This document shows, one piece after another, positions 1-61,708 of a stretch of DNA of 61,708 nt (the stretch's first letter is position 1; every line of letters begins with the position of its first letter). The DNA is from Candidatus Krumholzibacteriota bacterium (lineage in GTDB: Bacteria > Krumholzibacteriota > Krumholzibacteriia > LZORAL124-64-63), in the NCBI GenBank assembly GCA_024275485.1, contig JAJRZA010000012.1, forward strand, positions 1-61,708. The letters run 5' to 3'. The notes under the pieces were generated by a model. That model was not told where the DNA came from and searched no databases. It saw nothing but the letters and a program-made list of their open reading frames with translations. The translations under genes were made by a program, and so were the position numbers.

Positions 1-254
1 CCCTTGGGGTCAATTTCTTGGCTTTGGGCCAAGTAGAGCCCATAACTTCAATGATTTCGTTTAATCTTGGGGTAAAGTGATTTTGGTGCCGTCTGAAACC
101 AAAATGGTTTCAAGAAGTTACTCGCATCGCAAATGCCTCGTCAAGGTATTGTTTGACTGCTGAACTGAAGGTAGCGATGTGTTAAGTTCACAACAGGTTG
201 GCCTTCATAAAGAATGGCAACCGGATGCAGGTACTCCTTCCGGGAAGATCCACC

Positions 255-689
255 ATGATTAAAATCATTGCCGTGGGCAAAATGAAGGACAAAAGACTCC
301 GCCAACTGGCCGATGATTTTCTCCAACGCCTGCGCCCCATGGCCCCGGTGAAAACCCTTGAAATCAAAGACAGCAAACCGGAAAAGGAAGGCCGTGAAAT
401 GGTGGCCCTGCTCGGTTCCCCCGACGGCAATACCCTGGTGATCGCCATGGACGAAAAAGGGGACAACCTGACCAGTGAACAGTTCGCCAAGGTGCTGGGC
501 CAGCACGGGTCGATCAGCCTGTTGATTGGCGGCGCCGACGGATTGGGCTCCGAAGCACGTCGCAGGGCCGATCGCACCCTGCGCCTGTCCAGTATGACCT
601 GGACACACGAAATGGCACGGGTCCTGCTTATTGAGCAGGTCTATCGAGGATTCAGCATTTTAAAGGGGCGACCTTATCATCGCGGTTGA
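255..689 (+). CDS. rlmH: 23S rRNA (pseudouridine1915-N3)-methyltransferase RlmH
   Basis: This 144-residue protein matches the SPOUT-family methyltransferase RlmH, which methylates N3 of pseudouridine 1915 in helix 69 of 23S rRNA using SAM. The N-terminus MIKIIAVGKMKD, the central LLIGGADGLG loop (the trefoil-knot SAM site) and the C-terminal LLIEQVYRGFSILKGRPYHRG are all family signatures, and the protein ends in the expected place. The reading frame is open further upstream (to 198), but only the ATG at 255 gives the family's normal N-terminus and length. The next long frame overlaps its stop by four bases, although the real start of that neighbour is probably further downstream. Confidence 0.96.
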   Translation: MIKIIAVGKMKDKRLRQLADDFLQRLRPMAPVKTLEIKDSKPEKEGREMVALLGSPDGNTLVIAMDEKGDNLTSEQFAKVLGQHGSISLLIGGADGLGSEARRRADRTLRLSSMTWTHEMARVLLIEQVYRGFSILKGRPYHRG

Positions 690-781
690 TCCATGGCCCC
701 TTTGGCCTATACTATTGGCACTCCGGCCTGCGCAGGCTGGCCAGAAGCATTCCCGACAACTGCCGACAGGACTTTGACGCC

Positions 782-1555
782 ATGACTATTTGCTCTCGAT
801 TTTTTTCCCGCCCTTTGCCGGTAACCCATTGTTTGATACTGGGCCTGCTGATGGCCCTGCCTGCCCTGGGCCAGGCCGCCACCCTGGAAATCATCGGTCC
901 AGCCGGTGCCACCGTGGTGGTTAACGATCGGATCATGGGTTTTCTTCCCCTTGACAACCCCCTGACCCTGGGCCCCGGCCAATATGTCATCAAAAGCGAA
1001 CTGCCGGGATATCTTCCTTTCGAAACAACCGTGACCCTGGGTGAGGTGACCGACTGGGAGCGTCTGCAAATCCGCCCGGTTATCATGAACAAAAAAACCG
1101 CCTGGACCAGCAACCTTATTTTTGCCGGTATGGGCCAGCATTATATGGGAAAATCCTTCAAGGGATATTTTTTCAACGCGGTCGAAGCCGGAGGTTTGGT
1201 GGTTGCAATTGGCGGCGAACTTCAACGCGCCAACTTTCGCAAGGACTACCTGCTCTTGAAAAGCAAATATGATTCAGCCATCAATGCCACCGATCTGGAA
1301 TATTATCAGGGATTGGCCGACAAGGCCTACAGCGACATGGAAGATATGGAGAATCTGCGCAACACCGGCCTGCTGGTCGCTGGCGGTGCCATTGTCCTGA
1401 GCATTCTTGACGCGGTGTTCCTTTTTCCCGGAGCAGAAGTTGGACCAGGGGAAGTACCCCTGCAAACCGGATCCATCGAATTTGACGGGCCGGGTTTTTC
1501 CGGCAACCAAAACCCTCTGCAAACCGTGCACGCCGGCTTCAAGCTGGAATTTTGA
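782..1555 (+). CDS. PEGA-domain membrane/envelope protein (DUF5683-like)
   Basis: The product is about 257 residues. It starts with a signal-peptide-like segment (LILGLLMALPALGQA) and continues with a PEGA-type beta domain (EIIGPAGATVVVNDRIMG ... GQYVIKSELPGYLPFE), a fold common in surface proteins. A second half has hydrophobic stretches (LIFAGMGQHYMGKSFKGYFF; LLVAGGAIVLSILDAVFLF) resembling the DUF5683 membrane region. The frame is open back to 686, but those extra residues are not signal-like, so the ATG at 782 is preferred. It lies 20 bp before the next lipoprotein gene and is probably cotranscribed with it. The specific function is unknown. Confidence 0.7.
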   Translation: MTICSRFFSRPLPVTHCLILGLLMALPALGQAATLEIIGPAGATVVVNDRIMGFLPLDNPLTLGPGQYVIKSELPGYLPFETTVTLGEVTDWERLQIRPVIMNKKTAWTSNLIFAGMGQHYMGKSFKGYFFNAVEAGGLVVAIGGELQRANFRKDYLLLKSKYDSAINATDLEYYQGLADKAYSDMEDMENLRNTGLLVAGGAIVLSILDAVFLFPGAEVGPGEVPLQTGSIEFDGPGFSGNQNPLQTVHAGFKLEF

Positions 1556-1575
1556 TTTAAGGGAGCCGCCAAGCC

Positions 1576-3372
1576 ATGCCTTTACGCAGGACAATCATTC
1601 TGGCCACGATGTTGGCCCTGATATCAATCCCCGCCGTGTCGTTGCTGTCTGGATGCGACAGCAAGCCGGACACGCCGGCCTACGACAATCCATTCGACCC
1701 CAACGGGCCCAACGCTGGCGATCCATTCAACCTCGTGGCCACTCTTGGCGATACCACCATCAGCCTGATCTGGGATCAACCCCAGGGCTACAACCTGGTC
1801 ACCTATGAAGTCATGCACAGCACAAACATGTTTGAGGAATTCTTTTCGGTGGGCTCCGTGGAAGCCAATGCCTTGGATACGGCCTTTTTCACCTATGACA
1901 ACCCCGAACCCACAACCACCCACTATTTCAAAATCCAGGCCTTCGACGCCGCGGGCAACTTCACCCTGATCTCCCACATTGTACCTGCTTCTGCTACCGT
2001 GCTTTCCCGGGTTGTTGTAAACGATGGCAGCCGCACCGTCGCCTCTCGAAATCTAAATCTGCAAATCAGCGTTTCGAACGGCGACTCCTTGCGCATCAGC
2101 CAGGCCGGACATCCGGATTCAGAGACCGTTCTGGCCGCCGATATTTCAGGAACCCCGGTGTCCCTGCCCTGGGATCTGGGCCCCGCCGACAACAACGATA
2201 CCACCATGACCCTCCATGTCGTGGTGCAATTCGGCACCAACCTGGGCGACACCAACAAGGTTGAGCTGGAGATAGACTTCTCTCCCCGCCTGGCCCTGGC
2301 CCAGGGCGGCAATCGGGTGGCCTCCCTGACTCCTCTGCTTTCCATTGAGCCCGAAGGCCTGGTATTCATGCGCTTCGCCAGCTCCCAGGAAGATTTGGCA
2401 GCCATGCCCTGGCTCCCCGGCGCCGACACCCATGACCAATATCAACTGATGAATACCGCCAACAACCAAACCATTTTTGCTGAATTTTTGGGAGACTTTG
2501 GTTTTTCCATTTTCCAGCAGTTGAACGTCATACCCGATCTGTTGCTGGATCCCAGCTTTCATTTGACACTTCCCAACGATCACATCACCGATGAGAGCAC
2601 GGTGCAGGGAATTTCCAGCGCCAACGCCACTTTGATGCGCTTCAGTGAAAGCCTGGATTTTTCCAGCGTTCCCTGGATAGCCTACAGTGACACAACCCTC
2701 ATCACCCTCAGCCCGGAACCCGGCGAAAAGATCATTTATGCCCAATACCGCAACGACTTCGCCGAATCACCCATTCTCACCGACTACGTGATCCACATCA
2801 TTCAATCGGTGGAGGTGGCCATAACCGCCCCCGCCGAGGCAGACATGGTCCTTGGCGGATCGTTCCTGTTGGTTCAGGGAACGGCCACGTCCCCGTCCGG
2901 CACTGCTCGCGTGGATTCGGTCATGTTCGATGGCGGCAGTGGGTTTGAAATCGTTGAAGGCACCGACAACTGGTCCCTCAACTGGGAAATCCCTCGTTTT
3001 GAAACGGACACCAACCTGATCATAAGAGCCCGGGCCTGGGCTGATGGAGATTCCGTCACCACGGCCCTGAACCTGGTTGTCACCCAATTGATGGTGGGCA
3101 TCTCCAGCCCAGCCGAAGGTGACACGGTGATCAGCGACACGGACGTGGAAATTTCCGGGTTCTCCCAGGCCGCCACCGGTGGTGCCGCTGTGGATTCGGT
3201 CACGGTGACTATTGATGATGAGACGATGGTTGCGGTGGGGACCAACTCTTGGACTTTTGACTGGCATCCTGATGCAGTGGCGGAAGAAGTTGAGACGGTG
3301 ATCACTGCCACTGTGCATGCTGGCGTCGGTCAGTATAGTGTTTCGAAAAATATTTTTGTGGTTCCCCAGTAA
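1576..3372 (+). CDS. Large lipoprotein with fibronectin-III and Ig-like repeats
   Basis: This 598-residue protein begins with a type II signal peptide whose lipobox LLSG|C places the lipidated cysteine at residue 27. Next comes a segment (DNPFDPNGPN) typical of lipoproteins in this bacterial group, then a fibronectin type III-like domain (about residues 45-140: NLVATLGDTTISLIWDQP ... HYFKIQAFDAAGNFT). Several beta-rich repeats follow; two near residues 410-590 each open with an 'I-x-x-P-A-E-G/A-D' Ig-like strand and contain 'VDSV'. It is presumably an outer-membrane-anchored structural or adhesive protein. No catalytic motif is visible. Confidence 0.75.
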   Translation: MPLRRTIILATMLALISIPAVSLLSGCDSKPDTPAYDNPFDPNGPNAGDPFNLVATLGDTTISLIWDQPQGYNLVTYEVMHSTNMFEEFFSVGSVEANALDTAFFTYDNPEPTTTHYFKIQAFDAAGNFTLISHIVPASATVLSRVVVNDGSRTVASRNLNLQISVSNGDSLRISQAGHPDSETVLAADISGTPVSLPWDLGPADNNDTTMTLHVVVQFGTNLGDTNKVELEIDFSPRLALAQGGNRVASLTPLLSIEPEGLVFMRFASSQEDLAAMPWLPGADTHDQYQLMNTANNQTIFAEFLGDFGFSIFQQLNVIPDLLLDPSFHLTLPNDHITDESTVQGISSANATLMRFSESLDFSSVPWIAYSDTTLITLSPEPGEKIIYAQYRNDFAESPILTDYVIHIIQSVEVAITAPAEADMVLGGSFLLVQGTATSPSGTARVDSVMFDGGSGFEIVEGTDNWSLNWEIPRFETDTNLIIRARAWADGDSVTTALNLVVTQLMVGISSPAEGDTVISDTDVEISGFSQAATGGAAVDSVTVTIDDETMVAVGTNSWTFDWHPDAVAEEVETVITATVHAGVGQYSVSKNIFVVPQ

Positions 3373-3377
3373 TAAAA

Positions 3378-3405
3378 CGAGAGCCGGGATTTCTCCCGGC
3401 CCTCG
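3378..3405. terminator. Hairpin between convergent genes
   Basis: The arms CGAGAGCCGGGA and TCCCGGCCCTCG pair at 11 of 12 positions around a 4-base loop. It sits between the stop of the lipoprotein gene and the stop of the convergent minus-strand gene. There is no strong T-run on either side, so its role as a terminator is inferred from position and stem strength. Confidence 0.6.
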
Positions 3406-3434
3406 CATTACCTTAACGGTCAGTCAAACTTGAC

Positions 3435-4508
3435 TTACCGGTACAGGCTCTTAACGCCGTCGAAAGTAATGCTTTCGGTGGCGACAGTGCCCTCAAGGCC
3501 TACGAAGTCACTAACCCACATGTACTCGTTACCAACAAATCCGCCAGGAGCGGCGAAGACAGAAGGTCCAACCCACAGCCACACGATGGAACCAGGGGCG
3601 CCCTGGATAATCATGGTCGCGGGGGCACAGGGGCCAACCGTGATCTGATCGGCCACGGCAACAGCGCCACAGTCTTGGGGCTCGAGCAGGAAGCCAAGGG
3701 TCTCTTGCTCAGCATCAAGGGTCCACTCGAGAACACCAGTTGCACCGATCATGCCGATGAACCAGTCAGTGTCACGGGAGTTTCCGCCACCGTCATTGAG
3801 GTACCAGCCGGATTGGCCACAGTAGGTCAACATTTCGAACTCATTGGCAACAGGAAGAATCGAGAAGGGGTTGCCGAATTCGGGGCTGTTACAGCCACCA
3901 TTCCAGCTGTCCATGTAACCGTCTACGAGTTCAGGTTCGCCTTCGTCGTCGGGACAGTCAATGATGCAGGGAGGAGGAGGAGTGAAGGCCTCAATGTTCA
4001 AGATGTAATCGCCAGCGTCTCCACCATAACCGTCAATGACGATGTGGTAGGTGGTGCCACCAGTCAGGAATGCTTCTTCGATAAAGGAGACGTATACGCC
4101 ACAAACATCATCGAAGTAGAAATCGTCGTTACAGCCAACGACGGCCATTCCAGGACCATAGATGAAGGTCTTGGTGTCATAGCCAGAGCCACACAGGTCC
4201 ACGCTGATGATTTCATCAACTGCAGGAGTATAGGCATAAACTACATCAGCGCTGGTAGAGCCACCGTAAGGGCACGCTACATCGTAGTCATCGATGTTGT
4301 CGGAAGTATTGCCAGTGTCGGAAAAGGGAAGGCCGGGGATAACAACGGCGGTTCCGATGTCTTCTCCGCCTTCACGGCCGTCAGGGGTGCCGGGATTCAT
4401 ACCGACGTGGTAGTTGTCTTTGGTGTCCTTTGGCGTGTTGCCCAGATCAGCAGCAGCCGCGAAACCAACCAGAGCGATCATCAGCACAAACGCTAACAAG
4501 TGACGCAT
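3435..4508 (-). CDS. Secreted PPC-like protein with C-terminal TFDxxKSxYR tag
   Basis: The product is 357 residues with a clean signal peptide (MRHLLAFVLMIALVGFAAA) and is presumably exported. Residues about 45-160 resemble a PPC-type (peptidase pre-C-terminal) beta-sandwich: 'ADVVYAYTP', 'TFIYGPG', 'CNDD', 'YHIVIDGYGGDAGDYILNI'. A second beta-rich region with paired cysteines follows. The extreme C-terminus (ATESITFDGVKSLYR) nearly matches that of the unrelated-length secreted protein at 40605-41531. The ATG at 4508 was chosen because a GGGAGA ribosome site lies just upstream and the signal peptide begins there; the frame stays open to 4652 without extra signal. The function is unknown and there is no visible protease active site. 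Confidence 0.75.
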   Translation of the reverse strand: MRHLLAFVLMIALVGFAAAADLGNTPKDTKDNYHVGMNPGTPDGREGGEDIGTAVVIPGLPFSDTGNTSDNIDDYDVACPYGGSTSADVVYAYTPAVDEIISVDLCGSGYDTKTFIYGPGMAVVGCNDDFYFDDVCGVYVSFIEEAFLTGGTTYHIVIDGYGGDAGDYILNIEAFTPPPPCIIDCPDDEGEPELVDGYMDSWNGGCNSPEFGNPFSILPVANEFEMLTYCGQSGWYLNDGGGNSRDTDWFIGMIGATGVLEWTLDAEQETLGFLLEPQDCGAVAVADQITVGPCAPATMIIQGAPGSIVWLWVGPSVFAAPGGFVGNEYMWVSDFVGLEGTVATESITFDGVKSLYR

Positions 4509-5101
4509 GATAGGGTCTCCCATTCTTGGAACGATTCGGATTTCCCCCGGATGAGGAAATCTCCTAGTGTTGTACGAAGACAAACCTGCTATTGGCGAGC
4601 GTTTGTCCCGCGCAATATCCCCCGATAGAGCATAATAGGCTACGGGCGACAAATTAATTGTGAAAAGATAAAACCCGCCGACAACATTAGATGATTTGCT
4701 TAGATGTCGTTCTTATTGATCGCGAGCTTCATTTATCACAACAAAGGGATTCTAGCACGTCTGTTTTGCCATGTAAACACTAAACTTCCCTTGTTCTCAT
4801 TTTTATTGCGGATCGGATATAAAGAAACCATTATAAACATCTTCGTTGATTTTCGATGACCAGCCGCTTTTTTGTGCATCAAAACTCTTTGAAATCAATC
4901 AGTTTGCTGTCCTTCAATGGCTTATCCGAATCAGTGGCTACCCTGATAATTATCGCGAAATCAATTTGTGGCGAAATAAAATTTTCATCGTGGTACAAGA
5001 AACCCGGAAATATTGGAAAATGATATGGACAAATCCCCCCATCAGGTTTTTTCTTCATCCAAGTGATGACTGCAAACACACCACTTTCCGAAAGGTTCAT
5101 C
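4509..5101. other. AT-rich intergenic region between divergent genes
   Basis: About 590 bp separates two divergently transcribed genes. It is visibly AT-richer than the flanking coding sequence and must contain their promoters, but I could not pick out a convincing -35/-10 pair on either strand. Short open frames here have no recognisable protein features. Confidence 0.5.
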
Positions 5102-5497
5102 ATGAAAATCACCTTCGCCTGCCCTCATTGCCAATCGGTTTTGAATCCGAGCGTGAAAATTCTTCTGGGAGTCAAATACAAAAAAAAACAAGGTTTGATT
5201 CTTCTGAGCCCACAGCCCGGCAACTACAAGATGATCTGTGACGCCTCGGTTTCGGCTGCTCTCAAACCGGGATCCACCCTCAACTTTTTCTGCCCGGTTT
5301 GCTCCACCGATCTGGTTTCACCTTCAAACGAGAAATTTTCCCAATTGGATATTGTTGATCCGAACAATCAAATCAGAAAAGTGGAATTCAGTCGAGTTTT
5401 CGGGACCCGCGCCACCTTTATCATTGATGGTGATGATGTTACCCCTTACGGTGACGACGTGGACGAATCCGGTATGACCAATTTTTTTGGATCCTGA
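5102..5497 (+). CDS. Small zinc-ribbon protein of unknown function
   Basis: The product is 131 residues. Two CxxC pairs (CPHC near residue 7 and CPVC near residue 65) would form one treble-clef or zinc-ribbon site, separated by a segment with 'KKKQGLILLSPQPGNYKM'. The C-terminal half is acidic (DGDDVTPYGDDVDESG). The ATG at 5102 follows an AAAGG-like ribosome site and places the first CxxC close to the N-terminus, as is usual. The frame is open to 5063, but nothing supports the extra residues. It converges with the next gene, 12 bp apart. The function is not recognised; a metal-binding regulator or accessory protein is possible. Confidence 0.65.
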   Translation: MKITFACPHCQSVLNPSVKILLGVKYKKKQGLILLSPQPGNYKMICDASVSAALKPGSTLNFFCPVCSTDLVSPSNEKFSQLDIVDPNNQIRKVEFSRVFGTRATFIIDGDDVTPYGDDVDESGMTNFFGS

Positions 5498-5509
5498 AAC
5501 AGGATGGAC

Positions 5510-5908
5510 CTAGACTTCCACTCCTTTAGGCATTGGCAGTTCCATGCCACGGAATTTTGGATTTAGATCATCACTCAAATCGAACTCCGAAAATTCCAAT
5601 CGAGGGATCTGAAAGTTGCAATCGCCACACAAAGGGATGACTCCCTCAAAGTGGGATCCTTCCGGCAATTCAGACTCCCCTGCCATGCCAATGCTCCCAT
5701 TCTTTACCAAGTCGGCAAAGCAACCCTGCAATCGGCGAGTCTCCATCACCCAGTTGTCCAGGGCTTTTTCCAGGGTTCGTCGCAAATCCGGCTCATGCAT
5801 TTCTTCAATTATTTTGTCGATGATAAGCAGGCAGCTTCCATAAGAAGCCTGGGCCCTGCCGAAAAGAACACCGTAATCAGCCAAATGTTCACAAAATTCC
5901 TTGGCCAT
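5510..5908 (-). CDS. Hypothetical protein, 132 residues
   Basis: I do not recognise this protein. It has a helical N-terminal two thirds (FCEHLADYGVLFGRAQASYGSCLLIIDKIIEEMHEPDLRRTLEKALDNW) and an acidic C-terminal tail containing a CGDC pair near residue 95. No signal peptide or membrane segment is seen, so it is probably cytoplasmic. Its stop lies 12 bp from the stop of the convergent zinc-ribbon gene. Amino-acid composition and the absence of better frames support it as real, with modest confidence. Confidence 0.5.
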   Translation of the reverse strand: MAKEFCEHLADYGVLFGRAQASYGSCLLIIDKIIEEMHEPDLRRTLEKALDNWVMETRRLQGCFADLVKNGSIGMAGESELPEGSHFEGVIPLCGDCNFQIPRLEFSEFDLSDDLNPKFRGMELPMPKGVEV

Positions 5909-6226
5909 GATTTCTCGATTCTCTGGGTTTATTCCTCAAAAAACACTTGCTTACTACATACTTCGTCCGAAAATCAAAGAGTTTGAATGAGTTTTTTCTT
6001 TTTCTATCCCGCTGCGGAGGGAATTGCCGCCCCAGTCACCATGGCAACACCCATATCCTATCAATTCAGGGGACTTTTGAGGCGCTGAATTGTCATCCAG
6101 TTGTCATAAGTTTTCCTTTCCAACCAACCTATATCTTATTAGAATTTTAACATTCAGGGGATTTGAACCCTTGAAGAACCGGAAGCTTGACCCGGAAACC
6201 CGTTCCCCCTTTTGGAGGCAATTCGC
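5909..6226. other. Upstream region of the octaheme cytochrome gene
   Basis: No gene is evident here. The region holds a tandem TTGTCAT motif at 6090 and 6101, spaced 11 bp (one helical turn), followed 23 bp later by an AT-rich stretch around TATATC at 6130. This could be a regulator site or part of the promoter of the downstream cytochrome gene, but no ideal sigma70 spacing is present. Confidence 0.4.
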
Positions 6227-7690
6227 ATGCGCATGGCAGCCAAAATTTCCCTGTTGTTGGCCACTGTCCTGTTTTTCCAGGCCGGCTTTGTTCTGGCCTT
6301 CGTACTCATCGAAGACCACCAGGACATCGAAGGCCCTTTCATTGACGGCCCCGCCGTGACCGAAGCCTGTCTTGAGTGCCACGAAGAGGTGGCCCACGAC
6401 TTCATGCAGACCTCCCACTGGACCTGGGAACCCATGCAAAATGTCATCGGCAAAGGTGAAATCCCTCTGGGCAAGAAAAACACCCTGAACAACTTCTGCA
6501 TCGCAGTAGCCAGCAACTGGCCCCGCTGCACCAGCTGCCACGCCGGCTATGGCTGGAAAGACGCCAGCTTCGATTTCACCGATGAAACCCACATCGATTG
6601 CCTGGTTTGCCATGACCAGACCGGCACCTACAAAAAATTTCCCACCGGAGCAGGCCATCCTGTTTATGAACCCAAGGAATGGAAAGGCAAGATCTGGGAG
6701 CCTTTGGACCTGGCCAGCCTGGCTCGCAGTGCCGGCGCTCCCAGCCGCAAAAGTTGTGGCTCCTGTCACTTCAACGGCGGTGGCGGCAACAACGTCAAGC
6801 ATGGTGACATGGAAAAAGCCCTCTTGAAACCCTCGCGTGATCTGGACGTTCACATGAGCCCCGATGGCGAAGACTTCAGCTGCGTAGAGTGCCATACAGC
6901 CGAGAAACACGACATCACCGGCAACGCCATGTTCGTCAGCCCCGGTGGCAAGAACCACCTCGAATGCGACAGCTGCCACGATGCCGACGTACACCAAAAG
7001 AAAATCCTGAACTGGCACTACAAATCCATTGCCTGCCAGACCTGCCATATCCCTGAAAATGCCCGGGCCAACCCCACCAAGACCTGGTGGGACTGGTCCA
7101 CCGCCGGCACCAAGCAAAAAGCCGAGAAGGACGAACTCGGCATGCCGACCTTCATCAACAAGAAGGGCTCCTTCAAGTGGGAAACCAACATTGTGCCTAC
7201 CTACGCCTGGTACAATGGTGTTAGCGGTCAGTACCTCCTGGGTGAAGCCATCAACCCCGACGAAGTCACCCACCTGAACTGGCCCATGGGCAACCGCATC
7301 GACCCCAAAGCAAAGATCTTTCCCTTCAAGCTGATGAAGGGGACCCAGCCATACGACAAGAAGGCCAAGATCATCGCCATTCCCAAATTGTTCGGCGAAG
7401 GCGGCTACTGGAAAACCTTCGACTGGGCCAAAGCCCTGACCGCCGGCATGCAGACCGTAGGCAGGGAATTCAGTGGCGAATACGGTTTCACTCCCACCGA
7501 ATCCTACTGGAAGATCAACCACATGGTTGCTCCCAAGGAGAATGCCCTGAATTGCAAGATGTGCCATGCCAAGGACGGCAGTGGACGAATGGATTGGCAG
7601 AAAATGGGGTACGAGAGTGATCCTGCCCGCAAACGTGGGATCTCTCGATATGAACTAAAAGATGCTTACGACAAGGCGCTCTTAAACTGA
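6227..7690 (+). CDS. Octaheme c-type cytochrome, tetrathionate-reductase (OTR) family
   Basis: The protein has 487 residues: a signal peptide (ISLLLATVLFFQAGFVLA) followed by eight CxxCH haem-binding motifs at about residues 48, 101, 125, 177, 219, 247, 270 and 443. That spacing, with a long gap before the last haem, and the overall length fit the periplasmic octaheme tetrathionate reductase family, whose members reduce tetrathionate, nitrite or hydroxylamine in vitro. The physiological substrate here cannot be told from sequence. GGAGG at 6214-6218 sits 8 bp before the chosen ATG; the in-frame TTG at 6212 overlaps that site and is unlikely. It is a single-gene unit with no electron-donor gene beside it. 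Confidence 0.9.
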   Translation: MRMAAKISLLLATVLFFQAGFVLAFVLIEDHQDIEGPFIDGPAVTEACLECHEEVAHDFMQTSHWTWEPMQNVIGKGEIPLGKKNTLNNFCIAVASNWPRCTSCHAGYGWKDASFDFTDETHIDCLVCHDQTGTYKKFPTGAGHPVYEPKEWKGKIWEPLDLASLARSAGAPSRKSCGSCHFNGGGGNNVKHGDMEKALLKPSRDLDVHMSPDGEDFSCVECHTAEKHDITGNAMFVSPGGKNHLECDSCHDADVHQKKILNWHYKSIACQTCHIPENARANPTKTWWDWSTAGTKQKAEKDELGMPTFINKKGSFKWETNIVPTYAWYNGVSGQYLLGEAINPDEVTHLNWPMGNRIDPKAKIFPFKLMKGTQPYDKKAKIIAIPKLFGEGGYWKTFDWAKALTAGMQTVGREFSGEYGFTPTESYWKINHMVAPKENALNCKMCHAKDGSGRMDWQKMGYESDPARKRGISRYELKDAYDKALLN

Positions 7691-7698
7691 TGGTTACG

Positions 7699-7833
7699 TT
7701 CCCCAACTGGGGTGTGTAGACAAGTCTTTCTGCTCCGCGCTTGTGAAGGGCTCCCCTGAACGGGGAGCCCTTCTGTGCTCTGGCCTACGGCCAGAGTCGC
7801 AGAAAGACTTGTCTACACACCCCAGTTGGGGAA
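7699..7833. repeat. 135-bp nested palindrome (35-bp perfect arms with two inner hairpins)
   Basis: The left arm (7699-7733) and right arm (7799-7833) are exact reverse complements over 35 bases. Between them lie two further perfect hairpins: a 12-bp stem at 7745-7756/7762-7773 with a 5-base loop, and an 8-bp stem at 7778-7785/7789-7796 with a 3-base loop. Each long arm also starts with its own small dyad (CCCCAACTGGGG). The whole could fold into a three-way junction as DNA or RNA. It starts 9 bp after the octaheme cytochrome stop, so it may end that transcript, but it is far more elaborate than a simple terminator. It encodes no protein. Confidence 0.93.
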
Positions 7834-8017
7834 AGCAACATTTGTATAAGAGAGTTGTTGGGAGCAGGGAGTTGTGAATATAGTTTTGAGGTAGCAACAT
7901 TTGCCACGGACCATTTCATCGATTTTTCAGGGTAGGGGGTTTGTCTTGCTTTATTGGGGTGGTGGAGCCACGTTTTCCGGATGATGATTTATTCTCTTTC
8001 TCCCTGGGAGTGAAGTT

Positions 8018-9337
8018 ATGGCTGAAGCACGGATGTCTGCCTTGTTTGAAGGACGGTCTCCTTCGGTGATTCGCATGGCGCAGATCAGATTTGATGAACG
8101 GCAGGATGATACTGAAGCCATCAACGTGGCCATCGGGAACATCCAGTTGCCCATGTATCCGGCCATGATCGAGCGAATGTTCAACCTCGATGCAGCCGAC
8201 AGTCCTTTCAAGGATGGCGTCGTCAAATATTCAGCCACCAGCGGAACCAGCGAATGCATCGACGCCTTCATGAACGTGATCGCCAGCAGCGGGTTCGATG
8301 TTTCATCCCTGCACGGCCACATCACCGAGGGTGGAACCCAGGCCATGGAGTTGTTGATCTCCGGTGTTTGTGGCCCTGGCGGCAGCGGCGAAAAACCCCT
8401 GATGCTGATCGATGCGGCCTACACCAATTACAAGACCCTTTGCCAACGATTGGACCGCGACATCTGCTCCATCACTCGCCTGCTCGGCGATGACGGCAAG
8501 TTCTCACTGCCCTCCATTGAGGAAATCGAAAAAGTCATCGTCGAAAATGATCCAGGAGCCCTGGTGGTCATTCCCTTTGATAATCCCACCGGACAGTATT
8601 ACGACAGGGCGGCCATGGTCGAATTGGCCAAACTGGCAGTGAAGCACAACATCTGGCTGGTCAGCGATGAGGCCTACCGCGAACTTTATTACATCGAAGG
8701 CGGCAACGACGAGTCCTGCACCAGCATTTGGGGATTGACCAACGCCGACGTGCCCGGCATTGAAGGACGGCGCATGAGTGTTGAAACCACCAGCAAGGTT
8801 TGGAACGCCTGCGGCCTGCGCATCGGGGCCTTGATTACTGACAACGAGGTGTTCAACCGACAGGCCATCGCCGAGCACACCGTCAGCCTGTGCAGCAGCG
8901 TCATCGGCATGCACATTTTTGGCGCGGTGGCCCACGAAGACCACTCCACCCTGCAGGCCTGGTACCGGAAACAGCGCAATTATTACCGGGAGATGCTGTT
9001 CAGCTTTTCTTCAAGTATGAAAGATGCGTTGCCGGATGTGGTGGTTTCCAGTCCTGATGCCGCCATTTACAGCGTCATCGACATCAAGAATCTGGTGGAT
9101 GATAAGTTCAGCGCCCTGGATTTCGTGATGTGGTGCGCCAGTGAGGGATCCGTTGAGGTGGACGGCAAAAAGTTGACGGTACTGACGGCACCCATGGCCG
9201 GATTCTACAATGTGCCCGAAGGGGCCCCGAACCCCGGCCGGACACAGTTGCGCGTGGCCTACGTGGTGACACCCGAAGATATGGCCAGGATTCCCACTAC
9301 CTTTGCCAGGTTGTTGCGGAAATACCTGGATCAATAA
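8018..9337 (+). CDS. PLP-dependent aminotransferase, class I/II
   Basis: The product is 439 residues with the fold-type I aminotransferase pattern: 'TEGGTQAMELL' in the cofactor phosphate loop, 'FDNPTGQYYD' (the conserved N-P-T-G), 'LVSDEAYRELYY' (D-E-x-Y) and 'VETTSKVWNACGLRIG', in which the serine-lysine carries the PLP Schiff base. The C-terminal 'RTQLRVAYV' supplies the carboxylate-binding arginine. The substrate is not determinable; aspartate-, alanine- or aromatic-type activities are all possible. A GGAGTGAAG ribosome site precedes the ATG. The gene stands alone, between the nested palindrome and a terminator. Confidence 0.88.
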   Translation: MAEARMSALFEGRSPSVIRMAQIRFDERQDDTEAINVAIGNIQLPMYPAMIERMFNLDAADSPFKDGVVKYSATSGTSECIDAFMNVIASSGFDVSSLHGHITEGGTQAMELLISGVCGPGGSGEKPLMLIDAAYTNYKTLCQRLDRDICSITRLLGDDGKFSLPSIEEIEKVIVENDPGALVVIPFDNPTGQYYDRAAMVELAKLAVKHNIWLVSDEAYRELYYIEGGNDESCTSIWGLTNADVPGIEGRRMSVETTSKVWNACGLRIGALITDNEVFNRQAIAEHTVSLCSSVIGMHIFGAVAHEDHSTLQAWYRKQRNYYREMLFSFSSSMKDALPDVVVSSPDAAIYSVIDIKNLVDDKFSALDFVMWCASEGSVEVDGKKLTVLTAPMAGFYNVPEGAPNPGRTQLRVAYVVTPEDMARIPTTFARLLRKYLDQ

Positions 9338-9341
9338 ATTC

Positions 9342-9378
9342 AGCCCCCCGCAAGGCGGTTCGCCATGGCAGGGGGCTT
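9342..9378. terminator. Hairpin between convergent genes
   Basis: An imperfect stem pairs AGCCCCCC with GGGGGCT and encloses a second small stem (GGCG/CGCC). It lies just after the aminotransferase stop and before the stop of the converging sigma-like gene, so it may serve both. Confidence 0.6.
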
Positions 9379-9441
9379 CGAATTTTCAACCCAGCGGAGA
9401 TTCTACCCCAACTATGCAAAACCACGTTGAGGCGAAAGCTG

Positions 9442-9951
9442 TCAGGGTGCGCCAGCAGTGGCTCCATCGGTTTCAATGTGCAAGACTTCGCGACCGAAGC
9501 GTTGGGCCCAGCTTTCGGTGATGGTGCCTTCCAGGTCTTCCACCATGATTTCAGCATTGGCCAGTTCAGGAAAATCATTTCTAACCAAATCGGTCAGGGC
9601 ATCGCCGTCCAGTTCATGGATACGAGCACTGCCTCTGTCGCTGTCAAAGCTGTCGAGCCGCAGCAGGAATTTTTGAAAGACGTCGGCAATGATGTCTTCG
9701 GCGTCGGCCGAATTCATTACCCGCCGGTTCACGTAGGCTGTCACCGGATCATGGGTCTCACGATACAGCCGCCGGAAGGCGTCTTCATTTCCTTTGCGGG
9801 CCAACATCAACAACAGCTGATGGTGCTTGTCGCGCAGTTTCTTCTTCAACTCCAAGGGCGGATCCGCTCCCAGTTTTGGTTTCGAGTTGTTGGACACACG
9901 AGTATACGGCCTGGGTGAAATGTGGTGACATGGTTTTTGAACTTGTTTCAA
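9442..9951 (-). CDS. Sigma-factor-like protein with region 2 but no region 4
   Basis: Residues about 48-108 match sigma70/ECF region 2: 'ARKGNEDAFRRLYRETHDPV', 'RRVMNSADAEDIIADVFQKFL', 'SFDSDRGS'. That region binds core RNA polymerase and the -10 element. An ECF factor would continue into a linker and a region 4 helix-turn-helix; here the frame instead runs into about 60 residues (DGDALTDLVRNDFPELANAEIMVEDLEGTITESW) that I cannot relate to region 4. It may be a true region-2-only regulator, a novel fusion or a decayed gene. The start is uncertain because the first 40 residues are not conserved-looking. It is divergent from the histidine kinase gene. Confidence 0.55.
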   Translation of the reverse strand: MKQVQKPCHHISPRPYTRVSNNSKPKLGADPPLELKKKLRDKHHQLLLMLARKGNEDAFRRLYRETHDPVTAYVNRRVMNSADAEDIIADVFQKFLLRLDSFDSDRGSARIHELDGDALTDLVRNDFPELANAEIMVEDLEGTITESWAQRFGREVLHIETDGATAGAP

Positions 9952-9955
9952 GCTG

Positions 9956-9984
9956 TTGAAAAGCAGGGGTGTTTGTTGTATAAT
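9956..9984 (+). promoter_or_regulatory. Sigma70 promoter of the histidine kinase gene
   Basis: TTGAAA at 9956-9961 and TATAAT at 9979-9984 are separated by 17 bp, which is near-consensus housekeeping spacing. Transcription would begin around 9991, giving a leader of about 35 bases to the GTG start at 10026. The element lies immediately upstream of the divergent sigma-like gene. Confidence 0.82.
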
Positions 9985-10025
9985 AGCCGCTCGTTTGTCA
10001 ACAAATGGGATATTGGGGAGATATC

Positions 10026-12500
10026 GTGAAAACCTTATACCTGATTATATTTTTTGGCTTGGCTGTGTCCGGTTTCATAAGTGGTTCTTTTAGCAATTCA
10101 TTCAGCGCCAAAATCCAAGAACCTGTTGAACTCGACCATGTGCCGGAACATCTTCCCTACTTGGCCTTGCCCATGCATGATTTTCAAATATCTCAAATGA
10201 ACTTAGGGCTCCTGGGAAAACCGGTTTGCTTCCTCAACACCGACGATGATCCTGGCTTGGAAATTATCCGCAGTTCAGCAACCTACCTGATATGCATGGA
10301 ATACTCATTTACCGACAAAACCGTTCATTGGCAGCTCAATCTCGACCCCGATTTTTATGTCGAACAAGGGACTAGAGCTGCTTTCGCCCTAGCTGGCCCC
10401 TTTGACCTGGGTCAAGACATCCCCCTGGTGATCGCCAATGGATGCACTTCTGACAGAAGTCAAAACCGCTTCTGGGTGATCGATCCCCAGACCGGAACCG
10501 TACTGAACAGCTTCGACCTTCCCGGTGGAATCGACAAGAATGGCGATGGGCACTGGGACGGAGGCTACGGTGTTTTAGGTACCATGGATGTACCCGGCGA
10601 ATCCGGTATGAGAAAAGCCCTGATCCTCATCTGCAAAGTCGGCTTCGATATCGATAAACGGGGTGTCCATGCCGTCGACCCCTGGACTGGAGAAACCATT
10701 TGGACTTTTATCACTGGCGCCGGTTTCCTAACGCAGGAAAGCAGAATTGTTGACCTGGACTCCGACGGTACCGAAGAAGTTCTGATTTCCGGCAATGCTC
10801 CAGCCAACCTGGGCAAACGCAAAATCAATGGTTATAGCGACGACAAGCCATATCTCGTAGCACTGAAAAATGATGGAAGCCTGTTCTGGTCCAGGGAGTT
10901 GGCCGAGGAGCCAGCCTGCAGCTTTCTGAAAATTGGGGATTTGGATGGAGATGGAATCAATGAAATTGTAACCGTGCAAAACTGTACCTACTCTTCCAGG
11001 GGTTCGATCTTTGTCTGGAGTGGCCATGGCGAGCTCAAGGCTTCACTGACTCGTGAGCATCATCTAAAAAACTGTGAACTGATCCCAACCAGCAATAATC
11101 GTGGCCTGGATATCATCACAACAGATCCGTTATCCTCCATTTTTCGAGTAGAACTGAATGCCGGTGAACTCACTGTTGCCAAGGAGGGAACCAATTTCCA
11201 AGGGCTGTCTTTGCTCGGCAAAGTGGACCTTCCCGGCAAAGGCGGACAAGGGGTCATTACCCTGGATCGCAAAGGCCAGGGTCGAATCCTGGATGGTGAT
11301 TTCAACATCGTCGCCGCCTTCCAGGAGGATAAACCGATTTTTTTCCGCCAAACCATCGTTTCCCGCCTAGACAACCAAGCCAGCTTTCTGTTTTTGAATT
11401 CGAACCTTGGCAGCATTGTTATGCAAACCAACCCGGACTCGGCTTTGACCCTGGCCTTAAAACGCCTTCTGAACAATTCCCGCTGGGTTCTGATGGTGGG
11501 CATCACCATGGGTGTTTTTCTGGTCGGGATTTTTTGGCGCCTTTTTCGCCACAAAATAAAAAAATCTGAAACAACAATTCAATTATCCGAGAACGACCCC
11601 ACCCACCTCAAAGAACGGCGCCTGCACCTTTTGGAAGACCTCGAAGTATCCAACCACGGCGCCATGGCCCCCTTGCGCTCGCTTCGGCGTTTGTTGTGGA
11701 TGCTTGACGCGGTGAATTCAGGGGTTGGCGTGAACCAAAATCTGGCGGCCCGCCTCCATGAAATTTGGCAGGATTGTCATGACGATGCCTTGCCCCGTCT
11801 GACCAACATTCTCGAACGTGCGCGCCAGGCACAAATTTCCGATCTGATTGTGGACGACGCAATGTCCACCATCGCCCGAATCAAAGCCACCTTGACTCTC
11901 CTTAAAAATTCGGAATTCGCGGAGAAGTCCGTAGCAAAACATCTTGGCGGTCTTCACAAAGAAGAAAATTCCTCCGAAGCCATGCTGCAAAGCCTGCGCC
12001 GTCAGGTGGGCGAACATTTTCAGGTGCCCTTGTCCTCGGTATTGGAAAAAGTCCTGCGCGCCAATCAGGCCGCCATTAGAGAAAACGGGGTGGTAGTTCA
12101 AAAGGGCATGGTAGGGGCCATGGCCGCAGCAGCCGGCTCCGCTGATATGTCCGTCGAAAATCCGGTCTGCCGCATGGACGCCGACGAGTTGGGATTCATT
12201 CTGGACAACCTGGTGGGCAACGCCTGCCGTTCCATGGGAAGCGCACCAATCCGCAACCTGAGGATCACCTGGAAATCGGCCAACGGTCTGGTGAAAATTG
12301 AAGTGGCGGACTCGGGAATCGGTATCGCCACCGAAGATCACCAGAAGGTTCTGGAACCAGGATTCACCTCCCGACCCGGCGGTGGTCTCGGCTTGCCAAA
12401 ATCACAACGGCTGTTGCGGAAATATGGGGGTCATTTGTCGGTCAAGAACAGCGAACCCGGCAAAGGCACGACCTTTTCACTGGTTGTTCCCCTGGCCTGA
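10026..12500 (+). CDS. Sensor histidine kinase with FG-GAP/VCBS-type extracytoplasmic sensor
   Basis: This 824-residue kinase has an N-terminal membrane signal, then about 450 residues of beta-propeller-like repeats outside the membrane. These carry calcium-binding-style Asp loops ('DKNGDGHWDGG', 'DLDSDGTEEV', 'DLDGDGINEI'). A second membrane helix (WVLMVGITMGVFLVGIFW) leads to a cytoplasmic kinase core. A likely phosphoacceptor His is near residue 544 (NHGAMAPLRSLRRLL). The ATPase has an N-box 'DNLVGNACRSM', 'DSGIGI' and 'GGGLGLPKS'. GTG at 10026 is chosen over the ATG at 10005 because GGGGAG lies 5 bp before it. No response regulator is adjacent. Confidence 0.85.
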   Translation: MKTLYLIIFFGLAVSGFISGSFSNSFSAKIQEPVELDHVPEHLPYLALPMHDFQISQMNLGLLGKPVCFLNTDDDPGLEIIRSSATYLICMEYSFTDKTVHWQLNLDPDFYVEQGTRAAFALAGPFDLGQDIPLVIANGCTSDRSQNRFWVIDPQTGTVLNSFDLPGGIDKNGDGHWDGGYGVLGTMDVPGESGMRKALILICKVGFDIDKRGVHAVDPWTGETIWTFITGAGFLTQESRIVDLDSDGTEEVLISGNAPANLGKRKINGYSDDKPYLVALKNDGSLFWSRELAEEPACSFLKIGDLDGDGINEIVTVQNCTYSSRGSIFVWSGHGELKASLTREHHLKNCELIPTSNNRGLDIITTDPLSSIFRVELNAGELTVAKEGTNFQGLSLLGKVDLPGKGGQGVITLDRKGQGRILDGDFNIVAAFQEDKPIFFRQTIVSRLDNQASFLFLNSNLGSIVMQTNPDSALTLALKRLLNNSRWVLMVGITMGVFLVGIFWRLFRHKIKKSETTIQLSENDPTHLKERRLHLLEDLEVSNHGAMAPLRSLRRLLWMLDAVNSGVGVNQNLAARLHEIWQDCHDDALPRLTNILERARQAQISDLIVDDAMSTIARIKATLTLLKNSEFAEKSVAKHLGGLHKEENSSEAMLQSLRRQVGEHFQVPLSSVLEKVLRANQAAIRENGVVVQKGMVGAMAAAAGSADMSVENPVCRMDADELGFILDNLVGNACRSMGSAPIRNLRITWKSANGLVKIEVADSGIGIATEDHQKVLEPGFTSRPGGGLGLPKSQRLLRKYGGHLSVKNSEPGKGTTFSLVVPLA

Positions 12501-12503
12501 CCG

Positions 12504-13904
12504 CTAAATTTCGAAGCTCTCCTTCATGTGTGGCACAAATACCTCCGCCCCTGTCTCCCTGTTGATGCGTTTGGCGAATTCCAGAGCATTTTCTTCTTCC
12601 CCGTGCACCACAAAAACCTTCTTGGGAGGCGTAGGGGCGGTCCCGATCCAACGCATGATCTCGTTGCCGTCCGCATGACTGCTCAAGCCCTTGATGGTGG
12701 CCACATGGGCATTGACGTCAATGTTCTGGCCGTGGATGCGAAGACTCGTCGCCCCATCCTGCAAAGCCCGGCCCCGTGTGCCCACGGCCTGGTATCCCGT
12801 GAGCAGGATCAAGTTGTGGTGGTCGTCCAGACGCCGGGACAAATGGTGCAGAATACGCCCACCGGTCATCATGCCGCTGGCCGCGATGATCACCCTTGGG
12901 CCATCAAGATTGTTCAGCATCTTGGACTCGTGAACCGTCCGGTGCAGCTTCACTTTTTTCGGGAAAATGCGGTTGCGCCCGTCGAAAGTTATTTCCTTGT
13001 CGAGATTGCAGTCATACAGATGTCGAGAGTAGATGGTAGTCGCATTGATGGCCATGGGGCTGTCGATGTGAATGGGCACCTCTTCCAGCTCTCCCTCACG
13101 CATCAGGTCACGCAAAATCAGCCCGACCATTTGTGTTCGACCCACGGCAAAACTTGGCAACAACACCACTCCGCGTTTGTGCATGGTGCGCTCGAACTCC
13201 TGGCGAATCTGATCCAGGACCGGTTGGTGTTCATGCTCGCGGGTTCCATAGGTCGATTCGACCACCAGAACGTCGCAGGCAGGCAAGTCGTCGGGATCAC
13301 TGTGCAGGGGAACATCGTATCGACCAACATCTCCACTGTAGATCACCGTGGTTTCGCCTTCGTTCACTCCGTCTGAACGCCCATCCCGAACGCGAATCTC
13401 TACAAAGGCGGCTCCGAGAATGTGCCCCGAGTTGCTCAATCTCAGCCGTATTTTGGGTGACAGGTTCCGCCACTTGCTGAACTTCGTCGGTTGAATAAGC
13501 TTGAGTGCCTGCAGAGCGTCAAACGAAGTATAGAGCGGTTCGGCCGGCTTGTGTTTGGAGAAACCTTTCTTGTTGGCCCAGGAAGCGTCTTCCTCCTGGA
13601 TGTGGGCCGAGTCCATGAGCATGATCTCCAACAACTCGGCCGTGGCTGGTGTGCAATGAATGGGTCCCTTGAATCCGTACTGCATCAGGCGCGGGGTGTA
13701 TCCGGTATGATCGATATGGGCATGGGTCAACACCAGGTGGTCAAGGAAACCAGGATCAAACCCCGGGTCTTCCCAGTTCAACAGTCGCAATTTTTTCATT
13801 CCCTGGAACATACCGCAATCGATGAGAATACGTTGGTCTTCGGCTTCAAGCAGATGACGGCTGCCGGTGACGGTACGCGCGGCACCATGGAAAGTCAGCT
13901 TCAT
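12504..13904 (-). CDS. Beta-CASP metallo-beta-lactamase-fold RNA nuclease
   Basis: The 466-residue protein carries all the landmarks of the beta-CASP RNase family: 'THAHIDHTG' (zinc-binding HxHxDH), 'GHILGAAF', 'YSGDVGR', 'ESTYGTREH', the Walker-like 'PSFAVGRTQ', 'SGMMTGGRILHHL', 'GYQAVGTRGRAL', 'SSHADGNE' and the final 'VHGEEENA'. Relatives are exo/endoribonucleases acting on cytoplasmic RNA (the YsyD/KH-less CPSF-like group). The length is normal and no part is missing. GGAAGG precedes the ATG. It converges with the kinase gene, with only 3 bp between stops. Confidence 0.93.
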   Translation of the reverse strand: MKLTFHGAARTVTGSRHLLEAEDQRILIDCGMFQGMKKLRLLNWEDPGFDPGFLDHLVLTHAHIDHTGYTPRLMQYGFKGPIHCTPATAELLEIMLMDSAHIQEEDASWANKKGFSKHKPAEPLYTSFDALQALKLIQPTKFSKWRNLSPKIRLRLSNSGHILGAAFVEIRVRDGRSDGVNEGETTVIYSGDVGRYDVPLHSDPDDLPACDVLVVESTYGTREHEHQPVLDQIRQEFERTMHKRGVVLLPSFAVGRTQMVGLILRDLMREGELEEVPIHIDSPMAINATTIYSRHLYDCNLDKEITFDGRNRIFPKKVKLHRTVHESKMLNNLDGPRVIIAASGMMTGGRILHHLSRRLDDHHNLILLTGYQAVGTRGRALQDGATSLRIHGQNIDVNAHVATIKGLSSHADGNEIMRWIGTAPTPPKKVFVVHGEEENALEFAKRINRETGAEVFVPHMKESFEI

Positions 13905-13976
13905 GGTTTTTAATCCTTCCAGAGTCGGTGTTTGATTCCAGCCTACAAAAAAATTATTCCATTTCAGGGTTGTTTT

Positions 13977-14624
13977 TCAGGCCAACAGCCAGGTTTCCAC
14001 ATCAACCAGGGATGCAAATTTTTGGACCTCGACAGGAAACTCCCCATGGGATCCTCTGGCCGGAACAACCACCACCGACATCCCGGCAGTCTTTGCCGAG
14101 TTCATCCCGTTGAGTGAATCTTCAAAGGCCAGACATTCCTTGGGATCCACAGCCAGTTCTCTTGCCGCAGCCAGATACACTCCGGGATGCGGCTTCCCAA
14201 ACTCTTGTTTTTCGGCGGAACAGAGAACTGAAAAGCAGTCCGACAAATCCATTCTTGCAAGAGCGCAATTGATCAACGACTGTGGCGAAGACGATGCAAC
14301 CGCAAGTTTGCAGTGCCGATCTCTCAGTTTTCGCACCAGGGCTTCGGCTCCCTGCAGGGCTTCACCCCTGGTCTTGACCAGATGAGTCACTTCCCGCAAA
14401 ATCCTGGTGGCAACTTCTTCGCATGGAGTGCCCGGCCAAGGGTAACGATCATACCAATAATCAACCATTTCATCCAGGCGCAATCCCATGGTTTGCCTGC
14501 ACATTTCATCGGTCAAGCCAACCCCAAGATCGTTCAACACCGACATTTCCGCCAAACGCCACAACGGTTCCGAATCGATGAGCAAACCATCCATGTCGAA
14601 AACAAAGGCCTGAAAATTTTTCAT
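13977..14624 (-). CDS. HAD-superfamily sugar-phosphatase-like hydrolase
   Basis: The 215-residue protein has the HAD motifs in order: I 'FDMDGLLIDSEP' (nucleophile Asp and acid Asp), II 'AVASSSP', III 'KPHPGVY' and IV 'LAFEDSLNGMNSAKTAGM'. This subgroup includes 2-deoxyglucose-6-phosphatase, hexitol phosphatase and beta-phosphoglucomutase-like enzymes, and sequence alone does not choose among them. The second ATG (14624) puts motif I at the usual distance from the N-terminus. It is 72 bp downstream of the beta-CASP gene on the same strand and could be read with it. Confidence 0.88.
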   Translation of the reverse strand: MKNFQAFVFDMDGLLIDSEPLWRLAEMSVLNDLGVGLTDEMCRQTMGLRLDEMVDYWYDRYPWPGTPCEEVATRILREVTHLVKTRGEALQGAEALVRKLRDRHCKLAVASSSPQSLINCALARMDLSDCFSVLCSAEKQEFGKPHPGVYLAAARELAVDPKECLAFEDSLNGMNSAKTAGMSVVVVPARGSHGEFPVEVQKFASLVDVETWLLA

Positions 14625-14964
14625 GGGTGGCGTCAAGATTCTTTATCCTTTTTTCATCAACCAATCGTCTCACGCTCTTGATTGGAACTGCTGTGACGGA
14701 CCGACAAATCAAATGCTAGGGGGAATGCTGTCGATCGTGACTGGGTTTACTTTCAAGTCCCCGGTAAGTTTGCGATCTGATGGATTCAGCGACATTCTAT
14801 TGGGCACAATCAATAAAGCGCGGAGGTAAAATACCTCCGCGCTTTAACCTATCGACACATGCGCTGATCCAAAAACCGGATCGCATCGTCAGGAGACCCC
14901 AGCAGTTCGGTCGGGTCCAGGGACCGAAGCGGCTTCTGGCCGCAGGGGAAATCTCAAATATCCA
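14625..14964. other. Intergenic region holding a terminator
   Basis: Apart from the strong hairpin at 14815-14845, I see no gene in this stretch. It presumably includes the promoter of the HAD gene and the 3' tail of the cysteine-repeat gene transcript. Confidence 0.5.
14815..14845 (-). terminator. Strong hairpin terminator of the cysteine-repeat gene
   Basis: A perfect 13-bp stem (AAAGCGCGGAGGT/ACCTCCGCGCTTT) has a 5-base loop. Read on the minus strand it is followed by a T-containing tail and lies 120 bp after the stop of the cysteine-repeat gene. Confidence 0.8.
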
Positions 14965-15531
14965 TCAACCAGTTGTGTTCAGGCTGGCAGCTTTGGGGTC
15001 TGCAGACTTGGCATCTGCAGACTTGGCGGCACCATTGGCGGCATCGCAGGCACCACTGACGGCGCCCTTCAATTCAGTGGCGGACTTGCCACAGCAACCC
15101 TTGCCATCGGCCAAGGCACTGGCACAGCATTTGTCCATGCCACCGAGAACTGCGGAGCAGGTAGCAACCTGTTCGGTGTAAGCGGCCTTGACGCCAGCGG
15201 CATCTTTACCACAGCAACCTTTACCGGCGACCACAGCTTCGGCGCAGCACTTGTGCATGTCCTTCAGCGCAGCCTGGCTGGCGTTGTAGCTGGCCACGGA
15301 AGCACTGACGGTCTTGGCGTCCTTGCCACAGCAACCTTTGCCATTTGTGGCGGCTTCGGCGCAGCACTTGTGGGGAGCGTCGGGAATGCTGGCGCTGGCA
15401 GCACAGGTTGCAGCTTTAGAGGCCGAACACTTGGAGGTGGTGGGACAATCTTTGCCACCGGCCAGAGCGACGGTGCTGAACATGGCAGTCAGAGCCAAAA
15501 CCATGACAAATGTGAAAGTGATCTTCTTCAT
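14965..15531 (-). CDS. Secreted protein with repeated KCCAxA...GKGCCGK modules
   Basis: The 188-residue product has a signal peptide (MKKITFTFVMVLALTAMFSTVALA), so it is exported. The mature part contains three copies, about 40 residues apart, of a module with K-C-C-A near its start and G-K-G-C-C-G-K about 8 residues later, plus a fourth more diverged cysteine cluster at the N-terminus (KDCPTTSKCSA). Spacers are Ala-rich and helical. Paired vicinal cysteines suggest metal binding or disulfide cross-links; neither is shown. The chosen ATG (15531) starts the signal peptide. I know of no characterised family with this repeat. A strong terminator follows it. Confidence 0.78.
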   Translation of the reverse strand: MKKITFTFVMVLALTAMFSTVALAGGKDCPTTSKCSASKAATCAASASIPDAPHKCCAEAATNGKGCCGKDAKTVSASVASYNASQAALKDMHKCCAEAVVAGKGCCGKDAAGVKAAYTEQVATCSAVLGGMDKCCASALADGKGCCGKSATELKGAVSGACDAANGAAKSADAKSADPKAASLNTTG

Positions 15532-15729
15532 TTTCTTGTTTCCTTTCGAGGATCCCGGAATTCCCCTTGAATTCCGCAAACCGTAGAAGGGACCTGGGCC
15601 CCAAAATTACTTAGTTCCGTTGGAGTGAAGACAATTCATACGAATGAAGTATAGGTTTAGTTCCCGATTTAGCTACCTGGAAATGAGAAAAACTATCAAA
15701 ATGCTCCATATTTTTGGCAAAATCCATTT

Positions 15730-17325
15730 TCATCTTCCCAGAAGCCCCAAAAATCGCCTTAAAAAACCACTTTCGTTCAGATCGGTTGAATCAGAATCAT
15801 CCTGGCTGGCTACCCATTTTTTCATGGTTTCCTCGTTGGCGGCGGCTCTTTCGGCGGCCAAGCGAGCAAAAGCGGCAGGCACTTTGTCGTTCAGGGCCAA
15901 CAATCCTCGGAAGGCTTCCGGGCCCAATTCCAACAAAACCGAACTGTCGGTGACCTTGATTTCAGCACTGCGGGGCATGTCCAGCATGAGACTCATCTCC
16001 CCCACCAAGCTGCCTTCCTCCGGGACAAATTCCATGATGGTTTCATCTTTGTCTCCAAAAACCCGACCGGCCAGACCACCTGTAACCAGAATGTGACAGG
16101 TGTGCCCGTCATCTCCCTGGTGAAAGAGGGTTTCGCCCTCGGTGTAACGGACCCGGCGGGCCAGCGGTGCGATGGTCTGCATATCCTGCAGTGTCAGCAA
16201 TGGCTGACCGTCCTCATCGAGCACCAGCTTTTGGGTCAATTCGCTGTCATGTAGAGCCTTGGTGATGAGGGCTATTTCCTGGTCCTTGGGATCCAGCTTC
16301 ATCTGGTTGTTGACCAGCATCAGGTAATCGTTCAGAAGCTGATCACTCATGGGGAAGGGAATTTCGATGCCGGCGCGTTTGAACTTGTACCAGATCATCC
16401 GGTTCACATCGCCCTCGATGGCTTCTTTTCGGTGGTAATCACGGGTCCAAAAACGCAGTCGGTAATTGATGCCAAAATCCTGAAACTGGGTGATGTAAAC
16501 ATCGGGGTCGGGATGCGGCAACACCGTGTCGACTTCCCCTGCGGCGGACACCAGGGCGGCGATCACATCGTCGGGCGCGTCGCTGTAACTGGCACCAACA
16601 TCGATGGTGTGTCGTCGAGCCGGATTGGGTTTGACCATGTTGTGGATCGTCGACTCGCTGACTTTGGAGTTGGGCACGATTTTCAGGTGACCGCCCATGG
16701 TGCGAATGCGGGTTTCACGCCAGTTCGTCTCGGTCACCTTACCGGACACACCATCAATTTCGATCCAATCTCCTGGCATAACAGAACGGGTGATGTGCAA
16801 TGACATTCCTGCCAGAAGATTACCCAGCACTCCCTGCAAGGCAAAGCCAACTACGGCCGTCAGCAAGGCAGTGGAAGCCAGCAGCGGCGCAATGTCGATG
16901 CCCAACTCAAATCGGAGTACGCCAAAAGCCAAACCCATCACAGCCACGGTGCGAAAAATTCCCATCAGGAGTTCAGGGATGGGCAGCTCACTTCCACTGC
17001 GGGAAAAAATCACATGAGCCGATCCCTCCACAAGCATCAACAATGCCACGCCAGTCCAGAAAATGAGCCAGGCACTCTGATGGGAATGGTTCTGGGTGAG
17101 CCATGCCGCGGCATGGGGCAAATACTGCAGAGCCACTATCAACGACCAGGACAAAGCCAAAATGATCAACGGCATCAGAACAAATCGCACCAAACCACCC
17201 AACCCCGAGGGTGTTCGCCCACCGCCTTTGCCGGTTTTTTTCAATGCCTTGGACAATCCACGGGCCACCAGCCAGAGCAACAGCATGGTCAGAACTTCAA
17301 TGGTGGTCGGAAGGTATTGGTTCAC
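15730..17325 (-). CDS. MscS-type channel with C-terminal cyclic-nucleotide-binding domain
   Basis: The 531-residue protein starts with several membrane helices. The MscS pore follows (LLASTALLTAVVGFALQGVLGNLLAGM), then the conserved 'MPGDWIEIDGVSGKVTETNWRETRI' beta domain and the 'IVPNSKV' motif. Residues about 385-490 form a CRP-like cyclic-nucleotide domain: 'YTEGETLFHQGD', 'GSLVGEMSLMLDMPRSAEI', with the Glu and Arg of the phosphate-binding cassette kept. Such fusions are known as bCNG channels, and cAMP gating is described in that family. It starts at GTG (17325) with a GGAG site and is the last gene of the operon that also holds an adenylate cyclase. Confidence 0.9.
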   Translation of the reverse strand: MNQYLPTTIEVLTMLLLWLVARGLSKALKKTGKGGGRTPSGLGGLVRFVLMPLIILALSWSLIVALQYLPHAAAWLTQNHSHQSAWLIFWTGVALLMLVEGSAHVIFSRSGSELPIPELLMGIFRTVAVMGLAFGVLRFELGIDIAPLLASTALLTAVVGFALQGVLGNLLAGMSLHITRSVMPGDWIEIDGVSGKVTETNWRETRIRTMGGHLKIVPNSKVSESTIHNMVKPNPARRHTIDVGASYSDAPDDVIAALVSAAGEVDTVLPHPDPDVYITQFQDFGINYRLRFWTRDYHRKEAIEGDVNRMIWYKFKRAGIEIPFPMSDQLLNDYLMLVNNQMKLDPKDQEIALITKALHDSELTQKLVLDEDGQPLLTLQDMQTIAPLARRVRYTEGETLFHQGDDGHTCHILVTGGLAGRVFGDKDETIMEFVPEEGSLVGEMSLMLDMPRSAEIKVTDSSVLLELGPEAFRGLLALNDKVPAAFARLAAERAAANEETMKKWVASQDDSDSTDLNESGFLRRFLGLLGR

Positions 17326-17385
17326 TTGGTGGACTCCGTGGTTTCTGGGCTATTTCTGAATGATTCGTAATGATGGATGAATGAT

Positions 17386-18768
17386 TCAACCTTCTCCATC
17401 GGGAGGCATGGGCAACTTGTTGATGCCTCCCACTGTGGGTAGTATGCCGTCTTCACTGTCTTCAGACCAGTCCGAATAGACGTAAGGCAGATCTCCTTCT
17501 TCCACCAGTTGCACCACCTGTTCATACCATTGGGCGTACTCTTCGTCATCACCACGGCCGAGGCGAGCAATAACTGGAAAACGTTCGATGAACTTGCGGG
17601 CCAGGCTAATGGGACTGTCACATGCGGCATCATCCCAGCCGAAAAACTGATCGCCCGCACTGGTACTATAGGCGACCAGATCCTTGGAACCGTCCAAGGC
17701 CATCGCACCGTGATCCGGGTCAATGTTGGCCACATGGGTAATGCCGCATCGCCAATGCAGACCAGAAGACGACATGCCCGGACTGATGCGCATACGCTCG
17801 TACCCCATTTTGTGCAGCTCCGAAACCATGAGCAGAACCAAACTCGCGTTGTCGTGCATCGCATCGCCCGAAAGGTCCTTGCCCTCAATTTTCAGTTCCT
17901 GTCCCTGGTGGACAAAAAAAGTTTGGGCATCGCTGCCCAGCTCCCTGACCAGATCCATCAAAATCGCCGCGCGATCATCGAGGATTTCGTCATCATTTTC
18001 CGGAGCATGATGGGTGACGCCGATTTGTTTGGCTCCCACATCAAATCCAACCTGGGCCACCTCCTGTAGAGTGCTGTGGCCCCATCCCATGTGGCTTGAA
18101 TATTCTTTTTCCGCATAGTGGCCGTCCATAATCAATGCGGAAACCGGATTGGGGTTTCTGCAAAAATCCTTGAATTTCCGACGGTGGTCAAGGCCTGCCT
18201 CGCTCCACTCCATGTCAGTTGCAAAAACCAGGGAAGACCCCTTGGCGGGATCGTCTATGCGCCAGGCAAGACATCCTCCTGGATGAGGCACCGGGCAAAC
18301 CCGCACTTCCAGACTTCCAACCGTCAGAAATTCACGGGATAATTCCCCTTGCCAGGATCCATCTCGCGCGGAGACATCCACGGTGACCAGCAGGGAACCG
18401 GCCCGGGCCAGGGACACCGGCCAATAGGGTTCGCCAATGAGATTGGTCAGGGCCTGCCAGGTATCGGGTCGCCCACTCGGTGGAACCAATCCGACAATTT
18501 TTATTGGACGTCCCTTTTGATACAGAGGGGGGAATGCCGGCAAACCCATCAAGTGATCCAAGTGGTAATGAGACAGCAGCAGAACCAATGGATCAGTGGA
18601 TTGACCAAGATGGGGCAGAAGGTTTCTCAACCCGGTACCTGCATCAATGATAATGCGTTCCCCGGAGTCACCCAGAATGATAATGCTGGTGGTATCGCCA
18701 CCGTATACCGTATACTGAATGCCGTTCACGGGGTTTGAACCCCGCACACCGCCAAAAATCACTCTCAT
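17386..18768 (-). CDS. Metallo-beta-lactamase-fold hydrolase fused to an unknown C-terminal domain
   Basis: The 460-residue protein opens with 'MRVIFGGVRGSNP', an RNase Z/PhnP/cyclic-phosphodiesterase-like start, followed by 'IIIDAGTGLRNL', 'LLSHYHLDHLMGLP' (HxHxDH), 'PHPGGCLAWRI', 'FATDME', 'MDGHYAEKEY' and 'VTHHAPENDD', so residues 1-260 form a complete zinc hydrolase. Residues about 285-460 form a separate domain ('DNASLVLLMVSELHKMGYERMRISPGMSSSGLHWRC') that I do not recognise. It begins 3 bp after the cyclase stop. A cyclic-nucleotide phosphodiesterase role is attractive from context but unproved. Confidence 0.82.
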   Translation of the reverse strand: MRVIFGGVRGSNPVNGIQYTVYGGDTTSIIILGDSGERIIIDAGTGLRNLLPHLGQSTDPLVLLLSHYHLDHLMGLPAFPPLYQKGRPIKIVGLVPPSGRPDTWQALTNLIGEPYWPVSLARAGSLLVTVDVSARDGSWQGELSREFLTVGSLEVRVCPVPHPGGCLAWRIDDPAKGSSLVFATDMEWSEAGLDHRRKFKDFCRNPNPVSALIMDGHYAEKEYSSHMGWGHSTLQEVAQVGFDVGAKQIGVTHHAPENDDEILDDRAAILMDLVRELGSDAQTFFVHQGQELKIEGKDLSGDAMHDNASLVLLMVSELHKMGYERMRISPGMSSSGLHWRCGITHVANIDPDHGAMALDGSKDLVAYSTSAGDQFFGWDDAACDSPISLARKFIERFPVIARLGRGDDEEYAQWYEQVVQLVEEGDLPYVYSDWSEDSEDGILPTVGGINKLPMPPDGEG

Positions 18769-18771
18769 TAA

Positions 18772-20793
18772 CTACTTCCTTGTCAGGTTCCAAACCGGAT
18801 CAAAACCTTCATTCTCATTTTGAAGACGCTCCAGCCATTTTCCGGAAGCGGGGTCGTCGGGGAAATCATTTTGCAACTCGGACATGGCTTTTCTGGCTGC
18901 AGAAAGTTGCCCCTGTTTGCAGAGGTCCAGAGCATTCCGATAACCCTGCCAATGGGCTGGCTCCGCCTCCCCGGCAAATCCTTCCAATTCGAAAACCCGC
19001 ACTGGCTGTTGGCGACCCACCACCCTCAGATCGCCCAGTTCCCGGAACATCAATTCGCTGGCCGCAGCTTCGCGGGTGGCGTCGGAAATCATGAGATAGG
19101 TGCCAAAGACCTTGTTGGCTCCTTCAAGACGAGACGCCAGGTTGGCTGCATCACCCAACACAGTGTAATCGAAGCGCTGGTTTGAACCCATGTTGCCCAC
19201 AATGACGGGACCACTGTTCAAACCGATGCGCATGCGCATGGTGGCTCCAAAACGCTCTTCAAATTCTGCCCGGCGTTCGGCCAATTTTCGCTGGCAAAGG
19301 ATCGACGCACGGCAGGCGCGCAGGGCGTGGTCCGGTTGATCCACCGGAGCATTCCAGAAGGCGATGATGGCGTCGCCTTCATATTTATCCAGGGTGCCGC
19401 CCGATTCGAGAATGATGTCCGTCATGTCGGTAAGGTATTCGTTCAGCAGTTGTGTCAGTTCTTGCGGTTCCAGGCCTTCGGACATGGGCGTGAAAGCCTC
19501 AAGGTCCGAAAATAGAATTGTCAGTTCTCGTCTTTCGCCACCCAGCTTCAAACGGTCGGGATCATCCATGATACGCTGGATGACATCCGGGCTCAGGTAA
19601 TGCCGAAAGGCCTGGCGGATGAACCTTTTCTGCCGTCCCTCGGTGGTCCAGGCGATAATCATGGCGCCGGCCAGGGCGCCTCCATGGCCCAAGGTACCCG
19701 GCACTATCGGCCACCAAATGCCCCCGCGGCCAGCTAGCATGCCCAGGGCTGCCGGCAACAAAAGAAATATTACTATGGCGGAGATTGTGTGCCAAAGCTT
19801 TCCACCCAGGAGCATAACTACGGCAGCCAGGAACGACATGACAAATATTACCGTCAACACCGCCGACGCGGGTGGTTCGGTAATAAAACTGTCGTTGAGA
19901 ATATTTTCCAAAACCGTGGCATTAATGGTCACCCCGGGGCTGACCCGACTCAGGGGGGTGGGCCGCAAATCCATCAAACCCGGCGCGCTCATGCCGAACA
20001 GCACGTGCTTGCCCTGCACTACGGAAGGGTCCAGGGCCGGAGTGCCGCCTTCCATCAAGCGAAGGTCCGATTGCACCACTTCAGCAGCGTTGTAGATGGG
20101 CCAAAAAGTTTCCGGATCCCTGAAATTCAGGATGCGCAAGGAAGGGCCATTGTCCAACACCCTGCGCGCCTGCTCATGATCCTCACCAATCAGACTCGCC
20201 GCAGCGCCCACCGAAAGCATTGGCTGGCCGTCCCCAAGATCCACCCACAGCGAAGTCCGGCGAAAAACTCCATCGGCATCCGGCACATCACTGACATTGG
20301 CCAGGGACAGGCAGTTGTCTTTCACTTCACTGATGGGAAAGGTTGTTTTTTTAGTTGCGTCGATGTTGGTATGGACAAATGCCGCGCCCACAAAAAACCC
20401 ACTGGCAGCGATGGCTTCGCCGAAAATCCGGTCATCCCAAACCCCATACACCGACGGCTCGGTGTACAAGACATCGAACGACAGGGAACGGGCCCCGCCC
20501 AGCACACAGAAATCGATGATGGCGGTGTAGATCTCCCGGGGCCAAGGCCAGGACCAACCGTTGGTTTCCTGGCCCCAATCCAGGCTGTATTGATCCAACA
20601 GGATCAAGCAAACCTGTGATTCATCCTTAACCTCGGCAGTGGCACCGCGAGTGGCCAGCGACCGCACCCGCCAATCCCAGGTGGTATTCTCCCAGCGGTC
20701 CAGAACACCGGCAAACCACAACCCACCTGACAAAAGGGTTGCTCCAAGAGCCAACAGCAACGCCTGAATGAGCTTTTTTCGAAGATGCTTCAT
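18772..20793 (-). CDS. CHASE2-domain class III adenylate/guanylate cyclase
   Basis: The 673-residue membrane protein begins with a signal anchor, then a CHASE2 extracytoplasmic sensor (about residues 30-310), then three closely spaced helices typical of CHASE2 proteins (VLTVIFVMSFLAAVVML; ISAIVIFLLLPAALGML; ALAGAMIIAW). The cyclase domain (about 420-600) has both metal Asp motifs ('LFSDLEAFTP', 'DKYEGDAIIAFW') and the transition-state region 'LGDAANLASRLEG', so it should be active. The Lys in 'DKYEGD' favours ATP as substrate. Short helical sequence follows. It lies 6 bp after the M48 gene and 3 bp before the MBL gene. Confidence 0.92.
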   Translation of the reverse strand: MKHLRKKLIQALLLALGATLLSGGLWFAGVLDRWENTTWDWRVRSLATRGATAEVKDESQVCLILLDQYSLDWGQETNGWSWPWPREIYTAIIDFCVLGGARSLSFDVLYTEPSVYGVWDDRIFGEAIAASGFFVGAAFVHTNIDATKKTTFPISEVKDNCLSLANVSDVPDADGVFRRTSLWVDLGDGQPMLSVGAAASLIGEDHEQARRVLDNGPSLRILNFRDPETFWPIYNAAEVVQSDLRLMEGGTPALDPSVVQGKHVLFGMSAPGLMDLRPTPLSRVSPGVTINATVLENILNDSFITEPPASAVLTVIFVMSFLAAVVMLLGGKLWHTISAIVIFLLLPAALGMLAGRGGIWWPIVPGTLGHGGALAGAMIIAWTTEGRQKRFIRQAFRHYLSPDVIQRIMDDPDRLKLGGERRELTILFSDLEAFTPMSEGLEPQELTQLLNEYLTDMTDIILESGGTLDKYEGDAIIAFWNAPVDQPDHALRACRASILCQRKLAERRAEFEERFGATMRMRIGLNSGPVIVGNMGSNQRFDYTVLGDAANLASRLEGANKVFGTYLMISDATREAAASELMFRELGDLRVVGRQQPVRVFELEGFAGEAEPAHWQGYRNALDLCKQGQLSAARKAMSELQNDFPDDPASGKWLERLQNENEGFDPVWNLTRK

Positions 20794-20799
20794 GGCGTC

Positions 20800-21720
20800 C
20801 TATCGAACAGCGGCCACGAAGCGTTCGTGACGCACCGCGGGTTCAACCTGGTCCTGTTTGCCTGCCAGCATCGGACCAATGGCATCGGCCCGATCCTGGG
20901 GATCCGGGTGAGTTCGTGCAAATCCGGGCCCACTCGGTTTGATGCGTTTCTTCATCTCCATGAGCATGCGCGGCAGAGCCCTGGGGTCGTAACCCACCCG
21001 CTCCAGGATACCAACAGCGGTTCGATCCGCCTCTTCTTCCAAACCGCGGGAATAACCGTTGACCACCAGGGTACTGGTGATGTCGTCGATGCTGCCTTCG
21101 TAGTCGGCCACCAATTGCTTAAGGTCGCTACCGCCAAAGGTGCGCGCACTCTCGGTGGCCAGGATGGTCAGGGCACTGGTCAACCGGCTGTTCTTGATGG
21201 CCCGCAATCCATGCTTGCCCACCACGTGGCTGATTTCATGGGCCAACACCGCAGCCAGTTCATCCTCGCTCTGGCATAGATCGACCATGCCCCTGCTGAT
21301 CAGGATGAATCCGCCTGGAGCCGCAAATGCATTGATCTCTTCGCTGTCGATCATCAGGAAGTGATAACCGCCAAAAGTTTCCGGTCGCTCCGAAGCCATG
21401 GCCAGGGTTTGACCGATTTCGTTGAGGTAGCGGTTGGGGGTATGGTCTTCCAAGGGCTTGTAATCATCAAGCAACCGGGCAGCAACCGCCCGTCCAATGT
21501 AATATTCTTGCCGGGGAGAAATACACTTGAAAGTAAGATCTATGGCGTCGATGCTGCGGTGCAGGGAATCGGCTTCCTCCTCACTGATGTTGCCCGTGGC
21601 CTGGGCAACGTCGGTGGCTATGTTGGCCACGGCCGCACACCCGGCCAACCAGTAGGCGACACCCGTCAATGAGATCAGGATCAAAATCAACATTACGGAA
21701 AAATGTCGGGAGTTTTTCAT
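20800..21720 (-). CDS. M48-family lipoprotein metalloprotease
   Basis: The 306-residue protein has a lipobox (WLAG|C, Cys 28) and the zinc motif 'LAHEISHVVGKH' with a downstream third ligand in 'GLEEEADRTAVGIL'. 'INAFAAPGGFILISRGMVDL' is the usual M48 strand-loop. Relatives such as BepA/LoiP act in the periplasm on outer-membrane proteins. The start at 21720 follows GGAGG, overlaps nothing and sits only 1 bp after the upstream SH3 gene stop. The conserved tail 'HPDPQDRADAI' is also present. Its placement in an operon with a sensory cyclase suggests envelope-stress function, but this is inference. Confidence 0.92.
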   Translation of the reverse strand: MKNSRHFSVMLILILISLTGVAYWLAGCAAVANIATDVAQATGNISEEEADSLHRSIDAIDLTFKCISPRQEYYIGRAVAARLLDDYKPLEDHTPNRYLNEIGQTLAMASERPETFGGYHFLMIDSEEINAFAAPGGFILISRGMVDLCQSEDELAAVLAHEISHVVGKHGLRAIKNSRLTSALTILATESARTFGGSDLKQLVADYEGSIDDITSTLVVNGYSRGLEEEADRTAVGILERVGYDPRALPRMLMEMKKRIKPSGPGFARTHPDPQDRADAIGPMLAGKQDQVEPAVRHERFVAAVR

Positions 21721-21721
21721 A

Positions 21722-22243
21722 CTACCGACCTCCTTTCGCGGGCACAATCTGGCCAGCGGCCAGGAAAGCCTCGGCCTGCTCGGAAGTGATCACTATTTTT
21801 TCCATGAGATCAACCCAGGTGTAATCCAAATCACCGTGTTTTTTCTTATACTCATTCTCCACCTGATCATTGAAGCCCTTGCCGGCCAAAGCAATTTCTT
21901 CACCCGAGGCACCGGTTTTGGCATCGATGGTTCCCGATACCATGGCCAGCTCATCTTCGGACAAGGCCGATTCGTGCAACCACCCGGACTCTCCGTCGAG
22001 GGCCGTCACCTCAATCCAGGGTCCCTGCCTGCCTTTGACTGTCACTTGAGCCCCATAACCAACTTCTGCCACCGTGGAGCCCAGAAACGAAGGGCGAGAG
22101 CGCAACTTGGTGGTTCGCACCTGAACATTCATGACCTCTGCCGCAGCCCAGACCACCCCGGCGATCACCAACATTGCCGTCAACAGACCAACCCCCAGGC
22201 GCCTTCGGATACTTGAAAAGTCATTCCACCATCTTTTACTCAT
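21722..22243 (-). CDS. Secreted/anchored bacterial SH3-domain protein
   Basis: The 173-residue protein has an N-terminal membrane segment (VGLLTAMLVIAGVVWAAA), then a bacterial SH3b domain (about 38-95: 'VRTTKLRSRPSFLGSTVAEVGYGAQVTVKGRQGPWIEV ... GWLHESAL'). A helical tail ends in 'KGGR'. SH3b domains usually contact peptidoglycan or protein partners in the periplasm. It is the first gene of the five-gene operon, one base ahead of the M48 protease, so the two products may work together. Confidence 0.85.
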   Translation of the reverse strand: MSKRWWNDFSSIRRRLGVGLLTAMLVIAGVVWAAAEVMNVQVRTTKLRSRPSFLGSTVAEVGYGAQVTVKGRQGPWIEVTALDGESGWLHESALSEDELAMVSGTIDAKTGASGEEIALAGKGFNDQVENEYKKKHGDLDYTWVDLMEKIVITSEQAEAFLAAGQIVPAKGGR

Positions 22244-22336
22244 TTTCCGCCTCTCTGAAATTTCACTAAAGAATTCTCCCACAAATCCGATAATCCATTT
22301 TGGACACGCAACACAATTTCCCAGGAGGAGAATATC

Positions 22337-23155
22337 GTGAAAAGGAAAACCAGAATAACCTCGTTGTCAGTAGTCCTGTTCTTAGTTTGCTTGGCTGCGG
22401 GCTCACTGGCCGACTCGGACAAGTACCCCAACCGGGTCAAATTCCCCGATGTGAAAACTGTGGAGTCATATGATCTGAAAGCCGGCTTGGACTCCGGTGA
22501 GTATATCGTGGTTGACGCACGTTCACAGCTGGAATATGACGTTATTCACGTGGACGGTGCCAAGCACGTTGCCGTCAGCAAAAAAACCTTCGTTGCCCAG
22601 CTTAAGGTTGTTGCTGAACAAAATCCCGGCAAAAAGATTGCCTTCTATTGTAACGGCATCACTTGTCTGAAATCCTACAAGGCCACCAAAAAGGCCATGG
22701 ACGCTGGTTATTCCAATGTATATGCCTATGATGCCGGCATTCCCGAGTGGGCCAACATGTACCCTGGCCAGACCCAGCTATTGGGCAAAGCCATCACCGA
22801 TCCCGAGAAACAATTGCTCAGCAAGGCCCATTTCAAAGAGCGCACACTGGCCTGGTCGTACTTCAAGTCCGCTGCCGATGGCGACAACATCATGGTGATC
22901 GACCTGCGGGACAAATACCAGAAATCCACCACCCTGCCCGGCATGGAGTCGGCCATCAACATCCCTCTGGATGTTTTCATCCCGAATTTTGTTGCCAAAA
23001 AGACCAACCAGGACAAGACCCTGCTCATCTTCGACCAAGTGGGCAAGCAGGTCAAGTGGCTGCAGTACTATCTCGAGGAGTATGGTTACAAGAACTACAT
23101 GTTCCTCGAAGGTGGCGCCACCTCGGTGTTGAAGAAACAGGAATATCGAAGCTAA
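22337..23155 (+). CDS. Periplasmic double rhodanese-like protein
   Basis: The 272-residue product has a signal peptide (TSLSVVLFLVCLAAGSLA) and two rhodanese-like domains. The first (about 35-140) keeps a catalytic Cys near residue 105 in 'FYCNGITCLKSYKATKKAMDAGY' and the flanking 'VDARSQLEYDVIHVDGAKHV'. The second (about 170-270) has 'VIDLRDKYQKSTTLPGMESAINIPL' but no Cys in the expected loop (LLIFDQVGKQ), so it is probably inactive. It starts at GTG because GGAGGAG lies 6 bp upstream. Sulfurtransfer or thiol handling in the periplasm is likely. A terminator follows. Confidence 0.88.
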   Translation: MKRKTRITSLSVVLFLVCLAAGSLADSDKYPNRVKFPDVKTVESYDLKAGLDSGEYIVVDARSQLEYDVIHVDGAKHVAVSKKTFVAQLKVVAEQNPGKKIAFYCNGITCLKSYKATKKAMDAGYSNVYAYDAGIPEWANMYPGQTQLLGKAITDPEKQLLSKAHFKERTLAWSYFKSAADGDNIMVIDLRDKYQKSTTLPGMESAINIPLDVFIPNFVAKKTNQDKTLLIFDQVGKQVKWLQYYLEEYGYKNYMFLEGGATSVLKKQEYRS

Positions 23156-23181
23156 TCGATTTTCCATCGCTGATACCTTTG

Positions 23182-23214
23182 AAGAAACCCGTCGCATCAG
23201 GTGGCGGGTTTCTT
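23182..23214 (+). terminator. Terminator after the rhodanese gene
   Basis: AAGAAACCCG pairs with CGGGTTTCTT around an imperfect GC-rich core. The T-rich 3' arm and the position 26 bp after the stop codon fit an intrinsic terminator. Confidence 0.82.
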
Positions 23215-23308
23215 TTCCATGGTAGGCCTGCTGCCAAACCACCCTTCTTGACGGTTTCACCTGCCTAAGTTCTGGATGTCGGCCATGCGGAAACTGTTTT
23301 GACCAAGA

Positions 23309-23340
23309 TTTCAAATAATAATGAAATATTTTCAAATAAT
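23309..23340 (+). repeat. Direct repeat TTTCAAATAAT x2 upstream of the sigma factor gene
   Basis: Two identical 11-base copies begin at 23309 and 23330, a 21-bp (two-turn) period. They lie 115-145 bp before the start codon, next to a TTGACC box at 23299-23304 that could be a -35 element. The phasing suggests a regulator binding site overlapping a promoter, but this is not proved. Confidence 0.55.
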
Positions 23341-23453
23341 GTGTAATGGACCTCTTCTTCGCTGCACTAACTCAATGCCGACTAAAATCGACCCGGTTAT
23401 CCGGGACCGTAGTAAATGGCCCCATTGGTCCAATATCCTGAGGAGAGAAGACC

Positions 23454-24308
23454 ATGTACGAAGTGGAAAAACACCATGACCGGCGCAACGACCCCGCGCT
23501 GCGTAACTATCTGAATCTGATCTCCCGCTATGATCTGCTCACCCGTGAAGAAGAATCCGACCTGGCTCGACGGATCCGAGGCGGCGATGGCCAAGCCCTG
23601 GATCTGATGGTGAACTCCAATCTCCGCTTCGTTGTCAGCGTGGCCAAAAAATTCCTCAACCGGGGCTTGGGATTCATGGATCTGATCGCCGAAGGCAACG
23701 TGGGCCTGATCACCGCTGCCCGGCGTTTCGACGAACGTCGTGAATTTCGGTTTGTCACCTATGCGGTCTGGTGGATCCGCCAATCCATCCAAACGGCTCT
23801 GCAGGACCAAACCCGCACAGTGCGCCTTCCCGCCAATCGAGCCCGGCAAATGACGGCCATTGCCCGGGCCGAACGTGAAATCGAACAAAAAACCATGAAT
23901 ACAGTCATGGATGACGAATTGGCGACCAAGGTAGCGATTTCCTCACGGAAACTAGGTCACATGAGGGCAGCCTGCCGCCCCAATGTCAGCATTGATGAAT
24001 CGGTCAGCGAAACCGGGGTTCCGCTTCGGGAATCGTTGACTGACCATAACCAGGAATTGCCTACTGAGGAATTGGACCGAATTAATCTTGGGAATGAATT
24101 GGAGGAGGCCCTCAGCACTCTGAATGCTCGAGAACGGCTTATTCTAGAGAGTTATTACGGGCTTGGGAACCAAAAACGGATGTCCCTTGAGGCCATTGGT
24201 GTTTCGATCAAATTGTCCCGGGAGCGAGTGAGGCAGATTAGGAATCGGGCTTTTGTCAAGATTCGGGAGTGCTGTCAGGGATCTATTTTGGCAGAGTACC
24301 TGAACTGA
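23454..24308 (+). CDS. RNA polymerase sigma70-family factor (RpoD/RpoS-like, no region 1.1)
   Basis: The 284-residue protein has sigma regions 1.2 ('[24 protein letters not shown]'), 2 ('[38 protein letters not shown]', '[13 protein letters not shown]'), 3 and 4 ('[15 protein letters not shown] ... [22 protein letters not shown]'). This is group 1/2 architecture without the large N-terminal region 1.1. Residues contacting -10 and -35 promoter elements are well kept, so it should read near-consensus promoters. Whether it is the primary or an alternative factor needs the rest of the genome. A strong ribosome site (GAGGAG) precedes the ATG. Confidence 0.92.
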
Positions 24309-24318
24309 TCAAGGCGAA

Positions 24319-24344
24319 GTGGGGGCGATGTCATTTGGCCCCAC
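24319..24344. terminator. Hairpin between sigma factor and patatin genes
   Basis: GTGGGG(GC) pairs with (GG)CCCCAC across a 10-base loop, between two convergent stops. The stem is short, so confidence is moderate. Confidence 0.55.
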
Positions 24345-24348
24345 ATTG

Positions 24349-25179
24349 TTACGAACTATTCGCAATCTCCGGCCAAGCCTCATCTAGTGCTTTTGCCGCA
24401 GACTGATACCCGATCTCGATCGCTTCATCAAGCAGTTTGTAGTCTTCGACCTTCATGTTCGGATCCAGGGGCGGTCGTATCATGACTTTGGGTCGATGCA
24501 CAGCCAGGCGCAGGTCCGTGATCAAGGCGGTGGGGATATCATACGTCTTCATCAAGAGTTCGATGATCAGTGGCCGGTGCCCTTCTGGTGTCGGCACTTT
24601 GAATTTCTCCAGGAAACTCCGGTTGTCTTCGAAAATGAGTTTGCGGTCCGGAGGAGCACCAACGTCCACTGCAATGACGGGGTCCAGGGTCAAGATATTG
24701 ATCACATCGACGGGCAGATTGTTCAGCAGACCGCCGTCAATCAACACATGGCCTTCGTGATGCACGGGAGTGAACAGACCAGGCAGGGCAGAAGTTGCAC
24801 GCAACGCGGGCAATAGTGGTCCGTTGCGCAAAACAACCAGTTTGCCGTCCTGCACATCGACGGCGGTGACGGCAAGAGGCACTTGCAGGTCGTCAAAATT
24901 CCGGGGCAGGTGCTTCTCGATCTGCCTGTCCACACCTTTGTGCCCGATCAGCCCGCCACCGCGAGCCTGATCCAGGATCCGCACCGGTTCAATGCTCAGA
25001 AATCGTTCCCGCATTTCATCCGGCAATACCCCGGCCGCCAACAACGCCCCGACCAGCCCCCCCATGCTGCACCCGGAGATGGCAGATGGCTCAATTCCCC
25101 GTTCAGCCATGGCCTTTAAGACACCAATGTGGGCAAAACCCCTGGCACCACCACCACCCAGGCAGAGTCCCACTTTCAT
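24349..25179 (-). CDS. Patatin-like phospholipase
   Basis: The 276-residue protein carries the patatin catalytic signature: the oxyanion 'LGGGGARG' near residue 8, the nucleophile elbow 'GCSMGG' near residue 36 and the dyad Asp in 'IDGGLLNNLP' near residue 147. Relatives (RssA/NTE-like) hydrolyse phospholipid acyl chains. There is no signal peptide, so it is cytoplasmic. It starts at the ATG of 'MKVGLCLGGGG', immediately after a G-rich ribosome site. The length is typical. Confidence 0.93.
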   Translation of the reverse strand: MKVGLCLGGGGARGFAHIGVLKAMAERGIEPSAISGCSMGGLVGALLAAGVLPDEMRERFLSIEPVRILDQARGGGLIGHKGVDRQIEKHLPRNFDDLQVPLAVTAVDVQDGKLVVLRNGPLLPALRATSALPGLFTPVHHEGHVLIDGGLLNNLPVDVINILTLDPVIAVDVGAPPDRKLIFEDNRSFLEKFKVPTPEGHRPLIIELLMKTYDIPTALITDLRLAVHRPKVMIRPPLDPNMKVEDYKLLDEAIEIGYQSAAKALDEAWPEIANSS

Positions 25180-25437
25180 GTTTGTCCCCCCATTTTAACG
25201 ATTAACCAGGATTTCCAAATCAACGATGGCTATAGCGGCTGTCTTTGATCACGCTTAATATGCTCAAGATAACATGAAGTGTGAATGGGGGCTAGGAGAG
25301 TTGAGTCCGGTTGTCAGTTTGTCCGGATTCTGTTTCGCCTTTGACTTTCAAGCACCCAGAATCAACACCCTGCCCGTTTGCAGTACGCATTTTATGGTGC
25401 TGCCCAATGCCAATTTAAACGAAGGGAGATTCAATCC

Positions 25438-26087
25438 ATGAATCCGGGATCTTCTAGCAAATTGCTGGCCCTCTTTCTGCTGGCGACGATGATCAGCGCG
25501 GGCATCGCCGATGCCCAGGACAAGCCCAACATCCTACTCATTTGGGGCGATGATGTGGGCATCTCGAATATCAGCGCCTACACCATGGGCGTGATGGGCT
25601 ATCAGACACCCAACATCGACCGGATCGCCAACGAGGGCATCATCTTCACCGACTACTACGGGGAACCCATCTGGATGGTTACGACCTGACCGAACACCTG
25701 AAGAACCCTCGAGAAGTTGCGAGTCCCCGCAAAGAAATTTTCTACTTCTCCGACGATGGTGACTTGACTGCATTGCGCTACAACGACTGGAAGTTGGTCT
25801 TCATGGAACAACGCGTTGAGGCGACCCTGCAGGCCTGGGCAGAGCCCTTCGTTCCTCTGCGTGTGCCTTTGATGTTCAATCTGCGGCGCGATCCCTACGA
25901 ACGGGCGCAGATTACTTCAAACACCTATTATGACTGGCTGATTGATCGAGCCTTCTTGATGATTCCGGCGCAAGCGTACGTGGGCAGTTTCCTGTCAACC
26001 TTCCAGGAATACCCGCCGCGGCAGAAGGCCGCGTCGTTCTCTTTGGACAAAGTGATGAAAAAGCTGACCAGCGCGGGTGCTCACTAG
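25438..26087 (+). pseudogene. Arylsulfatase with internal deletion (remnant)
   Basis: The N-terminal part (start ATG 25438, preceded by GAAGGGAGAT) encodes a signal peptide and the sulfatase beginning 'KPNILLIWGDDVG', 'YQTPNIDRIANEG', 'FTDYYGE'. At about 25665 the frame changes and the sequence continues as the C-terminal region of the same family: 'HLDGYDLTEHL', 'EIFYFSDDGDLTALRYNDWKLVFMEQR'. The middle, including the C-x-P/A-x-R motif converted to formylglycine and most metal ligands, is missing; roughly 250-300 codons are absent compared with whole enzymes. The stop at 25689 would end translation early. The gene cannot give an active sulfatase. Confidence 0.88.
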
Positions 26088-26121
26088 GCTTGGCTTTGCC
26101 GAAATATAGATGAAAGATGTG

Positions 26122-26163
26122 ATCGCCCGCCGCCGTGTTTCAAACAGCGGCGGGCGATTTCTC
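26122..26163 (+). terminator. Terminator after the arylsulfatase remnant
   Basis: A perfect 12-bp stem (ATCGCCCGCCGC/GCGGCGGGCGAT) has a 13-base loop and is followed by TTTCTC. It lies 35 bp after the remnant's last stop. Confidence 0.83.
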
Positions 26164-26694
26164 AAAAAAACCCAACTGCAATTCCCAAAAAAAAGCTCCG
26201 AGGGGGATCGGTTTCGCCATTGGGAGAATCAACAGTTGGGTTTTAATCCAATACTTTGGCAAGGTAAGGAGGCCAGCCTCGGCATCGGCATCCGGCAAAG
26301 CCTGAACTCGGGGGGGCATGTTACCCGATTGTTCTTCTTCGCCGCCGACTCCACTCAATCTCAGAATCCCCAAGACGACCAGGTGAAAGAGATTCCGTTC
26401 GCAGATAATTGAGTGGGAGCCTCCAGCTGACCTCCCTCACTGTCATTGTCCTGTTGCGACTCACATCCCAACCGGACCTTGTTCGCTTAGACGGGGTTCG
26501 TCGTTCGCTCACTGGAGTGAAAAAAACAAAAACCGGTCAGAATCGCCTGAGGAAGACCTTAGCTTTACCTGAAGATTGTCTCCGGATGTTGTATGTTGTT
26601 TTATTTTAGCGTGTTAGCTTACTGATGCTTTTTGGCAAAATGGTTGAAAAAAAGCAACCTCTCTCGAAAACAGCCCTGCCGGAGAACGGGGTCT
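26164..26694. other. Non-coding stretch with no recognised feature
   Basis: About 530 bp between the terminator and the stop of the CadC-like regulator. The short open frames have no protein-like features. It may contain degraded sequence. Confidence 0.45.
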
Positions 26695-28881
26695 CTATTT
26701 CAGACCCTTCAAAACCATCAAATCACCCTCCATTTTTCCGGTCCGGGGATACAAAATGGACGAACCATCGACAGAAACGGCGAGCCCGTTGCCGGTCATC
26801 CCGGACAACTCCGTCAGCAGGCTGACCCTATCACTGGCCAAATCGGTGACCGCCAGCATGGGAATACCTCCGGTGCGCAGAACCCAATAAACCTCGCCCT
26901 GGCGCAAGACCCAATTGCGGGTGTCCTGGTTGGTCAAGCCATCAAGAATCAGCTTTGGCGGCTCACTTCTGTCTGTTTGGCCATTTTCATCCAAGGAATG
27001 TCGCCAAAGCCCCGGTTGGCTGGGTCGTGTGTAGAAAAGATACCGCCCGTCGGACGATTCCACCGCCGAGACAACCTCGTTGGTGGTCACCGGGCTGGAT
27101 TGCTGATCATTCAGGTTTCGGCGGCGAAGTTCCCAGCCATTGGCCTGATTTGAACCATAGAGCAGACTGCTGCCATCATGGGACCAGGAGGAAAAAAGCT
27201 CTCCCTGTCCATCGGGAGTCAAAACCCTGGGCTCTGCCCCACGAGTGGCCACAATCATGATCACGGATCGGCCCCGTTGCAAAGCGTTGAAAGCCAGATT
27301 TTGACCATCCGGTGACCAGCGCAGATTGGTCAGCCCGGCACAGCCCAAATTGGTCAGTCTTCGCAGGTTCTTTCCTTCTGTATCGGCCAACCACACCTCG
27401 GGAGAGCCACTGCGGGCGGAAATGAACCCCACTTCTTTACCGTCCGGACTGAAATCGGCTTCGTACTCCCAGCGGGTGGATTTCAGGAAAGCCGAGGTTT
27501 CCAGTTGCCAGGGATCCTTTTCAAGGATGCGGATCCGCCAAATATCCTGGTCCACCTGGACCTGCTCAAACACCAAATCCCCACTCTGACGGGCCACACT
27601 GGGGTTCCAGGCAAAAGCGCCCGGCGTGGGAAGCTTTTCCGGAAAGAATTGCGGGCCCTGGCCCCCGTTCAAGGCAATGCGCCACAGATTGAACGTTCCG
27701 GCCGGGGAAGCGGAATAAATGAGATGACGGCCATCGGCAGTAAAGGCCACTCCCTGCAAATTGGCCAGGTCCCCGCCCACCTTGCGCACTGGACCATCCG
27801 GCAGCCAAGCCCAATACAAGCTGCTGTGGCCACTGAGCCCCACGCCAACCCAGGCCACCGACGCGCCATCAGGGGCATACCGGGGCTGAAAATCTCCGGC
27901 CCGGTGGCCATCGTCCAGGGACAGCTTCTGAACCTGAAGATCTTGAAGGTTCAATTGATAGATGGCGAATTTTCCGGATTGATCACCCCGGGCGGCAAAA
28001 AGCAGGCTGTTGCCATCAGGCGCGAAATCCAGTCCCTCCACCCAGGATGAAACCGTGTGCAGGCTGCGAACCGCGCCCCCGAGGGATGAAACCAGACTCA
28101 ATGTCCCGGTGCCTGATTCTCCCTGCACAAAGGCAACTGTTTGGCCATCGGGTGACCAGGTGGGCCAGGCCACCCAGCCCGAACTGTTGGTGAGTTGCAG
28201 AAGGGTTTCCGAGTTTTGTTGCTTGACGAAGATGTTGGAGGCGGGGCCATCCGGACTATCTGGGTCGGACCAGACAAAGGCCACGCGGGTACCATCAGCA
28301 GAAAAGGCCGGATGCCATTCGCGACCGGGAAAACTGGTCAATGGTATGGCTAATGCAAAACCAAAGTTGTTGTCGGCGGTATTTGGGCCGGATTTCCGCA
28401 TGCTACGCTCGGAAAAAACAGCCAGAATCAGAACCACCAGGATCACCGACGGCAGCAGAAATTTTTTCGCATTGGAAGATTTTCTTCGGGTTGGTGGAGG
28501 GGTGGAAGTCGGCTCTGCCGGGGTATTTTCCACCGGATCCGGCTCTTGTACCGGCTGTGGTGTTTCAATCAACCGATAGCCATGATTCCTAATAGTCTCA
28601 ATAAAATGGGGATCCCGCGCCTTGTCCCCAAAAATTCGGCGCAACTCACTGATGGCCCGGGTCAGGATCTCCTCCCCAACCACCGAACCGCCCCAGACCT
28701 CGTCCAGCAAAGCCTGACGCGACCACACCTTGCCTGGCCGGTCGGCAAGGCACAAGAGCACCTGCATAACCCGCGGTTCGATGGGACTGTCCCCATGGTC
28801 GCCGCTGATACGGTTCAGGTCGGGTTGGACCAACCAGGGTCCCAGGCGGAATGGAAGTGGGAAATCATCCCGGTGAATCAT
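26695..28881 (-). CDS. CadC-type winged-helix regulator with periplasmic TolB-like propeller
   Basis: This 728-residue membrane regulator has an N-terminal OmpR/CadC-type DNA-binding winged helix (about 5-105: 'EPRVMQVLLCLADRPGKVWSRQALLDEVWGG', 'TRAISELRRIFGD', 'IETIRNHGYRL'). A proline-rich linker and one membrane helix (FLLPSVILVVLILAVF) follow, then a long periplasmic PD40/TolB-type beta-propeller with many 'SPDGQ/SADGT...FV/AF' repeats. It probably binds DNA while tethered and senses an envelope signal. No target genes are obvious; it is divergent from the thioredoxin gene. Long members of this family are common in FCB and Acidobacteria. Confidence 0.88.
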   Translation of the reverse strand: MIHRDDFPLPFRLGPWLVQPDLNRISGDHGDSPIEPRVMQVLLCLADRPGKVWSRQALLDEVWGGSVVGEEILTRAISELRRIFGDKARDPHFIETIRNHGYRLIETPQPVQEPDPVENTPAEPTSTPPPTRRKSSNAKKFLLPSVILVVLILAVFSERSMRKSGPNTADNNFGFALAIPLTSFPGREWHPAFSADGTRVAFVWSDPDSPDGPASNIFVKQQNSETLLQLTNSSGWVAWPTWSPDGQTVAFVQGESGTGTLSLVSSLGGAVRSLHTVSSWVEGLDFAPDGNSLLFAARGDQSGKFAIYQLNLQDLQVQKLSLDDGHRAGDFQPRYAPDGASVAWVGVGLSGHSSLYWAWLPDGPVRKVGGDLANLQGVAFTADGRHLIYSASPAGTFNLWRIALNGGQGPQFFPEKLPTPGAFAWNPSVARQSGDLVFEQVQVDQDIWRIRILEKDPWQLETSAFLKSTRWEYEADFSPDGKEVGFISARSGSPEVWLADTEGKNLRRLTNLGCAGLTNLRWSPDGQNLAFNALQRGRSVIMIVATRGAEPRVLTPDGQGELFSSWSHDGSSLLYGSNQANGWELRRRNLNDQQSSPVTTNEVVSAVESSDGRYLFYTRPSQPGLWRHSLDENGQTDRSEPPKLILDGLTNQDTRNWVLRQGEVYWVLRTGGIPMLAVTDLASDRVSLLTELSGMTGNGLAVSVDGSSILYPRTGKMEGDLMVLKGLK

Positions 28882-29074
28882 GTGTGTCCAGCCAGTCGGA
28901 TCGCAGCAGCTTTGTCGATGGTCGGGTCGGGAGCCACTTGTGAATATATGCCAAGTGGAATATACGGCATGAAGCCTCTCTTGTAGACACCCAAATCAGT
29001 CCGGGGGTGGAATTTGTACCGGGCCCGGGTTATGGTGTGGCCACCATCATCCACCTGAACCCGCGAGGATTTTC

Positions 29075-29707
29075 ATGGCGCACCCTTTTTATGAAAACGG
29101 CCGCATCCAGGCGGGGCTCACCCCCGATCAATTTCATGCCGAGATGAGCAAACAGGCCGAAGCATCCGATACCGGTCTTGATCCTGAAGCAGTTGAAAAA
29201 CTCGAATTCACCCGCCTCAATCTGCGCCGTACCGAGCGAATTATGCGCACCTACAAGGTTGCCGACGATTTGGCCGAAATGCTTCGGGCCATCGACTCTC
29301 CACAAACCTGGATGGTCCTGACCGAACCCTGGTGCGGCGATTCGGCCCAATGCCTGCCCTACATCACCGCCATGGCCAGCCTGAGCCTAAACATCGACCT
29401 GCGCCTGATTCTCAGGGACGAGAACCTCGACCTCATGGACAACTTCCTCACCAACGGTTCCCGCAGCATTCCCCATCTCGTAATTTTTGATCATGACGGC
29501 AACGAACTGGCCAACTGGGGGCCCCGCCCTGCCGACGCCCAGGTGGTCTTCAACGACGCCAAGTCAGCCGGATTGGAAAAGCCGGGTATCCTGGAAAAAC
29601 TGCATCTGTTTTATGGACGCAACCGCGGGGCAGCCCTGGAAGATGAATTCCGGTTTCTGCTGAAGGACTTGCTAAATAATACAAGAAACCGGGTGGATGA
29701 AAAATGA
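29075..29707 (+). CDS. Thioredoxin-fold protein (Thioredoxin_9-like)
   Basis: The 210-residue cytoplasmic protein has a helical N-terminus (about 1-75), then a thioredoxin-like domain with 'TEPWCGDSAQCLPYI' in place of the usual WCGPC, and the cis-Pro strand 'SRSIPHLVIFDHDG'. The spacing C-x4-C is that of the Thioredoxin_9 family rather than classical thioredoxin; redox activity is not certain. GAGGAT precedes its ATG. Its stop overlaps the start of the next gene (ATGA), so the two are translationally coupled. Confidence 0.85.
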   Translation: MAHPFYENGRIQAGLTPDQFHAEMSKQAEASDTGLDPEAVEKLEFTRLNLRRTERIMRTYKVADDLAEMLRAIDSPQTWMVLTEPWCGDSAQCLPYITAMASLSLNIDLRLILRDENLDLMDNFLTNGSRSIPHLVIFDHDGNELANWGPRPADAQVVFNDAKSAGLEKPGILEKLHLFYGRNRGAALEDEFRFLLKDLLNNTRNRVDEK

Positions 29708-31269
29708 TCCTGCATCGGGACGACAACTGGCTGGTGGTGGACAAGCCCGAAGGCCTGGCCACCCACGCCGGCAAGCCCGGTGAGTTAGGCGTGGTGGAAT
29801 GGTTGGAGCTTCATCACGGCATCAAAACCCACGTGGTTTCGCGACTGGATCGCGGCACAAGCGGGGCCCTGCTGCTGGCCTTGAGTCCGGAAGCATCGGC
29901 CCTGGCCCAGGGCATTCATGAAGAAGGCGAGGCGGTCAAAACCTATGAATTCCTGTCCGCTGTGGTTTCCGAACAGGAAAAATGGGAGTGTGACGAGACC
30001 CTGGACGGCAAAACCGCCCACACCGGATTCACCCGGCTCGAAACCCTGGGCACCATCAATTCGCCTGCCGGGCCGCTGTCGCTGACCATTTATGAAGCCC
30101 GCATCAAGCGGGGGCGCAAACATCAGATCCGTCGCCACGCAGTAGCAGGCGGAATACCTGTTTTCGGGGACGACCGGTACGGCCCCCACCGTCATGACCG
30201 GCTGTGCCTGCATTGCCGCACTTTGTATTGGCCGGGCATTGATCACCTGCTGGAGTCGCCCCGACCGGCATCCTTTGAAGCCATCGCTGCCGGAGACCTC
30301 ACACCCGCCGGCCTGGGATTCGCCCTTTGCCGGGACCGTCGGCTGGATTGGCTGCCCACCATCACCAACACCTTCCGCGCCGTTCATCGCGATGAGATCA
30401 AGGGCCTGCCGGCAGCGGTGGATGTGTACGGTGATTATTTCGACGCCGTCTGGTTCGATGAGACCGCCGACCCCATCAAAGTCGCCGAAAGACTCGACCC
30501 GGTGCTGGAAAAAGTATGCCGTAGTTATGGCTGCCTAGGCGGCACCGTTCGCACCCATCGGCGCAACCCGCATCAACGCCGGCTGGTAACCGAAATCCGA
30601 TTTTTCGGCCAAACCCCTCCGGATTTTTTCACGGTGTTGGAGCACGATCTTCAATATGAGATCAGCCTCACCAAAACCCAGCACACCGGCCTGTTTCTCG
30701 ATCAACGCGACACCCGCCGGCGGCTTTTTCTGGCAGCGAAAGGCAAACGCCTGGCCAACCTCTTTGCCTACACCTGTTCTTTCTCCGTGGTGGCTGTCAG
30801 CGGTGGTGCGGAAGTTGCTTTTTCGGTAGACCTGGCCAAACCCGGCCTAAACACCGGAAAAAGCAACTTTGTTTTGAATGGACTGGCCGAAGACGGGCGC
30901 GGAAAATTCATACAGGAAGATGTCAGGCGCTGGATCCACCGACAGCTTCGCCGTCAGGATGAAAAACCCGCCGAGTGGCAACCACTGGACCTGGTGGTCT
31001 GCGACCCTCCGGTATTTGCCTCATCAAAAAAAGGTGGAAAATTTTCCCTGGAAACCGAGTGGCCAAGATTGGCCGAGGCAACTCATCGTTTGCTGGCCCC
31101 TGGCGGGCAGGCCATGTTTGCCAACAATCATCGCACCGGGTATCATGCCGCGTACCGGCGGGAACTGACTTCACGGTTCGTCCAGGTCCAGGATCTTCGG
31201 CCGCCCCTGGACTTTCCGGTGTTCGAAGGGCGGCCGCATCATGTTAGAATATTCTGGTGCGTGAAGTAG
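29704..31269 (+). CDS. Fused RluA-type pseudouridine synthase and RlmI-like rRNA methyltransferase
   Basis: Two complete enzymes are joined in one 521-residue frame. Residues 1-205 form an RluA-family pseudouridine synthase: 'VVDKPEGLATHAG', the catalytic Asp in 'SRLDRGTSGALLLA', 'RKHQIRRH' and 'LCLHCRTL'. Residues about 215-521 form a class I methyltransferase like RlmI/RlmL-C: 'YGDYFDAVWF', 'KTQHTGLFLDQRDTRR', 'NLFAYTCSFSVVAVSGGAEVAFSVDLA' and the 'DLVVCDPPVFASSKKGG' active loop. One polypeptide could thus both isomerise uridine and methylate rRNA. The two activities and the RNA sites are inferred from families. Confidence 0.9.
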   Translation: MILHRDDNWLVVDKPEGLATHAGKPGELGVVEWLELHHGIKTHVVSRLDRGTSGALLLALSPEASALAQGIHEEGEAVKTYEFLSAVVSEQEKWECDETLDGKTAHTGFTRLETLGTINSPAGPLSLTIYEARIKRGRKHQIRRHAVAGGIPVFGDDRYGPHRHDRLCLHCRTLYWPGIDHLLESPRPASFEAIAAGDLTPAGLGFALCRDRRLDWLPTITNTFRAVHRDEIKGLPAAVDVYGDYFDAVWFDETADPIKVAERLDPVLEKVCRSYGCLGGTVRTHRRNPHQRRLVTEIRFFGQTPPDFFTVLEHDLQYEISLTKTQHTGLFLDQRDTRRRLFLAAKGKRLANLFAYTCSFSVVAVSGGAEVAFSVDLAKPGLNTGKSNFVLNGLAEDGRGKFIQEDVRRWIHRQLRRQDEKPAEWQPLDLVVCDPPVFASSKKGGKFSLETEWPRLAEATHRLLAPGGQAMFANNHRTGYHAAYRRELTSRFVQVQDLRPPLDFPVFEGRPHHVRIFWCVK

Positions 31270-31270
31270 A

Positions 31271-32137
31271 TCAATTGCTGTTGATCATTCCCACTTCCAG
31301 AACGTTCAAAATCGGTGAATAAGACTCGTCCAGGCGTTCGGCAAAAGGCTCCAGGGAAGCCCTGATCGATTCGGGCAGGTTTTCTTCCCACAGGAGACGA
31401 CGCCGAGCCGAGTCCATGGCTGATTTTTCTTCCTCCAGCATTACGCGCAGGCTTTCCTGGCTACCATCTACATCATTCATGGCGGAAATCTGGTTGATCA
31501 GAAAACTCAACTGCATGTTGTGCAGATGGCGACGAATTTCCTTCTCGCGTTTTGTGCGGACCTTTTCTTCATCGCTGTTGGAATCAACCTTCCATTTGAA
31601 CCCGGAATCTTCATGGTCATCGGATCCGGTCATCTGAAAACTGGGGCCATCGGTGAGATCCTTTTCCAAATAGGCAAAGTAGGCCAAAGAATAAATGTAG
31701 GTATACTCGCCCACGCCCATTCCCTGATCCAGAAGGTGTTCGTTGCGCTCGCTGACGAAGGTCAAGATGGCGGGAATCAAAGTAATGCCGGCCTTGATTT
31801 TATCCAGCACATTGCCTTTGCCGCCACCGTCCTTGTCACCATCAAGAGTTTTCAGGATGTCTGCCATTTTATCGCGGGAATCGGCCATGGCTTCACGGGC
31901 AGTCAGGAAAACCTCCAAACGATCTGCAGCGATGGCTCCGTCTGCCGCCGGTGTGAAATCACGGGGCGACCCGAAAGCACTTTCCAGGGCTTCAAAACTT
32001 TCATCGATGGATTCCGCATCTCCCACCACATCCTTGAAAGCGAAGTACAGTCCGCCACCAATGCCGGCAGTGATCAAAATCATCAGTCCACAACCAATTC
32101 CACAGCCGATGAACCACTTTTTCGAGGTGCTTGCCAT
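31271..32137 (-). CDS. Membrane-anchored hypothetical protein
   Basis: I do not recognise this 288-residue protein. It has one N-terminal membrane helix (FIGCGIGCGLMILITAGIGGGLYFAF) with two cysteines in the helix, followed by a charged, helix-rich soluble part (probably external) containing 'REAMADSRDKMADILKTL', 'KREKEIRRHLHNMQLSF' and 'LRVMLEEEKSAMDSARRRLLWEE'. A GGGAGA ribosome site precedes the ATG. It is 12 bp after the SafE-like gene and could be the last member of that operon. Confidence 0.65.
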   Translation of the reverse strand: MASTSKKWFIGCGIGCGLMILITAGIGGGLYFAFKDVVGDAESIDESFEALESAFGSPRDFTPAADGAIAADRLEVFLTAREAMADSRDKMADILKTLDGDKDGGGKGNVLDKIKAGITLIPAILTFVSERNEHLLDQGMGVGEYTYIYSLAYFAYLEKDLTDGPSFQMTGSDDHEDSGFKWKVDSNSDEEKVRTKREKEIRRHLHNMQLSFLINQISAMNDVDGSQESLRVMLEEEKSAMDSARRRLLWEENLPESIRASLEPFAERLDESYSPILNVLEVGMINSN

Positions 32138-32149
32138 CCTTGTCTCCCT

Positions 32150-32881
32150 TTATTCAATTTCCGAAGCACTGCCTGTATGACAATCGAGAATGTTCTTGTT
32201 TGGATCGGTGATGTACTCGTACCCGTTGTAAAGGGTAAAGGCACCGTAAATGACAACCGCCAAGGCTGCCAAGCGAATCATTACGACCCGCATACCGCCT
32301 CGCTGGAATAGACCCACAAAAAAGCCCAGACCGAAAAGGGCGGGTGTGGTGCTCAGGCCAAACACCAGCATCACCACGCCACCCCACAGGGGGCTGGCCG
32401 TGCTTGCGGCGGTGATTGCAAAAAAGTACACAAAGCCACAGGGCAACAGACCGTTCAACATTCCCAGCACAAATAAACTGTAGAGGGACTGATTATTCAG
32501 AAGTTCTCGAAATTTATCGCCAAACCAACGGCTGCGGGTCAAGGGACTGTCAACGGAATTGAGAAATTTGACAGCCCCCACCAGGGACAACCCCGAGAGA
32601 ATCATGGCCATGCCCGCCATCACCAGGAGGATCCCGTTGGCTCGGTTGCTGAAAGTACTGACTCCGCCCAGATACCCGAAAATCACCCCGAGCAGCATGT
32701 AGGTTTGGATGCGTCCGAAAGAATAGAGCAAATGGGCTGCTGCTTTGCGGCCAACGCTCCACTCCTTGTCCACCTTGGTGCTGGAATAGGCAATGACGAT
32801 GCCGCCGCACATGCCGATGCAGTGCCCGAACGAGCCGAGAAAGGCAATGAACATTACGGAAAGGAGATTAGTTGTTTCCAA
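32150..32881 (-). CDS. SafE/DsbD_2-type integral membrane protein (metal or thiol transport)
   Basis: The 243-residue protein has about six membrane helices and the family hallmark 'GHCIGMCGG' near the N-terminus, with a second characteristic 'GMLNGLLPCGFVY' in the middle. These cysteine-bearing motifs are those of the sulfite exporter SafE/DsbD_2 family, whose members take part in copper supply to oxidases or thiol transfer. The TTG at 32881 gives a normal length and overlaps the previous gene by 14 bp; the in-frame ATG at 32857 is a weaker alternative. It belongs to the NosL/ABC operon. Confidence 0.83.
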   Translation of the reverse strand: METTNLLSVMFIAFLGSFGHCIGMCGGIVIAYSSTKVDKEWSVGRKAAAHLLYSFGRIQTYMLLGVIFGYLGGVSTFSNRANGILLVMAGMAMILSGLSLVGAVKFLNSVDSPLTRSRWFGDKFRELLNNQSLYSLFVLGMLNGLLPCGFVYFFAITAASTASPLWGGVVMLVFGLSTTPALFGLGFFVGLFQRGGMRVVMIRLAALAVVIYGAFTLYNGYEYITDPNKNILDCHTGSASEIE

Positions 32882-33374
32882 GGAGTTCTTTCCTGATGTA
32901 GGGGTTGGTCAGGTTTTCGCCGCGCAACATTTTTCGATACATCTCATCGAAAGGGATGTGGTTTTCGTTCTCATGGCGATAGGCGGCAAAACCATAGTTC
33001 ATGATCGTTTTGTCGACGCGGGAATACCAGGCCAACCGACCGTCCAGCCATTCCTGGGTGTCGCGAGTGTAAACCCACAAAATCATCTCGTCACGATGCT
33101 TGTTGTTCTCCAGCCAGAGGGCCAGACAACCGACATCATCAAAAAACCAGGTTTTACCATCGATGGCCACCGCCTGGGCCGAATCCTTCAACCGGACCAG
33201 GAGCATTCCGCATTGGGTATCCTGATAGTGGTTCAGGATGATTTCAACCGGTATGCTGGAGTTGTTCCCTTGGTATACGGTGAGATACTTGACCTGTTTG
33301 GCCCGACTGATCACCAAAAGGGAAATGGTCGCCACGATCAATATGGTGACGAACACCGGCACCAGTTTTTTCAT
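32868..33374 (-). CDS. NosL-like single-domain envelope protein
   Basis: The 168-residue product starts with a signal anchor (VPVFVTILIVATISLLVISRA). The rest resembles the copper-binding NosL fold: 'HYQDTQCGMLLVRLKDSAQAVAIDGKTWFFDDVGCLALWL' keeps a Cys-Gly-Met and the 'DG..FDD.GCL' pattern seen in the family. NosL binds Cu(I) and helps build nitrous oxide reductase. The ATG at 33374 overlaps the previous stop by 4 bp (ATGA) and is better than the upstream open frame. No other nos genes are present. Confidence 0.68.
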   Translation of the reverse strand: MKKLVPVFVTILIVATISLLVISRAKQVKYLTVYQGNNSSIPVEIILNHYQDTQCGMLLVRLKDSAQAVAIDGKTWFFDDVGCLALWLENNKHRDEMILWVYTRDTQEWLDGRLAWYSRVDKTIMNYGFAAYRHENENHIPFDEMYRKMLRGENLTNPYIRKELLGNN

Positions 33375-34336
33375 GACAACAGAACTCCATTCCTGAGGTA
33401 GAAACCCCCCACGTAGATGCTGCATGTGATGACGAAGATAGTGTGGAAAACCACTGCCCAACGTCGGGTGAAATCCACATCTCGCCCCAGCAACACCCTC
33501 AGTACAAATCCAGCCACCCCAAAGAATGTTCCGGTCAGCAGCGAACCCCACAGGAGATACCCAAAATAATAATATTCCTTCTGCAGCATGCAGAAGGGAC
33601 ATTTGTGGGTGGGCAATTCGTAAACATAGGTACCGAAGAAATAGACCACTGCGTAATAGCCAAAATACAGGAAGACGGCGCTGGTCAACAAATGCAGCAG
33701 GTTGTAGCGCATCAAGCCAAGGACCACCACCAAAACGTACAACAGGTAGAAAACAGCCAACAACGTGTTCGTATCCAACCCCAAAGGAAGAGGGTTTCCT
33801 TCACCAACCGCGCCATAAATCCCGGAACAGCACTGCACCGGCGTCAGGGTGCTTATGTTGAGCAAAAACAACCAGTCCAGGACCGATTCAACAGCCACCG
33901 CCAAAAAAACCAGCAGAAAAAATTGGAGTTTGGCCCGCAAATGGGGGTGGTTTTCAGCGCGCAGGTCTTCACGGTTGGCCAGGAGCCAAATGCCCGCCAT
34001 ATAGAGCACCACAACCTTCAACAAGAGCAACGATGATCCAAAACTGTTGGACGCAATAACTCCCGCGCCGCACATGGCCCCCGGGATGATGGAGGCCAAC
34101 TGGTCGATGGTATGGCTGAAAAACGGTAAAAGAAGAATCTTGAAAATCAAAGTACCAAGAATTACCAACACAACCAGATAGGCGCGCTTTTCCAGGGCAT
34201 ATTGGGCGGGAGTCGTGGCCGAAAAATCCCAACCCCTGAGAACCGTCAGCGAATTGACCAGGGCCACCGTGAGCAGAACCAGCAGCACTGTTTCCAGGAA
34301 CAGAAAAACCACCACTTCGTTGGCCAGCAGGATCAT
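33371..34336 (-). CDS. Polytopic membrane protein with CPFC and CC motifs
   Basis: The 321-residue protein has about eight hydrophobic helices. Cysteines occur in likely loops: 'GAMCGAGVIASN', 'TPVQCCSGIYGA' and 'THKCPFCMLQKEYYY'. The last resembles a thioredoxin-like CxxC that could take part in disulfide chemistry or bind copper. Both ends overlap neighbours by 4 bp (ATGA), so expression is coupled to the ABC ATPase before it and the NosL-like gene after it. The family is not named by me; role inferred from the operon only. Confidence 0.7.
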   Translation of the reverse strand: MILLANEVVVFLFLETVLLVLLTVALVNSLTVLRGWDFSATTPAQYALEKRAYLVVLVILGTLIFKILLLPFFSHTIDQLASIIPGAMCGAGVIASNSFGSSLLLLKVVVLYMAGIWLLANREDLRAENHPHLRAKLQFFLLVFLAVAVESVLDWLFLLNISTLTPVQCCSGIYGAVGEGNPLPLGLDTNTLLAVFYLLYVLVVVLGLMRYNLLHLLTSAVFLYFGYYAVVYFFGTYVYELPTHKCPFCMLQKEYYYFGYLLWGSLLTGTFFGVAGFVLRVLLGRDVDFTRRWAVVFHTIFVITCSIYVGGFYLRNGVLLS

Positions 34337-35007
34337 GGATCGACGACCCTTCCCGCCTCAATGGACAAAACCCTATCCACCAACCCCAGGTCCTCAAACA
34401 TGGGGTCGTGGGTGGCGATGAGAATGGTTTTTCCAAGGGATTTAAGTTCGCCCAGAATGGAGATGAAGACCTCGGCATTGGCCCGATCCAAATTGGCCGT
34501 CGGCTCGTCGCAGAGAATTATTTTGGGGTCGTTGACCAGGGCCCTGGCGATGGCCGCGCGCTGCTTTTCGCCACCACTGAGATCGCGCACGCTCCGGGTC
34601 GCCTTGTGCTGGATGTTGGCAACCTTCATGGCCCGGTCAACCTCGCCGTCGATTTCCTTTTGGGACATTCCGGTTGGAATCAGCGGCAGGGCGACATTCT
34701 CCGCCACGTTGAACTCCTCGAACAAATTCAAGGCCTGAAAAATGAAACCGATGGTTTTGGCTCGGAACGCGGAAGCGTGCAGATCGGGCAATTTGGCGAT
34801 GCGCCGACCATCAACCTCTATCTCGCCGCTGGTTGGTTTCTGCAACGCGCCGATGATGGAAAGCAGGGTGCTTTTGCCGCTGCCGCTGACCCCCTTGAGA
34901 ACCACCAGCTCGCCGGCCTTCACTTCAAACCCGATGTCGAACAGCGACTGGAACTGCGCCGGCCCACCTGGACCGTGAATCTTATTAACTCCTTGCAGAA
35001 CAATCAC
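34333..35007 (-). CDS. ABC transporter ATP-binding protein (LolD/MacB type)
   Basis: The 224-residue ATPase has all ABC motifs: Walker A 'GVSGSGKST', Q-loop 'FIFQALNLFEEF', signature 'LSGGEKQR', Walker B 'IILCDEPTANLD' and the switch 'ATHD'. It belongs to the LolD/MacB group, which works with FtsX-type permeases such as the next gene. Start GTG at 35007 overlaps the permease stop (GTGA), so a longer start at 35046 is unlikely. It is part of the NosL operon. Confidence 0.92.
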   Translation of the reverse strand: MIVLQGVNKIHGPGGPAQFQSLFDIGFEVKAGELVVLKGVSGSGKSTLLSIIGALQKPTSGEIEVDGRRIAKLPDLHASAFRAKTIGFIFQALNLFEEFNVAENVALPLIPTGMSQKEIDGEVDRAMKVANIQHKATRSVRDLSGGEKQRAAIARALVNDPKIILCDEPTANLDRANAEVFISILGELKSLGKTILIATHDPMFEDLGLVDRVLSIEAGRVVDP

Positions 35008-36182
35008 TTCATGGCCTCCACCGGTTCGATGATGGCCACGCGCCACACCGGGATGAGCACCGAGGCCACAAACGGCACCATGAAAAACAGGAACAACAGA
35101 CTGGTCAAACCGAAGTCAATGCCTCGGCTCAAGGCAAAGTTCACCGGCAGATTTCCGTATCCCAGAAAAACCGCAATCAAGCCTGGTGCCCCCAGGAAAA
35201 AAACGTAGAAATAACTCAGCATCAGCCCCACCACAAAGGCGGTCAAGGCCACCACCACGTTCTCCCACACCTTCAGGGAGATCACGTCGCCAATACCCCA
35301 GCCCACAGCCCGCATAATACCGATTTGCCGCCTATCGGGCCCGGTGATCATGGAATGACGCTGGTAAAGAATGAGCACGAAAGTAATCAAAACAGTCAAA
35401 TACAGGATCAGAAAAACACCGCCCTTGTAGTTGAAAAGATTGTCGAAGGCGGCTGCGATTTCCTTCTTCTGGATCACACGGATATCGAAATGCTGCTGGA
35501 TGAGTTTGACCATCACACTATCGCCTTCAAGCTCGTTGGGAACTTGAAGAACAATATCCGTGGCTTCGTCGGGAGCAACGCCGAGAACTTTTCGGGCGAG
35601 GTCGATATCCATGACGATCATGTCGTTGGTGAACAAATCGCTGTCCGCGGGAAACGTATCAAAAACCGTGACCTCGATGCGCTCCTGGCCCGGAGTGATG
35701 AAATGGTATTGGTTGCCGTAATGATGGTTGTGAAAAAAATCCTGCACACCGTGACCAACGATCATGTTGGCTCCGGCCAGAAAGCTCTTCAGATCGATGC
35801 CGTCCATCAACTCCTGAAGGTTGGCCGACGAGGGGGCGTCAAATGGATCAACTCCCACCACCGTAAAATACTGTCCATTGGGCTCGTGAAAATATCGACC
35901 AAAAACCCTGGGCACAGCCGCGCCCACTCCGGCGATGGTGCTGATATCCAAGGCCCAGTCCACCGGCAAATCCACCGTCTTGCCGCCACGCACCTTCTGA
36001 ACGATAAGATCAGCCTGCAGATCCAGTGTATGACTCACATCCCTTTGTATGGCCGAGGCCAGGAACATCACCGAGCAAAGCAAGGTGACGATGGCCACCG
36101 CCATGAGCATCACTGCCGCATGCCGCGCACGATGGCGATGCAGGGAAAGGAACAGAAAATTCCAGAACGCACTACTGAGCAT
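35004..36182 (-). CDS. FtsX/MacB-type ABC permease
   Basis: The 392-residue protein shows the FtsX arrangement: helix 1 near residue 30 (AVMLMAVAIVTLLCSVMFLA), a periplasmic domain of about 200 residues, then three helices ending in 'FVASVLIPVWRVAIIEPVEAMK', a typical 'EALR-like' tail. The pair with the ATPase could extract or remodel a lipoprotein or metal carrier. The periplasmic domain is rich in His (VGHGVQDFFHNHHYGNQYHF), consistent with metal contact. The start overlaps the previous gene by 11 bp. Confidence 0.88.
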   Translation of the reverse strand: MLSSAFWNFLFLSLHRHRARHAAVMLMAVAIVTLLCSVMFLASAIQRDVSHTLDLQADLIVQKVRGGKTVDLPVDWALDISTIAGVGAAVPRVFGRYFHEPNGQYFTVVGVDPFDAPSSANLQELMDGIDLKSFLAGANMIVGHGVQDFFHNHHYGNQYHFITPGQERIEVTVFDTFPADSDLFTNDMIVMDIDLARKVLGVAPDEATDIVLQVPNELEGDSVMVKLIQQHFDIRVIQKKEIAAAFDNLFNYKGGVFLILYLTVLITFVLILYQRHSMITGPDRRQIGIMRAVGWGIGDVISLKVWENVVVALTAFVVGLMLSYFYVFFLGAPGLIAVFLGYGNLPVNFALSRGIDFGLTSLLFLFFMVPFVASVLIPVWRVAIIEPVEAMK

Positions 36183-36426
36183 AGACAAAGTCCATGGTGC
36201 TGAGAGGCCGCATGCCGGGAAACAGATCGCCTGATTCAAGGTACAGCATGCGCCAGCGGGGTTCGAAATAGGGAACAGCCAGGGAATTGGCAGGCAATCC
36301 TGCCAGGGCAACCGCCTGATCGCTGGCCTCCGAATGCGCGTTTATAGCTCCGTCCACCAGGACCAGGGCCAGGCCTGCTCCAAGAAGCAACAACACCGCC
36401 AGATAGGATTTTGTGAGTCCGGTCAT
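36172..36426 (-). CDS. Small single-helix envelope protein of the NosL/ABC operon
   Basis: The 84-residue product has an N-terminal hydrophobic helix (YLAVLLLLGAGLALVLVDG) and a short periplasmic tail without cysteines. It starts 6 bp after the tandem NosL gene stop and overlaps the permease start by 11 bp, so it is embedded in the operon and probably a transporter partner. I do not recognise a family. Confidence 0.65.
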   Translation of the reverse strand: MTGLTKSYLAVLLLLGAGLALVLVDGAINAHSEASDQAVALAGLPANSLAVPYFEPRWRMLYLESGDLFPGMRPLSTMDFVYAQ

Positions 36427-36432
36427 GGCAAC

Positions 36433-37530
36433 TTATTGATCCAATCCGTGAACCAGGCCCTTGGTGATCTGATCAAACCCCACAATGGAATCGCCCGAGT
36501 GATCCTGGCTGAAGGTTTCGGCTTCATCTTCGGTGCGGAAAGGAATCAGCTCATTGCCCATGGGACCAAAAACATTGGAGCCGACCACATACCAGGCCTT
36601 TCGGGCATCGATGGCCTTCAGTTTGTAATAATCGGAGACCCGGAGATCGGCAATCTGCCTGGCTTCCAGTGCTGCATGATAGCGGTTCGGTTCTAAGTAG
36701 AACTTCATCATGTCTTTGACGCCGTCAAAGTATAATTGTGTACCGTCGGTGGTGACGATTTCAGCGGTACAATCTGGATAAAGAGCCGCATACATCCCGC
36801 AAACCAGACATTTGGCTTTTTCGGGAACCTGGATTTTTGCGGTGCCTACACTGTCTGCATCCTGGCGGCCCACCAGATATATGGCCACGGCCTGATACTG
36901 CTCGTCCTTGAGCTTGCCGCAGGTTTGATTCGATACGAGATGGGTTTTGGCTGCGGCTATGGATGAAAAATCCGGCAAGTCGGCATCTCCACACATGGTT
37001 TCAAAAATTTTGCGTCCTTTTTGGGCCGCCGATTGACGCTTCTTGGCGATCATCTGGTTCTCTTGGGCCAAGGCCTTGCGAGCCATGGCCAGGACTGCTT
37101 CAAACGACATGATTTCCCCGCCATGGTCGTCGGCAAACGCCTCCGCATCCGCCCGATCGGCGAAGGCGTATTTGCTGGTCATGGTCATGGTGCCCTTGAC
37201 ATCGCTGCCGACCACGTAATGGGCCCTGGCTGCCGGAATGAATTTCAACGAGGTGAAATCCACCACCTGGGTTTTTTCCATCCCACTGTTGGATTCGGGA
37301 TTGACCTCGCAGAAGCAGTGCAGTGAGCAGTACTGATCATCGCCCAGGGCATGAGAAGTTTTATAGAATTTGACCAGGTTCATGCCACAGTTGGGACAGT
37401 AGAGCTTTCCGGGGCCCGACTGCAGAATTTGCGCCTTGTCCGCCGGCACGGTTTGGGACATTTGGGCAAAAATTGCCGAAGCGGACAGCAACATGATCAA
37501 CAGGATACCGGGGGAAGTGAAGATCTTCAT
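36433..37530 (-). CDS. Tandem NosL-domain protein with a central haemless cytochrome-c-like segment
   Basis: The 365-residue protein has a signal peptide (LLIMLLSASAIFA) and two NosL-like domains. The first (about 25-145) contains 'LYCPNCGMNLVKFYKTSHAL', a further Cys pair and 'ARAHYVVGSDVKGTMT'. The second (about 220-360) has 'AKCLVCGMYAALYPDCTAEI', 'LYFDGVKDMMKFY' and 'ARKAWYVVGSNVFGPMG'. Between them, about residues 165-215 look like a cytochrome-c helix bundle (KGRKIFETMC ... LKDEQYQAVAIYLVG) that lacks CxxCH. Two Cu(I) sites per chain are likely if NosL chemistry holds. It leads the operon. Confidence 0.82.
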   Translation of the reverse strand: MKIFTSPGILLIMLLSASAIFAQMSQTVPADKAQILQSGPGKLYCPNCGMNLVKFYKTSHALGDDQYCSLHCFCEVNPESNSGMEKTQVVDFTSLKFIPAARAHYVVGSDVKGTMTMTSKYAFADRADAEAFADDHGGEIMSFEAVLAMARKALAQENQMIAKKRQSAAQKGRKIFETMCGDADLPDFSSIAAAKTHLVSNQTCGKLKDEQYQAVAIYLVGRQDADSVGTAKIQVPEKAKCLVCGMYAALYPDCTAEIVTTDGTQLYFDGVKDMMKFYLEPNRYHAALEARQIADLRVSDYYKLKAIDARKAWYVVGSNVFGPMGNELIPFRTEDEAETFSQDHSGDSIVGFDQITKGLVHGLDQ

Positions 37531-37718
37531 TAAAAACCCCTTGTACTGGTGGGTAATTGACCTTTGTAACCTGCAACATTTGTTTGTGTTAGGGAATTTA
37601 GTGATAGAATTGGACAATAACAACCATATTTTGGTTTCCCCCAACTTTACACTCTGACCAAAAAGTGATATTTTCCCGCCCATACCACTGGGCACCCCTG
37701 TCATCCCGAAAGGCCAAT

Positions 37719-39398
<1,680 letters not shown>

Positions 39399-39405
39399 CA
39401 GCGAG

Positions 39406-40506
39406 ATGCGGCGCCACCTGGTTTTATTGCCGGGTCTCCTAGGCTGGTTGCTGGTCACTTTCGTGGCCGAGATGGCAACCATCTGGAGCAGCATCGAAAT
39501 GTTTCATGAAGGGTGGTGGGGTTCAGTTCCTCACCGCCTTGTTTATTTGGTGCCGGGGTTTGTAATGGTTTTTCTGGCGGCAATACCGGTGGGCTGGCCT
39601 CGCGCCGGCGGATGGTTCCTCGGTTCCGTTGGCATCGGCCTAGCTGTTTTTTGGGGACGGTTTTTCGACAACAACCTGGGCCTGGAAATCGCAGCGCCTA
39701 TTGTCCTGGGCGCCGTATTCTTCATTTTTGAAGGTAGGCGTCTCGAAAAAGTTGACCGTGGCGGACTTGATGGATATCAAACTCCCCCCTGGGTGCCCTC
39801 GCATTTTCTTTTTCGCCGGCCTCGACTGACCATCACCCTTGGATTGCCATTGCTGACCCTGCTGGGAGTAGTCCTGACCTGGAGTTTTATCATCTTCAAT
39901 CGTATTGATGATGGTGATTATGGTCCACGCCGCATTGCATCCGAAACCGTGGATCTGATATGGGCACCCGCTGGGCCGGGATGGGCCCATGGCTGGCTGC
40001 AAGGGGCGGAAAAAGAGGCTGATCTGGCCGCCGGAGGGCGTGGGTTTTATAATCCATCGTGGAATCAGTTGGCTTTGTACGGAATGGAGCCGGTGGGGTT
40101 GGAAAATGATGGCAAAATCCACACCGCCACCGCCGAAGATATGGAAGATTATTGCCTCTGCCGATATCTCAGCGAGGATGGACTGACTCTCCTGACGGAA
40201 CCACAAAACCTTTGGCGAATGCCCAGTATTCAGGAGGTGGCGGCTTCTTTGCCCCATCACCACGAACTTGCCGATTGTGTTTGGGATGGCACTGCCGGGC
40301 TCATGAAATGTGAGAAGCGACCGGATAAGGAAACTCCGTTGTGGGCTCCTGATCGCAGTCCGGTGTACTTGCTCACTGCCACTGAAGCGGATAGCAATCG
40401 GGTTTGGTTTGTTTCCTACAACGGCAGAGCACAGCAGACTTATAAAAGCTGGGGAAACCCTCGGCATGGATTTCGGTGTGTGAAGGATCCGTTCCAATCC
40501 AGGTGA
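39406..40506 (+). CDS. Membrane protein with Lcl/DUF1566-like C-terminal domain
   Basis: The 366-residue product has about four membrane helices in its first half (LLGWLLVTFVAEMATIW; LVYLVPGFVMVFLAAIPVGW; GSVGIGLAVFWG; LPLLTLLGVVLTWSFIIF). An external domain follows with 'EDYCLCRYLSEDG', 'QNLWRMPSIQEVAASL', 'PVYLLTATEADSNRVWFVSYNG' and a terminal 'HGFRCVKD', the pattern of DUF1566/Lcl C-terminal domains (a C-type-lectin-like fold). It starts 8 bp after ettA. The function is unknown; ligand recognition at the surface is plausible. Confidence 0.75.
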   Translation: MRRHLVLLPGLLGWLLVTFVAEMATIWSSIEMFHEGWWGSVPHRLVYLVPGFVMVFLAAIPVGWPRAGGWFLGSVGIGLAVFWGRFFDNNLGLEIAAPIVLGAVFFIFEGRRLEKVDRGGLDGYQTPPWVPSHFLFRRPRLTITLGLPLLTLLGVVLTWSFIIFNRIDDGDYGPRRIASETVDLIWAPAGPGWAHGWLQGAEKEADLAAGGRGFYNPSWNQLALYGMEPVGLENDGKIHTATAEDMEDYCLCRYLSEDGLTLLTEPQNLWRMPSIQEVAASLPHHHELADCVWDGTAGLMKCEKRPDKETPLWAPDRSPVYLLTATEADSNRVWFVSYNGRAQQTYKSWGNPRHGFRCVKDPFQSR

Positions 40507-40536
40507 TATCAAACTGTTGCATGGCAGCAAAAAAAA

Positions 40537-40568
40537 CCGCGGCCACATCAAAAAAGATGCAGCCGCGG
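40537..40568 (-). terminator. Terminator of the second tagged secreted protein
   Basis: CCGCGGC/GCCGCGG arms with an internal CATC/GATG pairing form a hairpin. Read on the minus strand it is followed by eight T residues, a textbook intrinsic terminator 37 bp after the stop of the 40605-41531 gene. Confidence 0.9.
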
Positions 40569-40604
40569 AACTCTCACCAGAGAGTATTTTCGCTTGTCCG
40601 GAAT

Positions 40605-41531
40605 TTACCGGTACATGCTCTTCAGGCTATCGAAGGTGGTGATTTCAGTGGAAACCACACAGTCCACGGTGACATACCAGATGCCCTCATAACCAGAGGA
40701 GCTGTAACCGTCGAGGATCAGGTAGTAGGTGCCGGGGTTGGCGCCGGCATCAAAGACCAAGGTCTCGGTGCCGGAGACGGTAGCATCGGCGCCGGCAACA
40801 CAGCTGCCTACGGGATCGCCACAGTCGGTTACCAAGTAGATGGCGTTGTCGAAGGTAGTCACGCCGGTGACGGTAAGCTGCTGGTTGGCAACCAGGTCAA
40901 CCATGTAAACCAGGTCCAGGCCATTGGCGCTGTAACCAGTGCAACCACCGGAGCCGGGGTTGTAATCGTTGGTTGCGCCGCAATTGTCCGCCGTGAAGGT
41001 TTGGCAGATGGGAAGGGGCAGGGCACCGTCGCAAGTGTTGTTGACAGGAGTTTCACAGGGAGGAGCGGCTTCGGTCATGGTCAGCAGGTATGTGCCGGTG
41101 CCACTGCTGCTGTAGTGAATGATCTGGACGTAAACGATTTCGCCGGCGCCAACAACAAAATCTTCGATCTTGCTGTAGAAACCAGTGCCGCCATCGTCAT
41201 TGAAGGCCAGCTGAGTGGTGCAATCGGCGGCGAAGATGTACATCTTGGTATCGCCGGCATCGCCCGGGTGGGTCTCAAAAGTATAGGTGCCACCGGCAGG
41301 GCTGGACACTTCGAACCAGTCCTGGTCGCCCGCAGGGTCGATGGCAGCGGAGTAGGTATCGCCTGCAGCGATAATATTGGCGGAACCACAGTCGTCATTG
41401 GGCTCGACTTCATCCATGTCAGCAAGGAAATCGACAGGAAGAACAGGTTTCTCAAGAGCAGGTTTTTCCGATGCATAAACAACACCGGTCATCAGCATGA
41501 CGGCCATCAAAGCAACAACAAACTTCTTCAT
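40605..41531 (-). CDS. Secreted PPC-like protein with C-terminal TFDxxKSxYR tag (second copy)
   Basis: The 308-residue protein has a signal peptide (KFVVALMAVMLMTGVVYA) and two PPC-like beta-sandwich units: 'ANIIAAGDTYSAAIDPAGDQDWFEVSSPAGGTYTFET' (about 40-130) and 'NGLDLVYMVDLVANQQLTV ... GTYYLILDGYSSSGYEG' (about 165-290). It ends 'STEITTFDSLKSMYR', nearly the same as the other tagged protein (9 of 15 identical, the rest similar). GGAGGGG precedes the ATG at 41531. No enzymatic motif is seen. Confidence 0.8.
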   Translation of the reverse strand: MKKFVVALMAVMLMTGVVYASEKPALEKPVLPVDFLADMDEVEPNDDCGSANIIAAGDTYSAAIDPAGDQDWFEVSSPAGGTYTFETHPGDAGDTKMYIFAADCTTQLAFNDDGGTGFYSKIEDFVVGAGEIVYVQIIHYSSSGTGTYLLTMTEAAPPCETPVNNTCDGALPLPICQTFTADNCGATNDYNPGSGGCTGYSANGLDLVYMVDLVANQQLTVTGVTTFDNAIYLVTDCGDPVGSCVAGADATVSGTETLVFDAGANPGTYYLILDGYSSSGYEGIWYVTVDCVVSTEITTFDSLKSMYR

Positions 41532-41862
41532 TGGTTCCCCTCCAAGGGATTCATGAAACATGGAATTGAGAACGGGGCCATCCCGTTCGCGAATTTGAGA
41601 AAGGATTTTCAGCGGTGGTAGATGTGGGAACTTTGCGCCCTGCAAAGAAACCAATCTCGCAGGACAAAACAAATTCAAGAAAGATGAGTAGAATTTTTTT
41701 TATCACACCCAGTGTCCCACGCCGACAATCATGCCGACACCACACTTGGAAAATCCAACTCCCAGTCAATTACTCTATCATAACTTCGTCTCTCAATGCA
41801 AGAATAAATGTCAAAAACAGCCTTTTTATTTAAATTTCAACTAACAATTCAAGTTTTTATCA

Positions 41863-43659
41863 TTATCTCAAAATCGGTCTCAATTTCTCCAATATCGCTC
41901 CATCATCAATCAAGCCAATAGGATAAATTCCCACCCGCTGGTCGTAATATGGTGTTTTTTTGTAAAACCAGGAACGGATGGCCCAGGGATCGGTGGCGAA
42001 GTCCTGATCGTTCTGTTTCATTTCTTCCAATTCATCCAGCAAACCGGGATCTTCGCCAACCATTTCCCGAATCATGTTTTCGATGACATAAGACTCCACA
42101 TACTCAACCCGTTCGAAAATCGCATCCAGATAGCCCCAGCGAACCATTGAATCCGGCCCCAGTGGCTCCAGCAAGTGAGCCACCACCCTGGCAGAACGCT
42201 GATTCATATCCACAATCGCCGATCCTGCCGGAAAAACCCGCTCCTCCACCAAGGGATCCATTTCAAAACTCAAGGGATGATGCCCTTCGTAGGGATTTTC
42301 ACGCCACGTAGCCTCCTGAAACCGCCAAGTCCGGATTTCCAGTTCCACCGGTTCGACGAGGCGTCGGAATTCCACTCCATGCCACTGCAAACGATCGATG
42401 ACCACCTTCCATTCTGGAGGAATCACATAGGCTTCCGGCAACTTGGCTGTGAGATCAGGTTCCATCTCATCGTAAAACTCAATCTCCATGGTTGCGGGCT
42501 GGTCGCTGAAGACGAACCAATCGCCTCCGGTGATGTCGCTGGTCACTTTTTCATAGGACACCCCCAAAAATTCGAAGGGACGATGATTTTCCGTGTGTTT
42601 GAAGGTGAGGGGGTAGGGATCTTGCCGGAAAGCTTTGCTGGCCGTGTAGCGGTCGGCCTGCAAAATCAATTCGCGCAAGCTGCGGGCCTCGTTGTTCAGA
42701 TATCTCATGGTTTCAAGGACCAGTCGATGAGTCGAATCGACCCGGATCCGGTAGTCTTTCAACATGTGGGTTTCGATGAGCAGCCCAGGACGGTTTTGCA
42801 GGGCGGTGTACCCCTGGCTGAATCGCGGACCGGCCACCCAGGTGGACAACCCACTTCTTGGATCATGCCACTGGCGAAAGGAAACATAGGGTGCCAATGG
42901 GAATCCGGCCCCTAGCATCTCCTCCTCCATGGTGTCTCTGTATATAATAGTCCAGTCCGTGAGCCTGGCCTCCATGTTGCCGTGGGTTTCCAGACCGTAG
43001 GTGATGGCGTATTGGTAGTCGGCCCCGTCGGTGCTGTGGATGTCGATAAAAAAATCGGGTAACCATTGTTGATACAATGCCAGCCAGGCGCGCATCTCGG
43101 GAAGGTCGGCCTTGAGGAAATCCCGGTTCAGGTTTTGATTGCGCGCGGTGACCCGCCACCCCATCTCGTCCGGACCATTCTGGTTGATGCGATTGTAGGG
43201 ACCAAATCGTTCGTGCCCATCCACATTGAAAATGGGAATAAAAAGAAGTGTTACCTTTTCCAGCAACTCGGCTGCCACCCCCGGCTGGGTGGCCAACTCC
43301 CTGAGCAAAAGCATTCCTGCGTCCTTGCCGCAACTCTCACCCGCGTGGATGCAGGCCTGGACCAGGAGCACCACATGATCCTGACGGTCCAGGTGTAGAG
43401 AAGCGTCGAACCGCCCCTGATTGTCGGCAACGATCAGGGGAAGCTGCCGACCCTGGGGACTGAGACCAAAAGATGTCAATTGCAAAATCTCGCTTGAGGC
43501 CGCCAGCTCCTGGAACCAGGTCAGGGCTTCGTCATAGCCGGGGGTCTTCTTTCCACCGGAAGATTCGTATAGGGTTTCAAACTGCGGGGCGCTTAACCCA
43601 AGAGCAGGGAAGATTAAAAAAATAAGAGTCAGTGTTGTTTTCATTGCCGATTTGTCCAT
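41863..43659 (-). CDS. M14-family zinc carboxypeptidase, secreted
   Basis: The 598-residue protein has a signal peptide (TLTLIFLIFPALGLSA) and an M14 catalytic domain: 'ACIHAGESCGK' (His-x-x-Glu zinc pair), 'PIFNVDGHERF', 'RNQNLNRDF' (substrate-binding Asn-Arg) and 'DIHSTDGADY' (third ligand His). A beta-rich C-terminal half follows, as in the large M14 peptidases of Bacteroidetes-like bacteria. It likely trims peptides outside the cell. The ATG at 43659, after AAGGG, is chosen; a second ATG five codons on is possible. Confidence 0.9.
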   Translation of the reverse strand: MDKSAMKTTLTLIFLIFPALGLSAPQFETLYESSGGKKTPGYDEALTWFQELAASSEILQLTSFGLSPQGRQLPLIVADNQGRFDASLHLDRQDHVVLLVQACIHAGESCGKDAGMLLLRELATQPGVAAELLEKVTLLFIPIFNVDGHERFGPYNRINQNGPDEMGWRVTARNQNLNRDFLKADLPEMRAWLALYQQWLPDFFIDIHSTDGADYQYAITYGLETHGNMEARLTDWTIIYRDTMEEEMLGAGFPLAPYVSFRQWHDPRSGLSTWVAGPRFSQGYTALQNRPGLLIETHMLKDYRIRVDSTHRLVLETMRYLNNEARSLRELILQADRYTASKAFRQDPYPLTFKHTENHRPFEFLGVSYEKVTSDITGGDWFVFSDQPATMEIEFYDEMEPDLTAKLPEAYVIPPEWKVVIDRLQWHGVEFRRLVEPVELEIRTWRFQEATWRENPYEGHHPLSFEMDPLVEERVFPAGSAIVDMNQRSARVVAHLLEPLGPDSMVRWGYLDAIFERVEYVESYVIENMIREMVGEDPGLLDELEEMKQNDQDFATDPWAIRSWFYKKTPYYDQRVGIYPIGLIDDGAILEKLRPILR

Positions 43660-44399
43660 CTTTTTGCGGCCCTTGTTTCTGGAATTATTTGGAACTCCAT
43701 TGCTCCCTGTCATGCAAATTTCAAGACATAGCCCAGTGACAAAACCACCATTCTGCCAATCCCAAAGGGCCTTTTGGTTCTTCTTGAAACCCATGTGGAA
43801 ACCTTGGCTTCATGATCGGGGCAACCTTTCCCGCCCATACTAGGGCCGATGAAACCAGCGGGCGACTTTTCTTTTTGCACCATTCCACCGGCCGGTTGCT
43901 TCTGCAATTCCATTCAGAGTGGCGGATTTTCCAAAGACACTTACTGAAATCCTAATATCATTATGGGCGAAATTAGATGTTGACAGACTTGTCCTATTCC
44001 ACAGAAAATGCGTTTAGGCACTGGTTGTGTCTTGGCAAAACTCGATCCTTTCTGGCAGCGTCTCTCTTTCACGTTATTGGAGGACGCCTACCAGGGGAAG
44101 AGCGAATGCAGACTGACTTTAAAATCGCAGGAAATTCCCCGGGCCTTTCACCTTGATTCTTGTATTCGAGAAAAGGTCTTATTGGGATTTTTTGTGCATG
44201 AGTCCGGTTTGAAAACGCAACGTAGATTTACCACACAACCAGACTCACGGAGAGACGCCCTTACTGTGTTGCGATGATTTGTTGCAAGGAACATTGGGGT
44301 TTGTTGTGACAAGGGTTTCGATGTCCCGGTCGGGATTATCGAAAGTTCTGAAAGGTGCACCTTTCGGAATCACTACAGTGGATTTCAAGGAGGTCCAAA
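43660..44399. other. Long upstream region before the first porin
   Basis: About 740 bp without a convincing gene. It contains the box AGGCACTGGTTGTGTCTTGG around 44016, shared in modified form with the leader of the second porin, the 16-bp palindrome at 44350-44365, and the ribosome site at 44387. The promoters for the divergent M14 and porin genes should also be here. Confidence 0.55.
44350..44365. promoter_or_regulatory. Perfect 16-bp palindrome in the porin leader
   Basis: GAAAGGTG is followed directly by its reverse complement CACCTTTC. The dyad ends about 20 bases before the AAGGAGGT ribosome site. As DNA it could bind a dimeric repressor; as RNA it would form a tight hairpin with little loop, so the DNA role is more plausible. 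Confidence 0.5.
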
Positions 44400-45569
44400 T
44401 TGTTTAAGTCAAAAATGTTCATTACGCTGATGGTCCTGATGGTCGTTCTGATTGCAGGTTCTGCGTTGGCCGGTGCCAAGATAGAGGGCCTCGATGGCGC
44501 CTCTATCGACTTTGGCTATCGGTTGCAGACCTACTTCCAGAGTTTTGACAATGGTGACGACACCTGGACCGATTTCCGGGTTCGTCGAGCTCGTTTCCGG
44601 ATGAAAGGTACCGTCAACGACAAGGTTTCTGTATTCCTGCAAACCGACGTGGCCGCCAAAACCATGCAAATGATCGATGCCCACGTCACCTACAAGGCCA
44701 GTCCCTGGTTCCAGTTCGTTATGGGCCGTCACATGGCACCTTCCAGTCGGCAAGCGGTCACTAGTTCCGGTGGCCTCATGGCCATGGACCGTCCCTACCA
44801 GGTCGGCCACGCGCTGAACTGGGGAGCCAATGGTGGAGTAGCCGCCGGAGCCGTCCCGCTTACGCTCGACAGAGTGCGTGACAACGGCCTGACGCTGTTC
44901 GGTTCCAATGCAGTGGGCAACGGCAACCTGAAGTATTATCTGGGTGTTTACAATGGTGTCCAGACCCCTACTGCTGTGGATGACAAGGACCACATCGCCT
45001 TCCGGGCGCAGTACAACTTGTGGGATGCTGAAGCGGGCTATTTCAACAATTCCACCTACTTGGGCAAGAAGAAGACCCTGGGTATCGGCTTCTCCTACGA
45101 CATGCAGCAAGAAGTAGGACTTTCGGCAGCACCTGTTGCCGGCGATGACGATGTCCTGGTCGACTACGCCCTCATGTCCTTCGACCTGTTCCTGGAATTG
45201 CCTTCCAGCAACGGCAACGCCCTGACGGCCGAGTTTGCCTATAACATGCTCGACTTCAACGATGCCGTAGATTTCATGTCCGGGCAAGGCAACGGCTACT
45301 ATGTCCAGGCCGGTTATTACCTGGCATCGGGCTTCCAGCCCTGGGTTGAGTACGAAGCCTTCACCTCGGATGCCGATGAGGCGGCCAACGGTGCCACCGA
45401 AGGCAATTCCACCTCGTTCCGTGTTGGTTTGACTTATTACATCGATGGCCAACACGCCAACATCAAGCTTGGCTATGAAGGACGCAAGATGGACATGGCC
45501 GGTGCAGTTGGCGACAGCGATGAAGATACCATGGATACCATTACCCTGGGCTTCTTCACGAACTACTAG
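44400..45569 (+). CDS. Outer-membrane porin, phosphate-selective O/P type
   Basis: The 389-residue product starts at TTG (44400), 6 bases after AAGGAGGT. Residues 1-25 are a signal peptide (FITLMVLMVVLIAGSALA). The mature part shows the alternating pattern of a beta-barrel with OprO/P features: 'DFRVRRARFRMKGTVNDKVSVFLQTDVA', 'WFQFVMGRHMAPSSRQ' and an aromatic C-terminal 'GFFTNY'. OprO/P-type porins pass anions such as phosphate or polyphosphate. The frame reads back to 44355, but a start there would leave the ribosome site inside the coding region. Confidence 0.85.
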   Translation: MFKSKMFITLMVLMVVLIAGSALAGAKIEGLDGASIDFGYRLQTYFQSFDNGDDTWTDFRVRRARFRMKGTVNDKVSVFLQTDVAAKTMQMIDAHVTYKASPWFQFVMGRHMAPSSRQAVTSSGGLMAMDRPYQVGHALNWGANGGVAAGAVPLTLDRVRDNGLTLFGSNAVGNGNLKYYLGVYNGVQTPTAVDDKDHIAFRAQYNLWDAEAGYFNNSTYLGKKKTLGIGFSYDMQQEVGLSAAPVAGDDDVLVDYALMSFDLFLELPSSNGNALTAEFAYNMLDFNDAVDFMSGQGNGYYVQAGYYLASGFQPWVEYEAFTSDADEAANGATEGNSTSFRVGLTYYIDGQHANIKLGYEGRKMDMAGAVGDSDEDTMDTITLGFFTNY

Positions 45570-45898
45570 ACCGTACCGTTCGTCCATTTTCCAATGGAAG
45601 AATAAGGGGCTCCCTGTGCAGGGAGCCCCTTATTTTTGCATATCAGGATTCAGCCGTCGGCAACGCCGGCAGAGATTCCGCAGTCCGACACCAATTCGGG
45701 TTTGCAGTAAGGCGCCCCAGCACATAAATTATGGCGGATTGACATCCGGAAGGCGGGAGAAAATCCATTCTCAAATTACCTGCTGACAGGTTTTTAGACT
45801 TCCGGAGAAATTGCAATCAGGCACAGATTGTGTTTGGTGTTCTACCTCACTCGATCCGGTTCCCGATACACCCCAGTGGATTTCTAGGAGGTCCAACT
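45570..45898. other. Intergenic region between two porins
   Basis: It holds the first porin's terminator and, around 45815-45898, a leader resembling that of the first porin: AGGCACAGATTGTGTTTGG, CTCGATCC and CAGTGGATTTCTAGGAGGTCCAA occur in the same order. Nothing else is recognised. Confidence 0.6.
45604..45635 (+). terminator. Intrinsic terminator of the first porin
   Basis: A perfect 12-bp stem (AAGGGGCTCCCT/AGGGAGCCCCTT) with a 4-base loop is followed by ATTTTTG, 34 bp after the stop codon. Confidence 0.93.
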
Positions 45899-47032
45899 TT
45901 GTTTACCAAGAAAATTATTGCCCTGATGGTTCTGGCCACCATGCTGGTGTCCGGCGCTGCCTTGGCCGGAGACGGCTTCAAGGTCTATGGCAAGCTTCAC
46001 GTGTCCATCGACTACATGAATGACAGTCAAGACAGTCAGATCATGATGTCCAACAACAACTCGCGGTTCGGTCTGAAAGGTTCCAAGGAACTCGAAAGCA
46101 ACCTGACCTTCATCTGGCAATTCGAGAGCGAAATCAACCTGGCCCAGAAGGGTGAAGACACTCTGGTCACCCGGAACAGCTTCCTGGGTCTGACCGGCGA
46201 CTGGGGTACCTTCCTGTACGGTATCCACGATACCCCCTTCAGGACCATCGGTCGCAAAGCCAGCTTCTTCTATGATGAACTTGGTGACTTCCGCCAGATG
46301 ACCATGGGCTGGGATCGTCGCCTGCAAGACGTTGTCGTTTACGCATCCCCCGACATGAGCGGCTTCGGCGTTGTTCTGGGCTACCAGTTGGACCAGAGCC
46401 CCATCGGTGCCCAAGAAGCCAAGACTGCCTTCAGTGGCTCCGCTGCCTACAAAAAGGACGCATTGTTTGTAGGTGTCGCTTACGAAATGCTGAGCAAGGG
46501 TAACAGCCTCACTTACGATGATACCGAAAACAATGTTGTCTACGCTGATGCCTCCACCGGTATCCGTGCCACCGCCAAGTATGACTTTGGTACCTTTGCT
46601 CTTGCTGGTCTGTTCCAGACTCTGAGCACTCAGGTTCTGGGCATTGACAGTGATTTTGCTCCTATGTTCTTCGACAACACTGCCACGACCTTCGGCCTGG
46701 AAGGCAAATACACCATAAACGAAAAGTACGCTGTCAAAGCTTCCTACTACATGGCCAATCCCAACACCGATGCTGAAGACCTTGACGGCACCGATCTGGA
46801 CGAAAGCGCTGTGGATTACAGCATGCTCGCCATGGGCGTCGACCGCCGGCTGGGTAAGAAGACCTACATGTACGTACAATTCGCCATGGTCACCAATGGT
46901 GATAATTCCATGCAGGGCCTGGGTGGTCCCGATCACAGTTCCTCCATTGGGGCCCCTATCGATTCCGATGGCTCACCCATCCCAGGCCAAAGCCCCACCG
47001 GGTTCAGCTGGGGAATGGTTACGAAGTTCTAA
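45899..47032 (+). CDS. Outer-membrane porin, general (Gram-negative porin) type
   Basis: The 377-residue product starts at TTG (45899), 6 bases after AGGAGGT; no ATG is near enough to keep the signal peptide (FTKKIIALMVLATMLVSGAALA). The barrel has porin features: 'GFKVYGKLHVSIDYM', 'NNSRFGLKGSKELESNLTFIWQFESEI', 'RNSFLGLTGDWGTFLYGIHDTPF' (the constriction-loop region) and a final Phe in 'GMVTKF', required for BAM recognition. It differs from the upstream porin, so the pair is not a recent duplication even though the leaders match. Confidence 0.9.
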   Translation: MFTKKIIALMVLATMLVSGAALAGDGFKVYGKLHVSIDYMNDSQDSQIMMSNNNSRFGLKGSKELESNLTFIWQFESEINLAQKGEDTLVTRNSFLGLTGDWGTFLYGIHDTPFRTIGRKASFFYDELGDFRQMTMGWDRRLQDVVVYASPDMSGFGVVLGYQLDQSPIGAQEAKTAFSGSAAYKKDALFVGVAYEMLSKGNSLTYDDTENNVVYADASTGIRATAKYDFGTFALAGLFQTLSTQVLGIDSDFAPMFFDNTATTFGLEGKYTINEKYAVKASYYMANPNTDAEDLDGTDLDESAVDYSMLAMGVDRRLGKKTYMYVQFAMVTNGDNSMQGLGGPDHSSSIGAPIDSDGSPIPGQSPTGFSWGMVTKF

Positions 47033-47058
47033 GTCCTTTCGGACACAGGATTCTCTTT

Positions 47059-47095
47059 GGGAAACCCCGGGCTTGGGCCTGGGGTTTTCCGTTTG
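47059..47095 (+). terminator. Terminator of the second porin
   Basis: GGGAAACCCCGGGC pairs with GCCTGGGGTTTTCC around a short loop, with a T-rich tail, 27 bp after the stop. Confidence 0.85.
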
Positions 47096-47301
47096 GATAA
47101 AGAACAATAAATTTTAAAACCTCTTTCCTCCTGAAAAGCGTCTCCGGGTAAATCTCACCTGTCATGGCGACCCGCAAGATACCAATACCAATGGATTTGG
47201 AAAAAAGACAATAATGGTTTTTTCGCTTTATTTTCGCCACCCGGCTTGTTATAGTTCATTTCCCCGATCCACAACAAACCGTTTTTTTGGAGGTTGATAA
47301 A

Positions 47302-47835
47302 ATGCAATGGACAGAACTTTTGACCATCATGATGAAAGAATCATTCACCGTTGCCGATGGTTTGATGAAATTGGTCAACGACGATGAACTCGATTGGAAA
47401 CCCGCAACAGGAAAAAACTGGATGACCACGGGCCAGCTTTTACAGCACATGACCGGCAGCTGTGGTTTTTGTTGCCGGGGTTTTGATACCGGTGACTGGG
47501 GCATGCCCGAAGGCGATTGTGAATCCGATTCTGGAGCAGATCATGAAAGCATGCTGCCCCCTGCAGAGGCCCTACCCACCGTGGGCAGCGTGGCCGAAGC
47601 CCGCAAACTGCTGGCCGAAGATCGGAAAGTTGCTTTTGCGGTCCTGGAGAATGCCGGGGAGGACCGCTTGAGCGGTGAAATGAGTGCCGCTCCCTGGGAG
47701 CCTGATAATTCACGCAACCTGGGCCTGCATTGCCTGAAAATGGTCCAGCACTTGGATTCCCATCGGCATCAACTTTTCTATTACCTCAAGCTGATTGGAA
47801 AAGATGTCAACACCATGACCCTTTGGGGCATGTAA
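47302..47835 (+). CDS. DinB-family protein
   Basis: The 177-residue protein matches the four-helix DinB fold: 'LLTIMMKESFTVADGLMKLV' (helix 1), 'MTTGQLLQHMTGSCGFCCRGF' with the first His, and 'GLHCLKMVQHLDSHRHQLFYYLKLIG' with the other ligand His residues. DinB-family proteins include metal-dependent thiol-transferases. Two Cys pairs near the first helix junction are unusual. The ATG at 47302 follows GGAGGT; the in-frame TTG at 47287 overlaps that site. Confidence 0.83.
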   Translation: MQWTELLTIMMKESFTVADGLMKLVNDDELDWKPATGKNWMTTGQLLQHMTGSCGFCCRGFDTGDWGMPEGDCESDSGADHESMLPPAEALPTVGSVAEARKLLAEDRKVAFAVLENAGEDRLSGEMSAAPWEPDNSRNLGLHCLKMVQHLDSHRHQLFYYLKLIGKDVNTMTLWGM

Positions 47836-47858
47836 TCCAGCTAGCCTACCGTCAATCA

Positions 47859-47883
47859 AAAGGCCCCACACGGGGCCTTTTTT
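47859..47883. terminator. Bidirectional terminator between DinB and M28 genes
   Basis: AAAGGCCCC/GGGGCCTTT with a 4-base loop, with A- and T-runs on the two sides, lies between convergent stops. Confidence 0.87.
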
Positions 47884-47900
47884 GATCAGCAGCTTCTTGG

Positions 47901-49778
47901 CTATGGCCCCTGCAGCCATTCCCTTTGATAAGAACCATCCGCCACCCAGGCTGCCGTTCTATAACCCAGCCTGGTCATGGCCTCAAACAAGGGCCCATTG
48001 AGAGTTTCCACTGTGTCGGAGGTTTGGTGCAAATGGCTGTAGCTGTTCTTGGTGACGAAGTACAGCGTGGGCAAGCCCTTTTCGTGGAAAGCAGTGGCAT
48101 CGGCGCCTCCATTACCCCAGGTTCCCATGGTCATGAGATTTTGGTCCATGGCGTCGAGCTGCAGGGCCTTGCCCCAGAGCAACGGCGCGGAATTGCCTCC
48201 ACCCACCCTGAGGCTGTCCCCATGAGCCACACAATCGAAATTGAACATGGCCACGGTTGCGTCCAGCGGATGTACTGGATGATCCGCGAAATATCGACTA
48301 CCAATCAGCCCCTGTTCCTCTCCCGCAAAAAGAACAAAGATCAGAGTGCGTTTTGGCGGAATCGCAGCACGCGAAAAAGCTTCGGCGATTTCCAGGAGTG
48401 CCGCGCAGCCAGAAGCGTTGTCGTTGGCACCCGGGAACATGGCCAGACCGGCCTGGGTGCCCACATGATCCAGGTGGGCACCGAGGATGAGGGCTTCGGT
48501 TTTCAAATCGGGATCCGAACCGGGGAGGATGCCGATCACATTCCAGGTTTCGGCTTTCTGCAGGTAACGGGTTTCCACCTGCAATACCACTTCGGTGGCC
48601 AATTCCACGGAGGCCGGAGATTGATCTTCATCAATGCGGGTTTGCAGTTCAGCCAAATCCAACCCGGTCGGTTTCAGCAGATCGGCGGCCACTGCCTGGC
48701 TGATTTGCAGCTGAGGCACGTTCAGGGGGTGCTCGCCTCCGCCATGCAGGACGCTGCCGATCAAAGGCTGTGGGTTCGCCTCGTTGGGATTTGATACCAG
48801 CAGCACGGCCAAAGCTCCATGGGCAGCTGCGACATTGGCTTTGGGTCGAGGATTGGCCAAATCCTGCCAACCCTCTTCATCGGGCAAATTCCAACCAGGA
48901 GCCTGTTTGAAGACGAGGACAATTTTACCTTCCACATCCACATCGGCGTAGTCATCGTAACTGCGATCCGGCTGGCTGAGACCATAACCACAGAAGACAA
49001 CCGGGGCGGTGAAATTTCCCTGGCCGGTGAAGCCCCGGAAAACAAAATCTTCGCCCAGGGCGTATTTTGCCGAAGACCCGACCCGGCGAAAAACCGGGTT
49101 TCCAATCACTTCATTGGATTCGATGGGGAGGTTTTGGAAGTAACCGCCGTCGCCACCTGGTTGCAGCCCCAAATCGGAAAATTGTTGGGCGACGGATTCG
49201 GCGGCCCGGCGGTATCCTTCGGTTCCGGGCAAACGTCCACCCTGGGGATTGCTGGTCAGGAATGTCACCCGCTGCAGCAGGTCATGGGCGGTGATGGAAG
49301 CTTCGGCGGCACTGAGCGAACCGTCGCTGCTGCTGGTGTGGTCGTGGGTTATTCGCCAGCCGTCAGGGTCTCGTCGCATGAGCAGGGTAAAGACTCCGTG
49401 AGGCTGGTCCGAAACACGATCCAAGCGCCAGCGACCGACCACCAGGGCGGCATCTTCGCAGAGCACTTCAATGTCCAGATCGCTGAAGGTAAGATGTCCC
49501 ATGGTCGACCGGTCAGGATAAGCTTCACGATAGTTGTCCAGGACCTGATGCCATCCGAAACTGATTTTATCCTTCCCGACAAAACGCAAATCCGGCGACT
49601 GACGGTAACAATTCATGTAATCATCCAGATTACCTGAATTCCAGCCATCTTCAGCCCTCTGCATGACGGCCAGGATTTGGGTGTCACCTCTTGATTCCCT
49701 TTCACCACATGCTATCAGGGAAACAAGAAGTGCGGCAAACAACAGGCCGGCAACGACTCGATATGCTGAATACCTCAT
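47901..49778 (-). CDS. Lipoprotein with NTF2/DUF4440-like domain, PA domain and M28 peptidase
   Basis: The 625-residue protein has a lipobox (LIAC, Cys 24). Residues about 30-145 resemble SnoaL/DUF4440 (NTF2-like): 'VMQRAEDGWNSGNLDDYMNCY', 'WRLDRV', 'TLLMRRDPDGWRITHDH'. A protease-associated (PA) insertion follows ('PVVFCGYGLSQPD', 'GKIVLVFKQAP'). The M28 zinc peptidase is at the end: 'ILGAHLDHVG', 'PGANDNASGCAALLE', 'FVLFAGEEQGLIGS', 'NFDCV' and 'SHLHQTSDT', with all metal ligands. The start ATG at 49778 overlaps the ovoA stop (ATGA), so the two genes are coupled. Confidence 0.9.
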   Translation of the reverse strand: MRYSAYRVVAGLLFAALLVSLIACGERESRGDTQILAVMQRAEDGWNSGNLDDYMNCYRQSPDLRFVGKDKISFGWHQVLDNYREAYPDRSTMGHLTFSDLDIEVLCEDAALVVGRWRLDRVSDQPHGVFTLLMRRDPDGWRITHDHTSSSDGSLSAAEASITAHDLLQRVTFLTSNPQGGRLPGTEGYRRAAESVAQQFSDLGLQPGGDGGYFQNLPIESNEVIGNPVFRRVGSSAKYALGEDFVFRGFTGQGNFTAPVVFCGYGLSQPDRSYDDYADVDVEGKIVLVFKQAPGWNLPDEEGWQDLANPRPKANVAAAHGALAVLLVSNPNEANPQPLIGSVLHGGGEHPLNVPQLQISQAVAADLLKPTGLDLAELQTRIDEDQSPASVELATEVVLQVETRYLQKAETWNVIGILPGSDPDLKTEALILGAHLDHVGTQAGLAMFPGANDNASGCAALLEIAEAFSRAAIPPKRTLIFVLFAGEEQGLIGSRYFADHPVHPLDATVAMFNFDCVAHGDSLRVGGGNSAPLLWGKALQLDAMDQNLMTMGTWGNGGADATAFHEKGLPTLYFVTKNSYSHLHQTSDTVETLNGPLFEAMTRLGYRTAAWVADGSYQREWLQGP

Positions 49779-51886
49779 TCCGTTTTTTCCCAAACGGTCA
49801 TTTGACTGAGGGTGTGTTGGAATTTTCGGGATGTTTCGCGGATGACAAAAGGCACATTCCGGGGCTCATTCACCATGCGGAAAAGGGGCTCCAGTTCCTG
49901 GCGCAAACCTTCCAGGGTAGTGACGTTTTCGCCGTCAACCTTTCGCCCGCCAAGCCAGTGTTCCACAGGGGTGAACTCCTCCAGCCAGGTGTAGGGCGAC
50001 AACAATACCAACAGCCCACCCTTGTTCATGCGTCCGGCAATGTGAGCCAGGAAGCGTGAAGGGTGGTAGAGACGGTCCACCAGATTGCAGGCCAGTACCA
50101 GGTCATAATTGTTGAACTGTTCCTTGAGATTGTGGGCATCGCCCTGCCAGAATTCCACCTTGTCCCTGGTATCGGACAGACCGAACTGGTCCAGGGTTTT
50201 TTCGTGATAGGAAACAAGTTTTCCTTCACTGGGAATGGCGTAACGGATACTTCCGTTTTTCTGCATCTCGTGGCCAACACGGATGAACCTGGCCGAAAAA
50301 TCTATGCCCGTTACATGGTCGCAAAATCGCGCCAATTCAAAGGTTGAACGACCGGTGGCGCAACCCAGATCCAGTGCCCGCCTGCAGGTTTTTCCTTTGA
50401 GTATTTCGTCGCAAATATCCGCTACCGTCTTCGGGAAATTTGGAACTCCGAAGTACTCCTGGCCGAAATGGAACTCGCAGTATTGGCCGACCAATTCATC
50501 TGTTTCGTAAATGTCGTCGTGAATTTCCACCGCTGCTTCGGATTCCACGTAGCGAAACCCTGCATGTTGGAAAAAGTGGCGGCGGAAGGCATAACGGGAA
50601 AACGGTCCCGCCTCATTGCCGGTGCTGGCCCATGAACCGCCTTTGAACAAATTGTGGCGGGTATCGAAAGTGGGTGTGGAAAAATCGTCGTATAAGAGGT
50701 GCACCTTGAATCCGGGATAACCGGATATGGGAGTTTCGGTCCATTGCCATACATTTCCCACCACATCAAAAAAATCACCGTGTTGATGATCGGTCACCGG
50801 GCAGGAAGAGGCGTACTTGCCCAGGCTGATATTGCCCTGCACCCCGGACCAGGTTTCCTGATCAGCCAAGCCGCTGACCTCCAGTAATCGTTGCCATTCA
50901 GCCTCCGTTGGAAGACGCACCGGTTTACCTGACGTCTCGGCTTTCCAATTGCAGAAAGCCTTTGCTTCCAAATAGTTGACATCAACAGGCCAGTCCCAGG
51001 CCATGGAGATTTCTTCTGTCATGCAACGCAGTTTGAACTTTCCATCAGGTGTTTTGACCCAGAATGTCGGATGCTCCGCTTGGCGATAGGTCCGCCATGA
51101 CCAACCCTCGGCCGTCCACCATTTTTCGGTGGAATAACCACCGGCTTCCACAAAAGTCATGTACTCGCGATTGCTCACCAGTTGACGCGAAGCCAGGAAC
51201 TCTGCCACCTCGGTTTCAAGGTTCCCATATTCGTTGTCCCAACCGTAATACGGATGGTTCTCGGTTAGGCCCTGTTGGACGATGCCTCCGGTGACGGCCA
51301 CCATCTCGTTGGCCGCCGGTTCGGCTGATCGATGGCAAGCAGGCCAGTTGTCGTCTGGCTGGACCTGTTTCAAGGGAAGTTGGCGGATCAGAACCGAGCT
51401 GGTCTCCAAATGGATGCGTTCGTGTTCGATTCCCATCATGATGACCCAGAAAGGGTCTTCCCAGGTAACGGGTAAATTAAGCGGCAACTCGTCGATGGCT
51501 TGTTCCACCACTTTGCGAACCTGGTTTCGGTACTCCCACACTTCAGGAACCGTTGGCCACTGGTAGTTTTCATCGTTCAAATCATCCCAGCTCATTTCAT
51601 CCACGCCAATGGCGAAAATGGATTCAAAGCGGGGATTCACCCTTTCGGTGATCACCTTGGCCAGGACCATTTTATTGATGAAAAAAGTAGCGGTATGGCC
51701 CAGATAGAAAATCAAGGGGTGGCGTAAAGGATCTGCCTTGGTGAAGAAGGCTTCATCGTTGGACATGACATCGAAAAGGCGCTCGTAGACTTCCCAGGTG
51801 TTATGAAAATAACTGCGGATTTGGTCCCGCATGGTTTCTGGTGTGCCTTTGTCCAACCGAGGGGAGGACATTATATCCAAGGGCAT
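49775..51886 (-). CDS. ovoA: Ovothiol synthase OvoA (5-histidylcysteine sulfoxide synthase/methyltransferase)
   Basis: The 703-residue protein has OvoA architecture. A DinB-like iron-binding N-terminal region (about 5-190) has 'LGHTATFF' and 'GIEHERIHLETS', giving the three-His iron site. An FGE-sulfatase-like domain follows ('PVRLPTEAEWQRLL', 'GNVWQWTETP', 'GGSWASTGN', 'RYAFRRHF', 'GFRYV'). A C-terminal SAM methyltransferase (about 475-700; 'ALDLGCATGRSTFELA') carries 4-mercaptohistidine N-methylation. Together they make ovothiol A from histidine and cysteine, once a separate lyase cleaves the sulfoxide. Start 51886 follows AGGAG. Not egtB, because of the fused methyltransferase. Confidence 0.95.
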   Translation of the reverse strand: MPLDIMSSPRLDKGTPETMRDQIRSYFHNTWEVYERLFDVMSNDEAFFTKADPLRHPLIFYLGHTATFFINKMVLAKVITERVNPRFESIFAIGVDEMSWDDLNDENYQWPTVPEVWEYRNQVRKVVEQAIDELPLNLPVTWEDPFWVIMMGIEHERIHLETSSVLIRQLPLKQVQPDDNWPACHRSAEPAANEMVAVTGGIVQQGLTENHPYYGWDNEYGNLETEVAEFLASRQLVSNREYMTFVEAGGYSTEKWWTAEGWSWRTYRQAEHPTFWVKTPDGKFKLRCMTEEISMAWDWPVDVNYLEAKAFCNWKAETSGKPVRLPTEAEWQRLLEVSGLADQETWSGVQGNISLGKYASSCPVTDHQHGDFFDVVGNVWQWTETPISGYPGFKVHLLYDDFSTPTFDTRHNLFKGGSWASTGNEAGPFSRYAFRRHFFQHAGFRYVESEAAVEIHDDIYETDELVGQYCEFHFGQEYFGVPNFPKTVADICDEILKGKTCRRALDLGCATGRSTFELARFCDHVTGIDFSARFIRVGHEMQKNGSIRYAIPSEGKLVSYHEKTLDQFGLSDTRDKVEFWQGDAHNLKEQFNNYDLVLACNLVDRLYHPSRFLAHIAGRMNKGGLLVLLSPYTWLEEFTPVEHWLGGRKVDGENVTTLEGLRQELEPLFRMVNEPRNVPFVIRETSRKFQHTLSQMTVWEKTE

Positions 51887-52069
51887 GAAAAACTCCTGGG
51901 TTCTGGATTCCGGGTTCTTGCGGTGACACGCTTGGGGCAATTCTCTGCATTCCATTGTAGGATTATCTGAGATTATTGCAATTGCCAAACAGGTTTCAAT
52001 TAACCCAATCCTTGCCGGATATCCCATCCGGCGCAGAAGCAATGTGGAGGGGTAATGTGGTAACGGCAA

Positions 52070-53323
52070 TTATTGCATGGGATAGGCATCTGCCCAACCC
52101 ACCGCATCGGCATAGCTCTGGGGAAGAAGATCCTCGGAAAACTCCATTTCCTCGGCAAGCGCTCTGCATTCATCCCAGGATCCGGTTTCATATGCCGCCA
52201 CGAGGTTCAGAAATTTTGCCAGTTCCCCCTCGCGGTCAGCAAGAGCAACTTTAATAGCCTCGGAAAACGGCAGTTTATTTACAACCTCTTCCATCGGGGA
52301 ATCCAGCATGGCATCAATCATTGAGAACAATCCCACCAGGAAAAGCTCGGAGACGTCCACATTCTTTCCGGATGCATTCCCGAGAAGTTCACAGAACCTG
52401 GCCCGGATGATGCAAGCCCGGATCAGTTCGTTGGGCTTGTCTGCCGCCATTTGGGCGGCCGTGATCAACATGACAAATTGCCGGATACCTTTCACCCCGA
52501 GAAGGACCAGGGCCTGACGAATTGAAGTAATCTCCTGGGCCCGTCGAAAAAAAGAAGAATTAATATACCGCAAAATCTTATATGAAACGGAAACGTCTAC
52601 CGTGACCATTTCTTCGAGCTTTTCCAGGCTGCAGTCTTTCTTGCTCAACTCAGCCACAAGCTGCAATAGACTCAGGTGAGAAGGGGCGATGTCTTTCGAT
52701 TGTAGAATTTCCGGCTTGCTGAAAAAATATCCCTGAAAATACTTGAACCCCATCTCGCATGAAAGCTGATACTCCTCATAGGTTTCGATTTTTTCGGCCA
52801 GAAGTTCCACATCAAATTCAGCCAGACGCTCGAGCATTTCCCTGATCTCATCAATGGGTGTTATCAAAAAATCTATCTTGATGATGTCCGCCATGGCTAC
52901 TAGTTCCCGGAGGTCGTCCCTGAAGAGGAAATCATCCAGAGCCAGCACATAACCCTTATCCTTGATCTGCCGGCAGGCCTGCACAACATCTTCTCCAGGA
53001 GAGACATCTTCAAGGATCTCAACCACCACATCATCTGAAGAGAACATGGTGGGCACCTGTTTGATCAACAATTCTTCCGTGAAATTAATAAAGGCTTTTT
53101 TTCCGCCGGTAAGTCGTTCGATCCCGATATTGAAAAAGCTCCTGGCAAGGAGTTTGGATGTGGCCAAATCCCCGTCTATATCAGGGAATGCGTTTGACAT
53201 GCTGTCCCGGAAAAGCAGTTCATAAGCGGCTATGTTCTTTTTCGTGTCGAATATTGGCTGTCTGGCCACATATACATCCATGTTTTGCATTTCCGACTGG
53301 TTTTCCTGATTGTTCTTCTTCAT
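52070..53323 (-). CDS. EAL-HDOD signalling protein
   Basis: The 417-residue protein combines a degenerate EAL domain (about 15-205: 'YVARQPIFDTKKNIAAYELLFR', 'EILEDVSPGED', 'LALDDFLFRDD', 'IKIDFL', 'FQGYFFSKPE') with an HDOD domain (about 215-400: 'LLQLVAELSKKDCSLEKLEEMVTVDVSVSYKILRYINSSFF', 'IRQALVLLGVKGIRQFVMLI'). This YuxH/CdgJ arrangement is usually catalytically inactive and works by protein contacts in signalling or motility. Start 53323 skips a non-conserved 19-residue extension. Confidence 0.87.
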   Translation of the reverse strand: MKKNNQENQSEMQNMDVYVARQPIFDTKKNIAAYELLFRDSMSNAFPDIDGDLATSKLLARSFFNIGIERLTGGKKAFINFTEELLIKQVPTMFSSDDVVVEILEDVSPGEDVVQACRQIKDKGYVLALDDFLFRDDLRELVAMADIIKIDFLITPIDEIREMLERLAEFDVELLAEKIETYEEYQLSCEMGFKYFQGYFFSKPEILQSKDIAPSHLSLLQLVAELSKKDCSLEKLEEMVTVDVSVSYKILRYINSSFFRRAQEITSIRQALVLLGVKGIRQFVMLITAAQMAADKPNELIRACIIRARFCELLGNASGKNVDVSELFLVGLFSMIDAMLDSPMEEVVNKLPFSEAIKVALADREGELAKFLNLVAAYETGSWDECRALAEEMEFSEDLLPQSYADAVGWADAYPMQ

Positions 53324-53580
53324 ACATGCCCCCAGAGTCTGAATATCTTTTTTAAAACATTTATTGTCAGCATACGGCAATCAAAACGTTTTACAACCAT
53401 TTTGACACAGATGGGACATGACATTCTGAAGATATCCAGTGTCTTTGCTATTTCCGTCAATAAACCAGAACGACGCCTGCCGTTCCTGCAGGCTGCCTAA
53501 AATCTCGCCTTTGTCTGGCACTTGCAGTATTTTGCAGAAACCAATCAACACTGGGATCAACCGGAACGGGAACCGTTTGC

Positions 53581-54102
53581 ATGTCAAAAATAATTCGTAT
53601 CGGGGCAAGCTCCTGTCTCCTGGGTGAGAATGTTCGCTACGATGGAGGCAACCGGCTCAACAGCTTTGTGACCGAAACGCTGGCCCGGAAATTTGAGCTT
53701 GTTGCGGTCTGTCCCGAATGGGAACTGGGCATGGGCGTGCCCAGGGAGACCGTTGATCTGGTAGGAAACGCCCCCGCACCCGCCATGATCGGCACCTACT
53801 CACGTAAAGACTGGACCCAACCCATGAACAACTGGGCTCGGCAACGGGTCGAAGAACTCGCTGAATTCTATTTGTGTGGTTTTGTTTTTAAAAAGGGAAG
53901 CCCCAGCTGCGGTGTTTCCCAGGTGCCAATCATTCAGAAATACAAGGAGCCTCTCCTTGAGGGACGAGGCCTCTTCGCCAGGGCTTTCATGGAGGCCAAT
54001 CCCGAGGTGCCCGTGGAAGATGAGCTACGTCTGGAAGATCCTTCGGTGCGGGAGGATTTCCTGGATCGGGTCTACTCATTTGCCCGCAGAATTTCTCCCT
54101 AG
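53581..54102 (+). CDS. DUF523-family protein
   Basis: The 173-residue protein is a DUF523 member: 'IGASSCLLGENVRYDGGNRL' at the N-terminus, 'LVAVCPEWELGMGVPRETV', and 'FVFKKGSPSCGV' with conserved cysteines. The family may bind an iron-sulfur cluster or sulfide; no reaction is established here. It stands alone on the plus strand, divergent from the EAL-HDOD gene and convergent with the methyltransferase. Confidence 0.9.
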   Translation: MSKIIRIGASSCLLGENVRYDGGNRLNSFVTETLARKFELVAVCPEWELGMGVPRETVDLVGNAPAPAMIGTYSRKDWTQPMNNWARQRVEELAEFYLCGFVFKKGSPSCGVSQVPIIQKYKEPLLEGRGLFARAFMEANPEVPVEDELRLEDPSVREDFLDRVYSFARRISP

Positions 54103-54184
54103 CAGGCTTTGCCTCCCTCAAGTCCGCGATACTGCCCTATTCGGGCTACAAAGTTGGGCCGGTCGTTCCATATGGTCTAGTGCG

Positions 54185-54937
54185 CTACCTGGTCTTAACA
54201 AAGACCGCGTGCCCATTGACGTTTTGCACACACACCAGATCGTCCCGCGATTCCTCTTCGTGCACCAGTTGAGTGATGCCGGTGGTACTGGCAAATCCAA
54301 AATCATCAAAGACGATCACTGCACCGACAGGGAGTCTGGGCCAGACCCAATCCAGAACATCTTTTCCTGATTGATATACATCCACGTCTATATGGCAAAA
54401 ACGAAATTTTCGGTCGGCTACCTGGTGGGCCGTGTCCTCGGGAAAAATCCCCTGGAGAATCCGGATGTTGGACAGATCCAGCTTGTCGATCAATTTCTCG
54501 ACCACGGAGATCGAGGTGTCGGCATGTTCACCACCGCTATAGGATGAATCTTCGTCCCCGGTTTTGACCACCCCTTCAAAGGTATCGCACAGAAAAGCCT
54601 CGCAATCCAAACCGAGATTTTTCGCCCGGCGACCCAGCAGGCACCCGGTGCCCCCGCGCCAGGTTCCGACCTCGATCACATCTCCAGGCAAGTGGGCCAC
54701 CTGGCTCAACAAGTGCCAGAGTTCGTAACAGCGAAGAAGATCGACCAGGGTGTAGTCTTTGATAATGTCGTGGCAGGCCTGGAACTCCTTGTCCAGAAGC
54801 CATGGACTGTAGGTGGCCCAGGGCATGATCAGCGAATCCCGTTTGGGATCGAGGCCCGGCTCAACCAGGGTTTTTCGCGCCTGGAAAATCAGCTTTTCAA
54901 GCATCCGTTTTCCGTTTTTGGCGACCAGTTTTTTCAT
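54185..54937 (-). CDS. TylF/MycF-type methyltransferase
   Basis: The 250-residue protein shows 'LLSQVAHLPGDVIEVGTWRGGTGCLLGRRA' (SAM loop), 'FLCDTFEGV', 'FRFCHIDVDVYQSGKDVLDWVWPRL' and 'AVIVFDDFGF', the marks of the TylF family of sugar or macrolide O-methyltransferases. Outside antibiotic clusters, members often modify surface glycans, which is a plausible role here. The ATG at 54937 is after GGGAGAT; the longer frame is not conserved-looking. Confidence 0.88.
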   Translation of the reverse strand: MKKLVAKNGKRMLEKLIFQARKTLVEPGLDPKRDSLIMPWATYSPWLLDKEFQACHDIIKDYTLVDLLRCYELWHLLSQVAHLPGDVIEVGTWRGGTGCLLGRRAKNLGLDCEAFLCDTFEGVVKTGDEDSSYSGGEHADTSISVVEKLIDKLDLSNIRILQGIFPEDTAHQVADRKFRFCHIDVDVYQSGKDVLDWVWPRLPVGAVIVFDDFGFASTTGITQLVHEEESRDDLVCVQNVNGHAVFVKTR

Positions 54938-55032
54938 ATTCTGAAAATCTCCCGGAATGGCGGACTGGGCTGACGACTCCCAACATAAAAAGTCACCAAA
55001 CGGGTTCAGGCAAGGGGGAAATTGGGAGGGAG

Positions 55033-55920
55033 CTACATCAGCGCGTCGGTCACCAGCAAGGCCGAAACCCAAAGGGCAAAGGTATTGATCTCCATGAAGC
55101 GGATCCGGCAACTGCGCACAAAGGCCGCTCGCAGGTCGGCCGCCAGCTCACCGTCGCGATCCAACACCTCGATTTTCAGCAAAGCAACGCTGCGAATCAC
55201 CACCAGCAATCCAGCTCCACCAATGAGGTATGCCAGCACCGGACGTTGCAAAAGGGCAAACAGGGGCAGCAGCAACGCAGCAACACAAACCGCGGCGATC
55301 CACAGGAAGGTCAACTTCACTATCTGACGACGGTCAAATCGATCGAACATGGACGGCAGGCCGCCTTCGAGGTAATCGTTCTCGTAAAATAACAACAGCA
55401 GCCAGAAGTGCGGGATTTGCCAGATAAAAAAGAAAAAGGCCACTAGATGAATGGTTGGATCGTTCAGGTAACCACCGGCCGCCACCCAGCCGACCACCGG
55501 CGGCAGGGCACCGATCAGCGCTCCGGGCAAAGCGGCAAAGGGTGTGGTTCGTTTAAGCGGAGTGTAGATGCCATTGTAAACCACCGCTGCGGCCAAGCCC
55601 AACAAGGCTGCCGCGGGAGAGCCCAGAGCCAGAATCAGCGACCCAACCATCAGCAGGGAAACGGCCAGCAACGCGGCCCCAATCCGGGATACTCTTCCAG
55701 ACGGAATAGGCCGCCCGGCCGTGCGCGCCATTCGCGCGTCCAGCCGGGAATCCTGAACCTGGTTCAGTGCCGCCGCCCCGCAGGCCTGCAGCAGAATACC
55801 CACAAGAACAGGAGCCAGATTCCAGTCGAATTGCCCTCGCGCCAGCACATACCCCACCAGGGTGGTGACGGTCGAGGCCACCGTGATGCGCAATTTCAGC
55901 AGTTCCAGCCAGGCTCTCAT
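55033..55920 (-). CDS. ctaB: Protoheme IX farnesyltransferase (haem O synthase)
   Basis: The 295-residue UbiA-family enzyme has the haem O synthase motifs: 'LKLRITVASTVTTLVGYVLA', 'AALNQVQDSRLDARMARTAGRPIPSG' (first Asp-rich site), 'TTPFAALPGALIGALPPVVGW', 'WQIPHFW' and 'NDYLEGGLPSMF'. About seven to nine helices are visible. It makes haem O for the terminal oxidase. It lies 9 bp after the coxB remnant and is intact, unlike the oxidase subunits beside it. Confidence 0.92.
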   Translation of the reverse strand: MRAWLELLKLRITVASTVTTLVGYVLARGQFDWNLAPVLVGILLQACGAAALNQVQDSRLDARMARTAGRPIPSGRVSRIGAALLAVSLLMVGSLILALGSPAAALLGLAAAVVYNGIYTPLKRTTPFAALPGALIGALPPVVGWVAAGGYLNDPTIHLVAFFFFIWQIPHFWLLLLFYENDYLEGGLPSMFDRFDRRQIVKLTFLWIAAVCVAALLLPLFALLQRPVLAYLIGGAGLLVVIRSVALLKIEVLDRDGELAADLRAAFVRSCRIRFMEINTFALWVSALLVTDALM

Positions 55921-55929
55921 GCTGCGTCC

Positions 55930-56785
55930 CTACTTCAGAGTTTTGAAATATTCGATGAGGGCGTCGATTTCCTCATCCGTGATCTGGCCCTCCATGGGCG
56001 GCATCAAGGCGGGATGTCCTTCAACGATATCGGCCATGGGGTCCAAAATGCTGCGCCGAATGTATTCTTCGTCCACGAGGATTTCATGCACTTCATCACC
56101 GGTTTTGACCAGCTCCGTGCGACCAAACAAACCTTTGTAAGACGGACCAATCAGTTTGGTACCATCTGATGTATGACAAGCCACGCAACCCTTGATGGAC
56201 AGTAATTTTTCAGGGCTGATGGGTCCGGTGTTCGCCTTCAGCCAGTCGTCAAATTCCGCCGGCGGCAAGGAGACTACCTTGGACAACATCTGACTGTGTT
56301 TTTCGCCGCAATATTCCGCACAGAAAACCGTGAATTCACCATCGCGAACCGTTTCGAACCAGGCGTGGTTTTCGCGACCCGGCATGCAGTCTTCCTTCAA
56401 CCGAAAATCCGGCACGAAGAAGCTGTGAATCAAGTCGGAGGACCTTAATTTCAAGGATACGGGTTTGCCTGTGGCACGTACAATTCGGCCGATTGAACTC
56501 CGTTGGAGTATTCAAACGACCAGGACCACATTCGGGCATTGACGATGACCTCCATGGCATCATCCGGGATGTCGCGCATGACCTTGAAGCCTGCCCAGCC
56601 GTAATAGAACATCACCATGACCAGGATGGTGGGCAGCACCGTCCAGAGTATTTCCAACCGTTTGCTGTCTTCAATCTGTGCGGGATTGGGATTTGTGGAA
56701 CGACGATATTTCACGATGAAGTAAATCAGGACCGCCGTGATGCCTAAAAGCAGGATCACCGACGAGCCCAGGATCAACCAACCGG
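55930..56785 (-). pseudogene. coxB: Cytochrome c oxidase subunit II (caa3 type), truncated 5' and frameshifted
   Basis: The 3' frame encodes 'LRSSDLIHSFFVPDFRLKED', the CuA site 'CAEYCGEKHSQM' and a fused cytochrome c ('GCVACHTSDGTK ... MEGQITDEEIDALIEYFKTL'), i.e. a caa3-type subunit II. The 5' frame encodes the second half of the membrane region and 'SWSFEYSNGVQSAELYV'. The two frames meet at about 56470, where one base is missing: frame 1 reads 'VPQANPYP-stop', whereas adding one base gives the expected V-P-T-G-K-P-V-S-L. The first transmembrane helix is absent, joined instead to a ctaD fragment. If real, no working subunit II is made. Confidence 0.9.
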
Positions 56786-56960
56786 ATGGCCAACCCGAGC
56801 AACATTCCCACCAGAAAAAATACGAACATGACGGACGCGTACATCAGGGCAATTCGCTTGTGGTCGGTGGTGGTCAACCATCCCATGATGCCCGGGCGAC
56901 CAGGAGGGTTGTCCAGGTAGCTGCCCGTTCTGCCCAATCCGCTGCATGGCTTTCGGTCAT
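56786..56960 (-). pseudogene. ctaD: Cytochrome c oxidase subunit I, N-terminal remnant
   Basis: Only about 50 codons of subunit I remain: 'NPPGRPGIMGWLTTTDHKRI', 'ALMYASVMFVFFLVGMLLGL', the first helix region of CtaD. An ATG at 56960, with GGAGG 8 bp upstream, fits as its start, but the first few codons are in another frame, which indicates a small frameshift. After 'LAIR' the sequence changes to subunit II. The catalytic haem a3-CuB part is gone. The gene follows the sco stop by 4 bp, the normal operon position. Confidence 0.85.
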
Positions 56961-56964
56961 GGAA

Positions 56965-57750
56965 TCAAGCCTCCTTTTGCCGGTGACGGCGCGTGCTGAA
57001 GTAGAGGAAAACAATAAAAAACAGAAAGCTGGTTATCATGACCACCCCGACGACCCGCGCCAAATTGAACACGTAGGTGCGGCCCACCGGGTCATAGCTG
57101 AAACAGAACTGCAACAGGCGGGCTGTAGTGGGTACAACCTTACCCTGGGCGGCTTCGTACACGCCCATTTCGAAATCGAACGGCAAGAACTTCACCCCGT
57201 AGAAATACCGCACGATCTTGCGCTGGGGCGACAGGATAACGATGCCGCCAGGATGTGTGTATTCCTTACCGGCACGTTTGTAATGAAACCCTGCGGCTTT
57301 GGTGAAACGAGCAATGTTTTCGGCATCACCCGTAAAAAACCGCCAGGTTTCTTCGGGCAGGGGGCGGCCCACCAATGCGAGGTAGTTCTTGCGCTTGGCC
57401 CTGGCCATTTCCGGCGAATCCTTGGGCTCAAAGCTGACGGTCAACAATTGGAAGGGTTGTTTTTTCAGATCCAGATTGCTTTTTCCCAGAATATCCGCCA
57501 TCTCGTTGAGCAACGGCGTGCAAATGCCGGGACACTCGAAATATACAAAATTCAGGATGGTCGGTTTGTCGATGAACTCGGCCATGTTGACTTGTTGCCC
57601 GTATTCATCGGTCAAAAAGATGTCCCCGGGGATGTACTCACCCAGATGTTCATCAAAATCCACAACGGTGGATTCGGCCGTCTCTTCCTGTGCCCCTGCA
57701 CCGATGACTCCAGCAAACACGATAAAGGCCACGACAAGGACTGAGATCAA
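56965..57750 (-). CDS. SCO1/SenC-type copper chaperone for cytochrome oxidase
   Basis: The 261-residue protein has a signal segment (VLVVAFIVFAGVIGAGA), a thioredoxin-like SCO domain with 'NFVYFECPGICTPLLNEM' (CxxxC) and a conserved His in 'KEYTHPGGIVILSP'. A C-terminal membrane helix (VVGVVMITSFLFFIVFLYF) anchors it. SCO inserts copper into the CuA centre of subunit II. The start is TTG at 57750, overlapping the previous stop (TTGA). It is intact next to damaged oxidase genes. Confidence 0.9.
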   Translation of the reverse strand: MISVLVVAFIVFAGVIGAGAQEETAESTVVDFDEHLGEYIPGDIFLTDEYGQQVNMAEFIDKPTILNFVYFECPGICTPLLNEMADILGKSNLDLKKQPFQLLTVSFEPKDSPEMARAKRKNYLALVGRPLPEETWRFFTGDAENIARFTKAAGFHYKRAGKEYTHPGGIVILSPQRKIVRYFYGVKFLPFDFEMGVYEAAQGKVVPTTARLLQFCFSYDPVGRTYVFNLARVVGVVMITSFLFFIVFLYFSTRRHRQKEA

Positions 57751-58235
57751 TTTTGGGCCTGTGTTGGGAAACAGGCCTTTCTAAGGGTGTACATCTCGTC
57801 TGAAGTCAATCCCTGGCCAATCACCGCCGCTCCATAAACAAATGCGATCACCACCAGGCTGATGGGTGCCGCCCACATCATCTCTGCGGTTTCCCCGATC
57901 AGGCCTTGAGCCCAGCCGTAAACCAATCCGGCCAGACCGGCAAAGGCCAAAATGCCGTAAACAGCCATAAAACCAGTCCAAACGTGGGGATGGGGGCTGA
58001 ATCTACCCACCAATACGCTCCCGTTTTCCTCTTTTCGCAGGCTGAGATTGAGATATGGCGAAAGGAACGAACGCTTCTCCCGTGGTAACTGTACAAAAGC
58101 GTGCTGCTTGAGGACCATGCCATCGACTGGGTATCGTTTGGAACGCAGAATTCGATCCAGACATTCAAAAACCGCCTCTTCATTGCTTCCCAAAGAGATG
58201 GTGAATTTTGGTTTCATTCTTGGTTTTGGAACCAT
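57747..58235 (-). CDS. Two-helix membrane protein at the head of the oxidase operon
   Basis: The 162-residue protein has a soluble N-terminal part (about 1-85; 'FTISLGSNEEAVFECLDRILRSKRYPVDGMVL', 'SPYLNLSLRKEENG') and two membrane helices (MAVYGILAFAGLAGLVYGWA; APISLVVIAFVYGAAVIGQG). It overlaps sco by 4 bp. Similar small proteins accompany sco/cox genes in related bacteria, but I cannot name its function. GGATGGGAAG lies before the ATG. Confidence 0.72.
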   Translation of the reverse strand: MVPKPRMKPKFTISLGSNEEAVFECLDRILRSKRYPVDGMVLKQHAFVQLPREKRSFLSPYLNLSLRKEENGSVLVGRFSPHPHVWTGFMAVYGILAFAGLAGLVYGWAQGLIGETAEMMWAAPISLVVIAFVYGAAVIGQGLTSDEMYTLRKACFPTQAQN

Positions 58236-58680
58236 GGTAGCTTCCCATCCTCAATCCAGCTCCAATGCTTGTCTGGATTTTATAGTATTTGGATCGTTTT
58301 TATCCTAATTAATAAATGAAATCTACAATTAAAAAGTTTACCCCGCAACGCAGCTTCAAAATTCTCTGAAAATCCTCCCGCAAAGGGCGACCCACTTTTT
58401 TTCTCCAATGAAAACAAATTTTCTCAGGTTTTTTTCCCAATATTTTTTTTGAGGCTTAACTCCTACCAGGACCATCACTTCTCAGCAAATCATGCCCAAA
58501 ATTCAAAAACCTCCCCTTTTGTGATAGATTCATCTCAGACAAATAATAAATTATTTCATATAATAATCTAACAAAACAGTAGGCCAATAGAGTATAATAT
58601 CAAAAACTGGTGGTGATGCATTCCAAATTATTGTAAACTCGTATGAGTTAACTGTCTCCCCCTTCCACAAGAGGTTGAAA
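58236..58680. other. AT-rich divergent promoter region before the secreted protease
   Basis: About 445 bp of clearly AT-rich sequence with no gene separates the divergent oxidase operon and protease gene. A TATAAT hexamer lies at 58593-58598, about 80 bp before the protease start. Its -35 position (58570-58575) is poor, so the promoter assignment is tentative. Confidence 0.55.
58593..58598 (+). promoter_or_regulatory. Candidate -10 box of the protease gene
   Basis: TATAAT on the coding strand with a weak upstream -35. Transcription would start near 58605 and give a leader of about 75 bases. An activator may be needed. Confidence 0.4.
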
Positions 58681-61191
58681 ATGAGTCTCGTTAAAATCCC
58701 CTGTTCGACTCAGATTGTCCGGGGCATTGCCCTGATTTCTCTGATTGCTCTGGCCGGTATCGCCACCGCTGCCAGCCCATTGGCCCTGGAAGGCCCCGTT
58801 GGCCCCACTCTGGCCGAAAAAGCCACCAATAGCCTATCCGCATTCAACGCCAACACGGTGGATGAAACCAAAGAACGCGCCGAAGATCTCGTGCGCGAAG
58901 AAGAAGGTCTTCCCCCGCGGTTTGCCATCCCTCAACTGGTCAGCATCAATCCCGAGACCGATGGCTCCTGGGAAAACCTCGACTCCGGTTACCAGCTTTG
59001 GCGCCTTCGCGTTCAGGCTCCCGGTGCCCTGAGCCTGAACTTTGGCTTCACCGGCTACGAGCTGCCCAAGAACTCCCGTCTGAGCATCTACCCCACCGAC
59101 TATGTGGGCCTGGAAGATGTGCGCGGCGTTCGTGTTTTCACCGAATTCGACAACGACGCCCACGGTGAACTGTGGACTCCTGTGGTGATCAGCGACGATG
59201 TCGTCATTGAGCTGCTCATTCCCGCCGCCTCCCGCGGTGATTACACTCTGCGTCTGGGCTCCATCAACAACGGTTACCGCTTCTTTGGTGAAGACCTGTT
59301 CGACAAATCCGGCTCCTGCAACAACGACGTTATCTGCCCCATTGGGGACGACTGGCGCAGCGAAATCAACTCCGTTGGCGTCATCTCAACCGGTGGCGGT
59401 ACTTTTTGCACCGGTAGCATGCTGAACAACACCGCCGAAGACGGGTCCCCCTACTTCCTGACCGCCAACCACTGTGGCATCAACACCGCCAACGACCAGT
59501 CCCTGGTTGTCTACTGGAACTTCCAGAGCCCCGTTTGTGGTCAGCAGGGCGGCGGTTCCCTGAGCGATTTCCAGACTGGTTCAACCCACCTGGCCAGCAG
59601 CTCCGCTTCGGATTTCACGCTGGTTCTGATGGATGATCCCGTGAACCCAGATCACAATGTGACTTTCGGCGGTTGGGACCGCAGCGACAACGACGCCACC
59701 AGCGCCGTGGCCATCCACCACCCGAACACTGATGAGAAAAGCATCAGCTTCGAGTACGATCCCACCACCACGACTACTTACCTGCAGAACGCTGTGCCCG
59801 GCAACGGAACCCACATCCGCGTCACCGATTGGGACGACGGAACCACCGAACCCGGGTCCTCCGGTTCCCCCTTGTACGACCAGAACCACCGCGTTATCGG
59901 TCAGTTGCATGGTGGTTATGCCTCCTGCTCCAGCCAGACTTCCGATTGGTATGGCCGTTTTTCCGTGTCCTTCCCTGCCATTGCCCAGTACCTGGATCCG
60001 CTGAACACCGGCGACATGGCCATCGACACCTTCGATCCCGGCGCCGTCGGCCTGAAGGTCACTCCAAGCAGTCCCTTTATCTCCCAGGGTAACTCCGGCG
60101 GTCCTTTCACTCCTTCGAGCAAAGACTACACCCTGGTCAACCAAAGCGACTTCCCTCTGAACTATTCCGTGACCAGTGATGCGAACTGGGCCACCGTCGC
60201 CGACGGCAGCGGCACCCTTGCCGTGGGTGGAACCGCCATCATCACCGTCTCGATCAACAGCAACGCCGACGCCTTTGGCAACGGTACCTACAACGGCCGG
60301 ATCAGTTTCCTCAACCTCACCGACGGTGAAGGCGATACCATTCGTATCGTCAACCTGCAGGTGGGTGTGCCCGAAATGGTTTACAGCTACAACATGGACA
60401 CAGACCCCCAGTGGACCATGGAGGGCCAATGGGCCTACGGGACCCCCACCGGTAATGGCGGTGTGGACCACGGAAACGCCGACCCCAGCAGTGGCGCCAC
60501 CGGCATCTATGTCATTGGTTACAACCTGAACGGCGACTACACCAACGACATGCCTGAAACCCACATGACCACCTCAGCCATCGACATCACCGACCTTTCC
60601 GCGGTCAGTGTGAAATTCCAGCGATACCTGAACGTGGAACAACCCGCCTACGATCATGCTCACCTGAAGGTCAGCACCGACGGTTCCAGCTTCACCAGTG
60701 TCTGGAGCAACGGCGGAGAAGTCACCGACAGTGGTTGGACCCAATATGAATACGATCTGAGCGCGGTAGTCGCCGGAGCCTCCACCATGTACCTGCGCTG
60801 GACCATGGGCACCACCGACAGCAGCTGGTTGTACAGTGGCTGGAACATCGACGATGTGGAGATCTGGGGCCTGCGCCCGAGCAACGATCTCTCCGGCGTG
60901 GATGGCGTTCCCGGTTACAAAATGAGTTTGGGCAACTACCCCAACCCATTCAACCCCATGACCCAGGTTTCCTTCGCCATCGAAGCTGACGGTCATGCCA
61001 TGATCAACATCTACAATGTGCAGGGACAGCTTGTGCGCCGTCTGGTTGACGGCAACCTGGCTGCCGGCACCCATCAGGTGACCTGGGACGGACGCGACCA
61101 GTCCGGCCTGCAGGTTGGCAGTGGCGTGTACTTTGCCCGCCTGATCTCGGGTGGACAGATTGCCGAGCACAAGATGGTTCTCTTGAAATAA
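58681..61191 (+). CDS. Secreted trypsin-like serine protease with FlgD-like C-terminal domain
   Basis: The 836-residue protein has a signal peptide (GIALISLIALAGIATA), an N-terminal propeptide-like region (about 30-210), a trypsin-like catalytic domain ('GTFCTGSMLNN', His in 'LTANHCG', Asp in 'SDFTLVLMDDP', Ser in 'EPGSSGSPLYD'), a BACON-like beta domain ('PFTPSSKDYTLVNQSDFPLNYSV') and a jelly-roll-like region. The last 80 residues have 'NYPNPFNPMTQVSF' and 'GQLVRRLVDGNLAAGTHQVTWDGRD', the FlgD-like/type-A sorting tail common in FCB bacteria. The ATG at 58681 follows GAGGT; the in-frame TTG at 58675 overlaps the site. Confidence 0.93.
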   Translation: MSLVKIPCSTQIVRGIALISLIALAGIATAASPLALEGPVGPTLAEKATNSLSAFNANTVDETKERAEDLVREEEGLPPRFAIPQLVSINPETDGSWENLDSGYQLWRLRVQAPGALSLNFGFTGYELPKNSRLSIYPTDYVGLEDVRGVRVFTEFDNDAHGELWTPVVISDDVVIELLIPAASRGDYTLRLGSINNGYRFFGEDLFDKSGSCNNDVICPIGDDWRSEINSVGVISTGGGTFCTGSMLNNTAEDGSPYFLTANHCGINTANDQSLVVYWNFQSPVCGQQGGGSLSDFQTGSTHLASSSASDFTLVLMDDPVNPDHNVTFGGWDRSDNDATSAVAIHHPNTDEKSISFEYDPTTTTTYLQNAVPGNGTHIRVTDWDDGTTEPGSSGSPLYDQNHRVIGQLHGGYASCSSQTSDWYGRFSVSFPAIAQYLDPLNTGDMAIDTFDPGAVGLKVTPSSPFISQGNSGGPFTPSSKDYTLVNQSDFPLNYSVTSDANWATVADGSGTLAVGGTAIITVSINSNADAFGNGTYNGRISFLNLTDGEGDTIRIVNLQVGVPEMVYSYNMDTDPQWTMEGQWAYGTPTGNGGVDHGNADPSSGATGIYVIGYNLNGDYTNDMPETHMTTSAIDITDLSAVSVKFQRYLNVEQPAYDHAHLKVSTDGSSFTSVWSNGGEVTDSGWTQYEYDLSAVVAGASTMYLRWTMGTTDSSWLYSGWNIDDVEIWGLRPSNDLSGVDGVPGYKMSLGNYPNPFNPMTQVSFAIEADGHAMINIYNVQGQLVRRLVDGNLAAGTHQVTWDGRDQSGLQVGSGVYFARLISGGQIAEHKMVLLK

Positions 61192-61220
61192 GATCGCATC
61201 TCTTGTTGATTCTCTTTCAG

Positions 61221-61259
61221 CCGGTCGCCAAACCCCCTAGGGCTTGGCGACCGGTTTTT
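61221..61259 (+). terminator. Intrinsic terminator of the protease gene
   Basis: A perfect 11-bp stem (CCGGTCGCCAA/TTGGCGACCGG) with a 12-base loop is followed by TTTTT. It ends just before the stop of the convergent RND fragment. Confidence 0.95.
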
Positions 61260-61269
61260 CAACCGCCTG

Positions 61270-61569
61270 CTAGGGTTCCAGTTTATCAAACTGCCCCTCC
61301 TTCCGCCCCCATTTCACAAACAGAACCGGCACGACAACGAGGTTCAGGAAGGTCGCCGTAATGAGCCCACCAAGAATCACGGTGGCCATCGGTGACTGCA
61401 ATTCCGAGCCGGGCTGATCGGCCGCAAGTGCTAGCGGCACCAACGCCAATCCCGTGGTCATCGTCGTCATGAGGATTGGGCTCAGCCGCTCCAGCGAACC
61501 CTGGATCACGGCTTCGTACAGCGGCTTGCTTTCCTGATCGATCAAGTGGTTGTAATGCGAAACCAGCGG
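61270..61569 (-). pseudogene. RND efflux permease C-terminal fragment (AcrB/CusA-type)
   Basis: The frame encodes the last about 100 residues of an RND pump: 'SHYNHLIDQESKPLYEAVIQ', 'RLSPILMTTMTTGLALVPLAL', 'SELQSPMATVILGGLITATFLNLVVVPVLF', a well-conserved C-terminal transporter end. Upstream, the match stops at about 61567, where the frame meets a stop (61570-61572) and the sequence no longer looks like an RND protein. The gene has either been cut by an insertion or the window joins two sources. The rest of the pump is not in view. Confidence 0.75.
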
Positions 61570-61572
61570 TCA

Positions 61573-61708
61573 TTGAAACAGCGGGGCCATCGGGTGCGAC
61601 CTTGCAATTGTTGACCGAGGCTGGGCAGAAGATGGCAATCGACCAGCCGGACCCATCGCAGGACAAGCCGCAGGGGAGGGTGCGTCAGGCGGCGGCTCGG
61701 TGTTGGGC
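61573..61708. other. Unidentified sequence beyond the RND breakpoint
   Basis: An open plus-strand frame crosses this stretch without a stop ('IETAGPSGATLQLLTEAGQK', then 'PDPSQDKPQGRVRQ') and leaves the window. I cannot assign it to a family. It may belong to an inserted element or to a mis-joined contig end. Confidence 0.35.

Follow-up and report, generated by a model that had tools for sequence, protein, structure and literature searches.

The window analysed here, a stretch of 61,708 nucleotides of Krumholzibacteriota DNA, encodes two exported proteins that end almost identically (Table 1). The spans and the minus strand given for both genes in the first-pass annotation are correct, with stop codons at 3435-3437 (protein 1) and 40605-40607 (protein 2). 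As that annotation had reported, the tails ATESITFDGVKSLYR and STEITTFDSLKSMYR, each running directly into its stop codon, share 9 of 15 residues, the bodies differ (22% identity over the full length), and a signal peptide is evident on both proteins. The PPC-like domains that it had assigned to both proteins stood for only one of them: protein 2 matches the Pfam PPC family with 26.7 bits (cut-off 25.9), whereas a Pfam and NCBIfam search with protein 1 returned no match. When all 3391 stop codons of the window were scored for the motif, only these two tails reached 7/7, the next best score being 4. The serines in both tails are encoded by AGC. Just upstream of the gene for protein 2 and on the same strand lies a gene for an M14 zinc carboxypeptidase (41863-43794, minus strand). 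Some M14 enzymes remove C-terminal Lys or Arg, so a link between this carboxypeptidase and the tag is conceivable.

Table 1. Features of the two tagged genes and of an untagged gene for contrast, in window coordinates.
Feature	Position	Strand	Basis
Tagged exported protein 1, 357 aa, without recognised domain family	3435..4508	-	Translation, Pfam/NCBIfam search
Protein 1, Sec signal peptide MRHLLAFVLMIALVGFAAA, end approximate	4452..4508	-	Sequence inspection and heuristic score
Protein 1, linker and C-terminal tag ATESI-TFDGVKSLYR, stop codon immediately after	3438..3482	-	
Tagged exported protein 2, 308 aa, PPC domain	40605..41531	-	
Protein 2, Sec signal peptide MKKFVVALMAVMLMTGVVYA, end approximate	41472..41531	-	Sequence inspection and heuristic score
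Protein 2, PPC domain, Pfam PF04151, residues 208-273	40713..40910	-	Pfam match
Protein 2, linker and C-terminal tag STEIT-TFDSLKSMYR, stop codon immediately after	40608..40652	-	
Contrast, untagged: trypsin-like protein, choice-of-anchor J, T9SS type A sorting domain (CTD ~60937-61179)	58675..61191	+	TIGR04183, 36.1 bits (cut-off 23)

The same ending recurs across the source genome. In its 3.98 Mb, the pattern [VIL]K[x][x][YF]R-stop matched 46 times, compared with 7 matches for the reversed pattern, and the strict pattern that includes W/F matched 17 times, compared with none; nearly all pattern matches are the C-termini of ORFs of 150-400 aa with signal peptides. The first-pass annotation had suggested a profile search for further carriers, and there are many: about 40 proteins of this genome, most of them with a signal peptide, end exactly in a tag of 10-16 residues. 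Aligning 39 of the tails gives the consensus V-[AS]-T-E-x-x-[TS]-[WF]-[DG]-x-[VIL]-K-[SA]-[LM]-[YF]-R, in which K(-5) and R(-1) are invariant. The conservation of K, Y/F and R is not independent evidence, because the search pattern set these residues; positions that the search left free are also conserved, namely W/F(-9) in 28/32 tails, V(-16) in 27/32, E(-13) in 22/32 and L/M(-3) in 25/32. At the end of the tag all six arginine codons and all three stop codons are in use, which indicates that selection acts on the protein. Signal peptides, called here by a simple hydrophobicity heuristic and not by SignalP, were predicted for 28 of 32 tagged ORFs versus 153 of 422 untagged ones (Fisher p ~1e-8). 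The stop codon directly follows the arginine, though a few carriers have one extra residue; paralogues of tagged proteins ending in VKALYRP-stop (L061:10639-11202) and IKSMYRE-stop (L082:4501-5433) imply that the arginine need not always be the very last residue.

What generally characterizes the cargo is its variety. The 39 tagged proteins cover at least 12 unrelated domain families, among them beta-helix, lamin-tail, PKD, thioredoxin/TlpA, lectin C, PPC, DUF4350, GEVED, ExeM-like, choice-of-anchor C and choice-of-anchor R, and no family is common to more than two of them. The carriers are thus neither few nor ordinary full-length paralogues, the two outcomes that the first-pass annotation had named as speaking against a shared signal. 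Tagged proteins are small, with a median of 216 aa in the source genome and of 250 aa at the named loci (maximum 464), where FlgD-tailed proteins have a median of ~840 aa. No tail model in Pfam or NCBIfam was matched by many of the 39 proteins, and the tag is therefore absent from these libraries.

The family of protein 2 illustrates how the tail behaves over larger distances. Searching its family with protein 2 (40608-41531) gave 33 different homologues that have a tail at the C-terminus; the query included the tail, which slightly favours tailed homologues, and the scores are carried by the aligned bodies. All 33, one of which has an extra residue, retain K(-5) and an aromatic residue at -2, and the last residue is R in 28, K in 4 and N in 1, while body identity drops to 25-30%. 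Five related PPC domains, found in longer proteins of other genomes, carry a T9SS type A domain instead of the tag; tag and type A domain hence interchange on related PPC domains. A sixth related PPC domain, in the source genome, contains an internal stop codon. Because the tail is kept while the body diverges and related PPC domains bear a T9SS domain in its place, the tag behaves like a signal for sorting or docking.

How does the tag compare with known C-terminal tails? AlphaFold2 models residues 238-246 of a tagged Eisenbacteria protein as a helix that stands off the beta body, with a pLDDT below 50 for residues 234-247. The aligned tails lack a hydrophobic stretch, in line with the first-pass annotation, which knew of no described system with this signature. 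No Pfam or NCBIfam tail model covers it, and searches of an open-access library found no description of the motif or of such sorting signals in these phyla. PEP-CTERM, LPXTG, GlyGly-CTERM and MYXO-CTERM tails consist of a hydrophobic segment and a basic end and are read by a membrane enzyme. They are similar to the tag as short recurrent tails on many unrelated exported proteins per genome, but the tag has neither the hydrophobic segment nor the basic end. The T9SS type A domain (TIGR04183, PF18962) is likewise C-terminal, sits on varied Sec-exported carriers and on related PPC domains, and occurs in the same genomes; however, it is a beta-sandwich of 70-80 residues on large carriers (~840 aa), whereas the tag spans 10-16 residues, is modelled as a helix, matches no model and sits on carriers with a median of 216-250 aa. 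Prevotella intermedia offers a shortened C-terminal T9SS signal, with domains of 40-55 residues, three predicted beta-strands and the motifs B, D and E (PMC11969387). As far as length and modelled structure go, the tag is shorter than this, with a conserved part of ~16 residues and a helix in a low-confidence model. The type B domains, which are served by PorP/SprF shuttles and not by PorV, are a precedent for a second kind of tail that the T9SS can read via other shuttles (PMC12618676); the type B tail differs from the tag, and linkage between type B genes and shuttle genes is common (PMC12618676), while tagged genes had no linked barrel gene at ~150 loci.

Beyond the source genome, the tag extends over several phyla. 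The strict W/F pattern yielded ~890 tags and no reversed match, with 73 of 78 genomes positive, and a genome-collection scan for T-W-[GD]..[VIL]Kx[LM]YR-stop matched at least 117 stretches. Among the matches listed, nearly all belong to MAGs labelled Eisenbacteria, Krumholzibacteriota, Latescibacterota or unnamed bacteria, and single MAGs are labelled Zixibacteria, Gemmatimonadota, Kerfeldbacteria, Rokubacteria and Planctomycetota. Two of these labels probably reflect contamination: the three Planctomycetota tags all lie on one contig, and the Rokubacteria MAG shares its sampling site with an Eisenbacteria MAG. Within Krumholzibacteriota (80 genomes, all of one class), tag copies are numerous in two families, f1 and f2, and scarce in the others. 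The tag pattern also occurs on six IMG/VR contigs. On the IMG/VR contigs L063 and L064, which are labelled viral, a metallophosphoesterase with signal peptide and tag adjoins a large shared ORF, and these tagged proteins are possibly phage-carried.

The Kerfeldbacteria tags deserve separate consideration. Three of the four genomes of one family carry the tag, typically as TWGHLKS[LI]YR, with four copies on four contigs in G114 and one copy each in G096 and G100. Across 381 genomes of the class (CPR), clear W-type tags are confined to this family and to G142 and G326, all other matches occurring at the control rate. The genomes are MAGs, and contamination would be one explanation; it is opposed by the presence of the tag in three of the four genomes and by a gene neighbourhood common to G114 and G100, in which the tagged gene is accompanied by a GH1 glycosidase and beta-helix-type proteins. 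Contamination is therefore unlikely, and the tags are probably genuine. One tagged contig of G114 also carries genes that we read as those for ribosomal protein S15 and PNPase. In G096, G100 and G114 we found no match to SprA or PorV and at most one to C25.

What, then, reads the tag? The first-pass annotation had pointed out FlgD-like tails in the same genome and proposed that two routes may coexist. Such tails are plentiful: T9SS type A tails number 116 in the source genome, among them that of the protein given as 58681-61191, and the two routes likely coexist. Together with a SprA gene, these tails indicate that the T9SS reaches Krumholzibacteriota; in a SprA tree, the protein of the source genome groups with those of Krumholzibacteriia SW_4_19 and DOLZORAL124_64_63, to which it is 55-65% identical, a placement that makes Krumholzibacteriota the most likely phylum on this evidence too. 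The first-pass annotation had envisaged a peptidase or translocase whose presence follows the tag; none emerged from neighbour clustering of tagged genes (~150 loci, no recurrent partner gene), from the SprA neighbourhoods of 20 genomes (no tag-linked gene) or from the T9SS parts of the panel genomes, where neither SprA, C25, type A tail count nor PorV copy number tracks tag number. In the SprA neighbourhoods (L190-L209), SprA has a divergent LptF/LptG-like pair next to it and, in many cases, an M28 peptidase similar to glutaminyl cyclase.

The tag could be a minimal T9SS signal, read by SprA and a shuttle of the expanded PorV family, with small cargo exported via the tag and large cargo via the type A domain. 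The distribution of T9SS parts agrees with this: SprA was found in 43 of 48 panel genomes, including all likely tag users outside Kerfeldbacteria, C25 (PorU-type) peptidases in 39 of 42 genomes, and 7-24 members of the PorV family in each of 28 of 33 genomes, an expansion of these shuttles in the tag-bearing phyla. That related PPC domains bear either the tag or the type A domain points the same way, as do the 40-55-aa domains of P. intermedia (PMC11969387) and the non-PorV shuttles for type B (PMC12618676). Since all tag-rich genomes checked also have a full T9SS, co-occurrence does not separate the tag from this route. However, the Kerfeldbacteria tags, probably genuine, occur in genomes without a match to SprA or PorV, which weakens a strict dependence on the T9SS and counts for another receptor. 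Moreover, TIGR04183, PF18962 and TIGR04131 are not among the families matched by the 39 tagged proteins, while the control at 58675-61191 does match; the tag is far shorter than these tails and modelled as a helix, not as strands; and the number of tags differs between genomes (~0 to 56), yet type A tails are plentiful in all of them (36-148). We regard a minimal T9SS signal as rather unlikely and rank it below a dedicated receptor, which we propose tentatively.

Whatever the receptor, that the tag serves in sorting or docking is very likely. It stands at the exact C-terminus of proteins with signal peptides and varied cargo, is conserved in a fast-changing family and interchanges with the type A domain; the many unrelated exported carriers, the extreme C-terminal position and the lack of a known model support the first-pass reading of a sorting or processing signal. 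For the helix, the receptor and the final location of the tagged proteins, we infer the following arrangement. The small proteins (median ~220-250 aa) would leave via Sec and fold in the envelope, leaving the tag exposed with a free C-terminus. The tag would consist of a linker that is short and flexible (in many cases V-[AS]-T-E) and, after it, an amphipathic helix of ~9 residues, [TS]-[WF]-[DG]-x-[VIL]-K-[SA]-[LM]-[YF]-R, with nothing past the arginine. A receptor would bind the exposed tag and deliver the protein into the outer membrane or beyond it. We favour such a receptor-read tag as the probable explanation. A conserved exact C-terminus with an amphipathic pattern would generally also suit end-recognition by a chaperone or protease, and the tag might act in assembly or stability, docking proteins to each other or to a periplasmic chaperone, or shielding the C-terminus from proteases, with no effect on location; but the cargo has no other feature in common, and some related PPC domains have a true sorting domain where others have the tag, which makes this improbable. 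Coincidence, low-complexity sequence or a feature acting at the RNA level, for instance a terminator that overlaps the ends of the genes, has only the shortness of the motif in its favour, against ~890 strict matches and no reversed ones in 78 genomes, residues that are fixed while codons vary freely, and chance matches as rare as the control in the 381 CPR genomes; we consider its probability negligible.

PEP-CTERM and T9SS domain tails each led to a new sorting machine. The tag, present on hundreds of proteins in several uncultured phyla, predicts surface or secreted proteins of bacteria that nobody has in culture and points to a receptor yet to be identified. It may, though we advance this with still more reserve than the dedicated receptor, belong to an envelope sorting or surface-docking system that is separate from the T9SS and common to several diderm candidate phyla and some Patescibacteria (Kerfeldbacteria). 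Because a Patescibacteria lineage in which no T9SS was detected also uses the tag, whether a separate route exists can be tested directly; if it does, Kerfeldbacteria may direct tagged proteins to their own envelope or to a host able to read the tag as well. Kerfeldbacteria possibly have a second conserved tail as well: at the loci L265, L266, L270 and L271, several long exported proteins stop after D-x-x-x-P-x-[AG]-V-x-[ND]-L-x-[AV]-x, an end stretch similar to the beginning of a fibronectin type III domain.
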